Source of the DNA: Candidatus Aminicenantota bacterium
GTDB lineage: Bacteria; Acidobacteriota; Aminicenantia; JAMOAD01
Length of the DNA: 43,516 nucleotides
Assembly (NCBI GenBank): GCA_027061995.1
Contig: JAMOUT010000052.1
Coordinates: 1-43,516, forward strand
Direction: 5' to 3'
Of this stretch, positions 1 to 43,516 are shown piece after piece; the stretch's first letter is position 1, and the number at the start of each line of letters is the position of its first letter. The notes under the pieces are model-generated. The model was not told the DNA's origin. It saw only the letters and a program-made list of their open reading frames with translations, and did no database searches. The position numbers and the translations under genes are program-made.

Positions 1-12
1 TTGTGGTTTATT

Positions 13-60
13 TCTTCACCCACTAGGTGAAAAGTAAATTTTCTCCTTGGTGGGTGAAGA
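13..60. repeat. Long imperfect inverted repeat (hairpin)
   Basis: Outer arms at 13-23 and 50-60 pair perfectly over 11 bp. Inner arms at 26-33 and 39-46 pair at 7 of 8 positions, leaving a loop of about 5 nt. Neither strand has a clean T-run straight after the stem, so it is not a textbook intrinsic terminator. It could be the end of an upstream transcription unit, a structured RNA or an element boundary, and the window edge hides the context. Confidence 0.55.
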
Positions 61-141
61 TACTATATTTTATAATATTCTTTGCTTTCTTGCCACTATT
101 TTTACAGTTATTGTTCGATTTTTAGGGCGAATATAGATGAC

Positions 142-170
142 TTGACAAAAGTATTCTTTTAAATTAGAAT
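142..170 (+). promoter_or_regulatory. Sigma70-type promoter for the left-end module
   Basis: TTGACA at 142-147 is followed by a 17-nt spacer and TAGAAT at 165-170, which is nearly consensus. The expected transcript start is near 177, giving a leader of about 120 nt before the ATG at 299. No other promoter of similar quality was seen before 5.3 kb, so it probably drives the whole four-gene block. Confidence 0.65.
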
Positions 171-231
171 TATATATTGAAAAAAATACTAAAAAAAATG
201 AGAAATTTTTTATAAGTTAATGGAGTATAGA

Positions 232-297
232 ATGTTTAGCAATAGTATTGGAGTAAATATTATGAATAAACCAAAAATTTTTAATTCGGGGGTTTAA
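232..297 (+). CDS. Possible 21-residue upstream ORF (leader peptide)
   Basis: An ATG at 232 preceded by GGAG (222-225) opens a 21-codon frame that stops at 295-297, one base before the ATG of the next gene. A second in-frame ATG at 262 also has GGAG upstream (250-253). The downstream gene has only a G-run as a ribosome site, so translation of this peptide could help ribosomes reinitiate there. The peptide resembles nothing I recognise, and it may be chance. Confidence 0.25.
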   Translation: MFSNSIGVNIMNKPKIFNSGV

Positions 298-298
298 G

Positions 299-550
299 AT
301 GACAATTGATGAATTAGCTGAAAAGCTAAGCAGCGAGATGGCAACAAAAAAAGATTTAAAAGATTTAAAGGAAAAGATCTCAGCACTAACCAATGACATG
401 GAAAATGTAAAAGCTATTGTGTCATCAATCGAAAAAAGGAAAAAATTTGAAAGGACAGAAAGTTTTAATTCTGGAGGATTTGACAGAGCAATAGGACCTA
501 CAACTGGTGTGGGTTTAGATTTTAGACCCCACAGGACAGAATTTTTCTAA
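299..550 (+). CDS. Small coiled-coil protein, 83 aa, unknown function
   Basis: The protein is soluble with no signal peptide. Residues 1-55 are charged and heptad-like (repeated Lys-Asp-Leu-Lys and Glu-Lys pairs), predicting a coiled coil or helical hairpin. The last 30 residues are Gly/Phe/Arg-rich and lack heptads. Its N-terminus, a short acidic helix followed by a TKKDLKDLKE-type stretch, resembles small helical proteins common on phages and plasmids, but I cannot assign a family. It is first in a same-strand block with the membrane protein 27 bp downstream. The ribosome site is poor (a run of G about 7 nt upstream), so coupling to the preceding short ORF is possible. Confidence 0.5.
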   Translation: MTIDELAEKLSSEMATKKDLKDLKEKISALTNDMENVKAIVSSIEKRKKFERTESFNSGGFDRAIGPTTGVGLDFRPHRTEFF

Positions 551-577
551 AAAATAATTTAATCTTTGATTTTAGTA

Positions 578-1996
578 ATGGAAAGAAAAAGTATAGTGGG
601 GGTATTGATAGTTTTTTCTCCGGATGTGGAAATTACTCTTTATGAAAAAAAAGATAGAACTTCAATAAAAAAGAATCCTTTTTTTCCCTCACAAATCTTC
701 CTACCAGTCAATAAGTTAAGAAAAAAAGAAAATAACAGAATAATATATAATAATTTTTACATATCAAAAGACTCTGAATTTAATTTTAAAAAGGAAGGTA
801 GCCCCAATCTTTTTTTAGAAGGAAATTTAATACAGATAAATGAAGTCTTTTTTAATAAAAGAGTTCTTAGTTTTCTTTTTCTTTACTTTAATATAAAAGA
901 AAATGATTTTTATCATTATAATGATTTAAAAAAATACATGTATGAAAATTGGTTTGATTTATGGAAAAAGAGATCAAACATAGAATTCATAATAGGATTT
1001 GACTTTAAAGATACGCGAGATATATATTTCAAACCCACAGCTCTTTCTCAACAAATATTTAGGTTGTTTGAAGAACTTTCTGATAAAAAAACGATGAAAG
1101 ACTATTATTTTTCTTTTCAAGTTAATGAGTTTATTGCAGAAATAAAAACTGAAAAACAGGATTATTCAGAAGCTTTTGGAAACGGTTTTCTTTATGGAGA
1201 GTTGATTTTTAAAGAAACTTTTCTTCAGTGGATGGAATACAAATGGAGACCCTTTAAATTAACATTAAAAATATCTCTTATAAGAATGGTCCTTTCCTTC
1301 TCTATGAAAAGTAGATTATTGAAAAGTTTTACAATTTCAAGATTTATCATGTTATTAATGCTTTTCTATTCTATCTCATCATATGAAAGACAAAAAAGAT
1401 TATCTAACAATCCAGACAAAAAAATTCATAAGAGAAAATTGAAAAATATTTTTGTTTCTTTATGGAAAAAAGTTTGTTTTGTTACTATTTTTCTTTTCGG
1501 CCATTATTTCACTTCTCATGACTCTTTTAACTATACATTCTTTTCAGATGCTATCTCAAAAATTAAGGGCTTTTCAAATGAAATATTTACCTCAATCCCC
1601 AAGACTTCAGCAGAAGAAAAAGCCGAATCTTCCTTGCTGGAAAGATGGAACAGATTCAGAGAAATCATAAGACTCTATCAATATATAATCCTCCCAATAC
1701 TCGCGACAGGTTTAATAACTTTAATCGTAAATGAAAATGTGAACAAGAAAATACCCATACTCAAAATTACTAAAAACCTTATATCATTACAAAACATTTT
1801 TCCTTCTTTTGTTAAAGATATTATCTTAATATTTCTGTTGCTTTTAATTTCAATTTTCTTATCTTTTGTTTTTTTCGTGTGTTTGACTTATTTCTTGATG
1901 CTTTTATACTTTTTAATTAAAGAAGGATATTCCCTGTTGAAAAGATTTTTTATCTGTTTATGGTTAGAAGAATATGGAATCCATGACAAACTCTAA
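578..1996 (+). CDS. Multi-pass membrane protein, unknown family, 472 aa
   Basis: About 250 N-terminal residues look soluble, with alternating aromatic and charged segments. Hydrophobic segments follow around residues 255-275, 295-312, 370-390 and a long pair at 410-450. I recognise no domain. The ATG at 578 is preferred over an in-frame TTG at 566, although neither has a convincing Shine-Dalgarno. The 3' end overlaps the next gene by 23 bp, implying translational coupling with the metallopeptidase-like protein and a shared membrane complex. AAA, AAT and TTT codons are heavily used, and base composition is lower in GC than the genes beyond 5.5 kb, suggesting an accessory origin. Confidence 0.6.
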   Translation: MERKSIVGVLIVFSPDVEITLYEKKDRTSIKKNPFFPSQIFLPVNKLRKKENNRIIYNNFYISKDSEFNFKKEGSPNLFLEGNLIQINEVFFNKRVLSFLFLYFNIKENDFYHYNDLKKYMYENWFDLWKKRSNIEFIIGFDFKDTRDIYFKPTALSQQIFRLFEELSDKKTMKDYYFSFQVNEFIAEIKTEKQDYSEAFGNGFLYGELIFKETFLQWMEYKWRPFKLTLKISLIRMVLSFSMKSRLLKSFTISRFIMLLMLFYSISSYERQKRLSNNPDKKIHKRKLKNIFVSLWKKVCFVTIFLFGHYFTSHDSFNYTFFSDAISKIKGFSNEIFTSIPKTSAEEKAESSLLERWNRFREIIRLYQYIILPILATGLITLIVNENVNKKIPILKITKNLISLQNIFPSFVKDIILIFLLLLISIFLSFVFFVCLTYFLMLLYFLIKEGYSLLKRFFICLWLEEYGIHDKL

Positions 1997-4814
1997 AGAT
2001 AAGAAGCAAGATAAATATAAATGGATAACACTCTATTTATATGAAGATGCAAAAGAAAAAGGGGAAGCTCTACAAACAAGAATAGCCCATCTCGGAATAA
2101 TGTCAAAATACTTATTGGAAATTGACGAACAGTTCTCTCTGGCAAGAACAAATGAGTCATCCAAAGACAAAGAATCCTTTGAGAGTTTAAGCAGAGAATT
2201 TGAATCAATGTTCGAAACTATTAGCACAAAATTAAAAAAATTGGAAAAGAGATTAAAAAAATTGGAAAATGGAAATGGAACAGAGGATGACTTTACTCTA
2301 ACAAATCTTTTCCTTAAAGAAATATGGGAATTCAATCTCTTATTAAAAAAATATTCAGAATTCATAGGCAAAGCTCAAACTTTTTTCAAGAATCAAAATG
2401 ATAGTAAAGTAATATCAATGATTTCTTCCGTTTTTCCGAAATTCAATCCGAAGGTGCTACTCAGGAATAATACTATTTTCTGCGATGAATTACTACAAAA
2501 ACATATCAAACCAATCTTAAAAAATATTTTTGAATCAATACAGAAAAAGGGAGAAGAGGACCAGAAGGGAAACAAGAGCGATCATGATAAAAATAGCGAA
2601 AAATATACCGAGCCAATAAGCCTTTCGGAGCTTGGAGGAGAGCTAAAATTTATGATGGATACCGAATTAATAGATACTCTGCTTCATACAAATTACAAAC
2701 CAGAAGCAACTCTCATCTCCTCCCCATTTTGGAATATAGAATTCCCGCGATACTTGCCATTATTCATACATGAAATGGCTCATATAGGTTTTCTATCCGG
2801 GATAGTAAAAAAATGGAAAGAAAACTATTTTTCAAGCCTTGGTAAAAATGCCATTGAAAAATTTCTTGATGATTTATATTACGAGATTCATGAGGCAATG
2901 CAGCAAATATCAAAATATGAGACAATAAATACCACAAGCGAAACCATTCTGGAAGAGATTCTTGTTGATATAATCAGCTTTATTCTAATGGGGCCGACTT
3001 ATTTGAATGCATTGTTCCTTGAAGCTATTACTTCGGTCAGAATAGAAGCACAGATAAAGTTTTCTGACATAAAGATAGGAAATCCTGGTGGCGTAATGAT
3101 CTTAAGGGTTATGACTCTTTTAGAATATTTTAGGATATACCTTGAAAAGTATAAAAAGAAAATTAATAAAGAAAATAAAGAAAATAAAGAAAATATTGAT
3201 TATATTAAATTTTTAGAAGAGTATTTACATGATATTGAAGAGTTTTTAGTTAATATTGCAAAAAATGTTCTTAATGATGTTAATAAAAGTGTTTATAATA
3301 CATTCGTTTTTCTCGCCGAACTTGCGAGGAACTTGACTACAAAGATTTTTTTCAATTTGGAAACCAATGAGTATTTTGCCGATAAATTAAAGGAGTATTC
3401 CTTATTAAATTATATGGTTGAGTATATTCCTAAGAAATATAACATGAAAAAGTTAATAATCAGTTTGAATGCTTTGGATAATTTTAATTTAATCGAAGCA
3501 AACCATCAAAAAGTAATAGAAGAAATTATAAATTTTATAAAATTCATATTCGAAGATACTCAACATAAAGAGGATACAACGCCCAATAGAAGATATAAAA
3601 AAAGTAAAGAAAACATAATAGAGGAGAATTGGGAAGGAATAGCACTTAATCTGATATGGTTAAAAAATATAATAAATTTCAAAGAAAAAGAAGACAAAAA
3701 CGGGGAAACATCAGAAAAAGAAAAATGCCATTTTAAAGAGGGGCAACTTTTAAGATTTTTCCAGGATTTGTTTTATGTTCTAAAAGAGAAAAATAAAGAG
3801 GAAGAGAAAAAGGAAAAGAAAAAGAAAAATAAAAATATATTAAACCTATACCTCAGACATTATCATCTGCGAAAACCTGTGGAATTATTGTTTTTTAACC
3901 TTACGGATATAAGAAAGACAAAATGGTTGCAAACTTTTGTGAAAAATATTTCAAAAGAAGATAAAACTATTTACTCTTGGTCATTGATGGGAGAATATGA
4001 TTATTTGATATTCAGAGATAAATATAAGGGAAGAAGTAAAGACAATCTTACAGTCAAAGCCTATGAGCATTTTTATAAGAAAAATAAAGAAAAAGATTCT
4101 TCTATTCAAGAAAGTAACAATAACATAGCTTTTCAAGTATATCCGGTAATTGCTGACAAAATATGTATCTCTAAAGAGGATAATCAAAATAAAAATGATA
4201 ATAATAATAACTCTGTAATTATCTCAAGAATACTTTTCAAATCTGATTCACAAATTTTCGAATTATTGGAGGCCCTAATAAATAAAAAGGATTGGAAAAC
4301 GATTAAACCAAAATATATCTTGAGATCAACTTCATGGGATTCTTTTATTATTGTATGGGGTATAAAAAATACAAAACCAGATTTAACTCCTTTATATACA
4401 AAATCAGATTTAACTAATTTGTTTAAAACCCTATTAAATATTCCTGAAATCAATAATAATAACAGTGATTTTAAAGTAATGCATAATTTATTAAAGGAAT
4501 CAGTGTATAGTAACACATATATAGGCTTTAATAGAGAGTCATCCACGGGAGACTCTTCCACAGAAAACATACTGTGGGATCTAAAATCTTCTGTGTTAAT
4601 AGAACAAAATGGTGAAAATTTAACTTTACGAACAATCGTTTCTTATATAGGAAATCCTCAGATGGTAGAGGCATTAGAAAGAAAACTGAAAGAAAAAGAG
4701 ATGAAATATAAAACAAAATATCCGTCGGGGACAAACATGATGGAAATCTATATTCATGGGATTTCAAATTTAGATGAAATAAAAACAATATTAGAAATTT
4801 TTACAACACCTTAA
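1974..4814 (+). CDS. Large putative zinc metallopeptidase (HEMAH motif), 946 aa
   Basis: Residues 266-270 read HEMAH, fitting HExxH, where both His bind zinc and Glu is catalytic. About 58 residues later lies a Glu-Glu-Ile-Leu-Val-Asp segment (327-332) followed by a Gly-Pro-Tyr turn. The E-x3-D spacing suits a gluzincin third ligand plus supporting Asp. Residues 1-110 are heptad-rich coiled coil with a duplicated 7-residue block (LKKLEKR, then LKKLENG). Lys/Glu/Asn-rich low-complexity linkers occur near 400-410 and 600-625. There is no signal peptide, and the C-terminal 300 residues match nothing I know. It starts inside the preceding membrane-protein gene (ATG 1974, alternative 1983) and is followed after 13 bp by another membrane protein. 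The HExxH call is direct; peptidase activity and substrate are inference. Confidence 0.6.
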   Translation: MESMTNSKDKKQDKYKWITLYLYEDAKEKGEALQTRIAHLGIMSKYLLEIDEQFSLARTNESSKDKESFESLSREFESMFETISTKLKKLEKRLKKLENGNGTEDDFTLTNLFLKEIWEFNLLLKKYSEFIGKAQTFFKNQNDSKVISMISSVFPKFNPKVLLRNNTIFCDELLQKHIKPILKNIFESIQKKGEEDQKGNKSDHDKNSEKYTEPISLSELGGELKFMMDTELIDTLLHTNYKPEATLISSPFWNIEFPRYLPLFIHEMAHIGFLSGIVKKWKENYFSSLGKNAIEKFLDDLYYEIHEAMQQISKYETINTTSETILEEILVDIISFILMGPTYLNALFLEAITSVRIEAQIKFSDIKIGNPGGVMILRVMTLLEYFRIYLEKYKKKINKENKENKENIDYIKFLEEYLHDIEEFLVNIAKNVLNDVNKSVYNTFVFLAELARNLTTKIFFNLETNEYFADKLKEYSLLNYMVEYIPKKYNMKKLIISLNALDNFNLIEANHQKVIEEIINFIKFIFEDTQHKEDTTPNRRYKKSKENIIEENWEGIALNLIWLKNIINFKEKEDKNGETSEKEKCHFKEGQLLRFFQDLFYVLKEKNKEEEKKEKKKKNKNILNLYLRHYHLRKPVELLFFNLTDIRKTKWLQTFVKNISKEDKTIYSWSLMGEYDYLIFRDKYKGRSKDNLTVKAYEHFYKKNKEKDSSIQESNNNIAFQVYPVIADKICISKEDNQNKNDNNNNSVIISRILFKSDSQIFELLEALINKKDWKTIKPKYILRSTSWDSFIIVWGIKNTKPDLTPLYTKSDLTNLFKTLLNIPEINNNNSDFKVMHNLLKESVYSNTYIGFNRESSTGDSSTENILWDLKSSVLIEQNGENLTLRTIVSYIGNPQMVEALERKLKEKEMKYKTKYPSGTNMMEIYIHGISNLDEIKTILEIFTTP
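3165..3194 (+). repeat. 9-bp tandem repeat inside the metallopeptidase gene
   Basis: The unit AATAAAGAA occurs three times in tandem plus a partial copy, encoding an Asn-Lys-Glu run in a linker. Because the unit is a multiple of three, copy-number change would alter linker length without a frameshift. Confidence 0.7.
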
Positions 4815-4827
4815 GAGGAGGTTTTTT

Positions 4828-5334
4828 GTGGAAAATAAACAGCAGGGAAAAAGTCAAGAAAAAAAAGACATGTGTGAAGACATGTATGAAAAAATAAAGA
4901 TGTTGTTAAGTTATATTATTAGATCTCTTTCTTCGGGAATAAAGAGGATTCTTAATTTTTTTAATTCAATTTTTGAATTTCTTTCTTTGAGAAAAAAAAA
5001 GATTCTCAATTATTTAGTTAATTTTATAAAAAAAACGGGGATATATTCTTTTAATTTCATCTCTTCTATTATTGTTGGATTATCTCTTGCTCTATTTATT
5101 TATACAACTTATAATTTTTTTGGTAAAATTCCCTCTTTTCTTTTCCTCCTTTTCATTCCACTGAGATTGCTTTTTATAAATAATATAACAGAAGATATGA
5201 AAAAATACGGAAAATATTATGTTTCCTTCTTTATCTTATTTTTTCTTGTTTTCTATTATTTCGCACCTAATAAAGTAAATATATGGGATATCTTTGAAAA
5301 AATTATTACTTTGCTTTTAAAATTTGTTAAATAG
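4828..5334 (+). CDS. Small membrane protein, 168 aa, unknown function
   Basis: The start is GTG at 4828, chosen because GAGGAGG at 4815-4821 lies 6 nt upstream. Residues 1-70 are basic and amphipathic. Three hydrophobic segments follow at roughly 72-95, 100-118 and 130-147, and a basic amphipathic tail ends the protein. No domain is recognised. It lies 13 bp downstream of the metallopeptidase-like gene and closes the same-strand block, so it is probably a membrane partner of that module. Composition is as AT-rich as its neighbours. Confidence 0.6.
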   Translation: MENKQQGKSQEKKDMCEDMYEKIKMLLSYIIRSLSSGIKRILNFFNSIFEFLSLRKKKILNYLVNFIKKTGIYSFNFISSIIVGLSLALFIYTTYNFFGKIPSFLFLLFIPLRLLFINNITEDMKKYGKYYVSFFILFFLVFYYFAPNKVNIWDIFEKIITLLLKFVK

Positions 5335-5429
5335 GTTAATGTTTTTTCTGAACTTATCCGAATTGAAAATTACTAACTACCTATAAAAAGCTACATACTT
5401 TCTGTAATTTGATTAGTAAGTTTTATTAG

Positions 5430-5582
5430 AAAAATTACTCCGATTATCTTTATTGCACGAATATTTCAGATAAAGACAAGTCTAAATACAAAATATTAAA
5501 TTCGGATGATAAAATATTAAAACTTTTATATCTTCCCGCCGGACGGATATTAACTTATAAAAAGGGGAAAGATAAAAAATAA
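5430..5582 (+). pseudogene. Start-less 51-codon open frame, possible gene remnant
   Basis: After a TAG at 5427-5429 the plus strand stays open for 50 codons to a TAA at 5580-5582, abutting the stop of the convergent thioesterase. There is no ATG, GTG or TTG start. The C-terminal part (LLYLPAGRILTYKKG) reads like a real protein end, and its bases (CCCGCCGGACGG) look like backbone rather than the AT-rich block. It may be the tail of a gene whose 5' part was replaced when the block arrived. Chance openness is a fair alternative. The rest of 5335-5582 shows nothing else. Confidence 0.3.
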
Positions 5583-6347
5583 TTATTTATCTGTATTTTC
5601 CCAATTAAGAATAACTCTTAATATTTGATTGCCTGTGGTTTTATTGATGATTTTAAGATAATCACGGTTATCGTCGGTATCACTGTTTTTTGAAAATATC
5701 TCTATCGTATCTCCGTATCTCGCATCGGATAAAAAGAACAGGGTCATATCTTTAATCCTTTTGTTTTCATGGATTTTCATAGGAAAAGAATTAAGAACAA
5801 ATTCCATATATTTTGAGTTGTTTGTATGATTATTCGGATCTATGTCACTATAATAAATCTTTTTTTCAAAAGTTTTAATAAGGTCATTTTCATCTCTGAT
5901 TTTTTCGGGAATTTCATCAATTGAAGCTGTATCCTCAAGAAAACTGACTGTTTTCGGTAAGCTTTTCGGTCTTTCCGGTCTTTTTGAATTTGCATTAAGC
6001 AGAAGCCATCCTGTCGATGCTCTTATAATAGGTTGTTCTTCTTGGTTCAAGAAAAGAAAATCTCTTATGGTGAAAAGTTTATGCTGCTTTTTTAACCATG
6101 TTTTTAATAAAATAGTGTCTTCAAAATCGGGGTATTTACGAATAATGATTTTTCCCCAAGTTAAAACCCAAATTTGCCCGTCATTCAGAAACTTGTTAAA
6201 TCCCACCCCTATCCTTTCCGAATGATTCAAAGCCTCATTCTGCATAATTCCGAATATTGAATTCAGTTTTAATTTACCTCTGAAATCAACATCCGAAAGG
6301 GGGATCTTCAACTCTTTTTCCCATATTTTTATATCATCGTATTTCAT
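5583..6347 (-). CDS. Acyl-ACP thioesterase (FatA/FatB-type), 254 aa
   Basis: It hydrolyses acyl-ACP to release free fatty acid in the cytoplasm. The double hot-dog layout is visible: an N-terminal domain with NEALNHSERIG and the aromatic WVLTWGKIIIRKYP strand, then a second domain with the catalytic-region motif DIDPNNHTNN, His at 174. The length is normal for bacterial members. No Shine-Dalgarno is present. A TACAAT box lies 6 nt upstream of the ATG (6354-6359), so the transcript may be leaderless, although the -35 is weak. It stands alone, converging with the AT-rich block and separated from the respiratory genes by a strong hairpin. Confidence 0.85.
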   Translation of the reverse strand: MKYDDIKIWEKELKIPLSDVDFRGKLKLNSIFGIMQNEALNHSERIGVGFNKFLNDGQIWVLTWGKIIIRKYPDFEDTILLKTWLKKQHKLFTIRDFLFLNQEEQPIIRASTGWLLLNANSKRPERPKSLPKTVSFLEDTASIDEIPEKIRDENDLIKTFEKKIYYSDIDPNNHTNNSKYMEFVLNSFPMKIHENKRIKDMTLFFLSDARYGDTIEIFSKNSDTDDNRDYLKIINKTTGNQILRVILNWENTDK

Positions 6348-6401
6348 AAAAGGATTGTATCATAAAAAAAAGAATTAAAGAATAAAAAATAACGGAGATT
6401 A

Positions 6402-6434
6402 AATGAAGGCGTATTATGATAATACGCCTTCATT
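6402..6434 (-). terminator. Perfect 15-bp hairpin ending the oxidase-like operon
   Basis: AATGAAGGCGTATTA at 6402-6416 and its exact complement at 6420-6434 leave a 3-nt loop. It lies 26 bp beyond the stop of the last minus-strand respiratory gene. On the minus strand the downstream sequence is T-rich but not an immediate U-tract, so termination is likely but not textbook. Confidence 0.6.
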
Positions 6435-6460
6435 GTTGAATGACATAATAATCGTTTTTA

Positions 6461-7078
6461 CTATTTTTCCCCTTTAACAAATCCTATCGCATAAGAAAGT
6501 GCGGTTAGGAATAGAAGAGGGGCGAGAATCATCAGAACAAAACTTTGTGAAAAGAAAAGGAGTTGTTTTCCCGCTTTAAGAAAAGCAAGAGCAATCCCTC
6601 CGAGACCGATAAGTGTGCCTCCTACGGTTATGAAAAGATAATAACAATTAACTTTTTCTTTTAATCTTAAAAAAATGGGGATAAAGAATATTGTTAATCC
6701 TGCTATTGCATGAAAAATCGGATAAACTATTTTTCCGAGTTTCACCATTCCTCCGTATCTTGTAACGGCAATTAAAATTAATCCGATTAACATTAATATA
6801 CCATACCAACCTTCATTTTTCTTGTAGTGTTTTGCTATAAGTCCGGTAGCAAGTCCGAATGGGATTATTCCCGCTACAACAGCTACAAAATTATTTCCGA
6901 GAGCTCCCCAACCGAATATTATCAAAAGAACTCCCGCAACAAGAAGCACAAGAAAAGAGAGAATAAAATACAGATTGCAGCTGCATTTTTCCTCTTTGTT
7001 CTTTTTGAAGAAGAAAAGGAGCATATAAATTGCAACGAGACCTGTTAAAAGTAAAAAAACGATGTCTAAGATTTTCAT
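6461..7078 (-). CDS. Six-helix membrane protein, paralogue of the next gene upstream, 205 aa
   Basis: It has about six hydrophobic helices, with a short basic loop (KKNKEEKCSC) after the first. It shares a layout and a C-terminal signature with the 197-residue protein encoded just upstream: a glycine-rich turn, then LAFLKAGK here and LAFLKTGK there, then a final hydrophobic segment. The two therefore look like a tandem duplication. No metal-binding histidine pattern or enzyme motif is apparent. GGAGG lies 7 nt upstream of the ATG. It is last in the oxidase-like operon, with 28 bp separating it from its paralogue. A role as an oxidase accessory or assembly subunit is inferred from context only. 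Confidence 0.6.
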   Translation of the reverse strand: MKILDIVFLLLTGLVAIYMLLFFFKKNKEEKCSCNLYFILSFLVLLVAGVLLIIFGWGALGNNFVAVVAGIIPFGLATGLIAKHYKKNEGWYGILMLIGLILIAVTRYGGMVKLGKIVYPIFHAIAGLTIFFIPIFLRLKEKVNCYYLFITVGGTLIGLGGIALAFLKAGKQLLFFSQSFVLMILAPLLFLTALSYAIGFVKGEK

Positions 7079-7106
7079 CCGTCAACCTCCTAAAATTTTT
7101 AAATTT

Positions 7107-7700
7107 TTATATTCCGAGTGCAAAAAATAGTGTCATTAAAAAAAGGATAGGTAATAGGATTGTGAATATGGTTTTTTCGGATAATATGGGTTTTCCCGTT
7201 TTTAAAAAAGCGAGAAGACCCCCTCCCATACCTATCAATGCTCCACCCATACTTATGGATAAAAGATTAAATTTCGGATTTCCCGAAATAAACAGGATGA
7301 AAGGGAGAAAAACAATTATTAATCCTGCCGTCCCATGACCTATTATTATTGATAATATCGACAGTGTTTTTCCTCTGGTGAATCTTGTTATCAGAATCAG
7401 GAAAAAACTGATTATGCCGAAAATCAGATAATAGGTATAATATTCAGAATAAAATATTCTCACTATGGCGATTGCAAAACTTATGGGAATAAGAGCCGCT
7501 GCTACAATAACAAATCTATTGGTTAAAATTTCAAAATTAAAAATCAGAATCAAAAGAGAAGCGATAATTATTACCCCGAATCCTATCGTAAAAAAAAGAA
7601 TAGCCGTATTATCATAGTCGCCCATCCCTTTAACAACTTCATAAGAGGCTATCAATAGAATGAATAATAAGCAAAACTTATCAATAACGGATGTTTTCAA
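7107..7700 (-). CDS. Six-helix membrane protein, first of a paralogous pair, 197 aa
   Basis: Translation starts at a TTG (7698-7700), supported by GGAGG five bases upstream; that GGAGG also encodes the last two glycines of ctaB. About six hydrophobic helices fill the protein. Near the C-terminus a Gly-Met-Gly-Gly-Gly turn is followed by LAFLKTGK and a last helix, matching the downstream protein. I recognise no family. The tight junction with ctaB argues for co-expression with heme O synthesis and the oxidase-like protein. Confidence 0.6.
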   Translation of the reverse strand: MKTSVIDKFCLLFILLIASYEVVKGMGDYDNTAILFFTIGFGVIIIASLLILIFNFEILTNRFVIVAAALIPISFAIAIVRIFYSEYYTYYLIFGIISFFLILITRFTRGKTLSILSIIIGHGTAGLIIVFLPFILFISGNPKFNLLSISMGGALIGMGGGLLAFLKTGKPILSEKTIFTILLPILFLMTLFFALGI

Positions 7701-7701
7701 T

Positions 7702-8559
7702 TTAACCTCCTATAATAAGCATCAGCATTGCACCGAGCATATATAATGATGCATATTTAAAGAGACCGAAGTTTATCTTTTCCGATTTTTTAATAATGGT
7801 CATAAAGGCGAGTCCTATAAATCCTACGGTCAGAATTGCGAGAAGTCTCATATATCCCCAAGAGATGCCGAGAGATAAAAACCCGAATAAAATTGAGAGA
7901 GAAGCTCCGATACTTGAAATAGCGATAATCAATCTTGTATATCTGAATCCGTAAATTGACGGAAAAGTGGGAATCCCCGCTTTATGATAATCTTTGTAAT
8001 ATATCATACTGAAAGTTAATATATGTGTGGGAATCCATAAAAGGATGGATACGGCAAAAAGAATTCCTATCCAATCAATTTTTCCCAAGGCGAGAGCTCT
8101 TCCCGCAAGAATAGGCATCCCGCCCGAGATACCTCCCCAAATTACAGACCATGGAGTTTTCCTTTTAAGTAAAACAGTATAAACAAAAACATCGAAAAAC
8201 AAACCTGCAAATATGATTAATCCGTATAAAGGAGACAAAAGAAATGCCCAAAGAGTCCCTGTGACGGAAAAAAATATTCCCAAAGCAAGTGCTTCCTTTG
8301 GTTTTATTTTTCCCGAGGGGAGGGGTCTGTGAGCCGTTCTTTTCATCTTACTGTCAATATCTCTGTCAAAATACATGTTTAAAACAGTGCTCCCGCTTAT
8401 CGTTAGAAATAGAGTTCCCGTAAGGGAAAAAAAGATTGAAAGATTGAGAACGGGACATTTTGCGCTGATATAACCTGTTATCCCCGTAAAAAGAAGGAGA
8501 GCAGTTTGTAGTGATTTTATTAAAGGTAAAAATCTTTTTAATTTTCCTCTTATCTTAAT
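7702..8559 (-). CDS. ctaB: Protoheme IX farnesyltransferase (heme O synthase), likely AUU start
   Basis: This UbiA-superfamily membrane enzyme farnesylates heme b to heme O for heme-copper oxidases. The first prenyl-diphosphate motif NMYFDRDID with KMKRTAHRPLPSG is clear, as is the second region YYKDYHKAGIPTFP; about eight to nine helices are present. The first ATG (8376) would begin inside the first Asp motif and delete helix 1. The frame is open upstream, and 61 further codons encode the expected N-terminus, but they contain no ATG, GTG, TTG or CTG. The best start is ATT at 8557-8559. It follows GGAGAG by 4 nt and overlaps the preceding stop in an ATTA junction. From there the product is 285 aa, the usual family length. 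The function is secure; the start is inferred. Confidence 0.85.
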   Translation of the reverse strand: MKIRGKLKRFLPLIKSLQTALLLFTGITGYISAKCPVLNLSIFFSLTGTLFLTISGSTVLNMYFDRDIDSKMKRTAHRPLPSGKIKPKEALALGIFFSVTGTLWAFLLSPLYGLIIFAGLFFDVFVYTVLLKRKTPWSVIWGGISGGMPILAGRALALGKIDWIGILFAVSILLWIPTHILTFSMIYYKDYHKAGIPTFPSIYGFRYTRLIIAISSIGASLSILFGFLSLGISWGYMRLLAILTVGFIGLAFMTIIKKSEKINFGLFKYASLYMLGAMLMLIIGG

Positions 8560-9532
8560 TTTTCTCTCCGTTATTATCTATATTATTATTAATGGGATTT
8601 TTCAAGGGTTTTCTTATACATCTGAATCCGATGTTAATTCCTCCGAAAACAGGTTGAGCACTGTTTCTCGCCCATATTCTCAAATCAATGTCATAATTCC
8701 TGAAACTTCCCCCTTTCAAGAATCTATCGGACATTCTCGGATATCTGTCTCTTGTCCATTGCCAAACATTCCCCGCCATATCATACAATCCATACGGGCT
8801 GATTGCCTTTTTTGTTTTAAAACCTGAATACTCGGTTCCATTAAAAAAACCGACCGGAGTTGTAGTTTGAAAACTTATGTTAAAAACTTTTTTCCTGATT
8901 ATTTTATTGTTGAAATTATAGTTTGCATATTCTCCGGTTATATCATCCCCCCAAGGGTAAGCTCTTTGATCTTTACCGCCTCTTGCGGCTTTTTCCCACT
9001 CTTTTTCAGAGGGAAGTTCCAATCCGTAATATTTACAATAACCGTTTGCTCCGAACCAAGTTACAAGTGTAACAGGATGATTTTCAAAACCGCTGTCAAC
9101 CATGAATCCGTTATTATCAAATCTGATTCTAACCCCGGGTTCATCCAACAAGAAATAGGGATAATTGTCCCCCTCGGGAATTTTAAGTTCATGTCTGAAA
9201 CCATAGTATTTTTCCCCTTTATAATAACCTGTCACTTTACCGTTTTTAACTTTTATCTTACCTTCGGAAAACGCTTTATTTAGATAATCGACATACATTT
9301 TATTTGTAACATCCGTAATCATAATCTCAAAATCATAATCAACGGATTCTTTTATTTTAGAGAATTGTCCGTAGTAAAAATCTCCCTTGGGAATCAAAAC
9401 CCATCCCTTTGAATTAATTCTCGTATCTATTTTTTTTATTGTTTGATGTTTATATTCAGGCTGTTTTCCGCATGAGACAAAAATGAACGAAAGAAATAAA
9501 ACCATAAAAATATTCAATATTCTTTTTTTCAT
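8555..9532 (-). CDS. Lipoprotein with formylglycine-generating-enzyme (SUMF1) fold, 325 aa
   Basis: A signal peptide ends at a lipobox with Cys21 (FVSC), so the protein is probably exported and lipid-anchored. The rest matches the FGE-sulfatase/SUMF1 fold: NHPVTLVTWFGANGYCKYYG, LPSEKEWEKAARGG, YPWGDD, SPYGLYDMAGNVWQWTRD, LKGGSFR and a C-terminal NIGFRCIR. Many family members do not make formylglycine and act as binding modules. The paired active-site cysteines of true FGE are not evident, so an enzymatic role is doubtful. AGGAGG lies 5 nt before the ATG. The gene sits 10 bp after the oxidase-like gene and overlaps ctaB, suggesting a periplasmic role in that complex. Confidence 0.75.
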   Translation of the reverse strand: MKKRILNIFMVLFLSFIFVSCGKQPEYKHQTIKKIDTRINSKGWVLIPKGDFYYGQFSKIKESVDYDFEIMITDVTNKMYVDYLNKAFSEGKIKVKNGKVTGYYKGEKYYGFRHELKIPEGDNYPYFLLDEPGVRIRFDNNGFMVDSGFENHPVTLVTWFGANGYCKYYGLELPSEKEWEKAARGGKDQRAYPWGDDITGEYANYNFNNKIIRKKVFNISFQTTTPVGFFNGTEYSGFKTKKAISPYGLYDMAGNVWQWTRDRYPRMSDRFLKGGSFRNYDIDLRIWARNSAQPVFGGINIGFRCIRKPLKNPINNNIDNNGEKN

Positions 9533-9542
9533 GTTATCCTCC

Positions 9543-11036
9543 TTAATCTTCCTCTATTGCAGGGACTGTTTTTTCAACGGCAAGTTCGGGGGATTCCAAC
9601 TCCTTTCTCCATACCCCTTTCTTTTTAAACAGGTCAAATAATCGCCACAACAAAAGCATTGCCAGAGCGACAAGAATTATCCCCAAACCAAAATCAATCA
9701 AAACCATTGTTTTTGCTGTTATGGGTTCATCATTATATGCTTTTATCGATAATCTTTTGAGTGAAAAAATAGTGGCTGAGGCAAAAGCTATATCTGAGCC
9801 TATTATCAGTATCCAACCGAACCATTTTCTGAGTTTTCCTTTTAACCCTATTATATCGGCATAATACATTAGAATTATTGTTGCGATTAAACCTGATAAA
9901 ACATGCCAGTGTCCTGTGAGTGTAATCCTCTCCTCTCTGAATGGCCAAACTCTGAAAAATTCGTCAAGTTTTACAGCCATGAAAATGCCAACTCCGCTAA
10001 CAGTGAAATTCATGAAAACCATCTGCCAGAAAGGCCCGAATCTTATGGGGTCTTTAAGAAGAGCTGATATTTTTGCAAAAAACCCTTTTTTACCAGATTC
10101 CTTAATCCCCTCTCTTATCAATTTATCCCATGCGAAAATAACGAGCATTAATGCCGAAAGCATAACAAGAACCGAACCTACATATATTATGATATGTGCT
10201 ATAAGTTCAAAAGGAACAACAAGCCAAACGCCCGTAGTTATAACAATTGTCCCGCTTATCATCAAAGGCATTGCTATCTTGTGAAAAATCCCTTTGAAAT
10301 CAAACCATCTTCCTACAATCAAGGTAAGAGCAACGGCAATAAGGGTCAGCATAATGTGAAGATGTCCTATGATTGCAAGTTGAAGATGTGTTTTATCCGC
10401 TAACCTTATCAGGTTTTCCGCAAGGAAAGTTTGATGGCCGTTTCCCCACATTGAACCTACCACAGCTCCGAAAGAAGCTGAACCGAGAGTGGCGATTGTC
10501 ATTGTCCAAAAAGCGATTCTTTCAAGGTCATACCCTTTTTTTGTATGTGCATAAGATTTATCCTTAACAATATATTCTTTTTTCCATGGCCACAGGGCTA
10601 CTGAAAGTTGAACACCGGCGTAAAATACAAGGGCTTGCCCAACAAGGAAAAGTCCGTGAAAAACAAAATTATGCCCGAAATATGCAAACCATAACCCGAA
10701 AATCATAGCTATCAGATAGCCTATTGTTATTGTAGAATTTATCCCAATCTTTTGTCTTTTTTTCATCGGTATTATCGAGGTGATAAAATAAGCTTCGATA
10801 GCAACAACAGCCATTGCTATTGTATGATACAGCATTATGATTCTTCCCTCTCTTTGAATAGGGGTTAATTTCATTCCCAAAAGTTTAACGGTAATATCTC
10901 TAACGCCCCATTCCACCATGGGACCCGAAAGAGTCCCCCAAATGGCGGTTACAAGTGAGATCATACTAATAGCAACAAGAACCAAACCTTTTGTTGATGT
11001 AAATAGATACTCAAATCTCTCTTTAAAAAATTTCAT
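9543..11036 (-). CDS. Divergent heme-copper oxidase subunit I-like membrane protein, 497 aa
   Basis: Twelve or so helices are predicted. A helix II-like segment carries RIIMLYHT (His71), and a helix X-like segment carries LTGHWHVLSG (His376, His378), the usual heme-ligand pattern. Another His-rich helix (THLQLAIIGHLHIML; His217, 225, 227) could supply a CuB or heme ligand. The helix VII equivalent reads LIAHIIIYVG (His281), where oxidases and NO reductases have a His-His pair. The canonical dyad is therefore not obvious. Adjacent ctaB supports a heme-copper role. No subunit II, CuA domain or c-type cytochrome gene lies nearby. A strong GGAGG site precedes the ATG, and this is the first gene of the operon. 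Oxidase, NO reductase and heme-binding relative remain possible. Confidence 0.65.
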   Translation of the reverse strand: MKFFKERFEYLFTSTKGLVLVAISMISLVTAIWGTLSGPMVEWGVRDITVKLLGMKLTPIQREGRIIMLYHTIAMAVVAIEAYFITSIIPMKKRQKIGINSTITIGYLIAMIFGLWFAYFGHNFVFHGLFLVGQALVFYAGVQLSVALWPWKKEYIVKDKSYAHTKKGYDLERIAFWTMTIATLGSASFGAVVGSMWGNGHQTFLAENLIRLADKTHLQLAIIGHLHIMLTLIAVALTLIVGRWFDFKGIFHKIAMPLMISGTIVITTGVWLVVPFELIAHIIIYVGSVLVMLSALMLVIFAWDKLIREGIKESGKKGFFAKISALLKDPIRFGPFWQMVFMNFTVSGVGIFMAVKLDEFFRVWPFREERITLTGHWHVLSGLIATIILMYYADIIGLKGKLRKWFGWILIIGSDIAFASATIFSLKRLSIKAYNDEPITAKTMVLIDFGLGIILVALAMLLLWRLFDLFKKKGVWRKELESPELAVEKTVPAIEED

Positions 11037-11459
11037 AGAGCCTCCTTTCTTTATCCAAATATATTAGATTAACAAAAATAGATTAATATTGCAAATATAT
11101 CAAAATTGTATGAAATACAAACGAGACTTTGATAAATAAGATGATAACTTTATGTTAGTGGTATTCCTACGGACAAAAGCTTTTCAATATTCCTTCCACT
11201 CGGCTTGGAATAACTATTTCTTCTTTCTCTTTAAACATTTTCCTGTATTTTTTCTCCTTGGCTCTTGTTATTTAATTTTTTCTCTTGTTAGAAGTTTCGG
11301 GATATTAACTAAAAAATATCAATAGTTGAAAGTTGAAACAATTGATTATCCGAAAAATACTCTTAAGGGTTGTAATCTGAATGTTTTTGAAGTTAGGGAC
11401 AAGATAGAGGGAAGGTGCTTCTTTTTTTACGAGATAATAGTGATGAATACGCAATTGTC
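11037..11459. other. Intergenic region between divergent operons, no gene seen
   Basis: This stretch separates the oxidase-like operon (minus) from the histidine kinase (plus). On the minus strand TTGCAA, a 17-nt spacer and TAATCT upstream of the oxidase ATG make a plausible but weak promoter. An 8-bp direct repeat TCTTGTTA occurs near 11264 and 11282. I see no convincing ORF or structured RNA. Confidence 0.4.
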
Positions 11460-11488
11460 TTGACAATAAAGTAAAAATAAAATATATT
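11460..11488 (+). promoter_or_regulatory. Consensus promoter giving a leaderless kinase transcript
   Basis: TTGACA at 11460-11465, a 17-nt spacer and TATATT at 11483-11488. The kinase ATG at 11494 lies 5 nt after the -10, where transcription should begin, and no Shine-Dalgarno is present. Confidence 0.7.
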
Positions 11489-11493
11489 TGAAT

Positions 11494-13830
11494 ATGCTCA
11501 ATAAACAAAACAATGTATTTAGAGAAACCATAGATTCCGTGTTTGAGGAGAACAAATATTTTTTTAAAATACTTGTTGATAATATGAAAGACGGGGTGAT
11601 TATCCATAAAAAAGGTAAAATCATATATATTAACAGTGCCGCCGTAAAATTGGCAAAAGGGAAAAACCCCGAAGAATTTTTGGGAAAACCCGCTTTTTCT
11701 TTTGTTCATCCAAGTAGTAGAAAAGCAGTTGAAAAAAGAGTTTCAAAGGTGGCAAAAAATGGAGAATTTTTTCATGATATTGAAGAAAAATTTATAGGAT
11801 TGGATGGCAAGGAGATAATTTGTAAAATCTCAGCTACAATTCTTAAACCCGTGGAGGGTGAACCCTTGTCAATGGTTATTATGAGAGATATGACAAAGGA
11901 AAAAGAAAAAACCGAAGCACTTAAAGATAGCGAAATTAAATATAGAGCCATTACCGAGAATTCTCCCGATGTAATAATAAGATTTGATAAAAATTATAAA
12001 CACTTGTTTATAAATAAAGCGTGGGAAAAACAAACGGGAATCCCCATTAAAAAAGCTTTGGGAAAAACTCATGAAGAGCTGGGTTTCCCGAAAGAATCGT
12101 GTGATTTTTGGCATAAACAGATTCAAAAAGTTTTTGATACGGGAAAACCTAACATAGTAGAATTTGATCTAAATAGTCCTAACGGAGTTGTTAATGTTGA
12201 ATGGAGGCTTTTTCCGGAATTTTCAAAAAACGGTAAGGTTATTACTGTTATGACAATCTCAAGAGATATAACTTCAAGGAAAGAGGTTGAAAAGCAATTA
12301 ACAAAAAGTGAGGAGAATTATAGAAATATATTTAATTCCACTAACGAGGCTATTGTGGTTCACGATATAGAAACAGGAAAGATAGTGGATATTAATCAAG
12401 CCGGGTGCAAGATGTATGGGTATCAAAGAGAGGAACTTTTAAATCAAAAAGTGGAAAAGATAAGTTTGTTCGATGAGGGATATTCCGATAAAAATGCTTT
12501 TGAATTAATAAAAAGAGCTTCTATGGGACAGCCTCAAATTTTCGAATGGAAAGCGAAAAGAAAAGACGGGACTGTTTTTTGGGCTGAGGTAGGTTTAAAA
12601 GTTGCAACACTTGGATATAATAAAAGGGTTATAGCTGTTGTCAGAAATATTGATGAAAGAAAGAAGATGGAGGAAAGATTAAAAACCATTGAGAAAATGG
12701 AAGCCCTCGGAAGACTTGTAGGCGGGATTGCTCATGATTTTAATAATATTCTTACGGTTATTAACGGAAATGCAAGCATGGGATTAAAGCAGGTAAATCC
12801 GGAAGACAAAAGTTATCAAATCCTGACAACAATTTTAAAGTCGGGTAAAAAAGCTGAAAAATTGATAGCAAAACTTCTCGCTTTTTCAAGAAAACAGATT
12901 TTTGAACCTAAAACAGTATCCATCAATAAGATAATAAAGGATATGAAAGGGATGTTAAGATCCCTGATATCGGAGGATATTAAAATAGAGATGAATTTAA
13001 AGGAGAATATCCCCTTTGTTAAAGCGGATCCCAATCAGATAGAAAGGATATTAATAAATCTTATTGTTAATGCCAGAGATGCTATTTTTGAGAATAAAAA
13101 TCAGAAAAACAAGGTGATAAGAATTTCGACAAAAAAAACCGTGATAGATGATAATTTTGTGGCAACTCATCTCGGAAGTGTTAAAGGGGAATATATTTTA
13201 ATAACCGTTAAAGATACGGGGAAAGGGATAAATAAGGAGATAAAAGATAGAATTTTCGATCCCTTTTTTACGACAAAAGAGGAGGGTAAAGGAACAGGGC
13301 TGGGGTTATCCATGGTTTACGGGATTGTTAAACAAAATCAAGGATATATTGATGTTTACAGCGAAGAAAACATAGGAACTCTTTTTAAGCTTTATTGGCC
13401 TGTTTCGGAAGAGGAGAAAGAGAGTTATGAAGAGAGTAAAAATATCCCCGATTATACGGGAGGAAAAGAAACAATTTTAATAGTTGAAGATAATAAGGAT
13501 ATAAGAGATTTTTCCAAAACATTTCTTGAATCAATAGGCTATAGGGTTTTTGAAGCTGAAAACGGAAGAGAGGGGTTGGAAATATTTAAGGAATTACAAA
13601 ATGAGATAGATATGGTGTTTACCGATGTTGTTATGCCGGGTATCGGTGGGAAGGAATTGGTAGCAGAAATAAAAAAAATAAAGCCTCAAGTGAAGACCCT
13701 TTTCACTTCGGGATATCCGCGGGATCAATTCTCTGAAACAGGTTCAATCGAGGATAACATATTTTTCCTTCAAAAACCGTATTCTCCCCAAAAACTCGCT
13801 AAAAAAATAAGGGAGATATTTAATAGTTGA
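11494..13830 (+). CDS. Orphan hybrid histidine kinase (three PAS, HisKA, HATPase, receiver), 778 aa
   Basis: Three PAS domains occupy roughly residues 20-130, 140-260 and 265-390. The dimerisation domain has GGIAHDFNNIL with phospho-acceptor His414. ATP-binding boxes follow: N-box NLIVNARDA, G1 VKDTGKGI and G2 GKGTGLGLSM. A C-terminal receiver (from about 660) has VEDN acidic residues and phospho-acceptor Asp711 in FTDVVMPG. There is no transmembrane segment or signal peptide, so sensing is cytoplasmic. The ATG at 11494 is preferred to TTG at 11488 because the promoter predicts initiation there. No cognate response regulator lies nearby, and its 3' end is 6 bp from convergent nuoI. The signal is unknown; PAS domains often sense redox, oxygen or small ligands. 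Confidence 0.9.
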   Translation: MLNKQNNVFRETIDSVFEENKYFFKILVDNMKDGVIIHKKGKIIYINSAAVKLAKGKNPEEFLGKPAFSFVHPSSRKAVEKRVSKVAKNGEFFHDIEEKFIGLDGKEIICKISATILKPVEGEPLSMVIMRDMTKEKEKTEALKDSEIKYRAITENSPDVIIRFDKNYKHLFINKAWEKQTGIPIKKALGKTHEELGFPKESCDFWHKQIQKVFDTGKPNIVEFDLNSPNGVVNVEWRLFPEFSKNGKVITVMTISRDITSRKEVEKQLTKSEENYRNIFNSTNEAIVVHDIETGKIVDINQAGCKMYGYQREELLNQKVEKISLFDEGYSDKNAFELIKRASMGQPQIFEWKAKRKDGTVFWAEVGLKVATLGYNKRVIAVVRNIDERKKMEERLKTIEKMEALGRLVGGIAHDFNNILTVINGNASMGLKQVNPEDKSYQILTTILKSGKKAEKLIAKLLAFSRKQIFEPKTVSINKIIKDMKGMLRSLISEDIKIEMNLKENIPFVKADPNQIERILINLIVNARDAIFENKNQKNKVIRISTKKTVIDDNFVATHLGSVKGEYILITVKDTGKGINKEIKDRIFDPFFTTKEEGKGTGLGLSMVYGIVKQNQGYIDVYSEENIGTLFKLYWPVSEEEKESYEESKNIPDYTGGKETILIVEDNKDIRDFSKTFLESIGYRVFEAENGREGLEIFKELQNEIDMVFTDVVMPGIGGKELVAEIKKIKPQVKTLFTSGYPRDQFSETGSIEDNIFFLQKPYSPQKLAKKIREIFNS

Positions 13831-13836
13831 TATTAT

Positions 13837-14304
13837 TTATTTTTTCCCCTTAAATAAAAGATTTAAAGAAAGATTTTTTTGTGAATCCGAAACAAAGTCA
13901 AGTTTTCCCGAATCCATGCGAATCGCATCTTCGGGGCAGACTTCAACACAATATCCGCAAAAAGCACACCTGTTTACATGAATGATAAATTCTGTAGCAA
14001 TTTTTTTTCCTTCAATCTCTTCAGCTTTAACAAAAATACAGTCCGACGGACAGACCGTTACACAAAGCATGCATCCCACACATCTCGGGGTTCCCTCCTC
14101 ATTAAACATCATCCTGTGTTTTGTCCTGTATCGCGGAGGAATCTCCCTCTTCTCTTCAGGATATTGAGTTGTAACAGAGCCTCTTCTTTTTGTCTTAATT
14201 CTGAATATATAATTTATCGTATGAAAAAAAAAGTTTACTATCAGATGTTTGCCTGTTACCAAAAGTCCTTTTATCGTCTCAAAAAAATATAAAAACCCTT
14301 TCAT
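13837..14304 (-). CDS. nuoI: NADH-quinone oxidoreductase subunit I
   Basis: This peripheral-arm subunit carries clusters N6a and N6b and relays electrons towards NuoB. Two 4Fe-4S motifs are visible: CVGCMLCVTVCP and CAFCGYCVEVCP. The N-terminal amphipathic helix suits contact with the membrane arm. It is the last gene of the operon, starting 7 bp after nuoH, and ends 6 bp from the convergent kinase gene. No nuoJ-N follows. Confidence 0.95.
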   Translation of the reverse strand: MKGFLYFFETIKGLLVTGKHLIVNFFFHTINYIFRIKTKRRGSVTTQYPEEKREIPPRYRTKHRMMFNEEGTPRCVGCMLCVTVCPSDCIFVKAEEIEGKKIATEFIIHVNRCAFCGYCVEVCPEDAIRMDSGKLDFVSDSQKNLSLNLLFKGKK

Positions 14305-14311
14305 ATTTTCC

Positions 14312-15418
14312 TCATACTATGGCTATTATTATAGCTGTTACAACAATATTAAACAATGCAAGCGGTATAAGGGATTTCCAGCCGAGTTCCATTAGCTGAT
14401 CAAATCGTAGTCTCGGGAAAGTCCATCTGACAAGAAGTAGAAAAACAAATACAATAACTGTTTTTATCTGGAAAGCTATTATTTGCAATATTGATACCCA
14501 GTTTATTGAAATGGCGAGTTGTTTTCCCCACGGGAATACGAATCCTGAGAAAATCGTTCCGTTTGATAATTTTAAACCGGAGAAGAGATAGGGGATATTC
14601 CACCCGCCGAAGAAAAGAGTCGTAATTATAAGTGAGAGCATGATGGTTTCAACAAAATCGGTAAGCATGTAAACCCCGAATCTGATACCACTGTATTCCA
14701 GAAAAAATCCGATTATTTCCGATTCACTTTCGGGAAGATCAAAAGGAGCTCTCTTTGTTTCCGCTATAGCGGCTATAATAAAAATTATAAAAGCAAGCGG
14801 TTGCAAAAGAATTCCCCACTTGGGTATCCATCCCCATAATAGAGTGCTTTGATAATTAACGATTTCAGATAACCTGAGGGAGGGATAAACCATGATTAAC
14901 CCTATTATTGATAAAATCAGAGCAACCTCATAAGATACTATTTGCGAAGTAGCTCTCATACCTCCGAGAAAAGAATATTTATTATTTGAACTCCATCCTC
15001 CGAGGATGATTCCATAGATACTCATTGATGATAGGGCAAAAATCAGTAGCAATGCTATATCGGGGTCTATCACCTGTAATTTTATTATCTCCTTTCCTAT
15101 TTTTACGGGTTCTCCGAAAGGGATTGCTATTATAACAAGAGCCGAGAAAAAAAATGTAATAACAGGGGCGAATTTAAACATGAATTTATCTGTAAACGGG
15201 GGGATATAATCCTCTTTAAAAAGCATTTTCAAGGCATCGGCAAAAGGTTGAAAAATCCCGAAGGAACTTATGCCGAGAATCTTAGCTCTGTTTGCTCCGT
15301 GTCTGTCTTGAATAACAGCACTTACTTTTCTTTCGGCAAGTGTTGCATAAAGGGCGAAAATCATTAGCCAAGCAAAAAGAACTATTATCTTAATTAATAC
15401 TAATAATGTATAATTCAT
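14312..15418 (-). CDS. nuoH: NADH-quinone oxidoreductase subunit H
   Basis: This eight-helix membrane subunit forms the quinone-binding chamber with NuoB and NuoD. Typical motifs are present: the N-terminal AERKVSAVIQDRHGANR, FADALKMLFKED, and ETKRAPFDLPESESEIIGFFLEYSG. At 368 residues the length is normal. It overlaps nuoG by 4 bp. It is the only membrane-arm subunit here apart from NuoA. Confidence 0.96.
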   Translation of the reverse strand: MNYTLLVLIKIIVLFAWLMIFALYATLAERKVSAVIQDRHGANRAKILGISSFGIFQPFADALKMLFKEDYIPPFTDKFMFKFAPVITFFFSALVIIAIPFGEPVKIGKEIIKLQVIDPDIALLLIFALSSMSIYGIILGGWSSNNKYSFLGGMRATSQIVSYEVALILSIIGLIMVYPSLRLSEIVNYQSTLLWGWIPKWGILLQPLAFIIFIIAAIAETKRAPFDLPESESEIIGFFLEYSGIRFGVYMLTDFVETIMLSLIITTLFFGGWNIPYLFSGLKLSNGTIFSGFVFPWGKQLAISINWVSILQIIAFQIKTVIVFVFLLLVRWTFPRLRFDQLMELGWKSLIPLALFNIVVTAIIIAIV

Positions 15419-16830
15419 TCTTTCCTCAATAAAGAATCGATTATTTGCAGAATCTCAAACTCTGTTTTTATCTCCTCTTTGGGGTTAAAAACAGGCTTGG
15501 TTGTTTGTCCTCTCCCTTCGTAATTGGTCCAATTCCCCCCTTTTTCGAGAAAATTTGTTACGGGAAGTAAAAGATTTATTTTTCCTATATCACGAGGGAG
15601 GTAGGGTGAGATCATCATAATAAAAGAATTTTCACCAATCATTTCCTTAACGGAGGGATTATCCTCGAAAAAATCGCCGAAAACCAAAAGATTGGATATC
15701 CTGGAATCAATACTATCTATGTTCTTTACTTTTTTCTCAATTAAATAAGTCGTATTGGGGTTTTTATCTTTTCTGATTAAAATATTATCCTCTTCACCAT
15801 CTTTTCTTCCCCAATAAAAAATATTTTTGATGTTTAAATAATCTCTGAAAACGGAAAGAGCAAGGTCTATCTCCTCGTTTGATAGCCAAGAGGAAAGGAT
15901 TATAGTATCAAGTGTTACTATATGTTCGAGAAGAATCTTTTTTATTCTTACCCAATTTACATTTTGCATCTCATATATAGCTTTGTAATTTCTCCTTTTT
16001 TCAATCTCAGCCAATTTGTATCTTCCCGTATCACATATGAATGATTTGTTTATTTCCCCGTTATCTCCGCTTTTAACCCTTATCAATCTTTCATAATTAT
16101 CAAGGTAAGGTTTATCCTTAGGGGTTTCAATGTATATGTTACATCCTCTGCTGCAAAGGGGACAGATAGTTTCTCTTTTTTCCAAAAACCAGCTTCTTAT
16201 TTTAAAACGAAAACTTTTATCTGTAATAGCTCCCACAGGGCATATCTCAGCTATATTTCCGGAATAATCGGATATTATTTTTTCCCCTTTATATGTAGAT
16301 ATATAGCTTTTATTGCCCCTTTCATATACAAAAAGTTGTTTGTCTCCCAAAATCTCTTCGGTAAATCTGACGCATCTCAAGCAAAGGATACATCTTTCTC
16401 TGTCAAGAATAAGATTATCCGAAAGTTCCATATCTTTTTCCCTTTTTTCCTTTTTTATAATATAAGGGTTATCATAAAATCCGTATTTATCATAATATTC
16501 TTGCAGAGAGCATTCCCCTGCTTGATCACATTCGGGGCAATCAATCGGGTGGTTTGCAAAATGAAGTTTTAACACCTCCTCCCTTGCCTTAACCACAGCT
16601 TCCGACTCTGTCCACACTTCAAGCCCCTCTTTAACGGGAGTTGTGCAAGATGTCTGAAGTTTTCTCGCCCCTTTTATCTCCACAAGGCACATCCTGCAAA
16701 GTCCTGCGGGTTTAAGATATTCGTGAGCGCAAAAATGGGGAATTTCTATCCCGACTTCTTCGGCAGCTTGAAGAACTGTTAATCCCTCTTTAACGGAATA
16801 CTCTTTATCATTTATCTTTATCTTAATCAT
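15415..16830 (-). CDS. nuoG: NADH-quinone oxidoreductase subunit G, short form (471 aa)
   Basis: The N-terminus is a 2Fe-2S ferredoxin (CAHEYLKPAGLCRMC, then SCTTPV), followed by the His/Cys motif HPIDCPECDQAGEC. A 4Fe-4S ferredoxin-like motif (CILCLRC, then CPVGAI) and the start of the molybdopterin-like domain (CPLCSRGCN) come next. The remaining 230 residues are only a degenerate part of the molybdopterin-oxidoreductase-like region; full subunits are usually about 700-900 aa. The stop overlaps the nuoH start, so the end is genuine rather than a contig break. It overlaps nuoF by 8 bp. Confidence 0.92.
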   Translation of the reverse strand: MIKIKINDKEYSVKEGLTVLQAAEEVGIEIPHFCAHEYLKPAGLCRMCLVEIKGARKLQTSCTTPVKEGLEVWTESEAVVKAREEVLKLHFANHPIDCPECDQAGECSLQEYYDKYGFYDNPYIIKKEKREKDMELSDNLILDRERCILCLRCVRFTEEILGDKQLFVYERGNKSYISTYKGEKIISDYSGNIAEICPVGAITDKSFRFKIRSWFLEKRETICPLCSRGCNIYIETPKDKPYLDNYERLIRVKSGDNGEINKSFICDTGRYKLAEIEKRRNYKAIYEMQNVNWVRIKKILLEHIVTLDTIILSSWLSNEEIDLALSVFRDYLNIKNIFYWGRKDGEEDNILIRKDKNPNTTYLIEKKVKNIDSIDSRISNLLVFGDFFEDNPSVKEMIGENSFIMMISPYLPRDIGKINLLLPVTNFLEKGGNWTNYEGRGQTTKPVFNPKEEIKTEFEILQIIDSLLRKE

Positions 16831-18106
16831 TTTTATCCCGTAAATAATCGAAAAATTCTTTTTTGAATTTTCGGATAATTGTTCCTACAGCCATTCCGAC
16901 CGCATCTCCGAACGGACAAATCGTTTTTCCTATTATTCCGCTTGCGGTTTCCTCAATCATATCAAGAATCTCCTCGTTAACTTCTTTATTATAAACCGAG
17001 TAAATCATCTTTTTTAAAACATCGGTTCCGTATCTGCAAGGTGCGCATTGTCCGCAACTCTCGTGAGCGTAAAAATCTATCATTATCCTTAAAACTTCCA
17101 CCATGGAATCATCTTCATCAAAAACCATGATGGCACCGGAGCCAAGCATGGAGCCCGCTTTCATAAGAGAATCAAAATCCATTGAAATATCAATCTCTTC
17201 AGGGGTTAATACAGGGGAGGATATCCCTCCGGGAATCACAGCTTTAAGCTCTTTATCATCTTTTATTCCCCCCGCGTATTTATATATTATATCTTTCAAA
17301 TTTGTTCCCATCGGAAGCTCGTAAATTCCGGGGTTTTTAACTTTTCCGGATATCCCGAAAAGTCTTGTTCCTCCGTTTTTCTGTGTTCCGAGAGAAGCAA
17401 ACCAAAAACCTCCTTTATTTATAATCGAAGGGATTGAGGCAATGGTTTCAACATTATTTATAAGGGTGGGTTTCCCGTAAAGCCCCGAATTAGCGGGAAA
17501 CGGGGGTTTTAATCTCGGATGAGCTCTTTTCCCTTCCAAAGATTCTATCAAAGCTGTTTCCTCTCCGCATATGTATGCTCCCGCACCTCTGTGAACAATT
17601 ATATTAAAAACATGTTTTTTCCCGAGAATATTTTTCCCGAGGTATCTTTTTTTCTTTGCTTCCTCTATAGCTTTTTCAAGTATTCTCGCATAATTTTCAT
17701 ACTCACCTCTTATGTATATATATCCTGTCTTGATTCCCACTATATAAGAGGTGATAATCATCCCCTCTATAAGAAGATGGGGAATTTTACTCATAATATA
17801 TTTATCTTTGAATGTTCCCGGCTCCCCTTCGTCCGCATTCACTATCAGGTATTTTTCAATATTGGGATCTTCCGGCATAAACCCCCATTTTATTCCGGCG
17901 GGAAAACCTGCTCCCCCTCTCCCTCTTAAATTAGCGTTTTTAACCTCTGATAAAAGCTCGGATTTTTTCTCTTTGAAAGCTTTTTTTAATGCGAGATAAC
18001 CTCCGTGTTTCTCATATACCTCCATATTTTCAATCCCCTTAATATTAAACAGAGGTTCAAATATTTTATTCTCGGTTTCACTGTTTCGTATCTCTTTTTT
18101 TTCCAT
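16823..18106 (-). CDS. nuoF: NADH-quinone oxidoreductase subunit F
   Basis: This subunit binds NADH and FMN and carries 4Fe-4S cluster N3. Visible motifs are GRGGAGFPAGIKW (NADH/FMN glycine loop), NADEGEPGTFKDK, GAYICGEETALIESLEG and the cluster ligands CGQCAPCRYG with a later Cys in CPFGDAVG. At 427 aa the length is normal. It begins 2 bp after nuoE and overlaps nuoG by 8 bp. Confidence 0.96.
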   Translation of the reverse strand: MEKKEIRNSETENKIFEPLFNIKGIENMEVYEKHGGYLALKKAFKEKKSELLSEVKNANLRGRGGAGFPAGIKWGFMPEDPNIEKYLIVNADEGEPGTFKDKYIMSKIPHLLIEGMIITSYIVGIKTGYIYIRGEYENYARILEKAIEEAKKKRYLGKNILGKKHVFNIIVHRGAGAYICGEETALIESLEGKRAHPRLKPPFPANSGLYGKPTLINNVETIASIPSIINKGGFWFASLGTQKNGGTRLFGISGKVKNPGIYELPMGTNLKDIIYKYAGGIKDDKELKAVIPGGISSPVLTPEEIDISMDFDSLMKAGSMLGSGAIMVFDEDDSMVEVLRIMIDFYAHESCGQCAPCRYGTDVLKKMIYSVYNKEVNEEILDMIEETASGIIGKTICPFGDAVGMAVGTIIRKFKKEFFDYLRDKND

Positions 18107-18108
18107 TC

Positions 18109-18579
18109 TTAATCCAATGATGTCAAAAGTTTTTTCAGCTTCTCAGGGTTCATATTCCCGTAAAAATCATCATTAATTTGAACTGCGGGGGCTATTTCAC
18201 ACTGTCCTATACATTCTACGAGAGAGAGTGATAACTTCTTGTTTTTACTAAAACTTCCCACTTTTACCGAATACTCTTTTTCAAGAAATTCGATTAATTG
18301 TTTCCCCCCGTTTAAATAACAAACCACATTTCTGCAAATCTGAATATGATATTTTCCTTCGGGAGAGGTTTTTAACATCGTATAAAAACTTATTACCTCT
18401 TTTATCTCCCCCTGTTTCAACCCCAATATCTCCGATAATTCTTCAATTGCTTCGTCCGAAATATATCCGTAATCTTCCTGTATAACTTTAAGAATCGGTA
18501 ATATGGCGGAACGACTGTTTTCATATTGAGTGAGGATTTTTTTTATATCTTTTTCAGTATTTCCCGTTAGAAATTTCAT
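18109..18579 (-). CDS. nuoE: NADH-quinone oxidoreductase subunit E
   Basis: This thioredoxin-like subunit carries 2Fe-2S cluster N1a beside FMN. The four Cys ligands are visible in ICRNVVCYL and VECIGQCEIAPA. At 156 aa the size is typical. The ATG overlaps the nuoD stop in an ATGA junction. Confidence 0.95.
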   Translation of the reverse strand: MKFLTGNTEKDIKKILTQYENSRSAILPILKVIQEDYGYISDEAIEELSEILGLKQGEIKEVISFYTMLKTSPEGKYHIQICRNVVCYLNGGKQLIEFLEKEYSVKVGSFSKNKKLSLSLVECIGQCEIAPAVQINDDFYGNMNPEKLKKLLTSLD

Positions 18580-19907
18580 CTGTCAGTTTCCCCTCCGATC
18601 ATATTTATAGAGCCGAAAATAGGGATTACATCCGCGATATAATGCCCTTTAATCATTTGAGACAGCGAACTCATAAGATGAAAAGAGGGAGCGCGAACAT
18701 GGAGTTTATAGGGGGTATCACTTCCGTCGGAAACAAGATAAAATCCGAGTTCTCCGTTTCCCCCTTCCACGAAGGAATAAACTTCGCCTACGGGGGGTCT
18801 TATTCCGTATCCCTCCATAACAAATAAAAATTGATGAACCAATCCCTCTATACTGTTAAATACAGATTGTTTTGACGGAGGAACAAATCTTTTATCCTTT
18901 GCATATATCTTTTTATGATGGTTATCTTCCATCCCCTCAAGATTCGGGGAAAGTTTAATTTTTTTCAAAGGAACAGTTTCTCCGTTTTTCACTTTTTTTA
19001 TCGCTTCGTTCGGATTAATATCTTCGGACTGGATTTTTTCCGGATTTGTCTTATCCAGAAGGTCGAGAGCTTGCTCTATTATTCTCATGCTTTGTTCCAT
19101 CTCTTGCATTCTAACCCAATATCGGTCGTAAACATCCCCGTTCTCCCCGAGGGGGATTTCAAAATCCACTCTATGATATATTGAATAAGGGACAAATTTC
19201 CTGATGTCGTAGAGAATTCCCGTTGCTCTCAGAAGAGGACCGGTAAAACCATATGATAGAGCATCCTCTTTTGAGATAATTCCCACCCCTCTGGTCCTCT
19301 TTAAAAATATTGCATTTTTGGATATAAGTTTATCAACCTCTTTTAATATTTTCCTTGTTTTTTTTATGGCATATTCACTTAATTCTCTGAAGTTCTCTGG
19401 AACATCGGCTTTCACTCCTCCTATTCTAATGTATGAAGTGGTCATTCTGGCTCCGGTGGTATGCTCGAAAACATCCCAAAAATATTCCCTTGCTTCCATC
19501 ATATATAAAAGAACCGTTATCGCTCCCGTTTCATTAATCATTGCAGCAACATCTATAAGATGATCCGTTATCCTTGCCATTTCATCCATAATAACTCTTA
19601 TAATCTGAGCTCTTTCGGGTATTTCCACGCCGAGTAATTTTTCCACCGCAAGAACAAAACCATGGTTATTTATCAATGGAGAGGTATAATTTAATCTGTC
19701 AGTGTAGGGGATGATTTTATGATAGGTTTTATATTCGGCTGTTTTCTCAAATCCTCTATGAAGATAGCCTATCTCAACATCGGAATTCACTATCTTTTCT
19801 CCGTCAACTTCAGCGACTATTCTTATGGTTCCATGCATTGCCGGATGAGAAGGTCCTATATTCAATATAAGATTATTTTCAGATTGTTTTTCCAGTTTAA
19901 TCATCAT
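18576..19907 (-). CDS. nuoD: NADH-quinone oxidoreductase subunit D
   Basis: This is the 49-kDa-type subunit of the quinone-reduction site, related to NiFe-hydrogenase large subunits. Motifs include NIGPSHPAMHGTIRI, IGYLHRGFEKTAE, the Tyr-containing RLNYTSPLINNHG, and a C-terminal HVRAPSFHLMSSL. It has 443 aa. Two adjacent ATG codons could start it; the first lies 4 nt after AAGGA. It is a separate gene, not fused to nuoC. Confidence 0.96.
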   Translation of the reverse strand: MMIKLEKQSENNLILNIGPSHPAMHGTIRIVAEVDGEKIVNSDVEIGYLHRGFEKTAEYKTYHKIIPYTDRLNYTSPLINNHGFVLAVEKLLGVEIPERAQIIRVIMDEMARITDHLIDVAAMINETGAITVLLYMMEAREYFWDVFEHTTGARMTTSYIRIGGVKADVPENFRELSEYAIKKTRKILKEVDKLISKNAIFLKRTRGVGIISKEDALSYGFTGPLLRATGILYDIRKFVPYSIYHRVDFEIPLGENGDVYDRYWVRMQEMEQSMRIIEQALDLLDKTNPEKIQSEDINPNEAIKKVKNGETVPLKKIKLSPNLEGMEDNHHKKIYAKDKRFVPPSKQSVFNSIEGLVHQFLFVMEGYGIRPPVGEVYSFVEGGNGELGFYLVSDGSDTPYKLHVRAPSFHLMSSLSQMIKGHYIADVIPIFGSINMIGGETDR

Positions 19908-20379
19908 TCAATCCTTTAATTCGGGGTTGTCTTTTTTTCAGCGGATAGTCTTTTCTTAGAGGAAAACCTTTGAATTCGTCATACATAAGGATTCTTCTCA
20001 TGTCGGGATGTCCTTCAAAAACTATCCCATACATATCATAAACTTCCCTTTCAAGCCAATTCGCATTTTTATAATAAGATGTCAGTGTTAGCCCTTTTTC
20101 ATCCTTTTTTAAAGTATATTTCACCCTTATTCTGATATTATATTTAAGAGAAAGAAAATGATAAACCATCTCAAATCTATCTTTTTTCTCTTTTGTCCAT
20201 TCAAGATAATCAACAGCGGTTATATCAAGTAAAATATCGAATTCACCATAATCTTTTATATAATCCACAAAATCAAAGAAATACTCTTTATCAGGGTAAA
20301 AAGTCCACATATCTTTATCTTTGTATTTGATTTCTCTGTTACCGAATCTTTCCAAAATGTTTTTTATGACTTCTTCCAT
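19897..20379 (-). CDS. nuoC: NADH-quinone oxidoreductase subunit C
   Basis: This 30-kDa-type connecting-arm subunit has the family signature ANWLEREVYDMYGIVFEGHPDMRRILMYD in its C-terminal half, split here as ANWLEREVYDMYG and FEGHPDMRRIL, ending in GFPLRKDYPLKKRQP. The ATG at 20379 is chosen because AGGAG lies 5 nt upstream; an in-frame GTG at 20385 has no room for a ribosome site. It overlaps both nuoB and nuoD by a few bases. Confidence 0.95.
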   Translation of the reverse strand: MEEVIKNILERFGNREIKYKDKDMWTFYPDKEYFFDFVDYIKDYGEFDILLDITAVDYLEWTKEKKDRFEMVYHFLSLKYNIRIRVKYTLKKDEKGLTLTSYYKNANWLEREVYDMYGIVFEGHPDMRRILMYDEFKGFPLRKDYPLKKRQPRIKGLNDD

Positions 20380-20864
20380 CTCCACTCCTGAGGCTGGGAT
20401 TGAATCTTTTCTTGCAATTTCATAATCCCTTCAAAAACTGTTTCAGGTCTCGGGGGGCAACCCGGGATATAGACATCAACAGGTAGAATTTTATCCGCAC
20501 CCTGAAGGGTTGAATAATTATCATAAATGCCTCCGCTAACAGCGCATGTCCCGAAAGCCACCACCCATTTGGGTTCAGCCATCTGATCGTAAATCTTTCT
20601 CAGAGTCGGTGCAAGTTTGTGAGAAACTGTTCCCACAACCATAAGAACATCCGATTGTCTCGGAGAAAATCTTGTTAAACCCGCTCCGAATCTATCTATA
20701 TCAAAATGGGAGCAAGCCGCTGCAATATATTCCATCCCGCAGCAGGCTGTAACAAAAGGGTAAACAAACATTGAGTATTTTCTTGCCCAACCGAGAATGG
20801 AATCAAATTTTGTAGTAAAAAAATTTCCGCCGTTTACTCCCACTCGAGCCCCCCTTTTTTCCAT
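20364..20864 (-). CDS. nuoB: NADH-quinone oxidoreductase subunit B
   Basis: This subunit carries terminal cluster N2, which reduces quinone. The ligands are visible in the tandem-Cys motif TACCGMEY, in FGTCAVSGG and in PGCPPRPE. The ATG at 20864 overlaps nuoA by 31 bp without a clear ribosome site. A GTG at 20843 preceded by a G-rich run is a credible alternative that would shorten the product by seven residues. Confidence 0.95.
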   Translation of the reverse strand: MEKRGARVGVNGGNFFTTKFDSILGWARKYSMFVYPFVTACCGMEYIAAACSHFDIDRFGAGLTRFSPRQSDVLMVVGTVSHKLAPTLRKIYDQMAEPKWVVAFGTCAVSGGIYDNYSTLQGADKILPVDVYIPGCPPRPETVFEGIMKLQEKIQSQPQEWRWKKS

Positions 20865-21184
20865 ACATAGGTGAATGCAAGGACAATTATTATAAAAAAA
20901 AGTCCCAAAATCAGTAAAAGCTCCCCTTTGTTTTTAGCTGTTTTATAGATTAAAGCCCACGGAAAAAGGTAAGCTGCTTCAATATCAAAAATAAGAAAAA
21001 GAATAGCGATGAAAAAATAGTGGGGAGTATAGAGAGGTTTGAATTTTTCAACAATCGGGACCCCGCACTCGAAGGGTGTCTCTTTTTCGGGAGTTGTTTT
21101 TTTAGGTCCTAAGACCCCCGAAATATTAGCCGATATAAAGGCTATCACAACAAAAAAGATAATAGATATCATTATCTCAAGCAT
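20834..21184 (-). CDS. nuoA: NADH-quinone oxidoreductase subunit A
   Basis: This three-helix membrane subunit packs against NuoH. Family features are FECGVPIVEKFKP on the loop after helix 1 and FDIEAAYLFPWA in helix 2. At 116 aa the size is normal. It leads the nine-gene operon. There is no Shine-Dalgarno, and a promoter -10 box ends 9 nt before the ATG, so the message appears leaderless. Confidence 0.95.
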   Translation of the reverse strand: MLEIMISIIFFVVIAFISANISGVLGPKKTTPEKETPFECGVPIVEKFKPLYTPHYFFIAILFLIFDIEAAYLFPWALIYKTAKNKGELLLILGLFFIIIVLAFTYVWKKGGLEWE

Positions 21185-21193
21185 AGTAAAAAA

Positions 21194-21222
21194 ACTATAT
21201 CAATTTTTTTTCGGTTTTGCAA
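21194..21222 (-). promoter_or_regulatory. nuo operon promoter, apparently leaderless
   Basis: On the minus strand TTGCAA (21222-21217), a 17-nt spacer and TATAGT (21199-21194) precede the nuoA ATG by 9 nt. The bases between are T-rich with no GGAG. Confidence 0.6.
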
Positions 21223-21364
21223 GAAAAAAGAAAATTCTAAATTTCATCAAGCATCATTTACAGGTGATGGTGAAAATATCCAAAAAATTGAATTAAAAAA
21301 TCCAATAAATTGAATTTGTCTTTATCTCTGCGGTCAAAAACCCTTTAAAATAAACAATATCTTG

Positions 21365-21380
21365 TGGCACAAAATTTGAT
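21365..21380 (+). promoter_or_regulatory. Sigma54-like -24/-12 element before the TonB receptor
   Basis: TGGCAC, five bases, then TTGAT matches the sigma54 layout TGGCAC-N5-TTGCW with correct spacing. The -12 GC is GA here, a mismatch at an important position. A start near 21390 would give a leader of about 25 nt containing AAGGAGG. No good sigma70 alternative was seen. Confidence 0.3.
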
Positions 21381-21415
21381 ATTATTGTTCATTAATACTT
21401 TTTAAGGAGGTGTTT

Positions 21416-24208
21416 ATGCCTAAAACAAAGGCGACAAAATTATTAATTATTATTACTGTTTTTATGTTCGTCTTAACTTCCTTTGCTGTAGCCCAGAAAA
21501 CTACGGGAGCTATATCAGGGGTGGTTAAAGATGCTGAGGGGAAGGTTATCCCCGGTGTTACGGTAACTCTTACTTCATCAAAATTGATGGGGACAAGAAC
21601 AACTGTTTCGGATGAAAACGGAAGATTCAGGTTTCCCGCACTTACTCCAGGTGTATATACTGTAAAAGCAGAACTTGAAGGTTTTAAAACATATGTAAAC
21701 AAAAATGTAATTGTTTCTCTTGAAAAAACCACATTTGTTGAAGCAAAGATGGAGATAGGAAAACTTACGGAAAGTATTGAAGTTACGGCATCCGAAGCCG
21801 GTGTGGATATTCAATCGTCAAAACTTTCGACAAATGTTAAGAAGGATTTTTTTGATGCTCTTCCTAAGGGAAGATCCTTCCAGTCCATGGTATTAATGGC
21901 TCCCTCTGTTCAAGGCGGAACCTATGGTATATCAATGGGTGGAGCGACAGGACTTGAAAATCTTTATGTTGTCGATGGTATCAATGTAACGGATGTAGAT
22001 AAGGGTGGAGTAGGAACTAATCTCGTCTATGAATATATTGACGAGGTTGAAGTAAAGACAGGTGGATACGAAGCTGAATTTGAAGGTGCTCTCGGCGGTG
22101 TTGTAAATATTATTACAAAATCGGGTGGAAATGAATTTCACGGAAGCGCACTTTTCAACTATAGGTCGGATAAACTCTATGGTGAGTTTAAAAAGACTGT
22201 ATTCGGTGGCGGAACTCAGGATGAATTTCATTACTATGATTTTGGTTTTGGTATCGGCGGCTATCTTATGAAAAACAAAGTTTGGTTTTTCGCCGCGGCA
22301 ACCCCCTCAATCAGAAAAACTTATTATACTCCCGTAAATGCGTTAACCGGTCAGGTTGTTAACGGGGAATATAAAAGAAACACTTATAATTTCTCCGGTA
22401 AATTAACATTCCTTCTCGCTCAAAATCATAATTTAACATTTAGTGTTTTCGGAGATCCGAGATACGGAGAGGGAGGAAATCCCGGAACATTGAGAGACCC
22501 CAATTCCGATTACAAAAGGAAAGATACGGGCGGAACATACAACTTTGTCGGTAAATACGAAGGTATGTTCGGAAACAGTTGGCTTGTTAATCTTTTAGTC
22601 GGAAGATATTATGACCATACCAAATCTCTTCCTTTAAGCGGAGACCTTGATACCCCCATGCAGTATTATTACAGAGCTGCGGACGGATATCCTCAGGGAT
22701 GGAGATGGGGAGGAGTCGGATGGTATTCCGATCCTTTTGACAAAGCAAGATGGACAATTAAAGCTGATATTACGAAATTCTTCGGAAATCACACATTTAA
22801 GATGGGTTTTCAGATGTATAGAGCCATAGAAGATAGAAATGATGCTTATACAGGCGGCTACTATAGAAGATGGTATCCCGAAGGATATACTTGGTATAGA
22901 TACAGAGACAGACATAGAATCACCAAAGGAGATGCATACAATGATATCTATGCAATCTTTTTGCAGGATTCATGGAATGTATCAAACAGGCTGCATATTA
23001 ACCTGGGTGTCAGGTTTGAGAGTGAAACACTTCATTCAACCGATCCTTCAAAATTCTTTAAACCTCATGAAGCTGTCATAAGTTGGGGATTCGGAGATAT
23101 GATTGCTCCGAGATTAGGTTTCTCTTATGATATTCTCGGTGATGCAACAACAAAGGTATTCGGTTCTTATGCAAGATACTTTGAGATGGTTCCCATGGAT
23201 ATAAATGCGAGAACATTCGGTTATGAAGAGGATAAAATTTTATTTTATTCGGCGAATGGGAAATTACTTTATACTTGGTTAATAGGGCATGCGCCTCCTC
23301 CGATTCAACCCGGAATCAAACCCCCTTATCAGGAAGAATTTATTCTCGGGTTTGAAAGACAGCTTACAAAAGACCTCTCTTTAAGTGTCAGAGGTGTTTA
23401 TAAAAAGCTCGGAAGAATGGTTGAAGATGGTTCATTTGACGGTGGAAATGTATATTTCATGTTTAATCCCGGAGAGTGGACTCCCGATAATTTGGTAATT
23501 CCCGAAGATTATAACAGATGTCCCGATGAATATAAAAAATTCCCTAAGGCATTAAGATGGTATAAAGCTCTTGAAGTGGTTTTAAGAAAAAGATTTTCCA
23601 ATAACTATCAATTCACCGTATCTTATACCTATGGTAGAGCCTACGGAAACATCCCCGGTTTTGCTTTTGAAGAATACGGACAGCAGGATCCTAATATTAC
23701 GGCGGAATTTGATTTTCCCGAATTAATGTATAATGCGGAAGGATATCTGCCTAATGATAGAAAACATCAGTTTAAATTCGATGGTGCATATTCTTTCGGA
23801 TTCGGTTTGAATATCGGTGTATCCGCAAGATATACAAGTGGTAAACCATATACTGCAATGGGATACAATGATTGGTACGGACCTATTGCATTCTTGGATC
23901 AAAGGGGAACAACAGGAAGATTACCTTCCGGTTTCCATTTGGATCTTCATGTGGCTTACTCCAAAAAACTCGGAGATAAATATAAATTCACCCTTTTTGC
24001 GGATATCTTTAATGTAACAAATTCAAGAGAGATGACATCTATCTACACAGGTTATGATGCAGTCAATTCCTATGGATTCTCTGATGATCCTTCAACAATT
24101 ATGCCTCCTTGGCAGAAGCCCGCTCAGCCGACTAATCCTTACTATGGAGAGGCAAGAAGATACCATACTCCTATACATGCACTACTCGGTGTAAGATTCG
24201 AATTCTAA
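21416..24208 (+). CDS. Oar-like TonB-dependent outer-membrane receptor, 930 aa
   Basis: A signal peptide (about residues 1-28, ending near VAQKT) precedes a carboxypeptidase-regulatory-like beta domain (GAISGVVKDAEGKVIPGVTV, about 30-110). A plug domain (roughly 120-225) contains ENLYVVDGINVTD and GALGGVVNIITKSGGNEFHG. The rest is a 22-strand barrel with alternating aromatic strands, ending in LLGVRFEF with a terminal Phe. Barrels of this class import large or unknown ligands using TonB energy; I cannot name the ligand. The ATG at 21416 has AAGGAGG five nt upstream; the GTG at 21410 is part of that site. It is monocistronic: a perfect terminator follows. No TonB-ExbBD genes lie in the window. 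Confidence 0.9.
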   Translation: MPKTKATKLLIIITVFMFVLTSFAVAQKTTGAISGVVKDAEGKVIPGVTVTLTSSKLMGTRTTVSDENGRFRFPALTPGVYTVKAELEGFKTYVNKNVIVSLEKTTFVEAKMEIGKLTESIEVTASEAGVDIQSSKLSTNVKKDFFDALPKGRSFQSMVLMAPSVQGGTYGISMGGATGLENLYVVDGINVTDVDKGGVGTNLVYEYIDEVEVKTGGYEAEFEGALGGVVNIITKSGGNEFHGSALFNYRSDKLYGEFKKTVFGGGTQDEFHYYDFGFGIGGYLMKNKVWFFAAATPSIRKTYYTPVNALTGQVVNGEYKRNTYNFSGKLTFLLAQNHNLTFSVFGDPRYGEGGNPGTLRDPNSDYKRKDTGGTYNFVGKYEGMFGNSWLVNLLVGRYYDHTKSLPLSGDLDTPMQYYYRAADGYPQGWRWGGVGWYSDPFDKARWTIKADITKFFGNHTFKMGFQMYRAIEDRNDAYTGGYYRRWYPEGYTWYRYRDRHRITKGDAYNDIYAIFLQDSWNVSNRLHINLGVRFESETLHSTDPSKFFKPHEAVISWGFGDMIAPRLGFSYDILGDATTKVFGSYARYFEMVPMDINARTFGYEEDKILFYSANGKLLYTWLIGHAPPPIQPGIKPPYQEEFILGFERQLTKDLSLSVRGVYKKLGRMVEDGSFDGGNVYFMFNPGEWTPDNLVIPEDYNRCPDEYKKFPKALRWYKALEVVLRKRFSNNYQFTVSYTYGRAYGNIPGFAFEEYGQQDPNITAEFDFPELMYNAEGYLPNDRKHQFKFDGAYSFGFGLNIGVSARYTSGKPYTAMGYNDWYGPIAFLDQRGTTGRLPSGFHLDLHVAYSKKLGDKYKFTLFADIFNVTNSREMTSIYTGYDAVNSYGFSDDPSTIMPPWQKPAQPTNPYYGEARRYHTPIHALLGVRFEF

Positions 24209-24234
24209 GAAATAGCTGAAAAAAAATATATTAG

Positions 24235-24267
24235 GGGGCACCCGCTTGCGGGTGCCCCTTTTTTTAT
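24235..24267 (+). terminator. Rho-independent terminator of the TonB receptor gene
   Basis: GGGGCACCC (24235-24243) pairs with GGGTGCCCC (24250-24258) around a 6-nt loop and is followed by a run of seven T. This is the clearest terminator in the window. Confidence 0.92.
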
Positions 24268-24290
24268 TTATATTGATTTTTTAACTCAGG

Positions 24291-24296
24291 TATAAT
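24291..24296 (+). promoter_or_regulatory. -10 box of the GWxTD cluster
   Basis: A perfect TATAAT lies 10 nt before the first ATG, without a Shine-Dalgarno in between. No good -35 is seen at the right distance. The transcript probably begins within a few bases of the start codon. Confidence 0.45.
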
Positions 24297-24306
24297 AAAA
24301 TTAAAT

Positions 24307-26364
24307 ATGAAACAATTAAAATATATGAAATGTATGGTTTTTTTTATGTTGGTTTTTGCCCCTCTTCATCTATTATCCAACCCTGTAAAAAGGGAAAAAA
24401 TAAAACTTGATTATAGATATAAGAAATTTATCCAAGAGGTTTCACCTATCATCACTCCGACAGAAAAGAAAATATTTTATAAACTCAAAACAAATAAAGA
24501 GAGGGAGGAGTTCGTAAAACTTTTTTGGGCACAACGAGACCCCACCCCTTTGACACCGGAAAATGAATTTAAGGAAGAATATTATAAAAGGCTGAAATAT
24601 GTTAATAATATTTTCGGCAGGGAAGAGGGTAAACCCGGGTGGGCGACTGAAAGAGGAAAATATTATCTTCTCCTCGGTCCCCCTAAAACGATTGATAGAT
24701 ACGATGGGATGGGGAGGCTTTATCCTACCGAAGTTTGGTTTTATTCTGTTTCGCCGAAATACGGGGTTCCCGCTGCTTTCAACCTTGTGTTTTATAAACC
24801 CGATTGGTCTAATGAATATCTGCTATATTCTCCGAATCAGGATGGTCCCGGCGCATTAATAGGCGCTTTTTCAGGTGATAAAAATGATTATAAATCGGCT
24901 TATGAATATGTTAAAACTTGGTCACCCGCATTAGCTCCGACAACAATAAGTTTGATACCAACCGAAAATGCAACAGAGATAAACAGTCCCCCACTTTCAA
25001 ACATAACTCTTGTTAATAATATAAAAAATATTCCGAGAAAACAGATAGATGAAAATTATATTGAGAGATACTATGAATTAAAACCCAAGGTTGAAGTCGA
25101 TTACAGCTTGAGATATGTGGAATCAAAAGGTTTACTGTTTTATACTATAGAGCAGGCGAAAAAGGTGGGGTTTGTGAATATATTAATCCAGCCGAAAAGA
25201 TTTTCGATAGAAAGATACAATGATAAATTTTATACTAAGATAGGGATTATAATAAAATTATATGATAAAAAAACAGGCAGAGAGTTAATATCTTTCAATA
25301 AAGAGCAATTTTTAAACTTTAATAAAAAGCAGGTTTTTGAGCTTAAAAGGAGAAAAATTAATATAGGGCTGAAATTTCCCGTTATTTTCGACAGGTCGAT
25401 TAAACTTCTTGTGTTTATAAAAAACCATGCTTCAAAAGAGTATTTCATACTTGAAAAAGAGATAAATCTCCCTAATCCTTATAAGAAAAATTATATAATA
25501 GATCAGATAGTAACCTTTAGGTTTAAAAAAGTCGGAACTTATAATTTAAAGAGACCTTTTCAAGTTCATGATATTGTTTTATCCCCCTCCATTAATAATG
25601 AATTTTACGGAGGAGAAAAGGCTTATCTTGTAGTGGGAGTAAATAGTGTTAATAAAGTGGTTAATAAATTAAAACTAACATATTATGGCTCCAAAGGGAA
25701 CAAGGCGGACAAAGAGGAAAACATCGCTATCATTCCTCGGAAAGTTTCTTATATAACAATGGATTTGTCTGAAAAAGTAAAAAGATTCGGTTATCATAAA
25801 ATAAGGATGGAATTGCTTAATAATGATATTTCGCTTGATACAAAAGATTTCAGTTTTTTACTCTCCCCTTTAAAATCCCCCTTAAAACCTTTTATGATTT
25901 TTCCACAGTTTAAGGAATTAAACATTAAAGATATTTTTTATTTTATTGCGAAAGAGTATTTTAAAGTTGAAAATCATGAGTTAGCAAAAAAATATGTCAA
26001 TAATATTTTAATCCTTGATTCAAGGCATTCGGAAGGTATAAAATTGAAAACAGAGATTTTGTATGCTGAAAAAGAGTATCGTAAAGGGTTGGAATTAATT
26101 AACGGATTATTAAAAACAGATGATTATACTCTGTTTTTAAAGTTTTTCGGTTATTATAAAACGGGAAACTTCGAAAAAGCCGTGATATACGGCGAAAAAT
26201 TATTGAAAAACGGATATGAAAAAATCGGATTTTTAAATGATTTGGGAAGGTTATACCTTCAGCTGAAAAAGAAAGACAAAGCTATTAAAATATTCAAAAA
26301 ATCTTTAGAAATAAAAAATAATCAAGAAGAGATAAAGAAAATAATCGATAAAATAAGAAAATAG
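24307..26364 (+). CDS. Secreted GWxTD-domain protein with C-terminal TPR repeats, 685 aa
   Basis: A signal peptide covers residues 1-25. The GWxTD domain follows: FWAQRDPTPLTPENEFKEEYYKR leads into NNIFGREEGKPGWATERG, split here as FWAQRDPTPLTP, then GWATERG at 111-117, then LLLGPP. The usual Asp of GWxTD is Glu here. The middle 300 residues are beta-rich and unassigned. Residues from about 565 form two or three TPR-like helical repeats (NHELAKKYVNNILILD; KKKDKAIKIFKKSLEI). The family is widespread in Acidobacteriota and Bacteroidota relatives and its function is not established. Two secreted proteins follow after 12 and 15 bp, forming an operon. Several close ATG codons make the exact start slightly uncertain. 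Confidence 0.8.
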   Translation: MKQLKYMKCMVFFMLVFAPLHLLSNPVKREKIKLDYRYKKFIQEVSPIITPTEKKIFYKLKTNKEREEFVKLFWAQRDPTPLTPENEFKEEYYKRLKYVNNIFGREEGKPGWATERGKYYLLLGPPKTIDRYDGMGRLYPTEVWFYSVSPKYGVPAAFNLVFYKPDWSNEYLLYSPNQDGPGALIGAFSGDKNDYKSAYEYVKTWSPALAPTTISLIPTENATEINSPPLSNITLVNNIKNIPRKQIDENYIERYYELKPKVEVDYSLRYVESKGLLFYTIEQAKKVGFVNILIQPKRFSIERYNDKFYTKIGIIIKLYDKKTGRELISFNKEQFLNFNKKQVFELKRRKINIGLKFPVIFDRSIKLLVFIKNHASKEYFILEKEINLPNPYKKNYIIDQIVTFRFKKVGTYNLKRPFQVHDIVLSPSINNEFYGGEKAYLVVGVNSVNKVVNKLKLTYYGSKGNKADKEENIAIIPRKVSYITMDLSEKVKRFGYHKIRMELLNNDISLDTKDFSFLLSPLKSPLKPFMIFPQFKELNIKDIFYFIAKEYFKVENHELAKKYVNNILILDSRHSEGIKLKTEILYAEKEYRKGLELINGLLKTDDYTLFLKFFGYYKTGNFEKAVIYGEKLLKNGYEKIGFLNDLGRLYLQLKKKDKAIKIFKKSLEIKNNQEEIKKIIDKIRK

Positions 26365-26376
26365 GAGGAACAAATA

Positions 26377-27297
26377 ATGAAAAAATCCAAAACAATTTTA
26401 TCAGTAATTATAATCATATTTTTTATCGGAATGCTAAATCTTTCTGCTGAGAGCAAGTCAACATTGCCTAAGAAGCTTAAAGAAGCATTTGAAAAAACAG
26501 AGGTCGGGGAAACCATTAAAACAGGTTTGGAATTAAATTTTTCGAAAATCAAATTTTTCCCCGCTCAGGGTGAAAAAACAAATATAATCATAGGGTTTAA
26601 TTTTAAAGAGATTAAAGGTGATAAAGAGGAAAATGAAAAAAAGGATTCGGAGCTGAAAGATGTTTTAGCCGTAAGAATTATAAACAAAAAAAAGAAAAAA
26701 GAAAAAATAACTGTTTTTGCTCAAGTTGATAATTCCGGGAGAGATATTAAAGATAATTATTATTTTGAAATACAGGCAAATCCGGGAGAATATGAGGTTA
26801 TCGGCATTATCTCTACAAGAGATTTGAAAAAAATGGGATCCCATAAAATAGATTTAAAGGTTCCCGATATGTTCCCGAATAGAGTTGCGCTTTCTTCCTT
26901 GATATTATATAAAAAACTAAAACAATTGGATGAAGCCCCTGTAGGGTTTAAGGTTTATAAAAACAGTTATCCCATGGGGATGTATATGGTCTATCCGTTA
27001 GAAGAAAATGTGGTTGAATCTAATGTAAACCCCCGACTGCTTTATTTTGTATTAGGAGCGAAAACAAACAAGTTATCCAGACAATATCAACTTCAGATAA
27101 CATATACCTTGTTGCAAGGCGATAAAGTGATTGAAAAGTATAAACCCGTGGTTCTTAATAATACGGTTATTGATCAACCTTTACCTCTTATAGTGAAAGG
27201 GGAAAAACTTTCCGGAAAATATAGTTTTGAGATAGAGGTGATGGATGTTGTAAGTAGAGATAAAACAAAGAAAACCATTGAATTATTATATAGGTAA
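26377..27297 (+). CDS. Secreted protein of the GWxTD cluster, 306 aa, unknown
   Basis: A signal peptide (about 1-24, cut near LSAES) precedes a predicted beta-rich protein with no recognised domain. A Lys/Glu-rich insertion lies near residues 85-112. The C-terminal half alternates short strands and turns in an immunoglobulin-like way, but this is only an impression. GGAGG stands a few bases before the ATG, and the gene is sandwiched in the GWxTD operon, so it is probably a partner in the periplasm or at the outer membrane. Confidence 0.65.
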   Translation: MKKSKTILSVIIIIFFIGMLNLSAESKSTLPKKLKEAFEKTEVGETIKTGLELNFSKIKFFPAQGEKTNIIIGFNFKEIKGDKEENEKKDSELKDVLAVRIINKKKKKEKITVFAQVDNSGRDIKDNYYFEIQANPGEYEVIGIISTRDLKKMGSHKIDLKVPDMFPNRVALSSLILYKKLKQLDEAPVGFKVYKNSYPMGMYMVYPLEENVVESNVNPRLLYFVLGAKTNKLSRQYQLQITYTLLQGDKVIEKYKPVVLNNTVIDQPLPLIVKGEKLSGKYSFEIEVMDVVSRDKTKKTIELLYR

Positions 27298-27312
27298 TAT
27301 TAAGGGGGAATA

Positions 27313-28272
27313 ATGAAAAAGAGAATTGTATTATTTATAATTGTTGTTTTTTTACTCTCTTCAGTTGTTTTATTAGCGCAGGAAGGAAGAGGAAAAGGAA
27401 GATTGGCAGGTAAAGTTGTTGATGAAGCGGGAAATCCTATCCCCGGAGTTATTGTCGAAGCAAGGAGTTTAAGTTATTCATTGCATCTTAAAACAAAAAC
27501 CAATGATAAGGGGGAATGGGCTATTCTCGGAATGGGGACAGGGATGTTTAGGTTTTCCTTTAAGAAAAAAGGATACTTTCCGGTCTATGTTGATAGATAT
27601 ATAAGACAACTTGTGTTAAATAAAAACCTTGATATAACGCTGAAAAAGAGTCCTATGGCAACCATTACGGATGATAAAACAAAAGAGATTGTTAAAAAAT
27701 CAAATAAACTATTTGATGATGGTAAATACAAAGAAGCAATAGAGCTTTTAAAGCCATTGGTGGAAAAAGATAAGGAATTGTTTTTTCTAAAGCTTAATAT
27801 TGCTAATTGTTATCGTAAAATGGGGGATGAAGCTAATGCATTAAAGTATTATGAGGAGTTGATAAAAGATACGGAGGGCAAAGACGGCTCTTATATAATC
27901 GACCTTCTTGCAAGAACTTATGCTGCCCTTGGTGAAATATATGCAAAAGATAAGAAATATGATAAAGCCATCAATGCCTTTGAAAAAGCTTCAAAATTGT
28001 ATTCAAAAGATGAAAAGATAATGTATAACCTCGGAGAACTGTATTTTAATCAATTTAAAACGGATAAAGCCATAAAATACTTAAATAAGGCGATAGCTAT
28101 TAATCCTAACTGGGGAAAACCCTATGTAAAATTAGGGTATGCATATTTGAATGCGGGCGATATTAAAAAATCGGTTGAGGTTTTTGAAAATTACCTGAAA
28201 TTGTTCCCTGATGCCAAGGATAGAGAATCTATTGAAAAAATGCTGCCAGGTTTGAAAAAAATGATAAAGTAA
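27313..28272 (+). CDS. Secreted carboxypeptidase-regulatory-like plus TPR protein, 319 aa
   Basis: A signal peptide (about 1-22, ending in LLAQ) is followed by a beta-sandwich of the CarboxypepD_reg type (GRLAGKVVDEAGNPIPGVIV, roughly 30-110), like the one on the TonB receptor upstream. Residues about 125-315 contain four or so TPR repeats (DDGKYKEAIELLKPLV; AIAINPNWGKPYVKLGYAYLNAGD). TPR repeats usually mediate protein contacts. It ends the three-gene cluster; no terminator hairpin is evident after it. Confidence 0.78.
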   Translation: MKKRIVLFIIVVFLLSSVVLLAQEGRGKGRLAGKVVDEAGNPIPGVIVEARSLSYSLHLKTKTNDKGEWAILGMGTGMFRFSFKKKGYFPVYVDRYIRQLVLNKNLDITLKKSPMATITDDKTKEIVKKSNKLFDDGKYKEAIELLKPLVEKDKELFFLKLNIANCYRKMGDEANALKYYEELIKDTEGKDGSYIIDLLARTYAALGEIYAKDKKYDKAINAFEKASKLYSKDEKIMYNLGELYFNQFKTDKAIKYLNKAIAINPNWGKPYVKLGYAYLNAGDIKKSVEVFENYLKLFPDAKDRESIEKMLPGLKKMIK

Positions 28273-28422
28273 TAAATAGATTATCATATTATTTCCCTTT
28301 TGATTTTCAATTTATCCGATTAACAATAATTGTTTTTTTTCTATTTAAAGAGATAGTGTCTTTTATATTTTAAATATGACAGTATATTACTCATATTATC
28401 TGATAAATTTATCATAAGATAC

Positions 28423-28451
28423 TTGACAAGATGATTTTTTTTTTGTATAAT
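28423..28451 (+). promoter_or_regulatory. Perfect consensus sigma70 promoter of the small heat-shock gene
   Basis: TTGACA (28423-28428), 17 nt, TATAAT (28446-28451). No CIRCE or other heat-shock operator was recognised nearby. Confidence 0.88.
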
Positions 28452-28482
28452 AATATCGGAAATTAAAAAAGGAGGTGAAAAA

Positions 28483-28929
28483 ATGAGTATAACAAAATGG
28501 ACACCATTAACAAATTTAATCAGTTTGACAGACAGATTAAACAGATTGTTTGACGAAGGTTTCTTAGGGGAGATGGAAGGTGAACATATGCCCCTTACAA
28601 GATGGCAACCTGCAACGGATATCTATGAGACTAAAGATAGTTATAATTTTAAAATTGAACTTCCGGGGTTTAAAAAGGGCGATGTTAATGTTGAGATTAA
28701 GGATAACGCCTTAATGATTAAAGGGGAAAAGAAGATGGATAATGAAGTTAAAAAAGAGAATTACCACAGAATCGAGAGATTTTACGGGAGTTTTCAGAGA
28801 ACATTCCAGCTTCCTCAAAATGTTGAGGCGGATAAAGTTAAAGCTAAGATGGAATCGGGAGTTCTCGAAATAGTTATTCCTAAGTCTGAAAAAGCCAAAG
28901 CAAAATCAATACCTGTAGAAGTCAAATAA
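28483..28929 (+). CDS. Small heat-shock protein, Hsp20/alpha-crystallin family, 148 aa
   Basis: It acts as an ATP-independent holdase chaperone in the cytoplasm. The alpha-crystallin domain spans roughly residues 40-135: WQPATDIYETKDSYNFKIELPGF, split as WQPATDIYETKD and FKIELPGFKKGDV, then ERFYGSFQRTFQLP and MESGVLEIVIPK. The C-terminal oligomerisation motif is probably in the KAKSIPVEV tail. AGGAGGTG lies 6 nt before the ATG. It is monocistronic with its own consensus promoter and terminator. Confidence 0.95.
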   Translation: MSITKWTPLTNLISLTDRLNRLFDEGFLGEMEGEHMPLTRWQPATDIYETKDSYNFKIELPGFKKGDVNVEIKDNALMIKGEKKMDNEVKKENYHRIERFYGSFQRTFQLPQNVEADKVKAKMESGVLEIVIPKSEKAKAKSIPVEVK

Positions 28930-28948
28930 GATTTAGAAAATTAATATA

Positions 28949-28979
28949 GCCCTGCCGCTAATGCGGCAGGGCTTTTTTT
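28949..28979. terminator. Strong terminator between convergent hsp20 and sugar-transferase genes
   Basis: GCCCTGCCGC and GCGGCAGGGC form a perfect 10-bp stem around TAAT, followed on the plus strand by seven T. It lies 3 bp beyond the sugar-transferase stop, so it may also stop minus-strand transcription. Confidence 0.92.
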
Positions 28980-28981
28980 AT

Positions 28982-30370
28982 TTAAAAAACATTTGTAAAA
29001 TTAAAAATGGATTTTACCGTTCTTATTATTATGAAAAAATCAATAAAAAAAGAGTATTCAAGAGCATAATAGCAATCAATAAAAAGGCTAGTATGAAGCG
29101 GCATTGTTCCTCTTCCTATTATTTGCCAAAGTCCTGTTATCCCTTGAGGGGAGATAAACCTGTTTAAAACCCAATCAGGATAAATATCCGTTTCATAAGG
29201 GAGGGCCGGTCTGGGACCAACAATTGACATCTCACCTTTAATTACATTTATAAGCTGCGGTAATTCATCAATACTTGATTTTCTTAAAATAAGTCCGAGT
29301 AAATCAAACTCACCCCTGTTTTTAAGTTTTCTGAGTTTTTTCTCAACCTGTTTTATTTCATCTTGAATATATTCGGTTTCATTTTCTTCCGCCAATAAAG
29401 TTTTTATATAATTGAGATGTATTTCATCGATTTCCCCGTCTTTGGTTCCCGAGACTATTCTCATTGTTCTGTATTTTAATAAACGAAATTTTTTTAGAGA
29501 TTGTCCAACCCTTATCTGTTTGAAAATGACGGGGGCTCCTAATTTTAATTTTATGATTACATAGATAAATGGATAAGTTATATAGTAAAAGGGAATAAGT
29601 GTTAGGGTTGTTAAAAAATCAAAGAATTTCTTAAAATATTTTTTATATATTGTATTTATCTTCGGTGTAATCTCAATTGAAGGGATATCATGTAAAAAAA
29701 GAGTTGATAAACCTGTTTCGAATTCTCTGTTATAGATATTGAAAAAGAATATTTTCACCCTTTTTCCGACGAGTAGTTCCTTTAATTCGGTAATTTGCTT
29801 GTAATAGTCTTCCCACATATGAGCGCGAGTTTTTATTTTTTCGGACGGGAAATAACTTATTAATAGTATCCCTTTTTTCACTTTTTTTTCAATATCATCA
29901 CTTCTTTTTAATTCTACGGGTCTTTTTGTATATTTTAAGAGTTTACTTTTAAATAATCGTTTGTGTTTCGGTGATAAAAGGTAATATATTTTTGTTGTTT
30001 TTAAAAGAAAAGTTCCGAGAATAATTCTTAAAGAATAAAAATAAAGAATTCCGTAAACAAATATAGCCATTAGAATTATTAAACGGGATGAATAATTCCA
30101 TTGTGATTTTAAAAAAAGAAGCCAAATGCCTCCGAAAAGGATAAAGGTTGTTATTATTGCTTGTATCCCTCTTGATATATATAGTATCTTATTAAAGAAA
30201 ACCTCTATATTATATAATCTGTAAAACCAAAATGAGAATATAAAAAGGATATATAGCAAAAGAGAGGTTATAAATATGAACGGACGATTAAAAAAATGTG
30301 AGCAAAGCAGATAAAAAATAAAATAAAAAACCGTATCAGATAAAAAAATAATAAATTGCTTAAATCTCAT
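28982..30370 (-). CDS. Polyprenyl-phosphate sugar-1-phosphate transferase, 462 aa
   Basis: This initiating enzyme transfers a sugar-1-phosphate to undecaprenyl phosphate for surface-polysaccharide assembly. About five N-terminal helices and a nucleotide-binding-like middle region precede the bacterial sugar-transferase domain. That domain has a membrane re-entrant segment near 245-275, then KLGAPVIFKQIRVG, FRLLKYRTM, SSIDELPQLINVIKGEMSIVGPRP and ITGLWQI. Between KYRTM and the DELPQ motif sits a charged coiled-coil-like insertion of about 50 residues in place of the commoner short linker. It is the last gene of the operon and overlaps the acyltransferase by 11 bp. Confidence 0.88.
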   Translation of the reverse strand: MRFKQFIIFLSDTVFYFIFYLLCSHFFNRPFIFITSLLLYILFIFSFWFYRLYNIEVFFNKILYISRGIQAIITTFILFGGIWLLFLKSQWNYSSRLIILMAIFVYGILYFYSLRIILGTFLLKTTKIYYLLSPKHKRLFKSKLLKYTKRPVELKRSDDIEKKVKKGILLISYFPSEKIKTRAHMWEDYYKQITELKELLVGKRVKIFFFNIYNREFETGLSTLFLHDIPSIEITPKINTIYKKYFKKFFDFLTTLTLIPFYYITYPFIYVIIKLKLGAPVIFKQIRVGQSLKKFRLLKYRTMRIVSGTKDGEIDEIHLNYIKTLLAEENETEYIQDEIKQVEKKLRKLKNRGEFDLLGLILRKSSIDELPQLINVIKGEMSIVGPRPALPYETDIYPDWVLNRFISPQGITGLWQIIGRGTMPLHTSLFIDCYYALEYSFFIDFFIIIRTVKSIFNFTNVF

Positions 30371-30863
30371 TTTTCTCTAACTTCCTTAATATTTTAGCCG
30401 GATTTCCGGCTACAACTGTCCAAGGGGGAACATCCTTGGTTACAACCGAACCTGCTCCAATAATCGCTCCTTCACCTATTCTGATATTCCCGAGAATAGT
30501 AACGCTTGAGCCTATTGAAGCTCTTTTCCCGACATTAGTTTCTAATAATCGCCAATCGGAATCACCCTGAAGAGAACCGTCTTTATTGGTTGAGCGGGGG
30601 TAATTATCATTTATGAAAGTTACATTATGACCTATGAAAACTTCATCCCCGATCTTGACTCCTTCACATATAAATGAATGAGAGGATATTTTACATCTTT
30701 TTCCTATTTTAACCCCTTTTTGAATTTCAACAAATGTTCCTATCTTAGTTTCATCACCGATTTCGCAACCGTATAAATTTATAAAACCATAGTATCGGAT
30801 ATTGTTTCCAAGTAAACAATCCACTATCTTGATTGTTCCCTCTGTTATAGTCTTTTTATTCAT
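30360..30863 (-). CDS. Hexapeptide-repeat acyltransferase, 167 aa
   Basis: A left-handed beta-helix is evident from repeated hexapeptides (IGDETKIGTFVEIQKGVKIG, IGDEVFIGHNVTFIND, IGEGAIIGAGSVVTKDVPPWTVVAGNPAK). Members acetylate sugars or sugar nucleotides with acetyl-CoA; the His of the GHNVTF region is the likely catalytic base. Its place between two glycosyltransferase-type genes indicates modification of a surface-polysaccharide sugar, such as an N-acetylated amino sugar, but the exact substrate cannot be told. Confidence 0.87.
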   Translation of the reverse strand: MNKKTITEGTIKIVDCLLGNNIRYYGFINLYGCEIGDETKIGTFVEIQKGVKIGKRCKISSHSFICEGVKIGDEVFIGHNVTFINDNYPRSTNKDGSLQGDSDWRLLETNVGKRASIGSSVTILGNIRIGEGAIIGAGSVVTKDVPPWTVVAGNPAKILRKLEKNEI

Positions 30864-30893
30864 TCTGAATCTCCTTTTGAAATACTAATTATA

Positions 30894-31652
30894 TTATTTT
30901 TCCCCCCTTTTTTTCAAACCTTTGAAAAGATAAAATATAAAATACGGGAAACCTTTCAAATATCTTTTCCCCATCCTGAAAGGTTCCTGAAAAATTCGAT
31001 ATAACCATTCCAATCCCAGTCTCCGAAAAATTTCAGGGGCTCTTCTTTTTGTTCCCGCAAAAAAATCAAAAGCCGCTCCGATTGATGCGATTATCCTTGC
31101 CTTGATTCTGTCTCTGTTTTCGTAAACCCAAATCTCCTGTTTTGGTGCTGTCATCGCTACCCAAAGAACATCTGGATTGGCATCGTTTATTTTTTTTAAG
31201 ATTTCATTATTTATCTTTTCATCCCAATTGCCAAAGGGGGGGGATAATGTTCCCGAGATTATTATATCGGGATATTCCGCTTTTATCTTATTCTCAATTT
31301 TTTCGAGAGTCTCGATAGTTGAACCGAGAAAAAAATATTTTAATTTGTTTTTATTTGCTTTTTCATTAAAAAAGAGAAAAAAATCGGGTCCGGTAACCCT
31401 TTTTTTTATTGAATCTTTACCATAAATTATTTTTGAAAGGAGGACTATTCCCATTCCGTCCGGTAAAACTATTTCGGAATTTTCAAGAGCATTAAAATAA
31501 TCCCTGTTTTCGTGTAATTCTCCGAGTAAAGGCATACTTAATGTGGAGAGAATGGTTTGATTTTCCGAATTGATTACACAATTGGAGATATCTTCCAAAT
31601 TATTAAAAATTATTTTAATTCCGGCTATATTTTTTTTAATTAAATTTAGCAT
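30894..31652 (-). CDS. WecG/TagA/CpsF-family glycosyltransferase, 252 aa
   Basis: Members transfer N-acetylmannosamine or a related sugar to a lipid-linked acceptor at the inner face of the membrane. Motifs are LPDGMGIV, KRVTGPDFF, FFLGSTIETLEK, NDANPDVLWVAMTAPKQEIWV and a C-terminal FDFFAGTKRRAPEIFRRLGLEWLYRI segment (KRRAPEIF and LEWLYRI are diagnostic). It overlaps the upstream glycosyltransferase by 17 bp. A run of eight C on the coding strand encodes Ser-Pro-Pro at residues about 135-137. Confidence 0.9.
   Translation of the reverse strand: MLNLIKKNIAGIKIIFNNLEDISNCVINSENQTILSTLSMPLLGELHENRDYFNALENSEIVLPDGMGIVLLSKIIYGKDSIKKRVTGPDFFLFFNEKANKNKLKYFFLGSTIETLEKIENKIKAEYPDIIISGTLSPPFGNWDEKINNEILKKINDANPDVLWVAMTAPKQEIWVYENRDRIKARIIASIGAAFDFFAGTKRRAPEIFRRLGLEWLYRIFQEPFRMGKRYLKGFPYFIFYLFKGLKKRGEK
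31236..31243 (-). repeat. C8 homopolymer in the WecG-family gene
   Basis: Eight consecutive C on the coding strand lie in the middle of the gene. Such runs are rare in AT-rich DNA and could slip during replication. The reading frame is intact here. Confidence 0.8.
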
Positions 31653-32760
31653 CAGTTTCTCCGTTTAAAATATGCAATAAAAGGCTATTAATATTTGTTT
31701 CCATCTTTTCATAAGTAAAGTATTTTAAAAACCTTTCTCTTCCTTTTTGACCCATTATCATCGCTATTTCTCTGTTTTTTATTAAATATTCGATTTTTTT
31801 CGCCAATGCCGTAGAATCATTCTTTTGAACTAAAAACCCTGTTTCACCATTTTTCACAATTTCAGGGATTCCCCCTTCAAACGAGCTGATGACGGGTAAT
31901 CCTGCTTGCATAGCTTCGAGAATCACTCCCGGGAAAGTTTCTCTTATCGTAGGAAGAACAAAAATATCGGAATTAAGATAGGTTTCAAATCTTTTATCCC
32001 CTTTTATAAAACCAAGATATTTTGCCTTATCCGTTAATCTTAATTCCCTGATTTTTTGCATAAGTTCCACTTCGGAAATATCAACGGGAGCTCCGACTAT
32101 CAAAGCTGAAAAATCAATCCCTTTTCTGGCAAGAACGGATAGTGATTCAAGAAAAATTAGAATACCTTTGTTAATTATTAAATTCGACATAAAAAGAATG
32201 ATCGGGTTTTTATTCTGTTTTTTATTCTTAATATCAGAATCGGATACAATCTTTCTAATACCATCATACACAATGTTTATTTTTATGTTTTTTATTTCAT
32301 TTAAATCATTCATTATGAATTTTGATAAAATCATTATCTCGGAATTTTTTAAAATAAAAGATAATATTTTATTTTTGAACTTTTGTTTTTGAATTCTTTC
32401 CCGAAAAACAATCAATTTTTTAATTGAAAACATTTTCATTATAAGGATAAATACGGAATCTCTAATAAAAGCGAAACCATTTGGTGAAAACGAGAAAAAA
32501 ACCAAATTCGGTCTGTTAAATAGTAATTCTTTTTTAAGTTTAAAAATTATTATTATTGTTTTTATAATTTTTTTAAAAGAGAATTTTGAAAGATTTTCCA
32601 ATTTTTCCGAAAATCTTAATGGAATAATTTTAATATCAAAACTATCATTTATTAATTTGCTCTCAATAATATCTCTGTTTCTTAAAGAGGCTCCGTGTAT
32701 AGGGGGGGGGAGTTGAACGATAAAAAGAATTCTCGGTTTTTTATCCTGTTTTTTATTCAT
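31636..32760 (-). CDS. Family 4 glycosyltransferase (GT-B fold), 374 aa
   Basis: It transfers a sugar from a nucleotide donor to a growing lipid-linked glycan in the cytoplasm. The acceptor-side motif LPPPIHGASLRNRDI lies near the N-terminus. The donor-side GT4 signatures are LFMSNLIINKGILIFLESL, LGFIKGD, and PTIRETFPGVILEAMQAGLPVISSFEGGIPEIV, split as FPGVILEAMQAG and GGIPEIV, containing the E-x7-E motif. It is the first gene of the polysaccharide operon, has no Shine-Dalgarno, and its promoter leaves at most a very short leader. A C9 run encodes the PPP of its N-terminal motif. Confidence 0.88.
   Translation of the reverse strand: MNKKQDKKPRILFIVQLPPPIHGASLRNRDIIESKLINDSFDIKIIPLRFSEKLENLSKFSFKKIIKTIIIIFKLKKELLFNRPNLVFFSFSPNGFAFIRDSVFILIMKMFSIKKLIVFRERIQKQKFKNKILSFILKNSEIMILSKFIMNDLNEIKNIKINIVYDGIRKIVSDSDIKNKKQNKNPIILFMSNLIINKGILIFLESLSVLARKGIDFSALIVGAPVDISEVELMQKIRELRLTDKAKYLGFIKGDKRFETYLNSDIFVLPTIRETFPGVILEAMQAGLPVISSFEGGIPEIVKNGETGFLVQKNDSTALAKKIEYLIKNREIAMIMGQKGRERFLKYFTYEKMETNINSLLLHILNGETDAKFN
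32702..32710 (-). repeat. C9 homopolymer near the start of the GT4 gene
   Basis: Nine consecutive C on the coding strand encode Pro codons about 17 residues into the protein. It is the longest G/C run seen in the window. A one-base slip would truncate the product early. Confidence 0.8.
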
Positions 32761-32774
32761 TTTTTATAATTTTT

Positions 32775-32803
32775 AATCTATCACAGGGATTGTGTATTGT
32801 CAA
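32775..32803 (-). promoter_or_regulatory. Promoter of the polysaccharide operon
   Basis: On the minus strand TTGACA (32803-32798), a 17-nt spacer and TAGATT (32780-32775) precede the GT4 ATG by 14 nt. There is no GGAG between them. Confidence 0.65.
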
Positions 32804-32822
32804 TTATAATCGGTGACAAAAA

Positions 32823-34802
32823 TCAGAGAGAAAGAAATATATCCTTCAAATCCTTTATTTTGTCTCTTATTTTTGCTGCTTTTTCAAACTCAAGATTTTC
32901 GGCTAAAGTTTTCATCTCTTTCGACAATAATTTAATCAATTCCTCAATCTCTTCGTCGGAACCATACGCTGTTTTTTCTTCCGCTATTTTTAGAGCCGGG
33001 GATGGAGTTAATGAAAAATAGTTTTTTATTGCTTTTTTTATTGTTTGCGGAGTTATATTATTTTTTTTATTATATTCCGTTTGAATTACCCTTCTTCTGT
33101 TTGTCTCATCGATTGCTTTTTTCATTGATTTTGTTATCTTATCAGCATACAGAATCACTCTACCATTAATATTTCTTGCCGCTCTTCCGAATGTTTGTAT
33201 CAGTGCTGTTGATGACCTTAGATATCCCTCTTTATCAGCATCAAGAATAATTATTAAGCTCACTTCCGGAAGATCAAGTCCCTCCCTTAGAAGATTTATT
33301 CCCACGAGAACATCAAAAACCCCTTTTCTCAATTCTGAGATAATTTTGATTCTTTCGATTGCATTAAGGTCAGAATGAAGATATTTTGATTTTATCCCTT
33401 TTTCATAAAGATATGATGATAATTTTTCAGCCATTCTTTTTGTTAGCGTTGTTATAAGAATCCTTTCTCCGTGCTTTATTGTTTTATTTATCTCTTTTAT
33501 CATATCTTGCATGAAATTATCTGTCTTTCTGACAACCACTTCAGGATCTGTCAGACCGGTTGGTCTTATTATCTGCTCTATTATCCTCCCTTGCGATTTG
33601 TTTATTTCATATTCAGAGGGAGTTGCTGACACGAAAATCACTTTATTTAATCTTTCCTCTATCTCCTTGAATCTCAGAGGTCTGTTGTCAAGGGCGGAAG
33701 GGAGCCTGAATCCGTAATTAACAAGTGTTTTTTTTCTTGAATGATCGCCAGCATACATAGCATTCAGTTGGGGGATTGTCATATGACTTTCATCTATGAT
33801 AACAAGGTAATCATCGGGGAAGTAGTCCATCAGCGTATAAGGTGCCTCCCCCTCTTTTCTCAGGGAAAGATGTCTCGAATAATTTTCTATTCCCGGGCAA
33901 TATCCCATCTCTTCAAGGAGCTCAATATCATATAAGGTTCTATCTTGTAGTCTTTGAGCTTCCTCTGTTTTACCCGCGGAAGTAAGATGCTCAACCCTTT
34001 TTTTTAATTCCTCCTTTATCTTATCTATTGCTAATTTCAATCTATCCTCGGGAGTTATAAAATAATTCGTGGGGTAAAGATTAAAATTATCGATTCTTTT
34101 TAATGTAAAACCTGTCAAAGAATCTATCTCATAAATCTCTTCAACGATATCATTAATTATTTCAACTCTTATGGGAAAATCATGATAAGGTGGGAATATA
34201 TCGATTATCTCCCCCCTTATTCTGAATTGGGAAGGCTCCAATATGGTTCCGTCCGCTCTTTCATATCTTAATTCCGACAGAAAATTCAGCATCCGTTTTC
34301 TCGTTATTATTTTATTTCTTTTTATACTCATTTTAAGGGAAAAATAATTTTCAGGGTCTCCTATTCCGTAAATGCATGAAACGGAAGCAACGACAATAAC
34401 ATCCTTTCTTTCATATACCGAGCGGGTTGCGGATAATCTCATTCTGTCAATCTCTTTATTTACGAGAGTCTCTTTTGCGATATATGTTTTTGAAGCGGGG
34501 ATATAAGCTTCAGGTATATAATAATCATAATAGCTTATAAAATATTCAACCCGATTATCGGGGAAGAAATCCTTTAATTCCTGATATAATTGAGCTGCAA
34601 GGGTTTTATTATGAGAGATAACAAGTGTCGGGATATTAAGTTTCTCTATAACTTTTGCAACAGTAAAAGTTTTTCCCGAACCTGTTACACCGAGAAGAGT
34701 TTGAAACTTATTACCCGATTCAAATCCTTTTAAAAGGGATTTAATAGCTATTTTTTGATCTCCCGCGGGTTTGAAAGGAGTTTTGATTTTGAAATTTTTC
34801 AT
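32823..34802 (-). CDS. uvrB: Excinuclease ABC subunit B
   Basis: This is the damage-verification helicase of nucleotide excision repair, working with UvrA and UvrC. Features are Walker A GVTGSGKTF near residue 40, the beta-hairpin region YYDYYIPEAYIP, the DESH box in VIIDESHMTIPQ, helicase motifs VGINLLREGLDLPE and TFGRAARN, and a C-terminal UVR motif (AENLEFEKAAKIRDKIKDL) that contacts UvrC. At 659 aa the length is normal. The ATG overlaps the upstream stop in an ATGA junction. Neither uvrA nor uvrC is in the window. Confidence 0.98.
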   Translation of the reverse strand: MKNFKIKTPFKPAGDQKIAIKSLLKGFESGNKFQTLLGVTGSGKTFTVAKVIEKLNIPTLVISHNKTLAAQLYQELKDFFPDNRVEYFISYYDYYIPEAYIPASKTYIAKETLVNKEIDRMRLSATRSVYERKDVIVVASVSCIYGIGDPENYFSLKMSIKRNKIITRKRMLNFLSELRYERADGTILEPSQFRIRGEIIDIFPPYHDFPIRVEIINDIVEEIYEIDSLTGFTLKRIDNFNLYPTNYFITPEDRLKLAIDKIKEELKKRVEHLTSAGKTEEAQRLQDRTLYDIELLEEMGYCPGIENYSRHLSLRKEGEAPYTLMDYFPDDYLVIIDESHMTIPQLNAMYAGDHSRKKTLVNYGFRLPSALDNRPLRFKEIEERLNKVIFVSATPSEYEINKSQGRIIEQIIRPTGLTDPEVVVRKTDNFMQDMIKEINKTIKHGERILITTLTKRMAEKLSSYLYEKGIKSKYLHSDLNAIERIKIISELRKGVFDVLVGINLLREGLDLPEVSLIIILDADKEGYLRSSTALIQTFGRAARNINGRVILYADKITKSMKKAIDETNRRRVIQTEYNKKNNITPQTIKKAIKNYFSLTPSPALKIAEEKTAYGSDEEIEELIKLLSKEMKTLAENLEFEKAAKIRDKIKDLKDIFLSL

Positions 34803-35230
34803 CTCGGGGATGGGGCTTTTACATATATTTTAATTTTGGTATTTGCCTTGAAAACTTTTCTATAAAATCCTCCGAAAGGGATTATCTCAATCCCCTCGGT
34901 TAATAACTTTCTTTTATTAACCATAGTATAGTCTTTCGGAAATTGATATATAATCAAACTTTTCCCGTATTTTATCATCTCCGCTTTTCTGTTTAATCTT
35001 TTTTCGTAAAATCTGATTACTTTGTTTACTTTATCATTTGTAAGATAGGTCAAAAGCCATTGTCTTTCACCTGTGAAAGAAAGAATCCCCGAAAAACGGG
35101 ATTTCGGGTATATCGGATAACCGTTTATCGACTTTATTTTATTAAAAGGGGTTGTTTTCTTCTGAGAGTATGATATGTTTGTCAATAGTTGTAAAAAAAC
35201 AATAAAGACTAATATAAATTTTTTCATCAT
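34799..35230 (-). CDS. Small secreted protein, 143 aa, unknown
   Basis: A signal peptide covers about residues 1-22 (cut near SYSQ). The mature part has YPIYPKSRFSG followed by LTNDKVNKVIRFYEKRL, a pattern seen in small periplasmic proteins where a strand is followed by a helix of the type 'D-x-V-x-x-V-x-x-FY'. I cannot name a family with confidence. It is translationally coupled to uvrB by a 4-bp overlap, which probably reflects compact genome layout rather than a repair role. Confidence 0.6.
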   Translation of the reverse strand: MMKKFILVFIVFLQLLTNISYSQKKTTPFNKIKSINGYPIYPKSRFSGILSFTGERQWLLTYLTNDKVNKVIRFYEKRLNRKAEMIKYGKSLIIYQFPKDYTMVNKRKLLTEGIEIIPFGGFYRKVFKANTKIKIYVKAPSPR

Positions 35231-35265
35231 ATTCTAATATATAATTATGATAAATATTTTGCAAG

Positions 35266-35784
35266 TTATATAATTTTTTGTTTGATTTTTATACTTGTTA
35301 GTTTAACAAATTTTGAGCCTTTATATTTAACAAAAATATTCGCTTTGAGAATCTTCCAATTTTTTTTATTCGCTTCAAAAGCCTGAGGGGAAGAGCCTAT
35401 ATAACCATGAAGAGTTTGTATTTTCAGGAATCCGCTTGTTTCACCTGTTTTTATGGGTTTATCAGGGAAAACACCCCAGCCCGAATCATAAGTGATTTTA
35501 TCCCCTATAATCTTAAATGAAACGACAAAATTAAGAGTGCCTTTAGAAATTTCCTCATTAAGCATGTTTTTAACCTTAAACTTCACGAAGGGAACAATCT
35601 TTATCTTATTCATGGCTCTTTCGGTTATCACCCATCCCGAATCAATCTCCGTAAGCTTAATCTTTTCTTTAATTATTTTTGTGGAGGGTGCTCCTATTGA
35701 AAAGCCGTCGGTAATTTTATAAACTCCGAAGATAGCTATTATTAAAATAATTACAAATATAATCCAAAAAATCTTGTTTTTCAT
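35266..35784 (-). CDS. Membrane-anchored periplasmic protein, 172 aa, unknown
   Basis: One N-terminal transmembrane helix (about 5-27) is followed by a beta-rich domain likely facing the periplasm. Phrases such as VKFKVKNMLNEEISKGTLNF and DSGWGVFPDKPIKTGET suggest an immunoglobulin-like sandwich of the sort used in helper or scaffold proteins. No catalytic motif is seen. GGAG lies 7 nt before the ATG, and the gene begins 2 bp after apgM. Confidence 0.6.
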   Translation of the reverse strand: MKNKIFWIIFVIILIIAIFGVYKITDGFSIGAPSTKIIKEKIKLTEIDSGWVITERAMNKIKIVPFVKFKVKNMLNEEISKGTLNFVVSFKIIGDKITYDSGWGVFPDKPIKTGETSGFLKIQTLHGYIGSSPQAFEANKKNWKILKANIFVKYKGSKFVKLTSIKIKQKII

Positions 35785-35786
35785 TA

Positions 35787-36998
35787 TTATGCTCCGAATT
35801 TTTTTAATTTAAAACTATTCGCTAAAAGCAAAGGTAAAATATCCGTCGAGTTAAATGTTCCGAGAATCCCCTTTGCACACTCGCGCTCGGTAAATTTTTC
35901 AACCGCATCGGGTATAATATAATCCGAAAAAATCATAAAAGGGTTAGGATGCCAGGAGTGTCCCTCCATTTTACATGGTGTTGAATGATCTCCCGTTACC
36001 GCAATTACATCCGGTTTTAAAGATAGTATTTCAGGTAAGATTTCATCAACTTTTTTGATTATTTTAACTTTATTTTCAAAATTTCCATCTTCTCCGTAGG
36101 AATCTGTTTTTTTTATATGAACGAAAAAATAATCATAATTATTCCACTCTCTCTTTAATGTTTCTATCTCATCATCTATCTCAGCCCCAACTTCAAGAAC
36201 ATTCATTCCTACGAGTTTCGCCAAACCTCTATACATGGGATAGTTTGCGATTGCAGCGGGATTCAGCTTGAATATCTCTTGCATTGAGGGGATTTTAGGA
36301 TATTCGGCAAAACCTCTTAAAAGTAAACCGTTTGCAGGGTGCGAATCTTTTAAAATTTCTACGGCTTTATCCATAAATTTTTTAATTATTTTGATTGTGA
36401 AAGCCTCTTTTTCCCCCGAAATTTTCGGTTCGGGATATTTCAGAGGTAGGCCCTCTTTTTGTGGATCCGCATCCGTTATTTTATCCGATAATTCAGGGTG
36501 AGCCATTTTAAGGACAAACCTATGCTCTTTTCCAGAATAAAGAGTTATTTTAACTCCGTCTATCTCTTTTATGTTTTCTGATAAAAGTTTAATGATTTCC
36601 CTGTTTTTTTCCGTAGGGATTCTTCCCGCTCTTCTATCGGTAACGATTTTATTATCATCTATCGTGCAAAAATTTCCCCTTGCAACAACATCATGTTTTG
36701 CCACCTCAACATCTATTCCCAGTGCTTCGAGTATTCCCCTTCCGACATTATATTTAATCGGGTCATATCCGAATAGGGAAAAATGTGCGGGTCCACTTCC
36801 CGGGGTTACCCCTATTGCTACGGGGACGGTTCTTCCGCAAGATGATTTTTTTGCAAGCTCATTAAGATTTTTTGCTTCAGCTGCTTCCAAAGCTGTTTTC
36901 CCGTTATATGGGATACCACCCACTCCATCCATGATTAAAAGAATGATTTTTTTCCCGTTTTTAATTGATAAATCTTTGAAAAATTTCTCTCTGTCCAT
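35787..36998 (-). CDS. apgM: 2,3-bisphosphoglycerate-independent phosphoglycerate mutase, archaeal type
   Basis: It interconverts 3- and 2-phosphoglycerate in glycolysis and gluconeogenesis using two metal ions. The alkaline-phosphatase-superfamily signatures are IILLIMDGVGG near the N-terminus (metal Asp), GVTPGSGPAHFSLFGYDP with the nucleophile region, GRGILEALGI, FVHIKKTDSYGEDG, and the C-terminal AVTGDHSTPCKMEGHSWHPNP metal ligands (split as AVTGDHSTPC and GHSWHP). At 403 aa it matches the ApgM subfamily rather than the longer bacterial GpmI. AGGAGG precedes the ATG. It leads a minus-strand run with the two unknown secreted proteins and uvrB. Confidence 0.93.
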   Translation of the reverse strand: MDREKFFKDLSIKNGKKIILLIMDGVGGIPYNGKTALEAAEAKNLNELAKKSSCGRTVPVAIGVTPGSGPAHFSLFGYDPIKYNVGRGILEALGIDVEVAKHDVVARGNFCTIDDNKIVTDRRAGRIPTEKNREIIKLLSENIKEIDGVKITLYSGKEHRFVLKMAHPELSDKITDADPQKEGLPLKYPEPKISGEKEAFTIKIIKKFMDKAVEILKDSHPANGLLLRGFAEYPKIPSMQEIFKLNPAAIANYPMYRGLAKLVGMNVLEVGAEIDDEIETLKREWNNYDYFFVHIKKTDSYGEDGNFENKVKIIKKVDEILPEILSLKPDVIAVTGDHSTPCKMEGHSWHPNPFMIFSDYIIPDAVEKFTERECAKGILGTFNSTDILPLLLANSFKLKKFGA

Positions 36999-37077
36999 GT
37001 TGACCTCCTACAGTATTATCGAAAATTTTTAAAAGGATGTCAAGTATTTCTCTAAGTTATATTTGTTTTGATGATAA

Positions 37078-37854
37078 TCAGATATAAATTTTTAAAATCA
37101 TCCAAAATGCGGCTACAATTAATACCCATACAAATACTTTTTTAAGATGTTTTACCTGAAATCTTGTGGAATAATGTGAGCCGAGAATAGCTCCAGCCGC
37201 CACAAAAACAGCCATTGTCAATGATAGTTTCCAATTAACCCCCATACTTAAACCTCTCCCTATAAAACCTGAAGCGGATGAAAACAAAACCATTATTGAA
37301 TTTGTGGCAAAAGCTATTCTCAGAGGCATCCCCCCGAGAATTATAAGAAGAGGGACTATTAAACCTCCTCCGGAAATCCCGACCATTCCCGCTATAAAAC
37401 CTATTATAAAAATAGTCGGCAAAACTATGAGAACAGGAAAACCGTATGACTGCCCGCAACATTCTCTTTTCCATATAGGACCTTTCATGAATTTTTCGGA
37501 CGGGGCTTTTTCAGGTTTTGACAGAAAATAGCTTGATATTAACAGAAGAATCGCGAAAAGGATTTTTAAATAAACGGGTTTTATCCCCGCTGATACAAAA
37601 CCTCCGACAAATGCTCCTGAAGCCGAAGCTATGATAATTGCTATTCCTGTTGTCCAATCTATTAATGCTTTCTTATGATATATAATCATCATTGATAATC
37701 CTGATACCATAAGGATAAAAAGGGATGTTGTCGCAGCTTCATGAAAACTTATTCCCGCAGTAAGAAATATCGGGACAAAAAATTCTCCTCCCCCTTTTCC
37801 GAAAATAGATAAAATAAAAGCTATTACAAAAAGGATTATTCCGAGAAGAATCAC
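37078..37854 (-). CDS. TauE/SafE (TSUP) family permease, 258 aa
   Basis: About eight helices are arranged as two repeats. The family pattern is visible in FGKGGGEFFVPIFLTAG near the N-terminus and VGISGGGLIVPLLIILGGMPLRIAFATNS in the second half (split as VGISGGGLIVPLL and RIAFATNS). Members move sulfite, sulfoacetate, organosulfur or other anions across the inner membrane. The partner rhodanese gene overlaps it by 4 bp, which favours a sulfur substrate by inference. Confidence 0.87.
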   Translation of the reverse strand: MILLGIILFVIAFILSIFGKGGGEFFVPIFLTAGISFHEAATTSLFILMVSGLSMMIIYHKKALIDWTTGIAIIIASASGAFVGGFVSAGIKPVYLKILFAILLLISSYFLSKPEKAPSEKFMKGPIWKRECCGQSYGFPVLIVLPTIFIIGFIAGMVGISGGGLIVPLLIILGGMPLRIAFATNSIMVLFSSASGFIGRGLSMGVNWKLSLTMAVFVAAGAILGSHYSTRFQVKHLKKVFVWVLIVAAFWMILKIYI

Positions 37855-38261
37855 TTGTTTTCCCCCTTTTCCATGAGTTTTTTAAGAAGTTTACCCGGGG
37901 TGAATTCGGTCGCCAAACCAGTGTATCCTCCCTCTATTATTTTAACTTTATCCCAAGTAAAGCCATAAAGTCTCAAATATGCGTAAACTATGGCAGCTCT
38001 TGTTCCCGAAGAGCAAAAAATCCCAATGGTTTTATTCTTCGGAATCTCTTTAATTCTATCGGGAATCTCATCCGTAGGGATATGGATAACAGGCATATGG
38101 TGATAGAGAGTTAAAGCCAAAGTCTCATATTCCTCCTTTGACCTGATATCGAGCAGAACACCCTCCTTATCATTAAAATGCTCCGAACTTTTAACTTTAT
38201 GTTTCCCATTTCCGAAAAAATCAAGATTCATACTTTTTAATAATTTATCGAATTGTTTCAT
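37851..38261 (-). CDS. Rhodanese-domain protein, 136 aa
   Basis: The domain fills the protein: LLDIRSKEEYETLAL is the entry motif and IGIFCSSGTRAAIVYAYLRLYG carries the active-site Cys83 (key residues CSSGTR). Such proteins carry sulfane sulfur as a persulfide. There is no signal peptide, so it is cytoplasmic. It is coupled to the downstream TSUP permease by overlap, and its own start has GGAGG upstream. A role in sulfur trafficking linked to the permease is inferred. Confidence 0.88.
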   Translation of the reverse strand: MKQFDKLLKSMNLDFFGNGKHKVKSSEHFNDKEGVLLDIRSKEEYETLALTLYHHMPVIHIPTDEIPDRIKEIPKNKTIGIFCSSGTRAAIVYAYLRLYGFTWDKVKIIEGGYTGLATEFTPGKLLKKLMEKGENK

Positions 38262-38322
38262 TCAAACCTCCCAAATAATTACATAAAAGTTTTTTTTCTT
38301 AAAATTCACTACTATAAGAAAA

Positions 38323-38691
38323 CTAAGATTTGTCTTTATTAAGAATGATTTCAATTTTTTTAAAAATTTCATTAAGGTGTTTTAATTTTTTTTTCTCATT
38401 ATTAATGAATCGCTCAAGATATTTTTTACCTTCCGAGGTTATGCTATACACCCGTTTTGCTGCTCCCGTTCCCTCTGTTTCCCATTCGGAAATTATAAAT
38501 CCTTTTAATTCAAGGTCTCTTAATATTCTGTAAATTACCCCTTGACTTAAAAGTTCGGAGGATATTCCGAATTCCGATATTTGTTCAACAAGTGAATATC
38601 CGTGTGAAGGTTCTTTAATTAACATTGATAAGACGGTGCTCTCAAGAATATCCCATGTTTTTATTTTAAATATACAACCTCTTTTTTTCAT
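38323..38691 (-). CDS. PadR-family transcriptional regulator, 122 aa
   Basis: The winged-helix pattern is clear: LESTVLSMLIKEPSHGYSLVEQI, then LLSQGVIYRILRDLELKGFI and the wing GTGAAKRVYSITSEGKKYLE (split motifs VIYRILRDLE and RVYSITSEGKK). A short C-terminal helix probably dimerises. It overlaps the upstream NifX-like gene by one base (TAATG), so the two are co-transcribed, and it may regulate this operon. The N-terminal Cys6 could be a redox or metal sensor, though this is speculation. Confidence 0.9.
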   Translation of the reverse strand: MKKRGCIFKIKTWDILESTVLSMLIKEPSHGYSLVEQISEFGISSELLSQGVIYRILRDLELKGFIISEWETEGTGAAKRVYSITSEGKKYLERFINNEKKKLKHLNEIFKKIEIILNKDKS

Positions 38692-39167
38692 TAATTTTTT
38701 AAAATAGATTTAATCTCCGCAATCTCCTTTCTTAACTCTTTTACATCCATCTTTAATCTTCTGACTTCATCTTCTATATCAATTATCTCCTCGTGTTTAT
38801 GCTCCATGGTTTCAGCGGGTTTTTCCTTCTCGAAATAATCAACTTTTGTTCCCAAAATCTCTTCAAGAACATCTTTAACTTTTCCATAGACACCTATAAT
38901 AGGTTTAATTCCGAAAGCGGCGAAAAACTCTTGAGCTTTAGGCCCCATACCGCCGGTTGCAATGATATTTATTCCGAGTTCTTTCATTAAATTGGGGAGA
39001 TCTCCGGCAGCATGTTCTTTTGCAAGCGGGTTTTCCATACTTTTCACATTTAAAATACCCTTATTATCATCAATCTCCACAATTATAAAATAGGGGCAAT
39101 GCCCGAAATGATAACTCATTGTGCTTTCGAGTCCGTTTTTTTCATCGGAAGTAAAAGCTATCCTCAT
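38691..39167 (-). CDS. NifX/NifB-like iron-molybdenum-cofactor-binding domain protein, 158 aa
   Basis: The dinitrogenase iron-molybdenum cofactor-binding fold is seen in IAFTSDEKNGLESTMSYHFGHCPYF at the N-terminus, then INIIATGGMGPKAQEFFAAFGI and a Val-Lys-Asp-Val-Leu helix. Stand-alone members bind metal-sulfur clusters and are common outside nitrogen fixers, so the name does not imply nitrogenase. Residues 115-158 add an acidic, heptad-like coiled coil with a His pair (EHKHEE). It leads the NifX-PadR-rhodanese-TSUP run from its own promoter and has a good GGAGG site. Confidence 0.87.
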   Translation of the reverse strand: MRIAFTSDEKNGLESTMSYHFGHCPYFIIVEIDDNKGILNVKSMENPLAKEHAAGDLPNLMKELGINIIATGGMGPKAQEFFAAFGIKPIIGVYGKVKDVLEEILGTKVDYFEKEKPAETMEHKHEEIIDIEDEVRRLKMDVKELRKEIAEIKSILKN

Positions 39168-39204
39168 TTAATCCTCCTTATATAGATAAATTAATTATAT
39201 ATGT

Positions 39205-39233
39205 AATATATATCTTTATATGTTTTTTGTCAA
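39205..39233 (-). promoter_or_regulatory. Promoter of the NifX-PadR operon
   Basis: On the minus strand TTGACA (39233-39228), 17 nt, TATATT (39210-39205). It is divergent from the MobB promoter, with only 11 bp between the two -35 boxes, so one regulator such as the encoded PadR could control both directions. Confidence 0.7.
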
Positions 39234-39244
39234 CGGTCACGGGG

Positions 39245-39272
39245 TTGAATAATTTATGAAAAAAGATATAAT
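39245..39272 (+). promoter_or_regulatory. Promoter of the MobB-permease operon
   Basis: TTGAAT (39245-39250), 16 nt, TATAAT (39267-39272), followed by AGGAGG and the ATG at 39299. Confidence 0.65.
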
Positions 39273-39298
39273 TTATTTTAATCATTAGGAGGTATTAT

Positions 39299-40033
39299 AT
39301 GAGAAATATAAAAGGAATGGGAATAGTAGGTTATAAAAAGAGCGGTAAAACAACCCTTATTGAAAAAATAACAGAAGAATTAAGGAAAAGAGAGATTAAT
39401 GATATCACTGTAATCAAACATAGTGAACACAATATCTCTTTGGAAAATAAAACAGATACCGAGAGAGTTTTTAAAGATGCTTTTAAAGTCATAGGATTAT
39501 TCGGGGATTCAAGTATTGTTTTATCAAAAACAAAAGAAAAATATAATGATATTATAAGGACCCTAAATACAAAAGTTTTAATTGTGGAAGGTTTTAAATC
39601 GGTTAAAAATATTCCGAGAATTATTTGCATAAAAGATGAGAAAGAGATAGATGAATTATCCAACGGACTTGAAATCGGATATTTTTCCTTGGAGAAAACA
39701 GATTCGAAAAAACATAAAATTTGGGGGTTGACTGACATCAGGGAGATCACTGATATGCTTCTTGAAAAAGGGTTTGTTTTGCCTAATATTAATTGTGGAA
39801 AATGTAATGAAAGGACCTGTTTTGAATTCGGAGAAAAACTTATTAAAAAAGAGACTGATATATACAGATGTTCCTATATAAAAGATAGGGAGCCTATAAA
39901 TATAACAATCAATAATGAAGAGCTTGTATTAAATAAATTTACCGCTGATGCCCTTAAAAACATCATCACCGCTTATCTTAAAACATTAAAAGGGATAGAT
40001 GAGGGACCGGTGGAGATAAAATTCGAATTATAG
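39299..40033 (+). CDS. mobB: MobB-like GTPase with C-terminal Fe-S cluster domain, 244 aa
   Basis: The N-terminal 150 residues match MobB, the GTP-binding accessory of molybdopterin guanine dinucleotide synthesis: Walker A GYKKSGKTTLIEKI, TVIKHSEHNI and LIVEGFKSVKNIP. A second part has Cys166, Cys169, Cys174 and Cys191 in CGKCNERTC plus a later Cys, typical of a 4Fe-4S domain like those of corrinoid/CODH-associated proteins. The fusion is known in some anaerobes and archaea. No molybdoenzyme, moa, moe or mobA gene is in the window, so its client is unknown. The permease gene begins 12 bp downstream. Confidence 0.85.
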   Translation: MRNIKGMGIVGYKKSGKTTLIEKITEELRKREINDITVIKHSEHNISLENKTDTERVFKDAFKVIGLFGDSSIVLSKTKEKYNDIIRTLNTKVLIVEGFKSVKNIPRIICIKDEKEIDELSNGLEIGYFSLEKTDSKKHKIWGLTDIREITDMLLEKGFVLPNINCGKCNERTCFEFGEKLIKKETDIYRCSYIKDREPINITINNEELVLNKFTADALKNIITAYLKTLKGIDEGPVEIKFEL

Positions 40034-40045
40034 GAGGTGTAATTG

Positions 40046-41320
40046 ATGTTAAATAAGAATGGAGAAAAAATTAATCTTTCAACAGAGATTATCGCGGGAT
40101 TTACCACTTTTCTAACCATGGCTTATATTATATTTGTAAATCCTCAAATTTTATCCGCAACAGGGATGAATAAGACGGCACTTATAGCTGTAACTTGTCT
40201 TGTTAGCGGCTTGGTTACAATTTTTACGGGTTTATTAACAAACACACCGATAGCAATGGCACCAGGGATGGGGTTAAATGCATATTTTGCTTATACTCTT
40301 GTTATTAATCAGAAAATCAGTTGGCAAATAGCTCTCGGGATAGTTTTTATATCCGGTTTATTCTTCTTTTTATTAACACTTGTGGGATTAAGGGAAAAAC
40401 TTGTTCAGGCGATTCCGAAAGATCTTCTTAACGGGATAGCCGTAGGAATAGGGGTTTTTATAGCTTTTATAGGACTTCAAAACCTTGGAATTATTGTAAA
40501 AAACCCTGCGACAATGGTTGCAGCGGGTCCCATCTCAAAAACCGCACTTATCGGTCTTGCGGGTCTTCTTCTTATAATCTTATTGGAAATTAAAAAGATA
40601 AAAGGTTCCCTCTTAATCGGAATCATTTTTTCAACCTTATTGGGGTTGATTCTCGGATACTCCCGTCTGCCGAAACAGATTATCTCATTTAATCTTCATA
40701 TATCAGAGATTTTCGGCAAACTTGATATTCTCGGTGCTCTTAAAATCGGATTTCTCGCCCCTATTTTTTCTCTTATGTTTATTGATCTTTTTGATAGTAT
40801 AGGTTCTCTTATCGGTCTTGCTCATGAAGCTGATTTGGTTGATGAAAAGGGAAATATACCGAAACTTAACTCCCTTCTTGCGGTCGATGCCGGAGCCACT
40901 ATGTTTGGTGCTATTGCGGGAACATCAACCACAACAACATATATAGAGTCTGCGGCCGGGATAGAGTCGGGAGGAAGAACCGGATTAACATCAATAACAA
41001 CGGGATTATTGTTTCTTATAGCTATCGCTTTTGTTCCCCTTCTTAGCATTGTTCCCCCTTATGCAACAGCTCCCGCACTAATAATGGTGGGATTTTTCAT
41101 GATGAAAAATATCATAAAGATTAATTTTCAAGATATGGAAGTGGGGTTCCCTTCATTTATCATCATCATAATGATTGCTCTGAGTTACAGTATTAGCACC
41201 GGTCTTGCTTTCGGTTTTTTATCTTTCAGTTTGATTAAAATTATGAGAGGTAAAATCAGAGAACTTTCCATAACAATGTGGGTGATAAACATACTTTCCA
41301 TATTGTTTTTTGTAGTATAA
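40046..41320 (+). CDS. NCS2-family purine permease (AzgA/PbuG-like), 424 aa
   Basis: It is a membrane symporter for purine bases. Signatures are STEIIAGFTTFLTMAYIIFVNPQIL at the N-terminus, NTPIAMAPGMGLNAYFAYTLV, the substrate-site segment DLFDSIGSLIGLA and TSTTTTYIESAAGIESGGRTGL (key TTTYIES and GGRTGL). About 13 helices are present and length is normal. ATG at 40046 is 8 nt after AGGAGG; TTG at 40043 is a possible alternative. Together with MobB it forms an operon, perhaps because pterin and purine metabolism meet at xanthine-type molybdoenzymes, which is inference. Confidence 0.92.
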   Translation: MLNKNGEKINLSTEIIAGFTTFLTMAYIIFVNPQILSATGMNKTALIAVTCLVSGLVTIFTGLLTNTPIAMAPGMGLNAYFAYTLVINQKISWQIALGIVFISGLFFFLLTLVGLREKLVQAIPKDLLNGIAVGIGVFIAFIGLQNLGIIVKNPATMVAAGPISKTALIGLAGLLLIILLEIKKIKGSLLIGIIFSTLLGLILGYSRLPKQIISFNLHISEIFGKLDILGALKIGFLAPIFSLMFIDLFDSIGSLIGLAHEADLVDEKGNIPKLNSLLAVDAGATMFGAIAGTSTTTTYIESAAGIESGGRTGLTSITTGLLFLIAIAFVPLLSIVPPYATAPALIMVGFFMMKNIIKINFQDMEVGFPSFIIIIMIALSYSISTGLAFGFLSFSLIKIMRGKIRELSITMWVINILSILFFVV

Positions 41321-41678
41321 GAGAGCTGGTATCCGCCTAATATTTATCGAAAATCTCAAGCATGGGGAAAATATAAAAAATGAACAGAAAGAGGAAGTGT
41401 TTAAGGGGAGTAATTTAATATAAAATAAAATACTTTATCCTCCTTATTGGTTCAACAGAGTTATTTATCCGTTTTATCCTTTTTTGCTGTTTTCAGAATG
41501 GATGAAAAACTTGATTTTTTAGAAAATTATCATATATTAATATATTATTTAAAAAAGATTTATAAAAGGGGCTTATGGAAAGTTTTGGAGAATTACTATT
41601 TTATTGTATCGAATTTATCTTTTCTGAAAATATTTCATACGAACATTTTCTAATTTTCATCTAATAAAAAGGAGGTGT
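41321..41678. other. Intergenic region, no supported gene
   Basis: This AT-rich stretch of 358 bp follows the permease. A weak promoter-like pair, TTGATT near 41512 and an AT-rich -10 about 17 nt later, could serve the small gene downstream. An open frame of 68 codons from 41447 lacks a ribosome site and protein-like composition. I saw no terminator, purine riboswitch or tRNA. Confidence 0.4.
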
Positions 41679-41681
41679 ATG

Positions 41682-41936
41682 GTGACAAAAAAAGAGAAAA
41701 AAGACAAGATTAAAGGGGAGGTTTCAAAAAAAGTTAAGGAAAAGGTTGAAGAGTTGGCAAATATTGTAGCTGAAGGATACGCTCCTCCCGGAACCCATCT
41801 TCCTCAATCGGAGGATAATAATACTGACGATAATCAGGACATTGAAGTTGTTGTTGATGAACCTGATACCAATAGTGTTCCTCCGAGTCATGTTACGGGG
41901 GAAACTGTAATTGAATCAATTAACAAATCAAAATAA
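41682..41936 (+). CDS. Small acidic protein, 84 aa, unknown
   Basis: A GTG at 41682 is 6 nt after GGAGG (41671-41675); an ATG at 41679 is only 3 nt away, so the GTG is preferred. The first 40 residues are Lys/Glu-rich helix. The middle has a conserved-looking turn EGYAPPGTHLPQ, followed by an Asn/Asp-rich disordered tail and SHVTGETVIESINKS. There is no signal peptide or membrane segment. The layout of charged helix, Pro/Gly turn and acidic tail resembles small adaptor or precursor-like proteins, but no family is recognised. Confidence 0.5.
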   Translation: MTKKEKKDKIKGEVSKKVKEKVEELANIVAEGYAPPGTHLPQSEDNNTDDNQDIEVVVDEPDTNSVPPSHVTGETVIESINKSK

Positions 41937-42080
41937 AAAGAATCGGTAAAAATCAAATAAGGTAATAAAGTGGTATAAAAAACTTCATTTAGTATTATGA
42001 AAAATTCCGTTTTCTTTTATATTTGATTTATGTGTGGATATAAGAGATAATATTACCCTATAAATAAATATAGAAGGAAA

Positions 42081-42737
42081 ATGGAACTAACACATAGCCT
42101 TGAAGATTATATTGAAGCAATTCTTATAATAAGTAAAAGGAAAAGGATTGTCCGAACAAAGGATTTAATGAACTATTTTAATTATAAAATCTCTTCGGTA
42201 AACAGAGCTGTTTCCGTTTTAAAAGAAAAAGGATTGATAAAACATGAGAAATATGAACATATAGAGTTAACAAAAAAAGGGGAAGATTACGCTAAAAAGA
42301 TATTTGAAAAGCATGTTATCCTTACAAGGTTCTTTTCTGAAACATTGGGAATATCGCCGCAAAATGCTCTAAAGGACGCTTGTAATGTAGAACATTATCT
42401 TAGTCAGGAAAGTTTTGAAAAACTTTCGCAATTCATAAAATATTTGGAAAATAATCATCAAAATATTATAAAAGAATGGCATGAATTAATAAGCAAAAAT
42501 AAAGGGAGAACGGAGATGCGATTATCGGATCTTAATGAGGGAGAATATTCCATTGTAGTGAAAATAAAAGGAGATGATAAAATCACGAGGAAGTTAAGAG
42601 ATATGGGAGTGTTTCCCGGTGAACCGATAAAAATCGTATCAAAGGAAAAAGAAGCAATATTTATAAAAATAGATGATTGTAGTTTCTCCATACCTAAAAA
42701 GGAAGCAAGAAGTATAAAGGTTACGAAAGTAAAATAA
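42081..42737 (+). CDS. DtxR/MntR-type metal-dependent repressor with FeoA (SH3-like) domain, 218 aa
   Basis: The N-terminal winged helix (THSLEDYIEAILIISKRKRIVRTKDL) and recognition region (SSVNRAVSVLKEKGLI) match the DtxR family, followed by a dimerisation segment with metal-ligand-like residues (LKDACNVEHYLSQESFEKL: Cys, Glu and His at the usual positions). Residues about 140-218 are an FeoA-type SH3 domain (MRLSDLNEGEYSIVVKI, LRDMGVFPGEPIKIV). Such proteins repress metal-uptake genes when Fe(II) or Mn(II) is bound. The next promoter downstream contains an inverted repeat that is a natural target. A GAAGGAAA site precedes the ATG. Confidence 0.9.
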   Translation: MELTHSLEDYIEAILIISKRKRIVRTKDLMNYFNYKISSVNRAVSVLKEKGLIKHEKYEHIELTKKGEDYAKKIFEKHVILTRFFSETLGISPQNALKDACNVEHYLSQESFEKLSQFIKYLENNHQNIIKEWHELISKNKGRTEMRLSDLNEGEYSIVVKIKGDDKITRKLRDMGVFPGEPIKIVSKEKEAIFIKIDDCSFSIPKKEARSIKVTKVK

Positions 42738-42803
42738 TCACTAACTTATAAGAATAACCTCTCACCATGTAAAAATCCCGTTAATTTTTATTATTGCAAA
42801 AAC

Positions 42804-42832
42804 TTGACATATAATATAGTCTATGCTATATT
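42804..42832 (+). promoter_or_regulatory. Promoter with built-in palindrome (candidate repressor operator)
   Basis: TTGACA (42804-42809), 17 nt, TATATT (42827-42832). Within it AATATAG (42813-42819) and CTATATT (42826-42832) form a 7-bp inverted repeat around 6 nt and cover the -10, so a bound repressor would block RNA polymerase. The sequence differs from the classic DtxR box but suits a MntR-like site. Its nearest candidate regulator is encoded immediately upstream. Confidence 0.6.
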
Positions 42833-42861
42833 TTATAGCTTAACCTATTTTGGAGGTGTGT

Positions 42862-43083
42862 ATGAAACTTTTATTTAAAAGCATTGATGGCATGGTAAGC
42901 ATTTATGTGTGTGAAAGAGGGATAATTCATTTAAACTGGTTCAACACCACATTACGATTTAAAAAGAATGATTTTATCACTTTTTACGAATATTTGAATA
43001 ATGCAGCGGCAAACCTTATAACTTACGACCAGTCGCAGAGCGAGATACTCGGATTTAAATCTAAAAAAAAATATACTAATTAA
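42862..43083 (+). CDS. Small protein, 73 aa, unknown, in a metal-regulated operon
   Basis: The ATG at 42862 has GGAGG 5 nt upstream; upstream TTG/GTG codons overlap that site. The protein is soluble and lacks a signal peptide. It has a short beta segment (MKLLFKSIDGMVSIYVCERGIIHLNW) and an amphipathic helix (FITFYEYLNNAAANLI). The His-Leu-Asn-Trp stretch followed by a strand and helix is reminiscent of small single-domain proteins of unknown function. It lies 11 bp before the exported chelatase and shares its promoter. Confidence 0.6.
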   Translation: MKLLFKSIDGMVSIYVCERGIIHLNWFNTTLRFKKNDFITFYEYLNNAAANLITYDQSQSEILGFKSKKKYTN

Positions 43084-43094
43084 GGAGGTATTAA

Positions 43095-43516
43095 ATGAAA
43101 AAAATCTTAAGTAAGACTTTTCTTTTAATTTTTGTAATCTGTTTAATTTCATCTCTACAAGCTGAAACAGGGCTTTTGGTAATTGTCCATGGCTCGCCAT
43201 CCGATAACTGGAACAAAACTCTTGTTAACTTCGGTAATTCTCTTTCATCTCAACTAAAAAAAGAAAAAATTCATTTGAAAACAAAACTTGCTTTCATGGA
43301 GTTCGTAAAACCCACCATAGCTGATAGGGTAAAAGAGTTTGAAAATGAAGGGATAAAGAAAGTTATTGTGCTTCCACTCTTTATAGCTCCTTCCTCCCAC
43401 TCATCATCAGATATTCCTAATATACTGGACATATCATTTTCACCGACCGTAAGGTCCTCTTTAAAAGAGGAAGGTATAAAAATTGTAAAGAGTAATATTA
43501 AGTTCACTCTTCTTCC
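43095..43516 (+). CDS. Exported CbiX-like sirohydrochlorin/cobalt chelatase family protein (partial, 3' cut by window)
   Basis: Residues 1-23 form a signal peptide (basic start, hydrophobic core, cut near LQAET). The mature part begins LLVIVHGSPSDNWNKT, the CbiX/CbiK entry motif with a metal-binding His. It continues with VKPTIADRVKEFENEGIKKVIVLPLFIAPSSHSSSDIP (key VLPLFIAPSSH, whose His is the second ligand). Class II chelatases insert Co or Fe into tetrapyrroles or bind metal; exported versions are thought to act in the periplasm, perhaps binding metal for uptake or sensing. GGAGG lies 6 nt upstream. The window ends after 140 codons, so the C-terminus is not seen. Confidence 0.8.
   Translation, partial: MKKILSKTFLLIFVICLISSLQAETGLLVIVHGSPSDNWNKTLVNFGNSLSSQLKKEKIHLKTKLAFMEFVKPTIADRVKEFENEGIKKVIVLPLFIAPSSHSSSDIPNILDISFSPTVRSSLKEEGIKIVKSNIKFTLL

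Follow-up and report, generated by a model that had tools for sequence, protein, structure and literature searches.

What do four closely packed, AT-rich genes at the very end of a contig encode, and does the HEMAH motif in the product of the longest of them mark a true metallopeptidase? The genes lie in a stretch of 43,516 nucleotides from Candidatus Aminicenantota bacterium (contig JAMOUT010000052.1, forward strand), which was analysed at its full length and is termed the window below. An earlier note on this DNA had described here one promoter, four same-strand genes with short gaps or overlap and a GC content lower than that of the surroundings, and all three features were recovered. The four open reading frames lie on the + strand within 299–5334 and code for proteins of 83, 476, 946 and 168 aa, i.e., P1 (299–550), P2 (566–1996, with a TTG start, an ATG at 578 being also possible), P3 (1974–4814) and P4 (4828–5334). 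P2 and P3 overlap by 23 nt, and the 13-nt gap between P3 and P4 holds a good ribosome-binding site (AAGAGGAGG). The ORF lengths of the module are far above chance expectation, as 200 Markov sequences contained no stop-free stretch of more than 131 codons, and codon usage supports the annotated frame for P1–P3 and, marginally, for P4. The sigma-70-like site TTGACA-17-TAGAAT (142–170, +) matches the consensus at 11 of 12 positions and ranks first among 32 promoter-like sites; since shuffled sequences yield 31.5 such sites, it is by itself weak evidence for a promoter. A terminator-like site was looked for at the module and none was found. The GC content of the module is 27.3% vs. 34.0% for the remainder of the window, where no stretch of the same size falls below 30.0%. 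Upstream, bases 1 to about 127 constitute a repeat with a strong hairpin (13–60, z-score −6.1). Two other contigs, C59 and C37, end in 127 and 106 bases identical to it (an assembly overlap), and its diverged copies are dispersed through the genome. Because the contig of the window broke within this repeat, the sequence upstream of 142 lies beyond it.

Three of the four products are orphans, as relatives of P1, P2 and P4 were not found in the genomes and databases searched. P1 is charged and helical and can plausibly be regarded as a coiled coil, the adaptor of the earlier note being a putative role. The two membrane proteins announced in the earlier note are recognizable as such: P2 has a soluble N-terminal half and about four hydrophobic segments in its C-terminal half, and P4 has three hydrophobic segments (3-TM). 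None of the proteins P1–P4 gave a significant match to Pfam, NCBIfam or PADLOC families, P3 included, and none matched the anti-phage systems of PADLOC-DB 2.0.0 up to E = 1.

For P3 the earlier note had claimed a peptidase with HEMAH and a downstream E-x3-D segment. The motif HEMAH (2769–2783, +) would supply H266 and H270 as zinc ligands and E267 as the catalytic Glu; E328-x3-D332 (2955–2969, +) holds the predicted third zinc ligand, E328, and a conserved Asp, and is followed, after the Glu helix, by the family signature G340-P341-x-Y (2991–3002, +). HExxH arises in 2.6% of shuffled P3 sequences, and together with a later ExxxD in 0.6%, so HEMAH taken alone is suggestive at most. The motif was reduced to E-x3-D-[hydrophobic]2-...-GP-x-[YF] and GTDB genomes were scanned with it, an in-frame HExxH upstream serving as the filter, which left at least 26 proteins. 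A profile of 26 members matches P3 with 32 bits. Since the same motif had served for the selection, it was removed for a control, together with all that follows it, and HEMAH was held fixed in 1000 shuffles; P3 ranked second of 1001. The family set comprises at least 59 non-redundant proteins, and in the conservation alignment of 38 of them H266, E267, H270, E328, D332 and G340 (P3 numbering) are invariant. Where the earlier note had left the choice between Glu327 and Glu328 as ligand, the alignment decides for Glu328, as Glu327 is not invariant. At the level of sequence, this conservation settles HEMAH as a real motif. The existence of a coherent zincin family and the membership of P3 in it are well supported by the alignment and the profile, and the claim that P3 is a real zincin-type peptidase (gluzincin, clan MA), with predicted activity, is supported by the relatives, which keep the H, E, H and downstream Glu.

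Structure prediction bears on the same point. The AlphaFold2 model of whole P3 is poor (pLDDT 55), whereas the two active-site helices are modelled well (local pLDDT 86–89): HEMAH sits in helix 258–274, with local values up to 89, and E328-x3-D332 in helix 319–339, with values of 86–88. A far better model was obtained for the relative L092 (34 sequences, pLDDT 91, pTM 0.92), in which strands lie between 119 and 151, HExxH is in helix 159–174 and E249/D253 are in helix 243–260, the two helices standing behind a small sheet. Strands, HExxH helix and then Glu helix is the order expected of a gluzincin. The L092 model has no significant match in the PDB (best E = 0.2) and none among viral structures; no sequence match below E = 1 was obtained, and a sequence search with P3 found no relative in the PDB. 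It is most improbable that P3 is some unrelated helical protein in which HEMAH arose by chance: the frequency of HExxH in shuffles, the strong divergence of P3 and its poor overall model would fit such a view, but six residues are family-invariant, the masked control keeps P3 near the top, and the active-site helices are the best-predicted part of the model.

P3 is nevertheless remote from everything found, with no close relatives in 198 related genomes, in the plasmid collection or among the GTDB matches listed. Its C-terminal extension of about 325 aa (residues 621–946; 3834–4811, +) is absent from all relatives found and hence peculiar to P3 among them; in the model the last ~75 residues (4584–4811) take the form of an alpha/beta plait with a weak resemblance to ACT or eIF1, and the weak Foldseek matches of the P3 model are confined to them. 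Some leads were discarded: single-sequence matches of P3 at E ~1e-4 are noise (they fall in stop-containing frames or opposite known genes, in antisense), a proposed similarity of the middle of P3 to the C-terminal half of deaminase-associated relatives was rejected, detectable similarity being confined to the core, and viral contigs matched gapped HExxH...ExxxD DNA patterns by chance only. Exact peptides of the zincin part of P3 were not present in viral contigs. The family itself is patchy. The whole-genome searches together covered 1988 genomes, and the profile found members in 4 of 142 genomes of the window's class (its own included), in 14 of 396 of its phylum and, in five other phyla, in 8/296, 9/251, 3/249, 0/174 and 7/173 genomes, five of the last 7 being weak. 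Carriers are bacteria and at least one haloarchaeon. Neither Pfam nor NCBIfam has a name for the family, and the related zincins do not match PADLOC. One Anaerolineae protein of 845 aa (L060, 840–3374, + strand) apparently consists of two tandem zincin halves, the first of which has the GP-x-Y signature and lacks HExxH.

Gene neighbourhoods divide the family into three groups. The type A cassette consists of a small protein of ~150 aa, a zincin of ~440–510 aa and a dCTP-deaminase-like protein of ~210 aa, the latter matching Pfam DCD at E 1e-30 or better and in one case passing the NCBI dCTP deaminase cut-off (L043, L058, L064, L092, L119, L129, L141, L163–L165, L201, L205). L163–L165 come from the window's own class, and a search for L092 in plasmids or phages gave no match. 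Zincin and deaminase are fused once, in a 709-aa protein (L155/L213). A regulator gene, MerR-like or AbrB-like by eye, is often near type A. The type B cassette consists of a PD-(D/E)XK nuclease (PDDEXK_1, Cas4-like), a long pAgo (PADLOC pAgo class II, E 2e-270), a small protein of ~120–150 aa and a zincin of ~380 aa (L188–L192, L198, L204, L208, L209, L241, L242). The pAgo-type zincin is present on five plasmids; on annotated plasmids an HTH or sigma-factor gene precedes the operon, the zincin is labelled hypothetical, and CBASS, HEPN/Toprim, ubiquitin-like or restriction genes lie near. Among the loci listed, a dCTP-deaminase-like partner occurs in at least 17 and pAgo in at least 14, with PD-(D/E)XK in 11 of these; a small partner gene adjoins the zincin in at least 33. 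The third clade (L032, L062, L073, L097, L109, L194–L196, L203, L206, L207, L217) neighbours very acidic low-complexity proteins, with runs like DELDEFDE and ELELE, and large proteins without a Pfam match, with an amidohydrolase nearby in two loci; no evident defence partner was seen there. The family tree follows partner types, which need 3 changes on the maximum-likelihood tree vs. 13 in shuffles. The longest branch by a wide margin is that of P3 (4.8), the position of which is unsure, nominally on the pAgo side.

The resemblance to a defence module noticed earlier gains substance from the relatives, which sit in defence-type operons with pAgo and nuclease genes and on plasmids. The module claim itself is supported for the peptidase in P3 and not supported for the four genes as a conserved set, as P1, P2 and P4 have no relatives found: homologues of P3 retain HExxH, yet among the matches listed a membrane pair of the P2/P4 type is absent beside every other family zincin examined, and the data searched hold no second copy of the P1–P4 arrangement. 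Of the two traits of homologues that would together have spoken against the earlier note, a missing HExxH and a lack of co-occurrence with the membrane genes, the second was thus observed and the first was not. P1 (83 aa) does not match the ~120–170-aa helical small protein of the relatives. When the type-B small protein is compared with P3, residues 46–114 reach 8.5 bits and rank first of 1000 shuffles, this segment being a low-complexity helix.

Could the module serve the cell envelope instead of immunity? Two family members touch Pfam M48, scoring near the cut-off, and P3 shares with M48 proteins of the HtpX/Oma1 type the HExxH and a downstream E-x3-D on a second helix. Together with P2 and P4 it might form an M48/HtpX-type membrane peptidase that clears damaged proteins, which would suit its membrane partners and the HtpX-like size of the weak matches of 280–300 aa. 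However, P3 has no match to PF01435 (M48) up to E = 1, is predicted to be soluble with no membrane span and is absent from the 198 related genomes, and the family has a patchy distribution and goes with pAgo and dCTP-deaminase-like genes, all of which makes envelope quality control rather improbable.

The zincins of pAgo operons, e.g., WP_219275944.1 of a Rhizobium sp. L51/94 plasmid and WP_013921747.1 of a Runella slithyformis plasmid, both annotated "hypothetical protein", resemble P3 in the zincin core, where H, E, H, E, D and G do not vary, in being last or near-last in a compact operon and in their patchy, mobile background; they differ in being about 380 aa long, without the extension of P3, and in having as partners a PD-(D/E)XK nuclease, pAgo and a ~120–150-aa protein, not membrane proteins. 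The deaminase-linked zincins (L092, L163–L165 and the fused L213) share the zincin core, whereas their partner is an enzyme of the dCTP-deaminase/dUTPase fold and their similarity to P3 is to the core only. The main text of one survey describes the long-B pAgo systems BPAN, BPAS and BPAM, in which one core is combined with swappable effectors including nucleases and trans-membrane proteins (PMC10620215). The P3 module is unlike these in that none of P1–P4 in the available sequence matches a pAgo profile, and P1–P4 do not show the BPAM-like trait of a pAgo gene and a membrane protein in one operon. The main texts of surveys of pAgo neighbourhoods list Cas4-like or PD-(D/E)XK nucleases (PMC2743648, PMC6299218, PMC10620215), and in the same main texts no peptidase in pAgo operons appears. 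A text search of the open-access literature, covering main texts of published papers, found no such pAgo-linked peptidase described.

The reading preferred here, to which we give a little less than an even chance, is that P3 is a strongly diverged, unnamed gluzincin-type peptidase of defence-type operons with interchangeable partners, which in the window are membrane proteins. The four-gene cluster, patchily distributed and AT-rich as it is, would then probably be a defence-type module with membrane partners and a predicted activity. A defence-like module is favoured because the relatives adjoin pAgo, PD-(D/E)XK and dCTP-deaminase-like genes, and we infer the defence role from these neighbours, i.e., through guilt by association. 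Several facts count against it: P3 has the longest branch and an unsure place in the tree, its similarity to the family does not reach beyond the core, the available sequence shows neither pAgo nor a nuclease or deaminase next to P3 (P1–P4 match none of the pAgo, nuclease and dCTP-deaminase-like profiles, the contig being cut upstream), the third clade is without an evident defence partner, and the P1–P4 arrangement has no second copy in the data searched.

The change of partners around a constant peptidase would also suit a regulator. Like ImmA/IrrE, P3 might cleave or relieve a repressor or inhibitor and in this way turn on the operon or a membrane effector, and the HTH or sigma-factor genes that precede type-B operons, with the MerR- or AbrB-like ones seen by eye near type A, fit this idea. 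The window module has no visible regulator gene, though, and P3 has no match to the ImmA/IrrE M78 family of Pfam up to E = 1, so that a regulatory role is judged unlikely, if still worth weighing.

If the defence reading is followed, the membrane proteins would take the partner slot, the C-terminal extension of P3 would sense a trigger and thereby unlock the zinc site, and P3 would then cleave P2 or P4; alternatively, P2 may hold P3 at the membrane while another target is cleaved. In either case, the cleavage could damage the membrane or arrest growth. As L213 carries its partner enzyme fused C-terminally to the zincin, the extension of P3 may plausibly act as an effector or a sensor. The unique extension and the orphan partners would also fit fast-evolving conflict genes, i.e., a secreted or contact-dependent antagonism module made of a peptidase effector and a membrane helper; this is very unlikely, as neither a signal peptide-like start nor a secretion marker nor an immunity-type gene was recognized and the relatives are intracellular by context.

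More broadly, the operons may represent undescribed immune modules in which the zincin is the common switch between recognition and action, coupled to a swappable partner (pAgo and nuclease, dCTP-deaminase-like enzyme or membrane proteins), a generalization that we put forward as possible and distinctly tentative. Were it true, prokaryotic immunity would gain an unnamed peptidase family among its components, and one enzyme would connect the guide-dependent pAgo operons with those of nucleotide enzymes and with membrane modules.

Downstream of the module, on the opposite strand, the genes are ordinary ones, coding for an acyl-ACP thioesterase, UbiA and an FGE-sulfatase. The membrane protein of 6461–7078 (− strand), for which a Pfam match was not found, is similar to that of the adjacent gene on the same strand, 7107–7700 (GGTLIGLGGIALAFLKAGK, GGALIGMGGGLLAFLKTGK).
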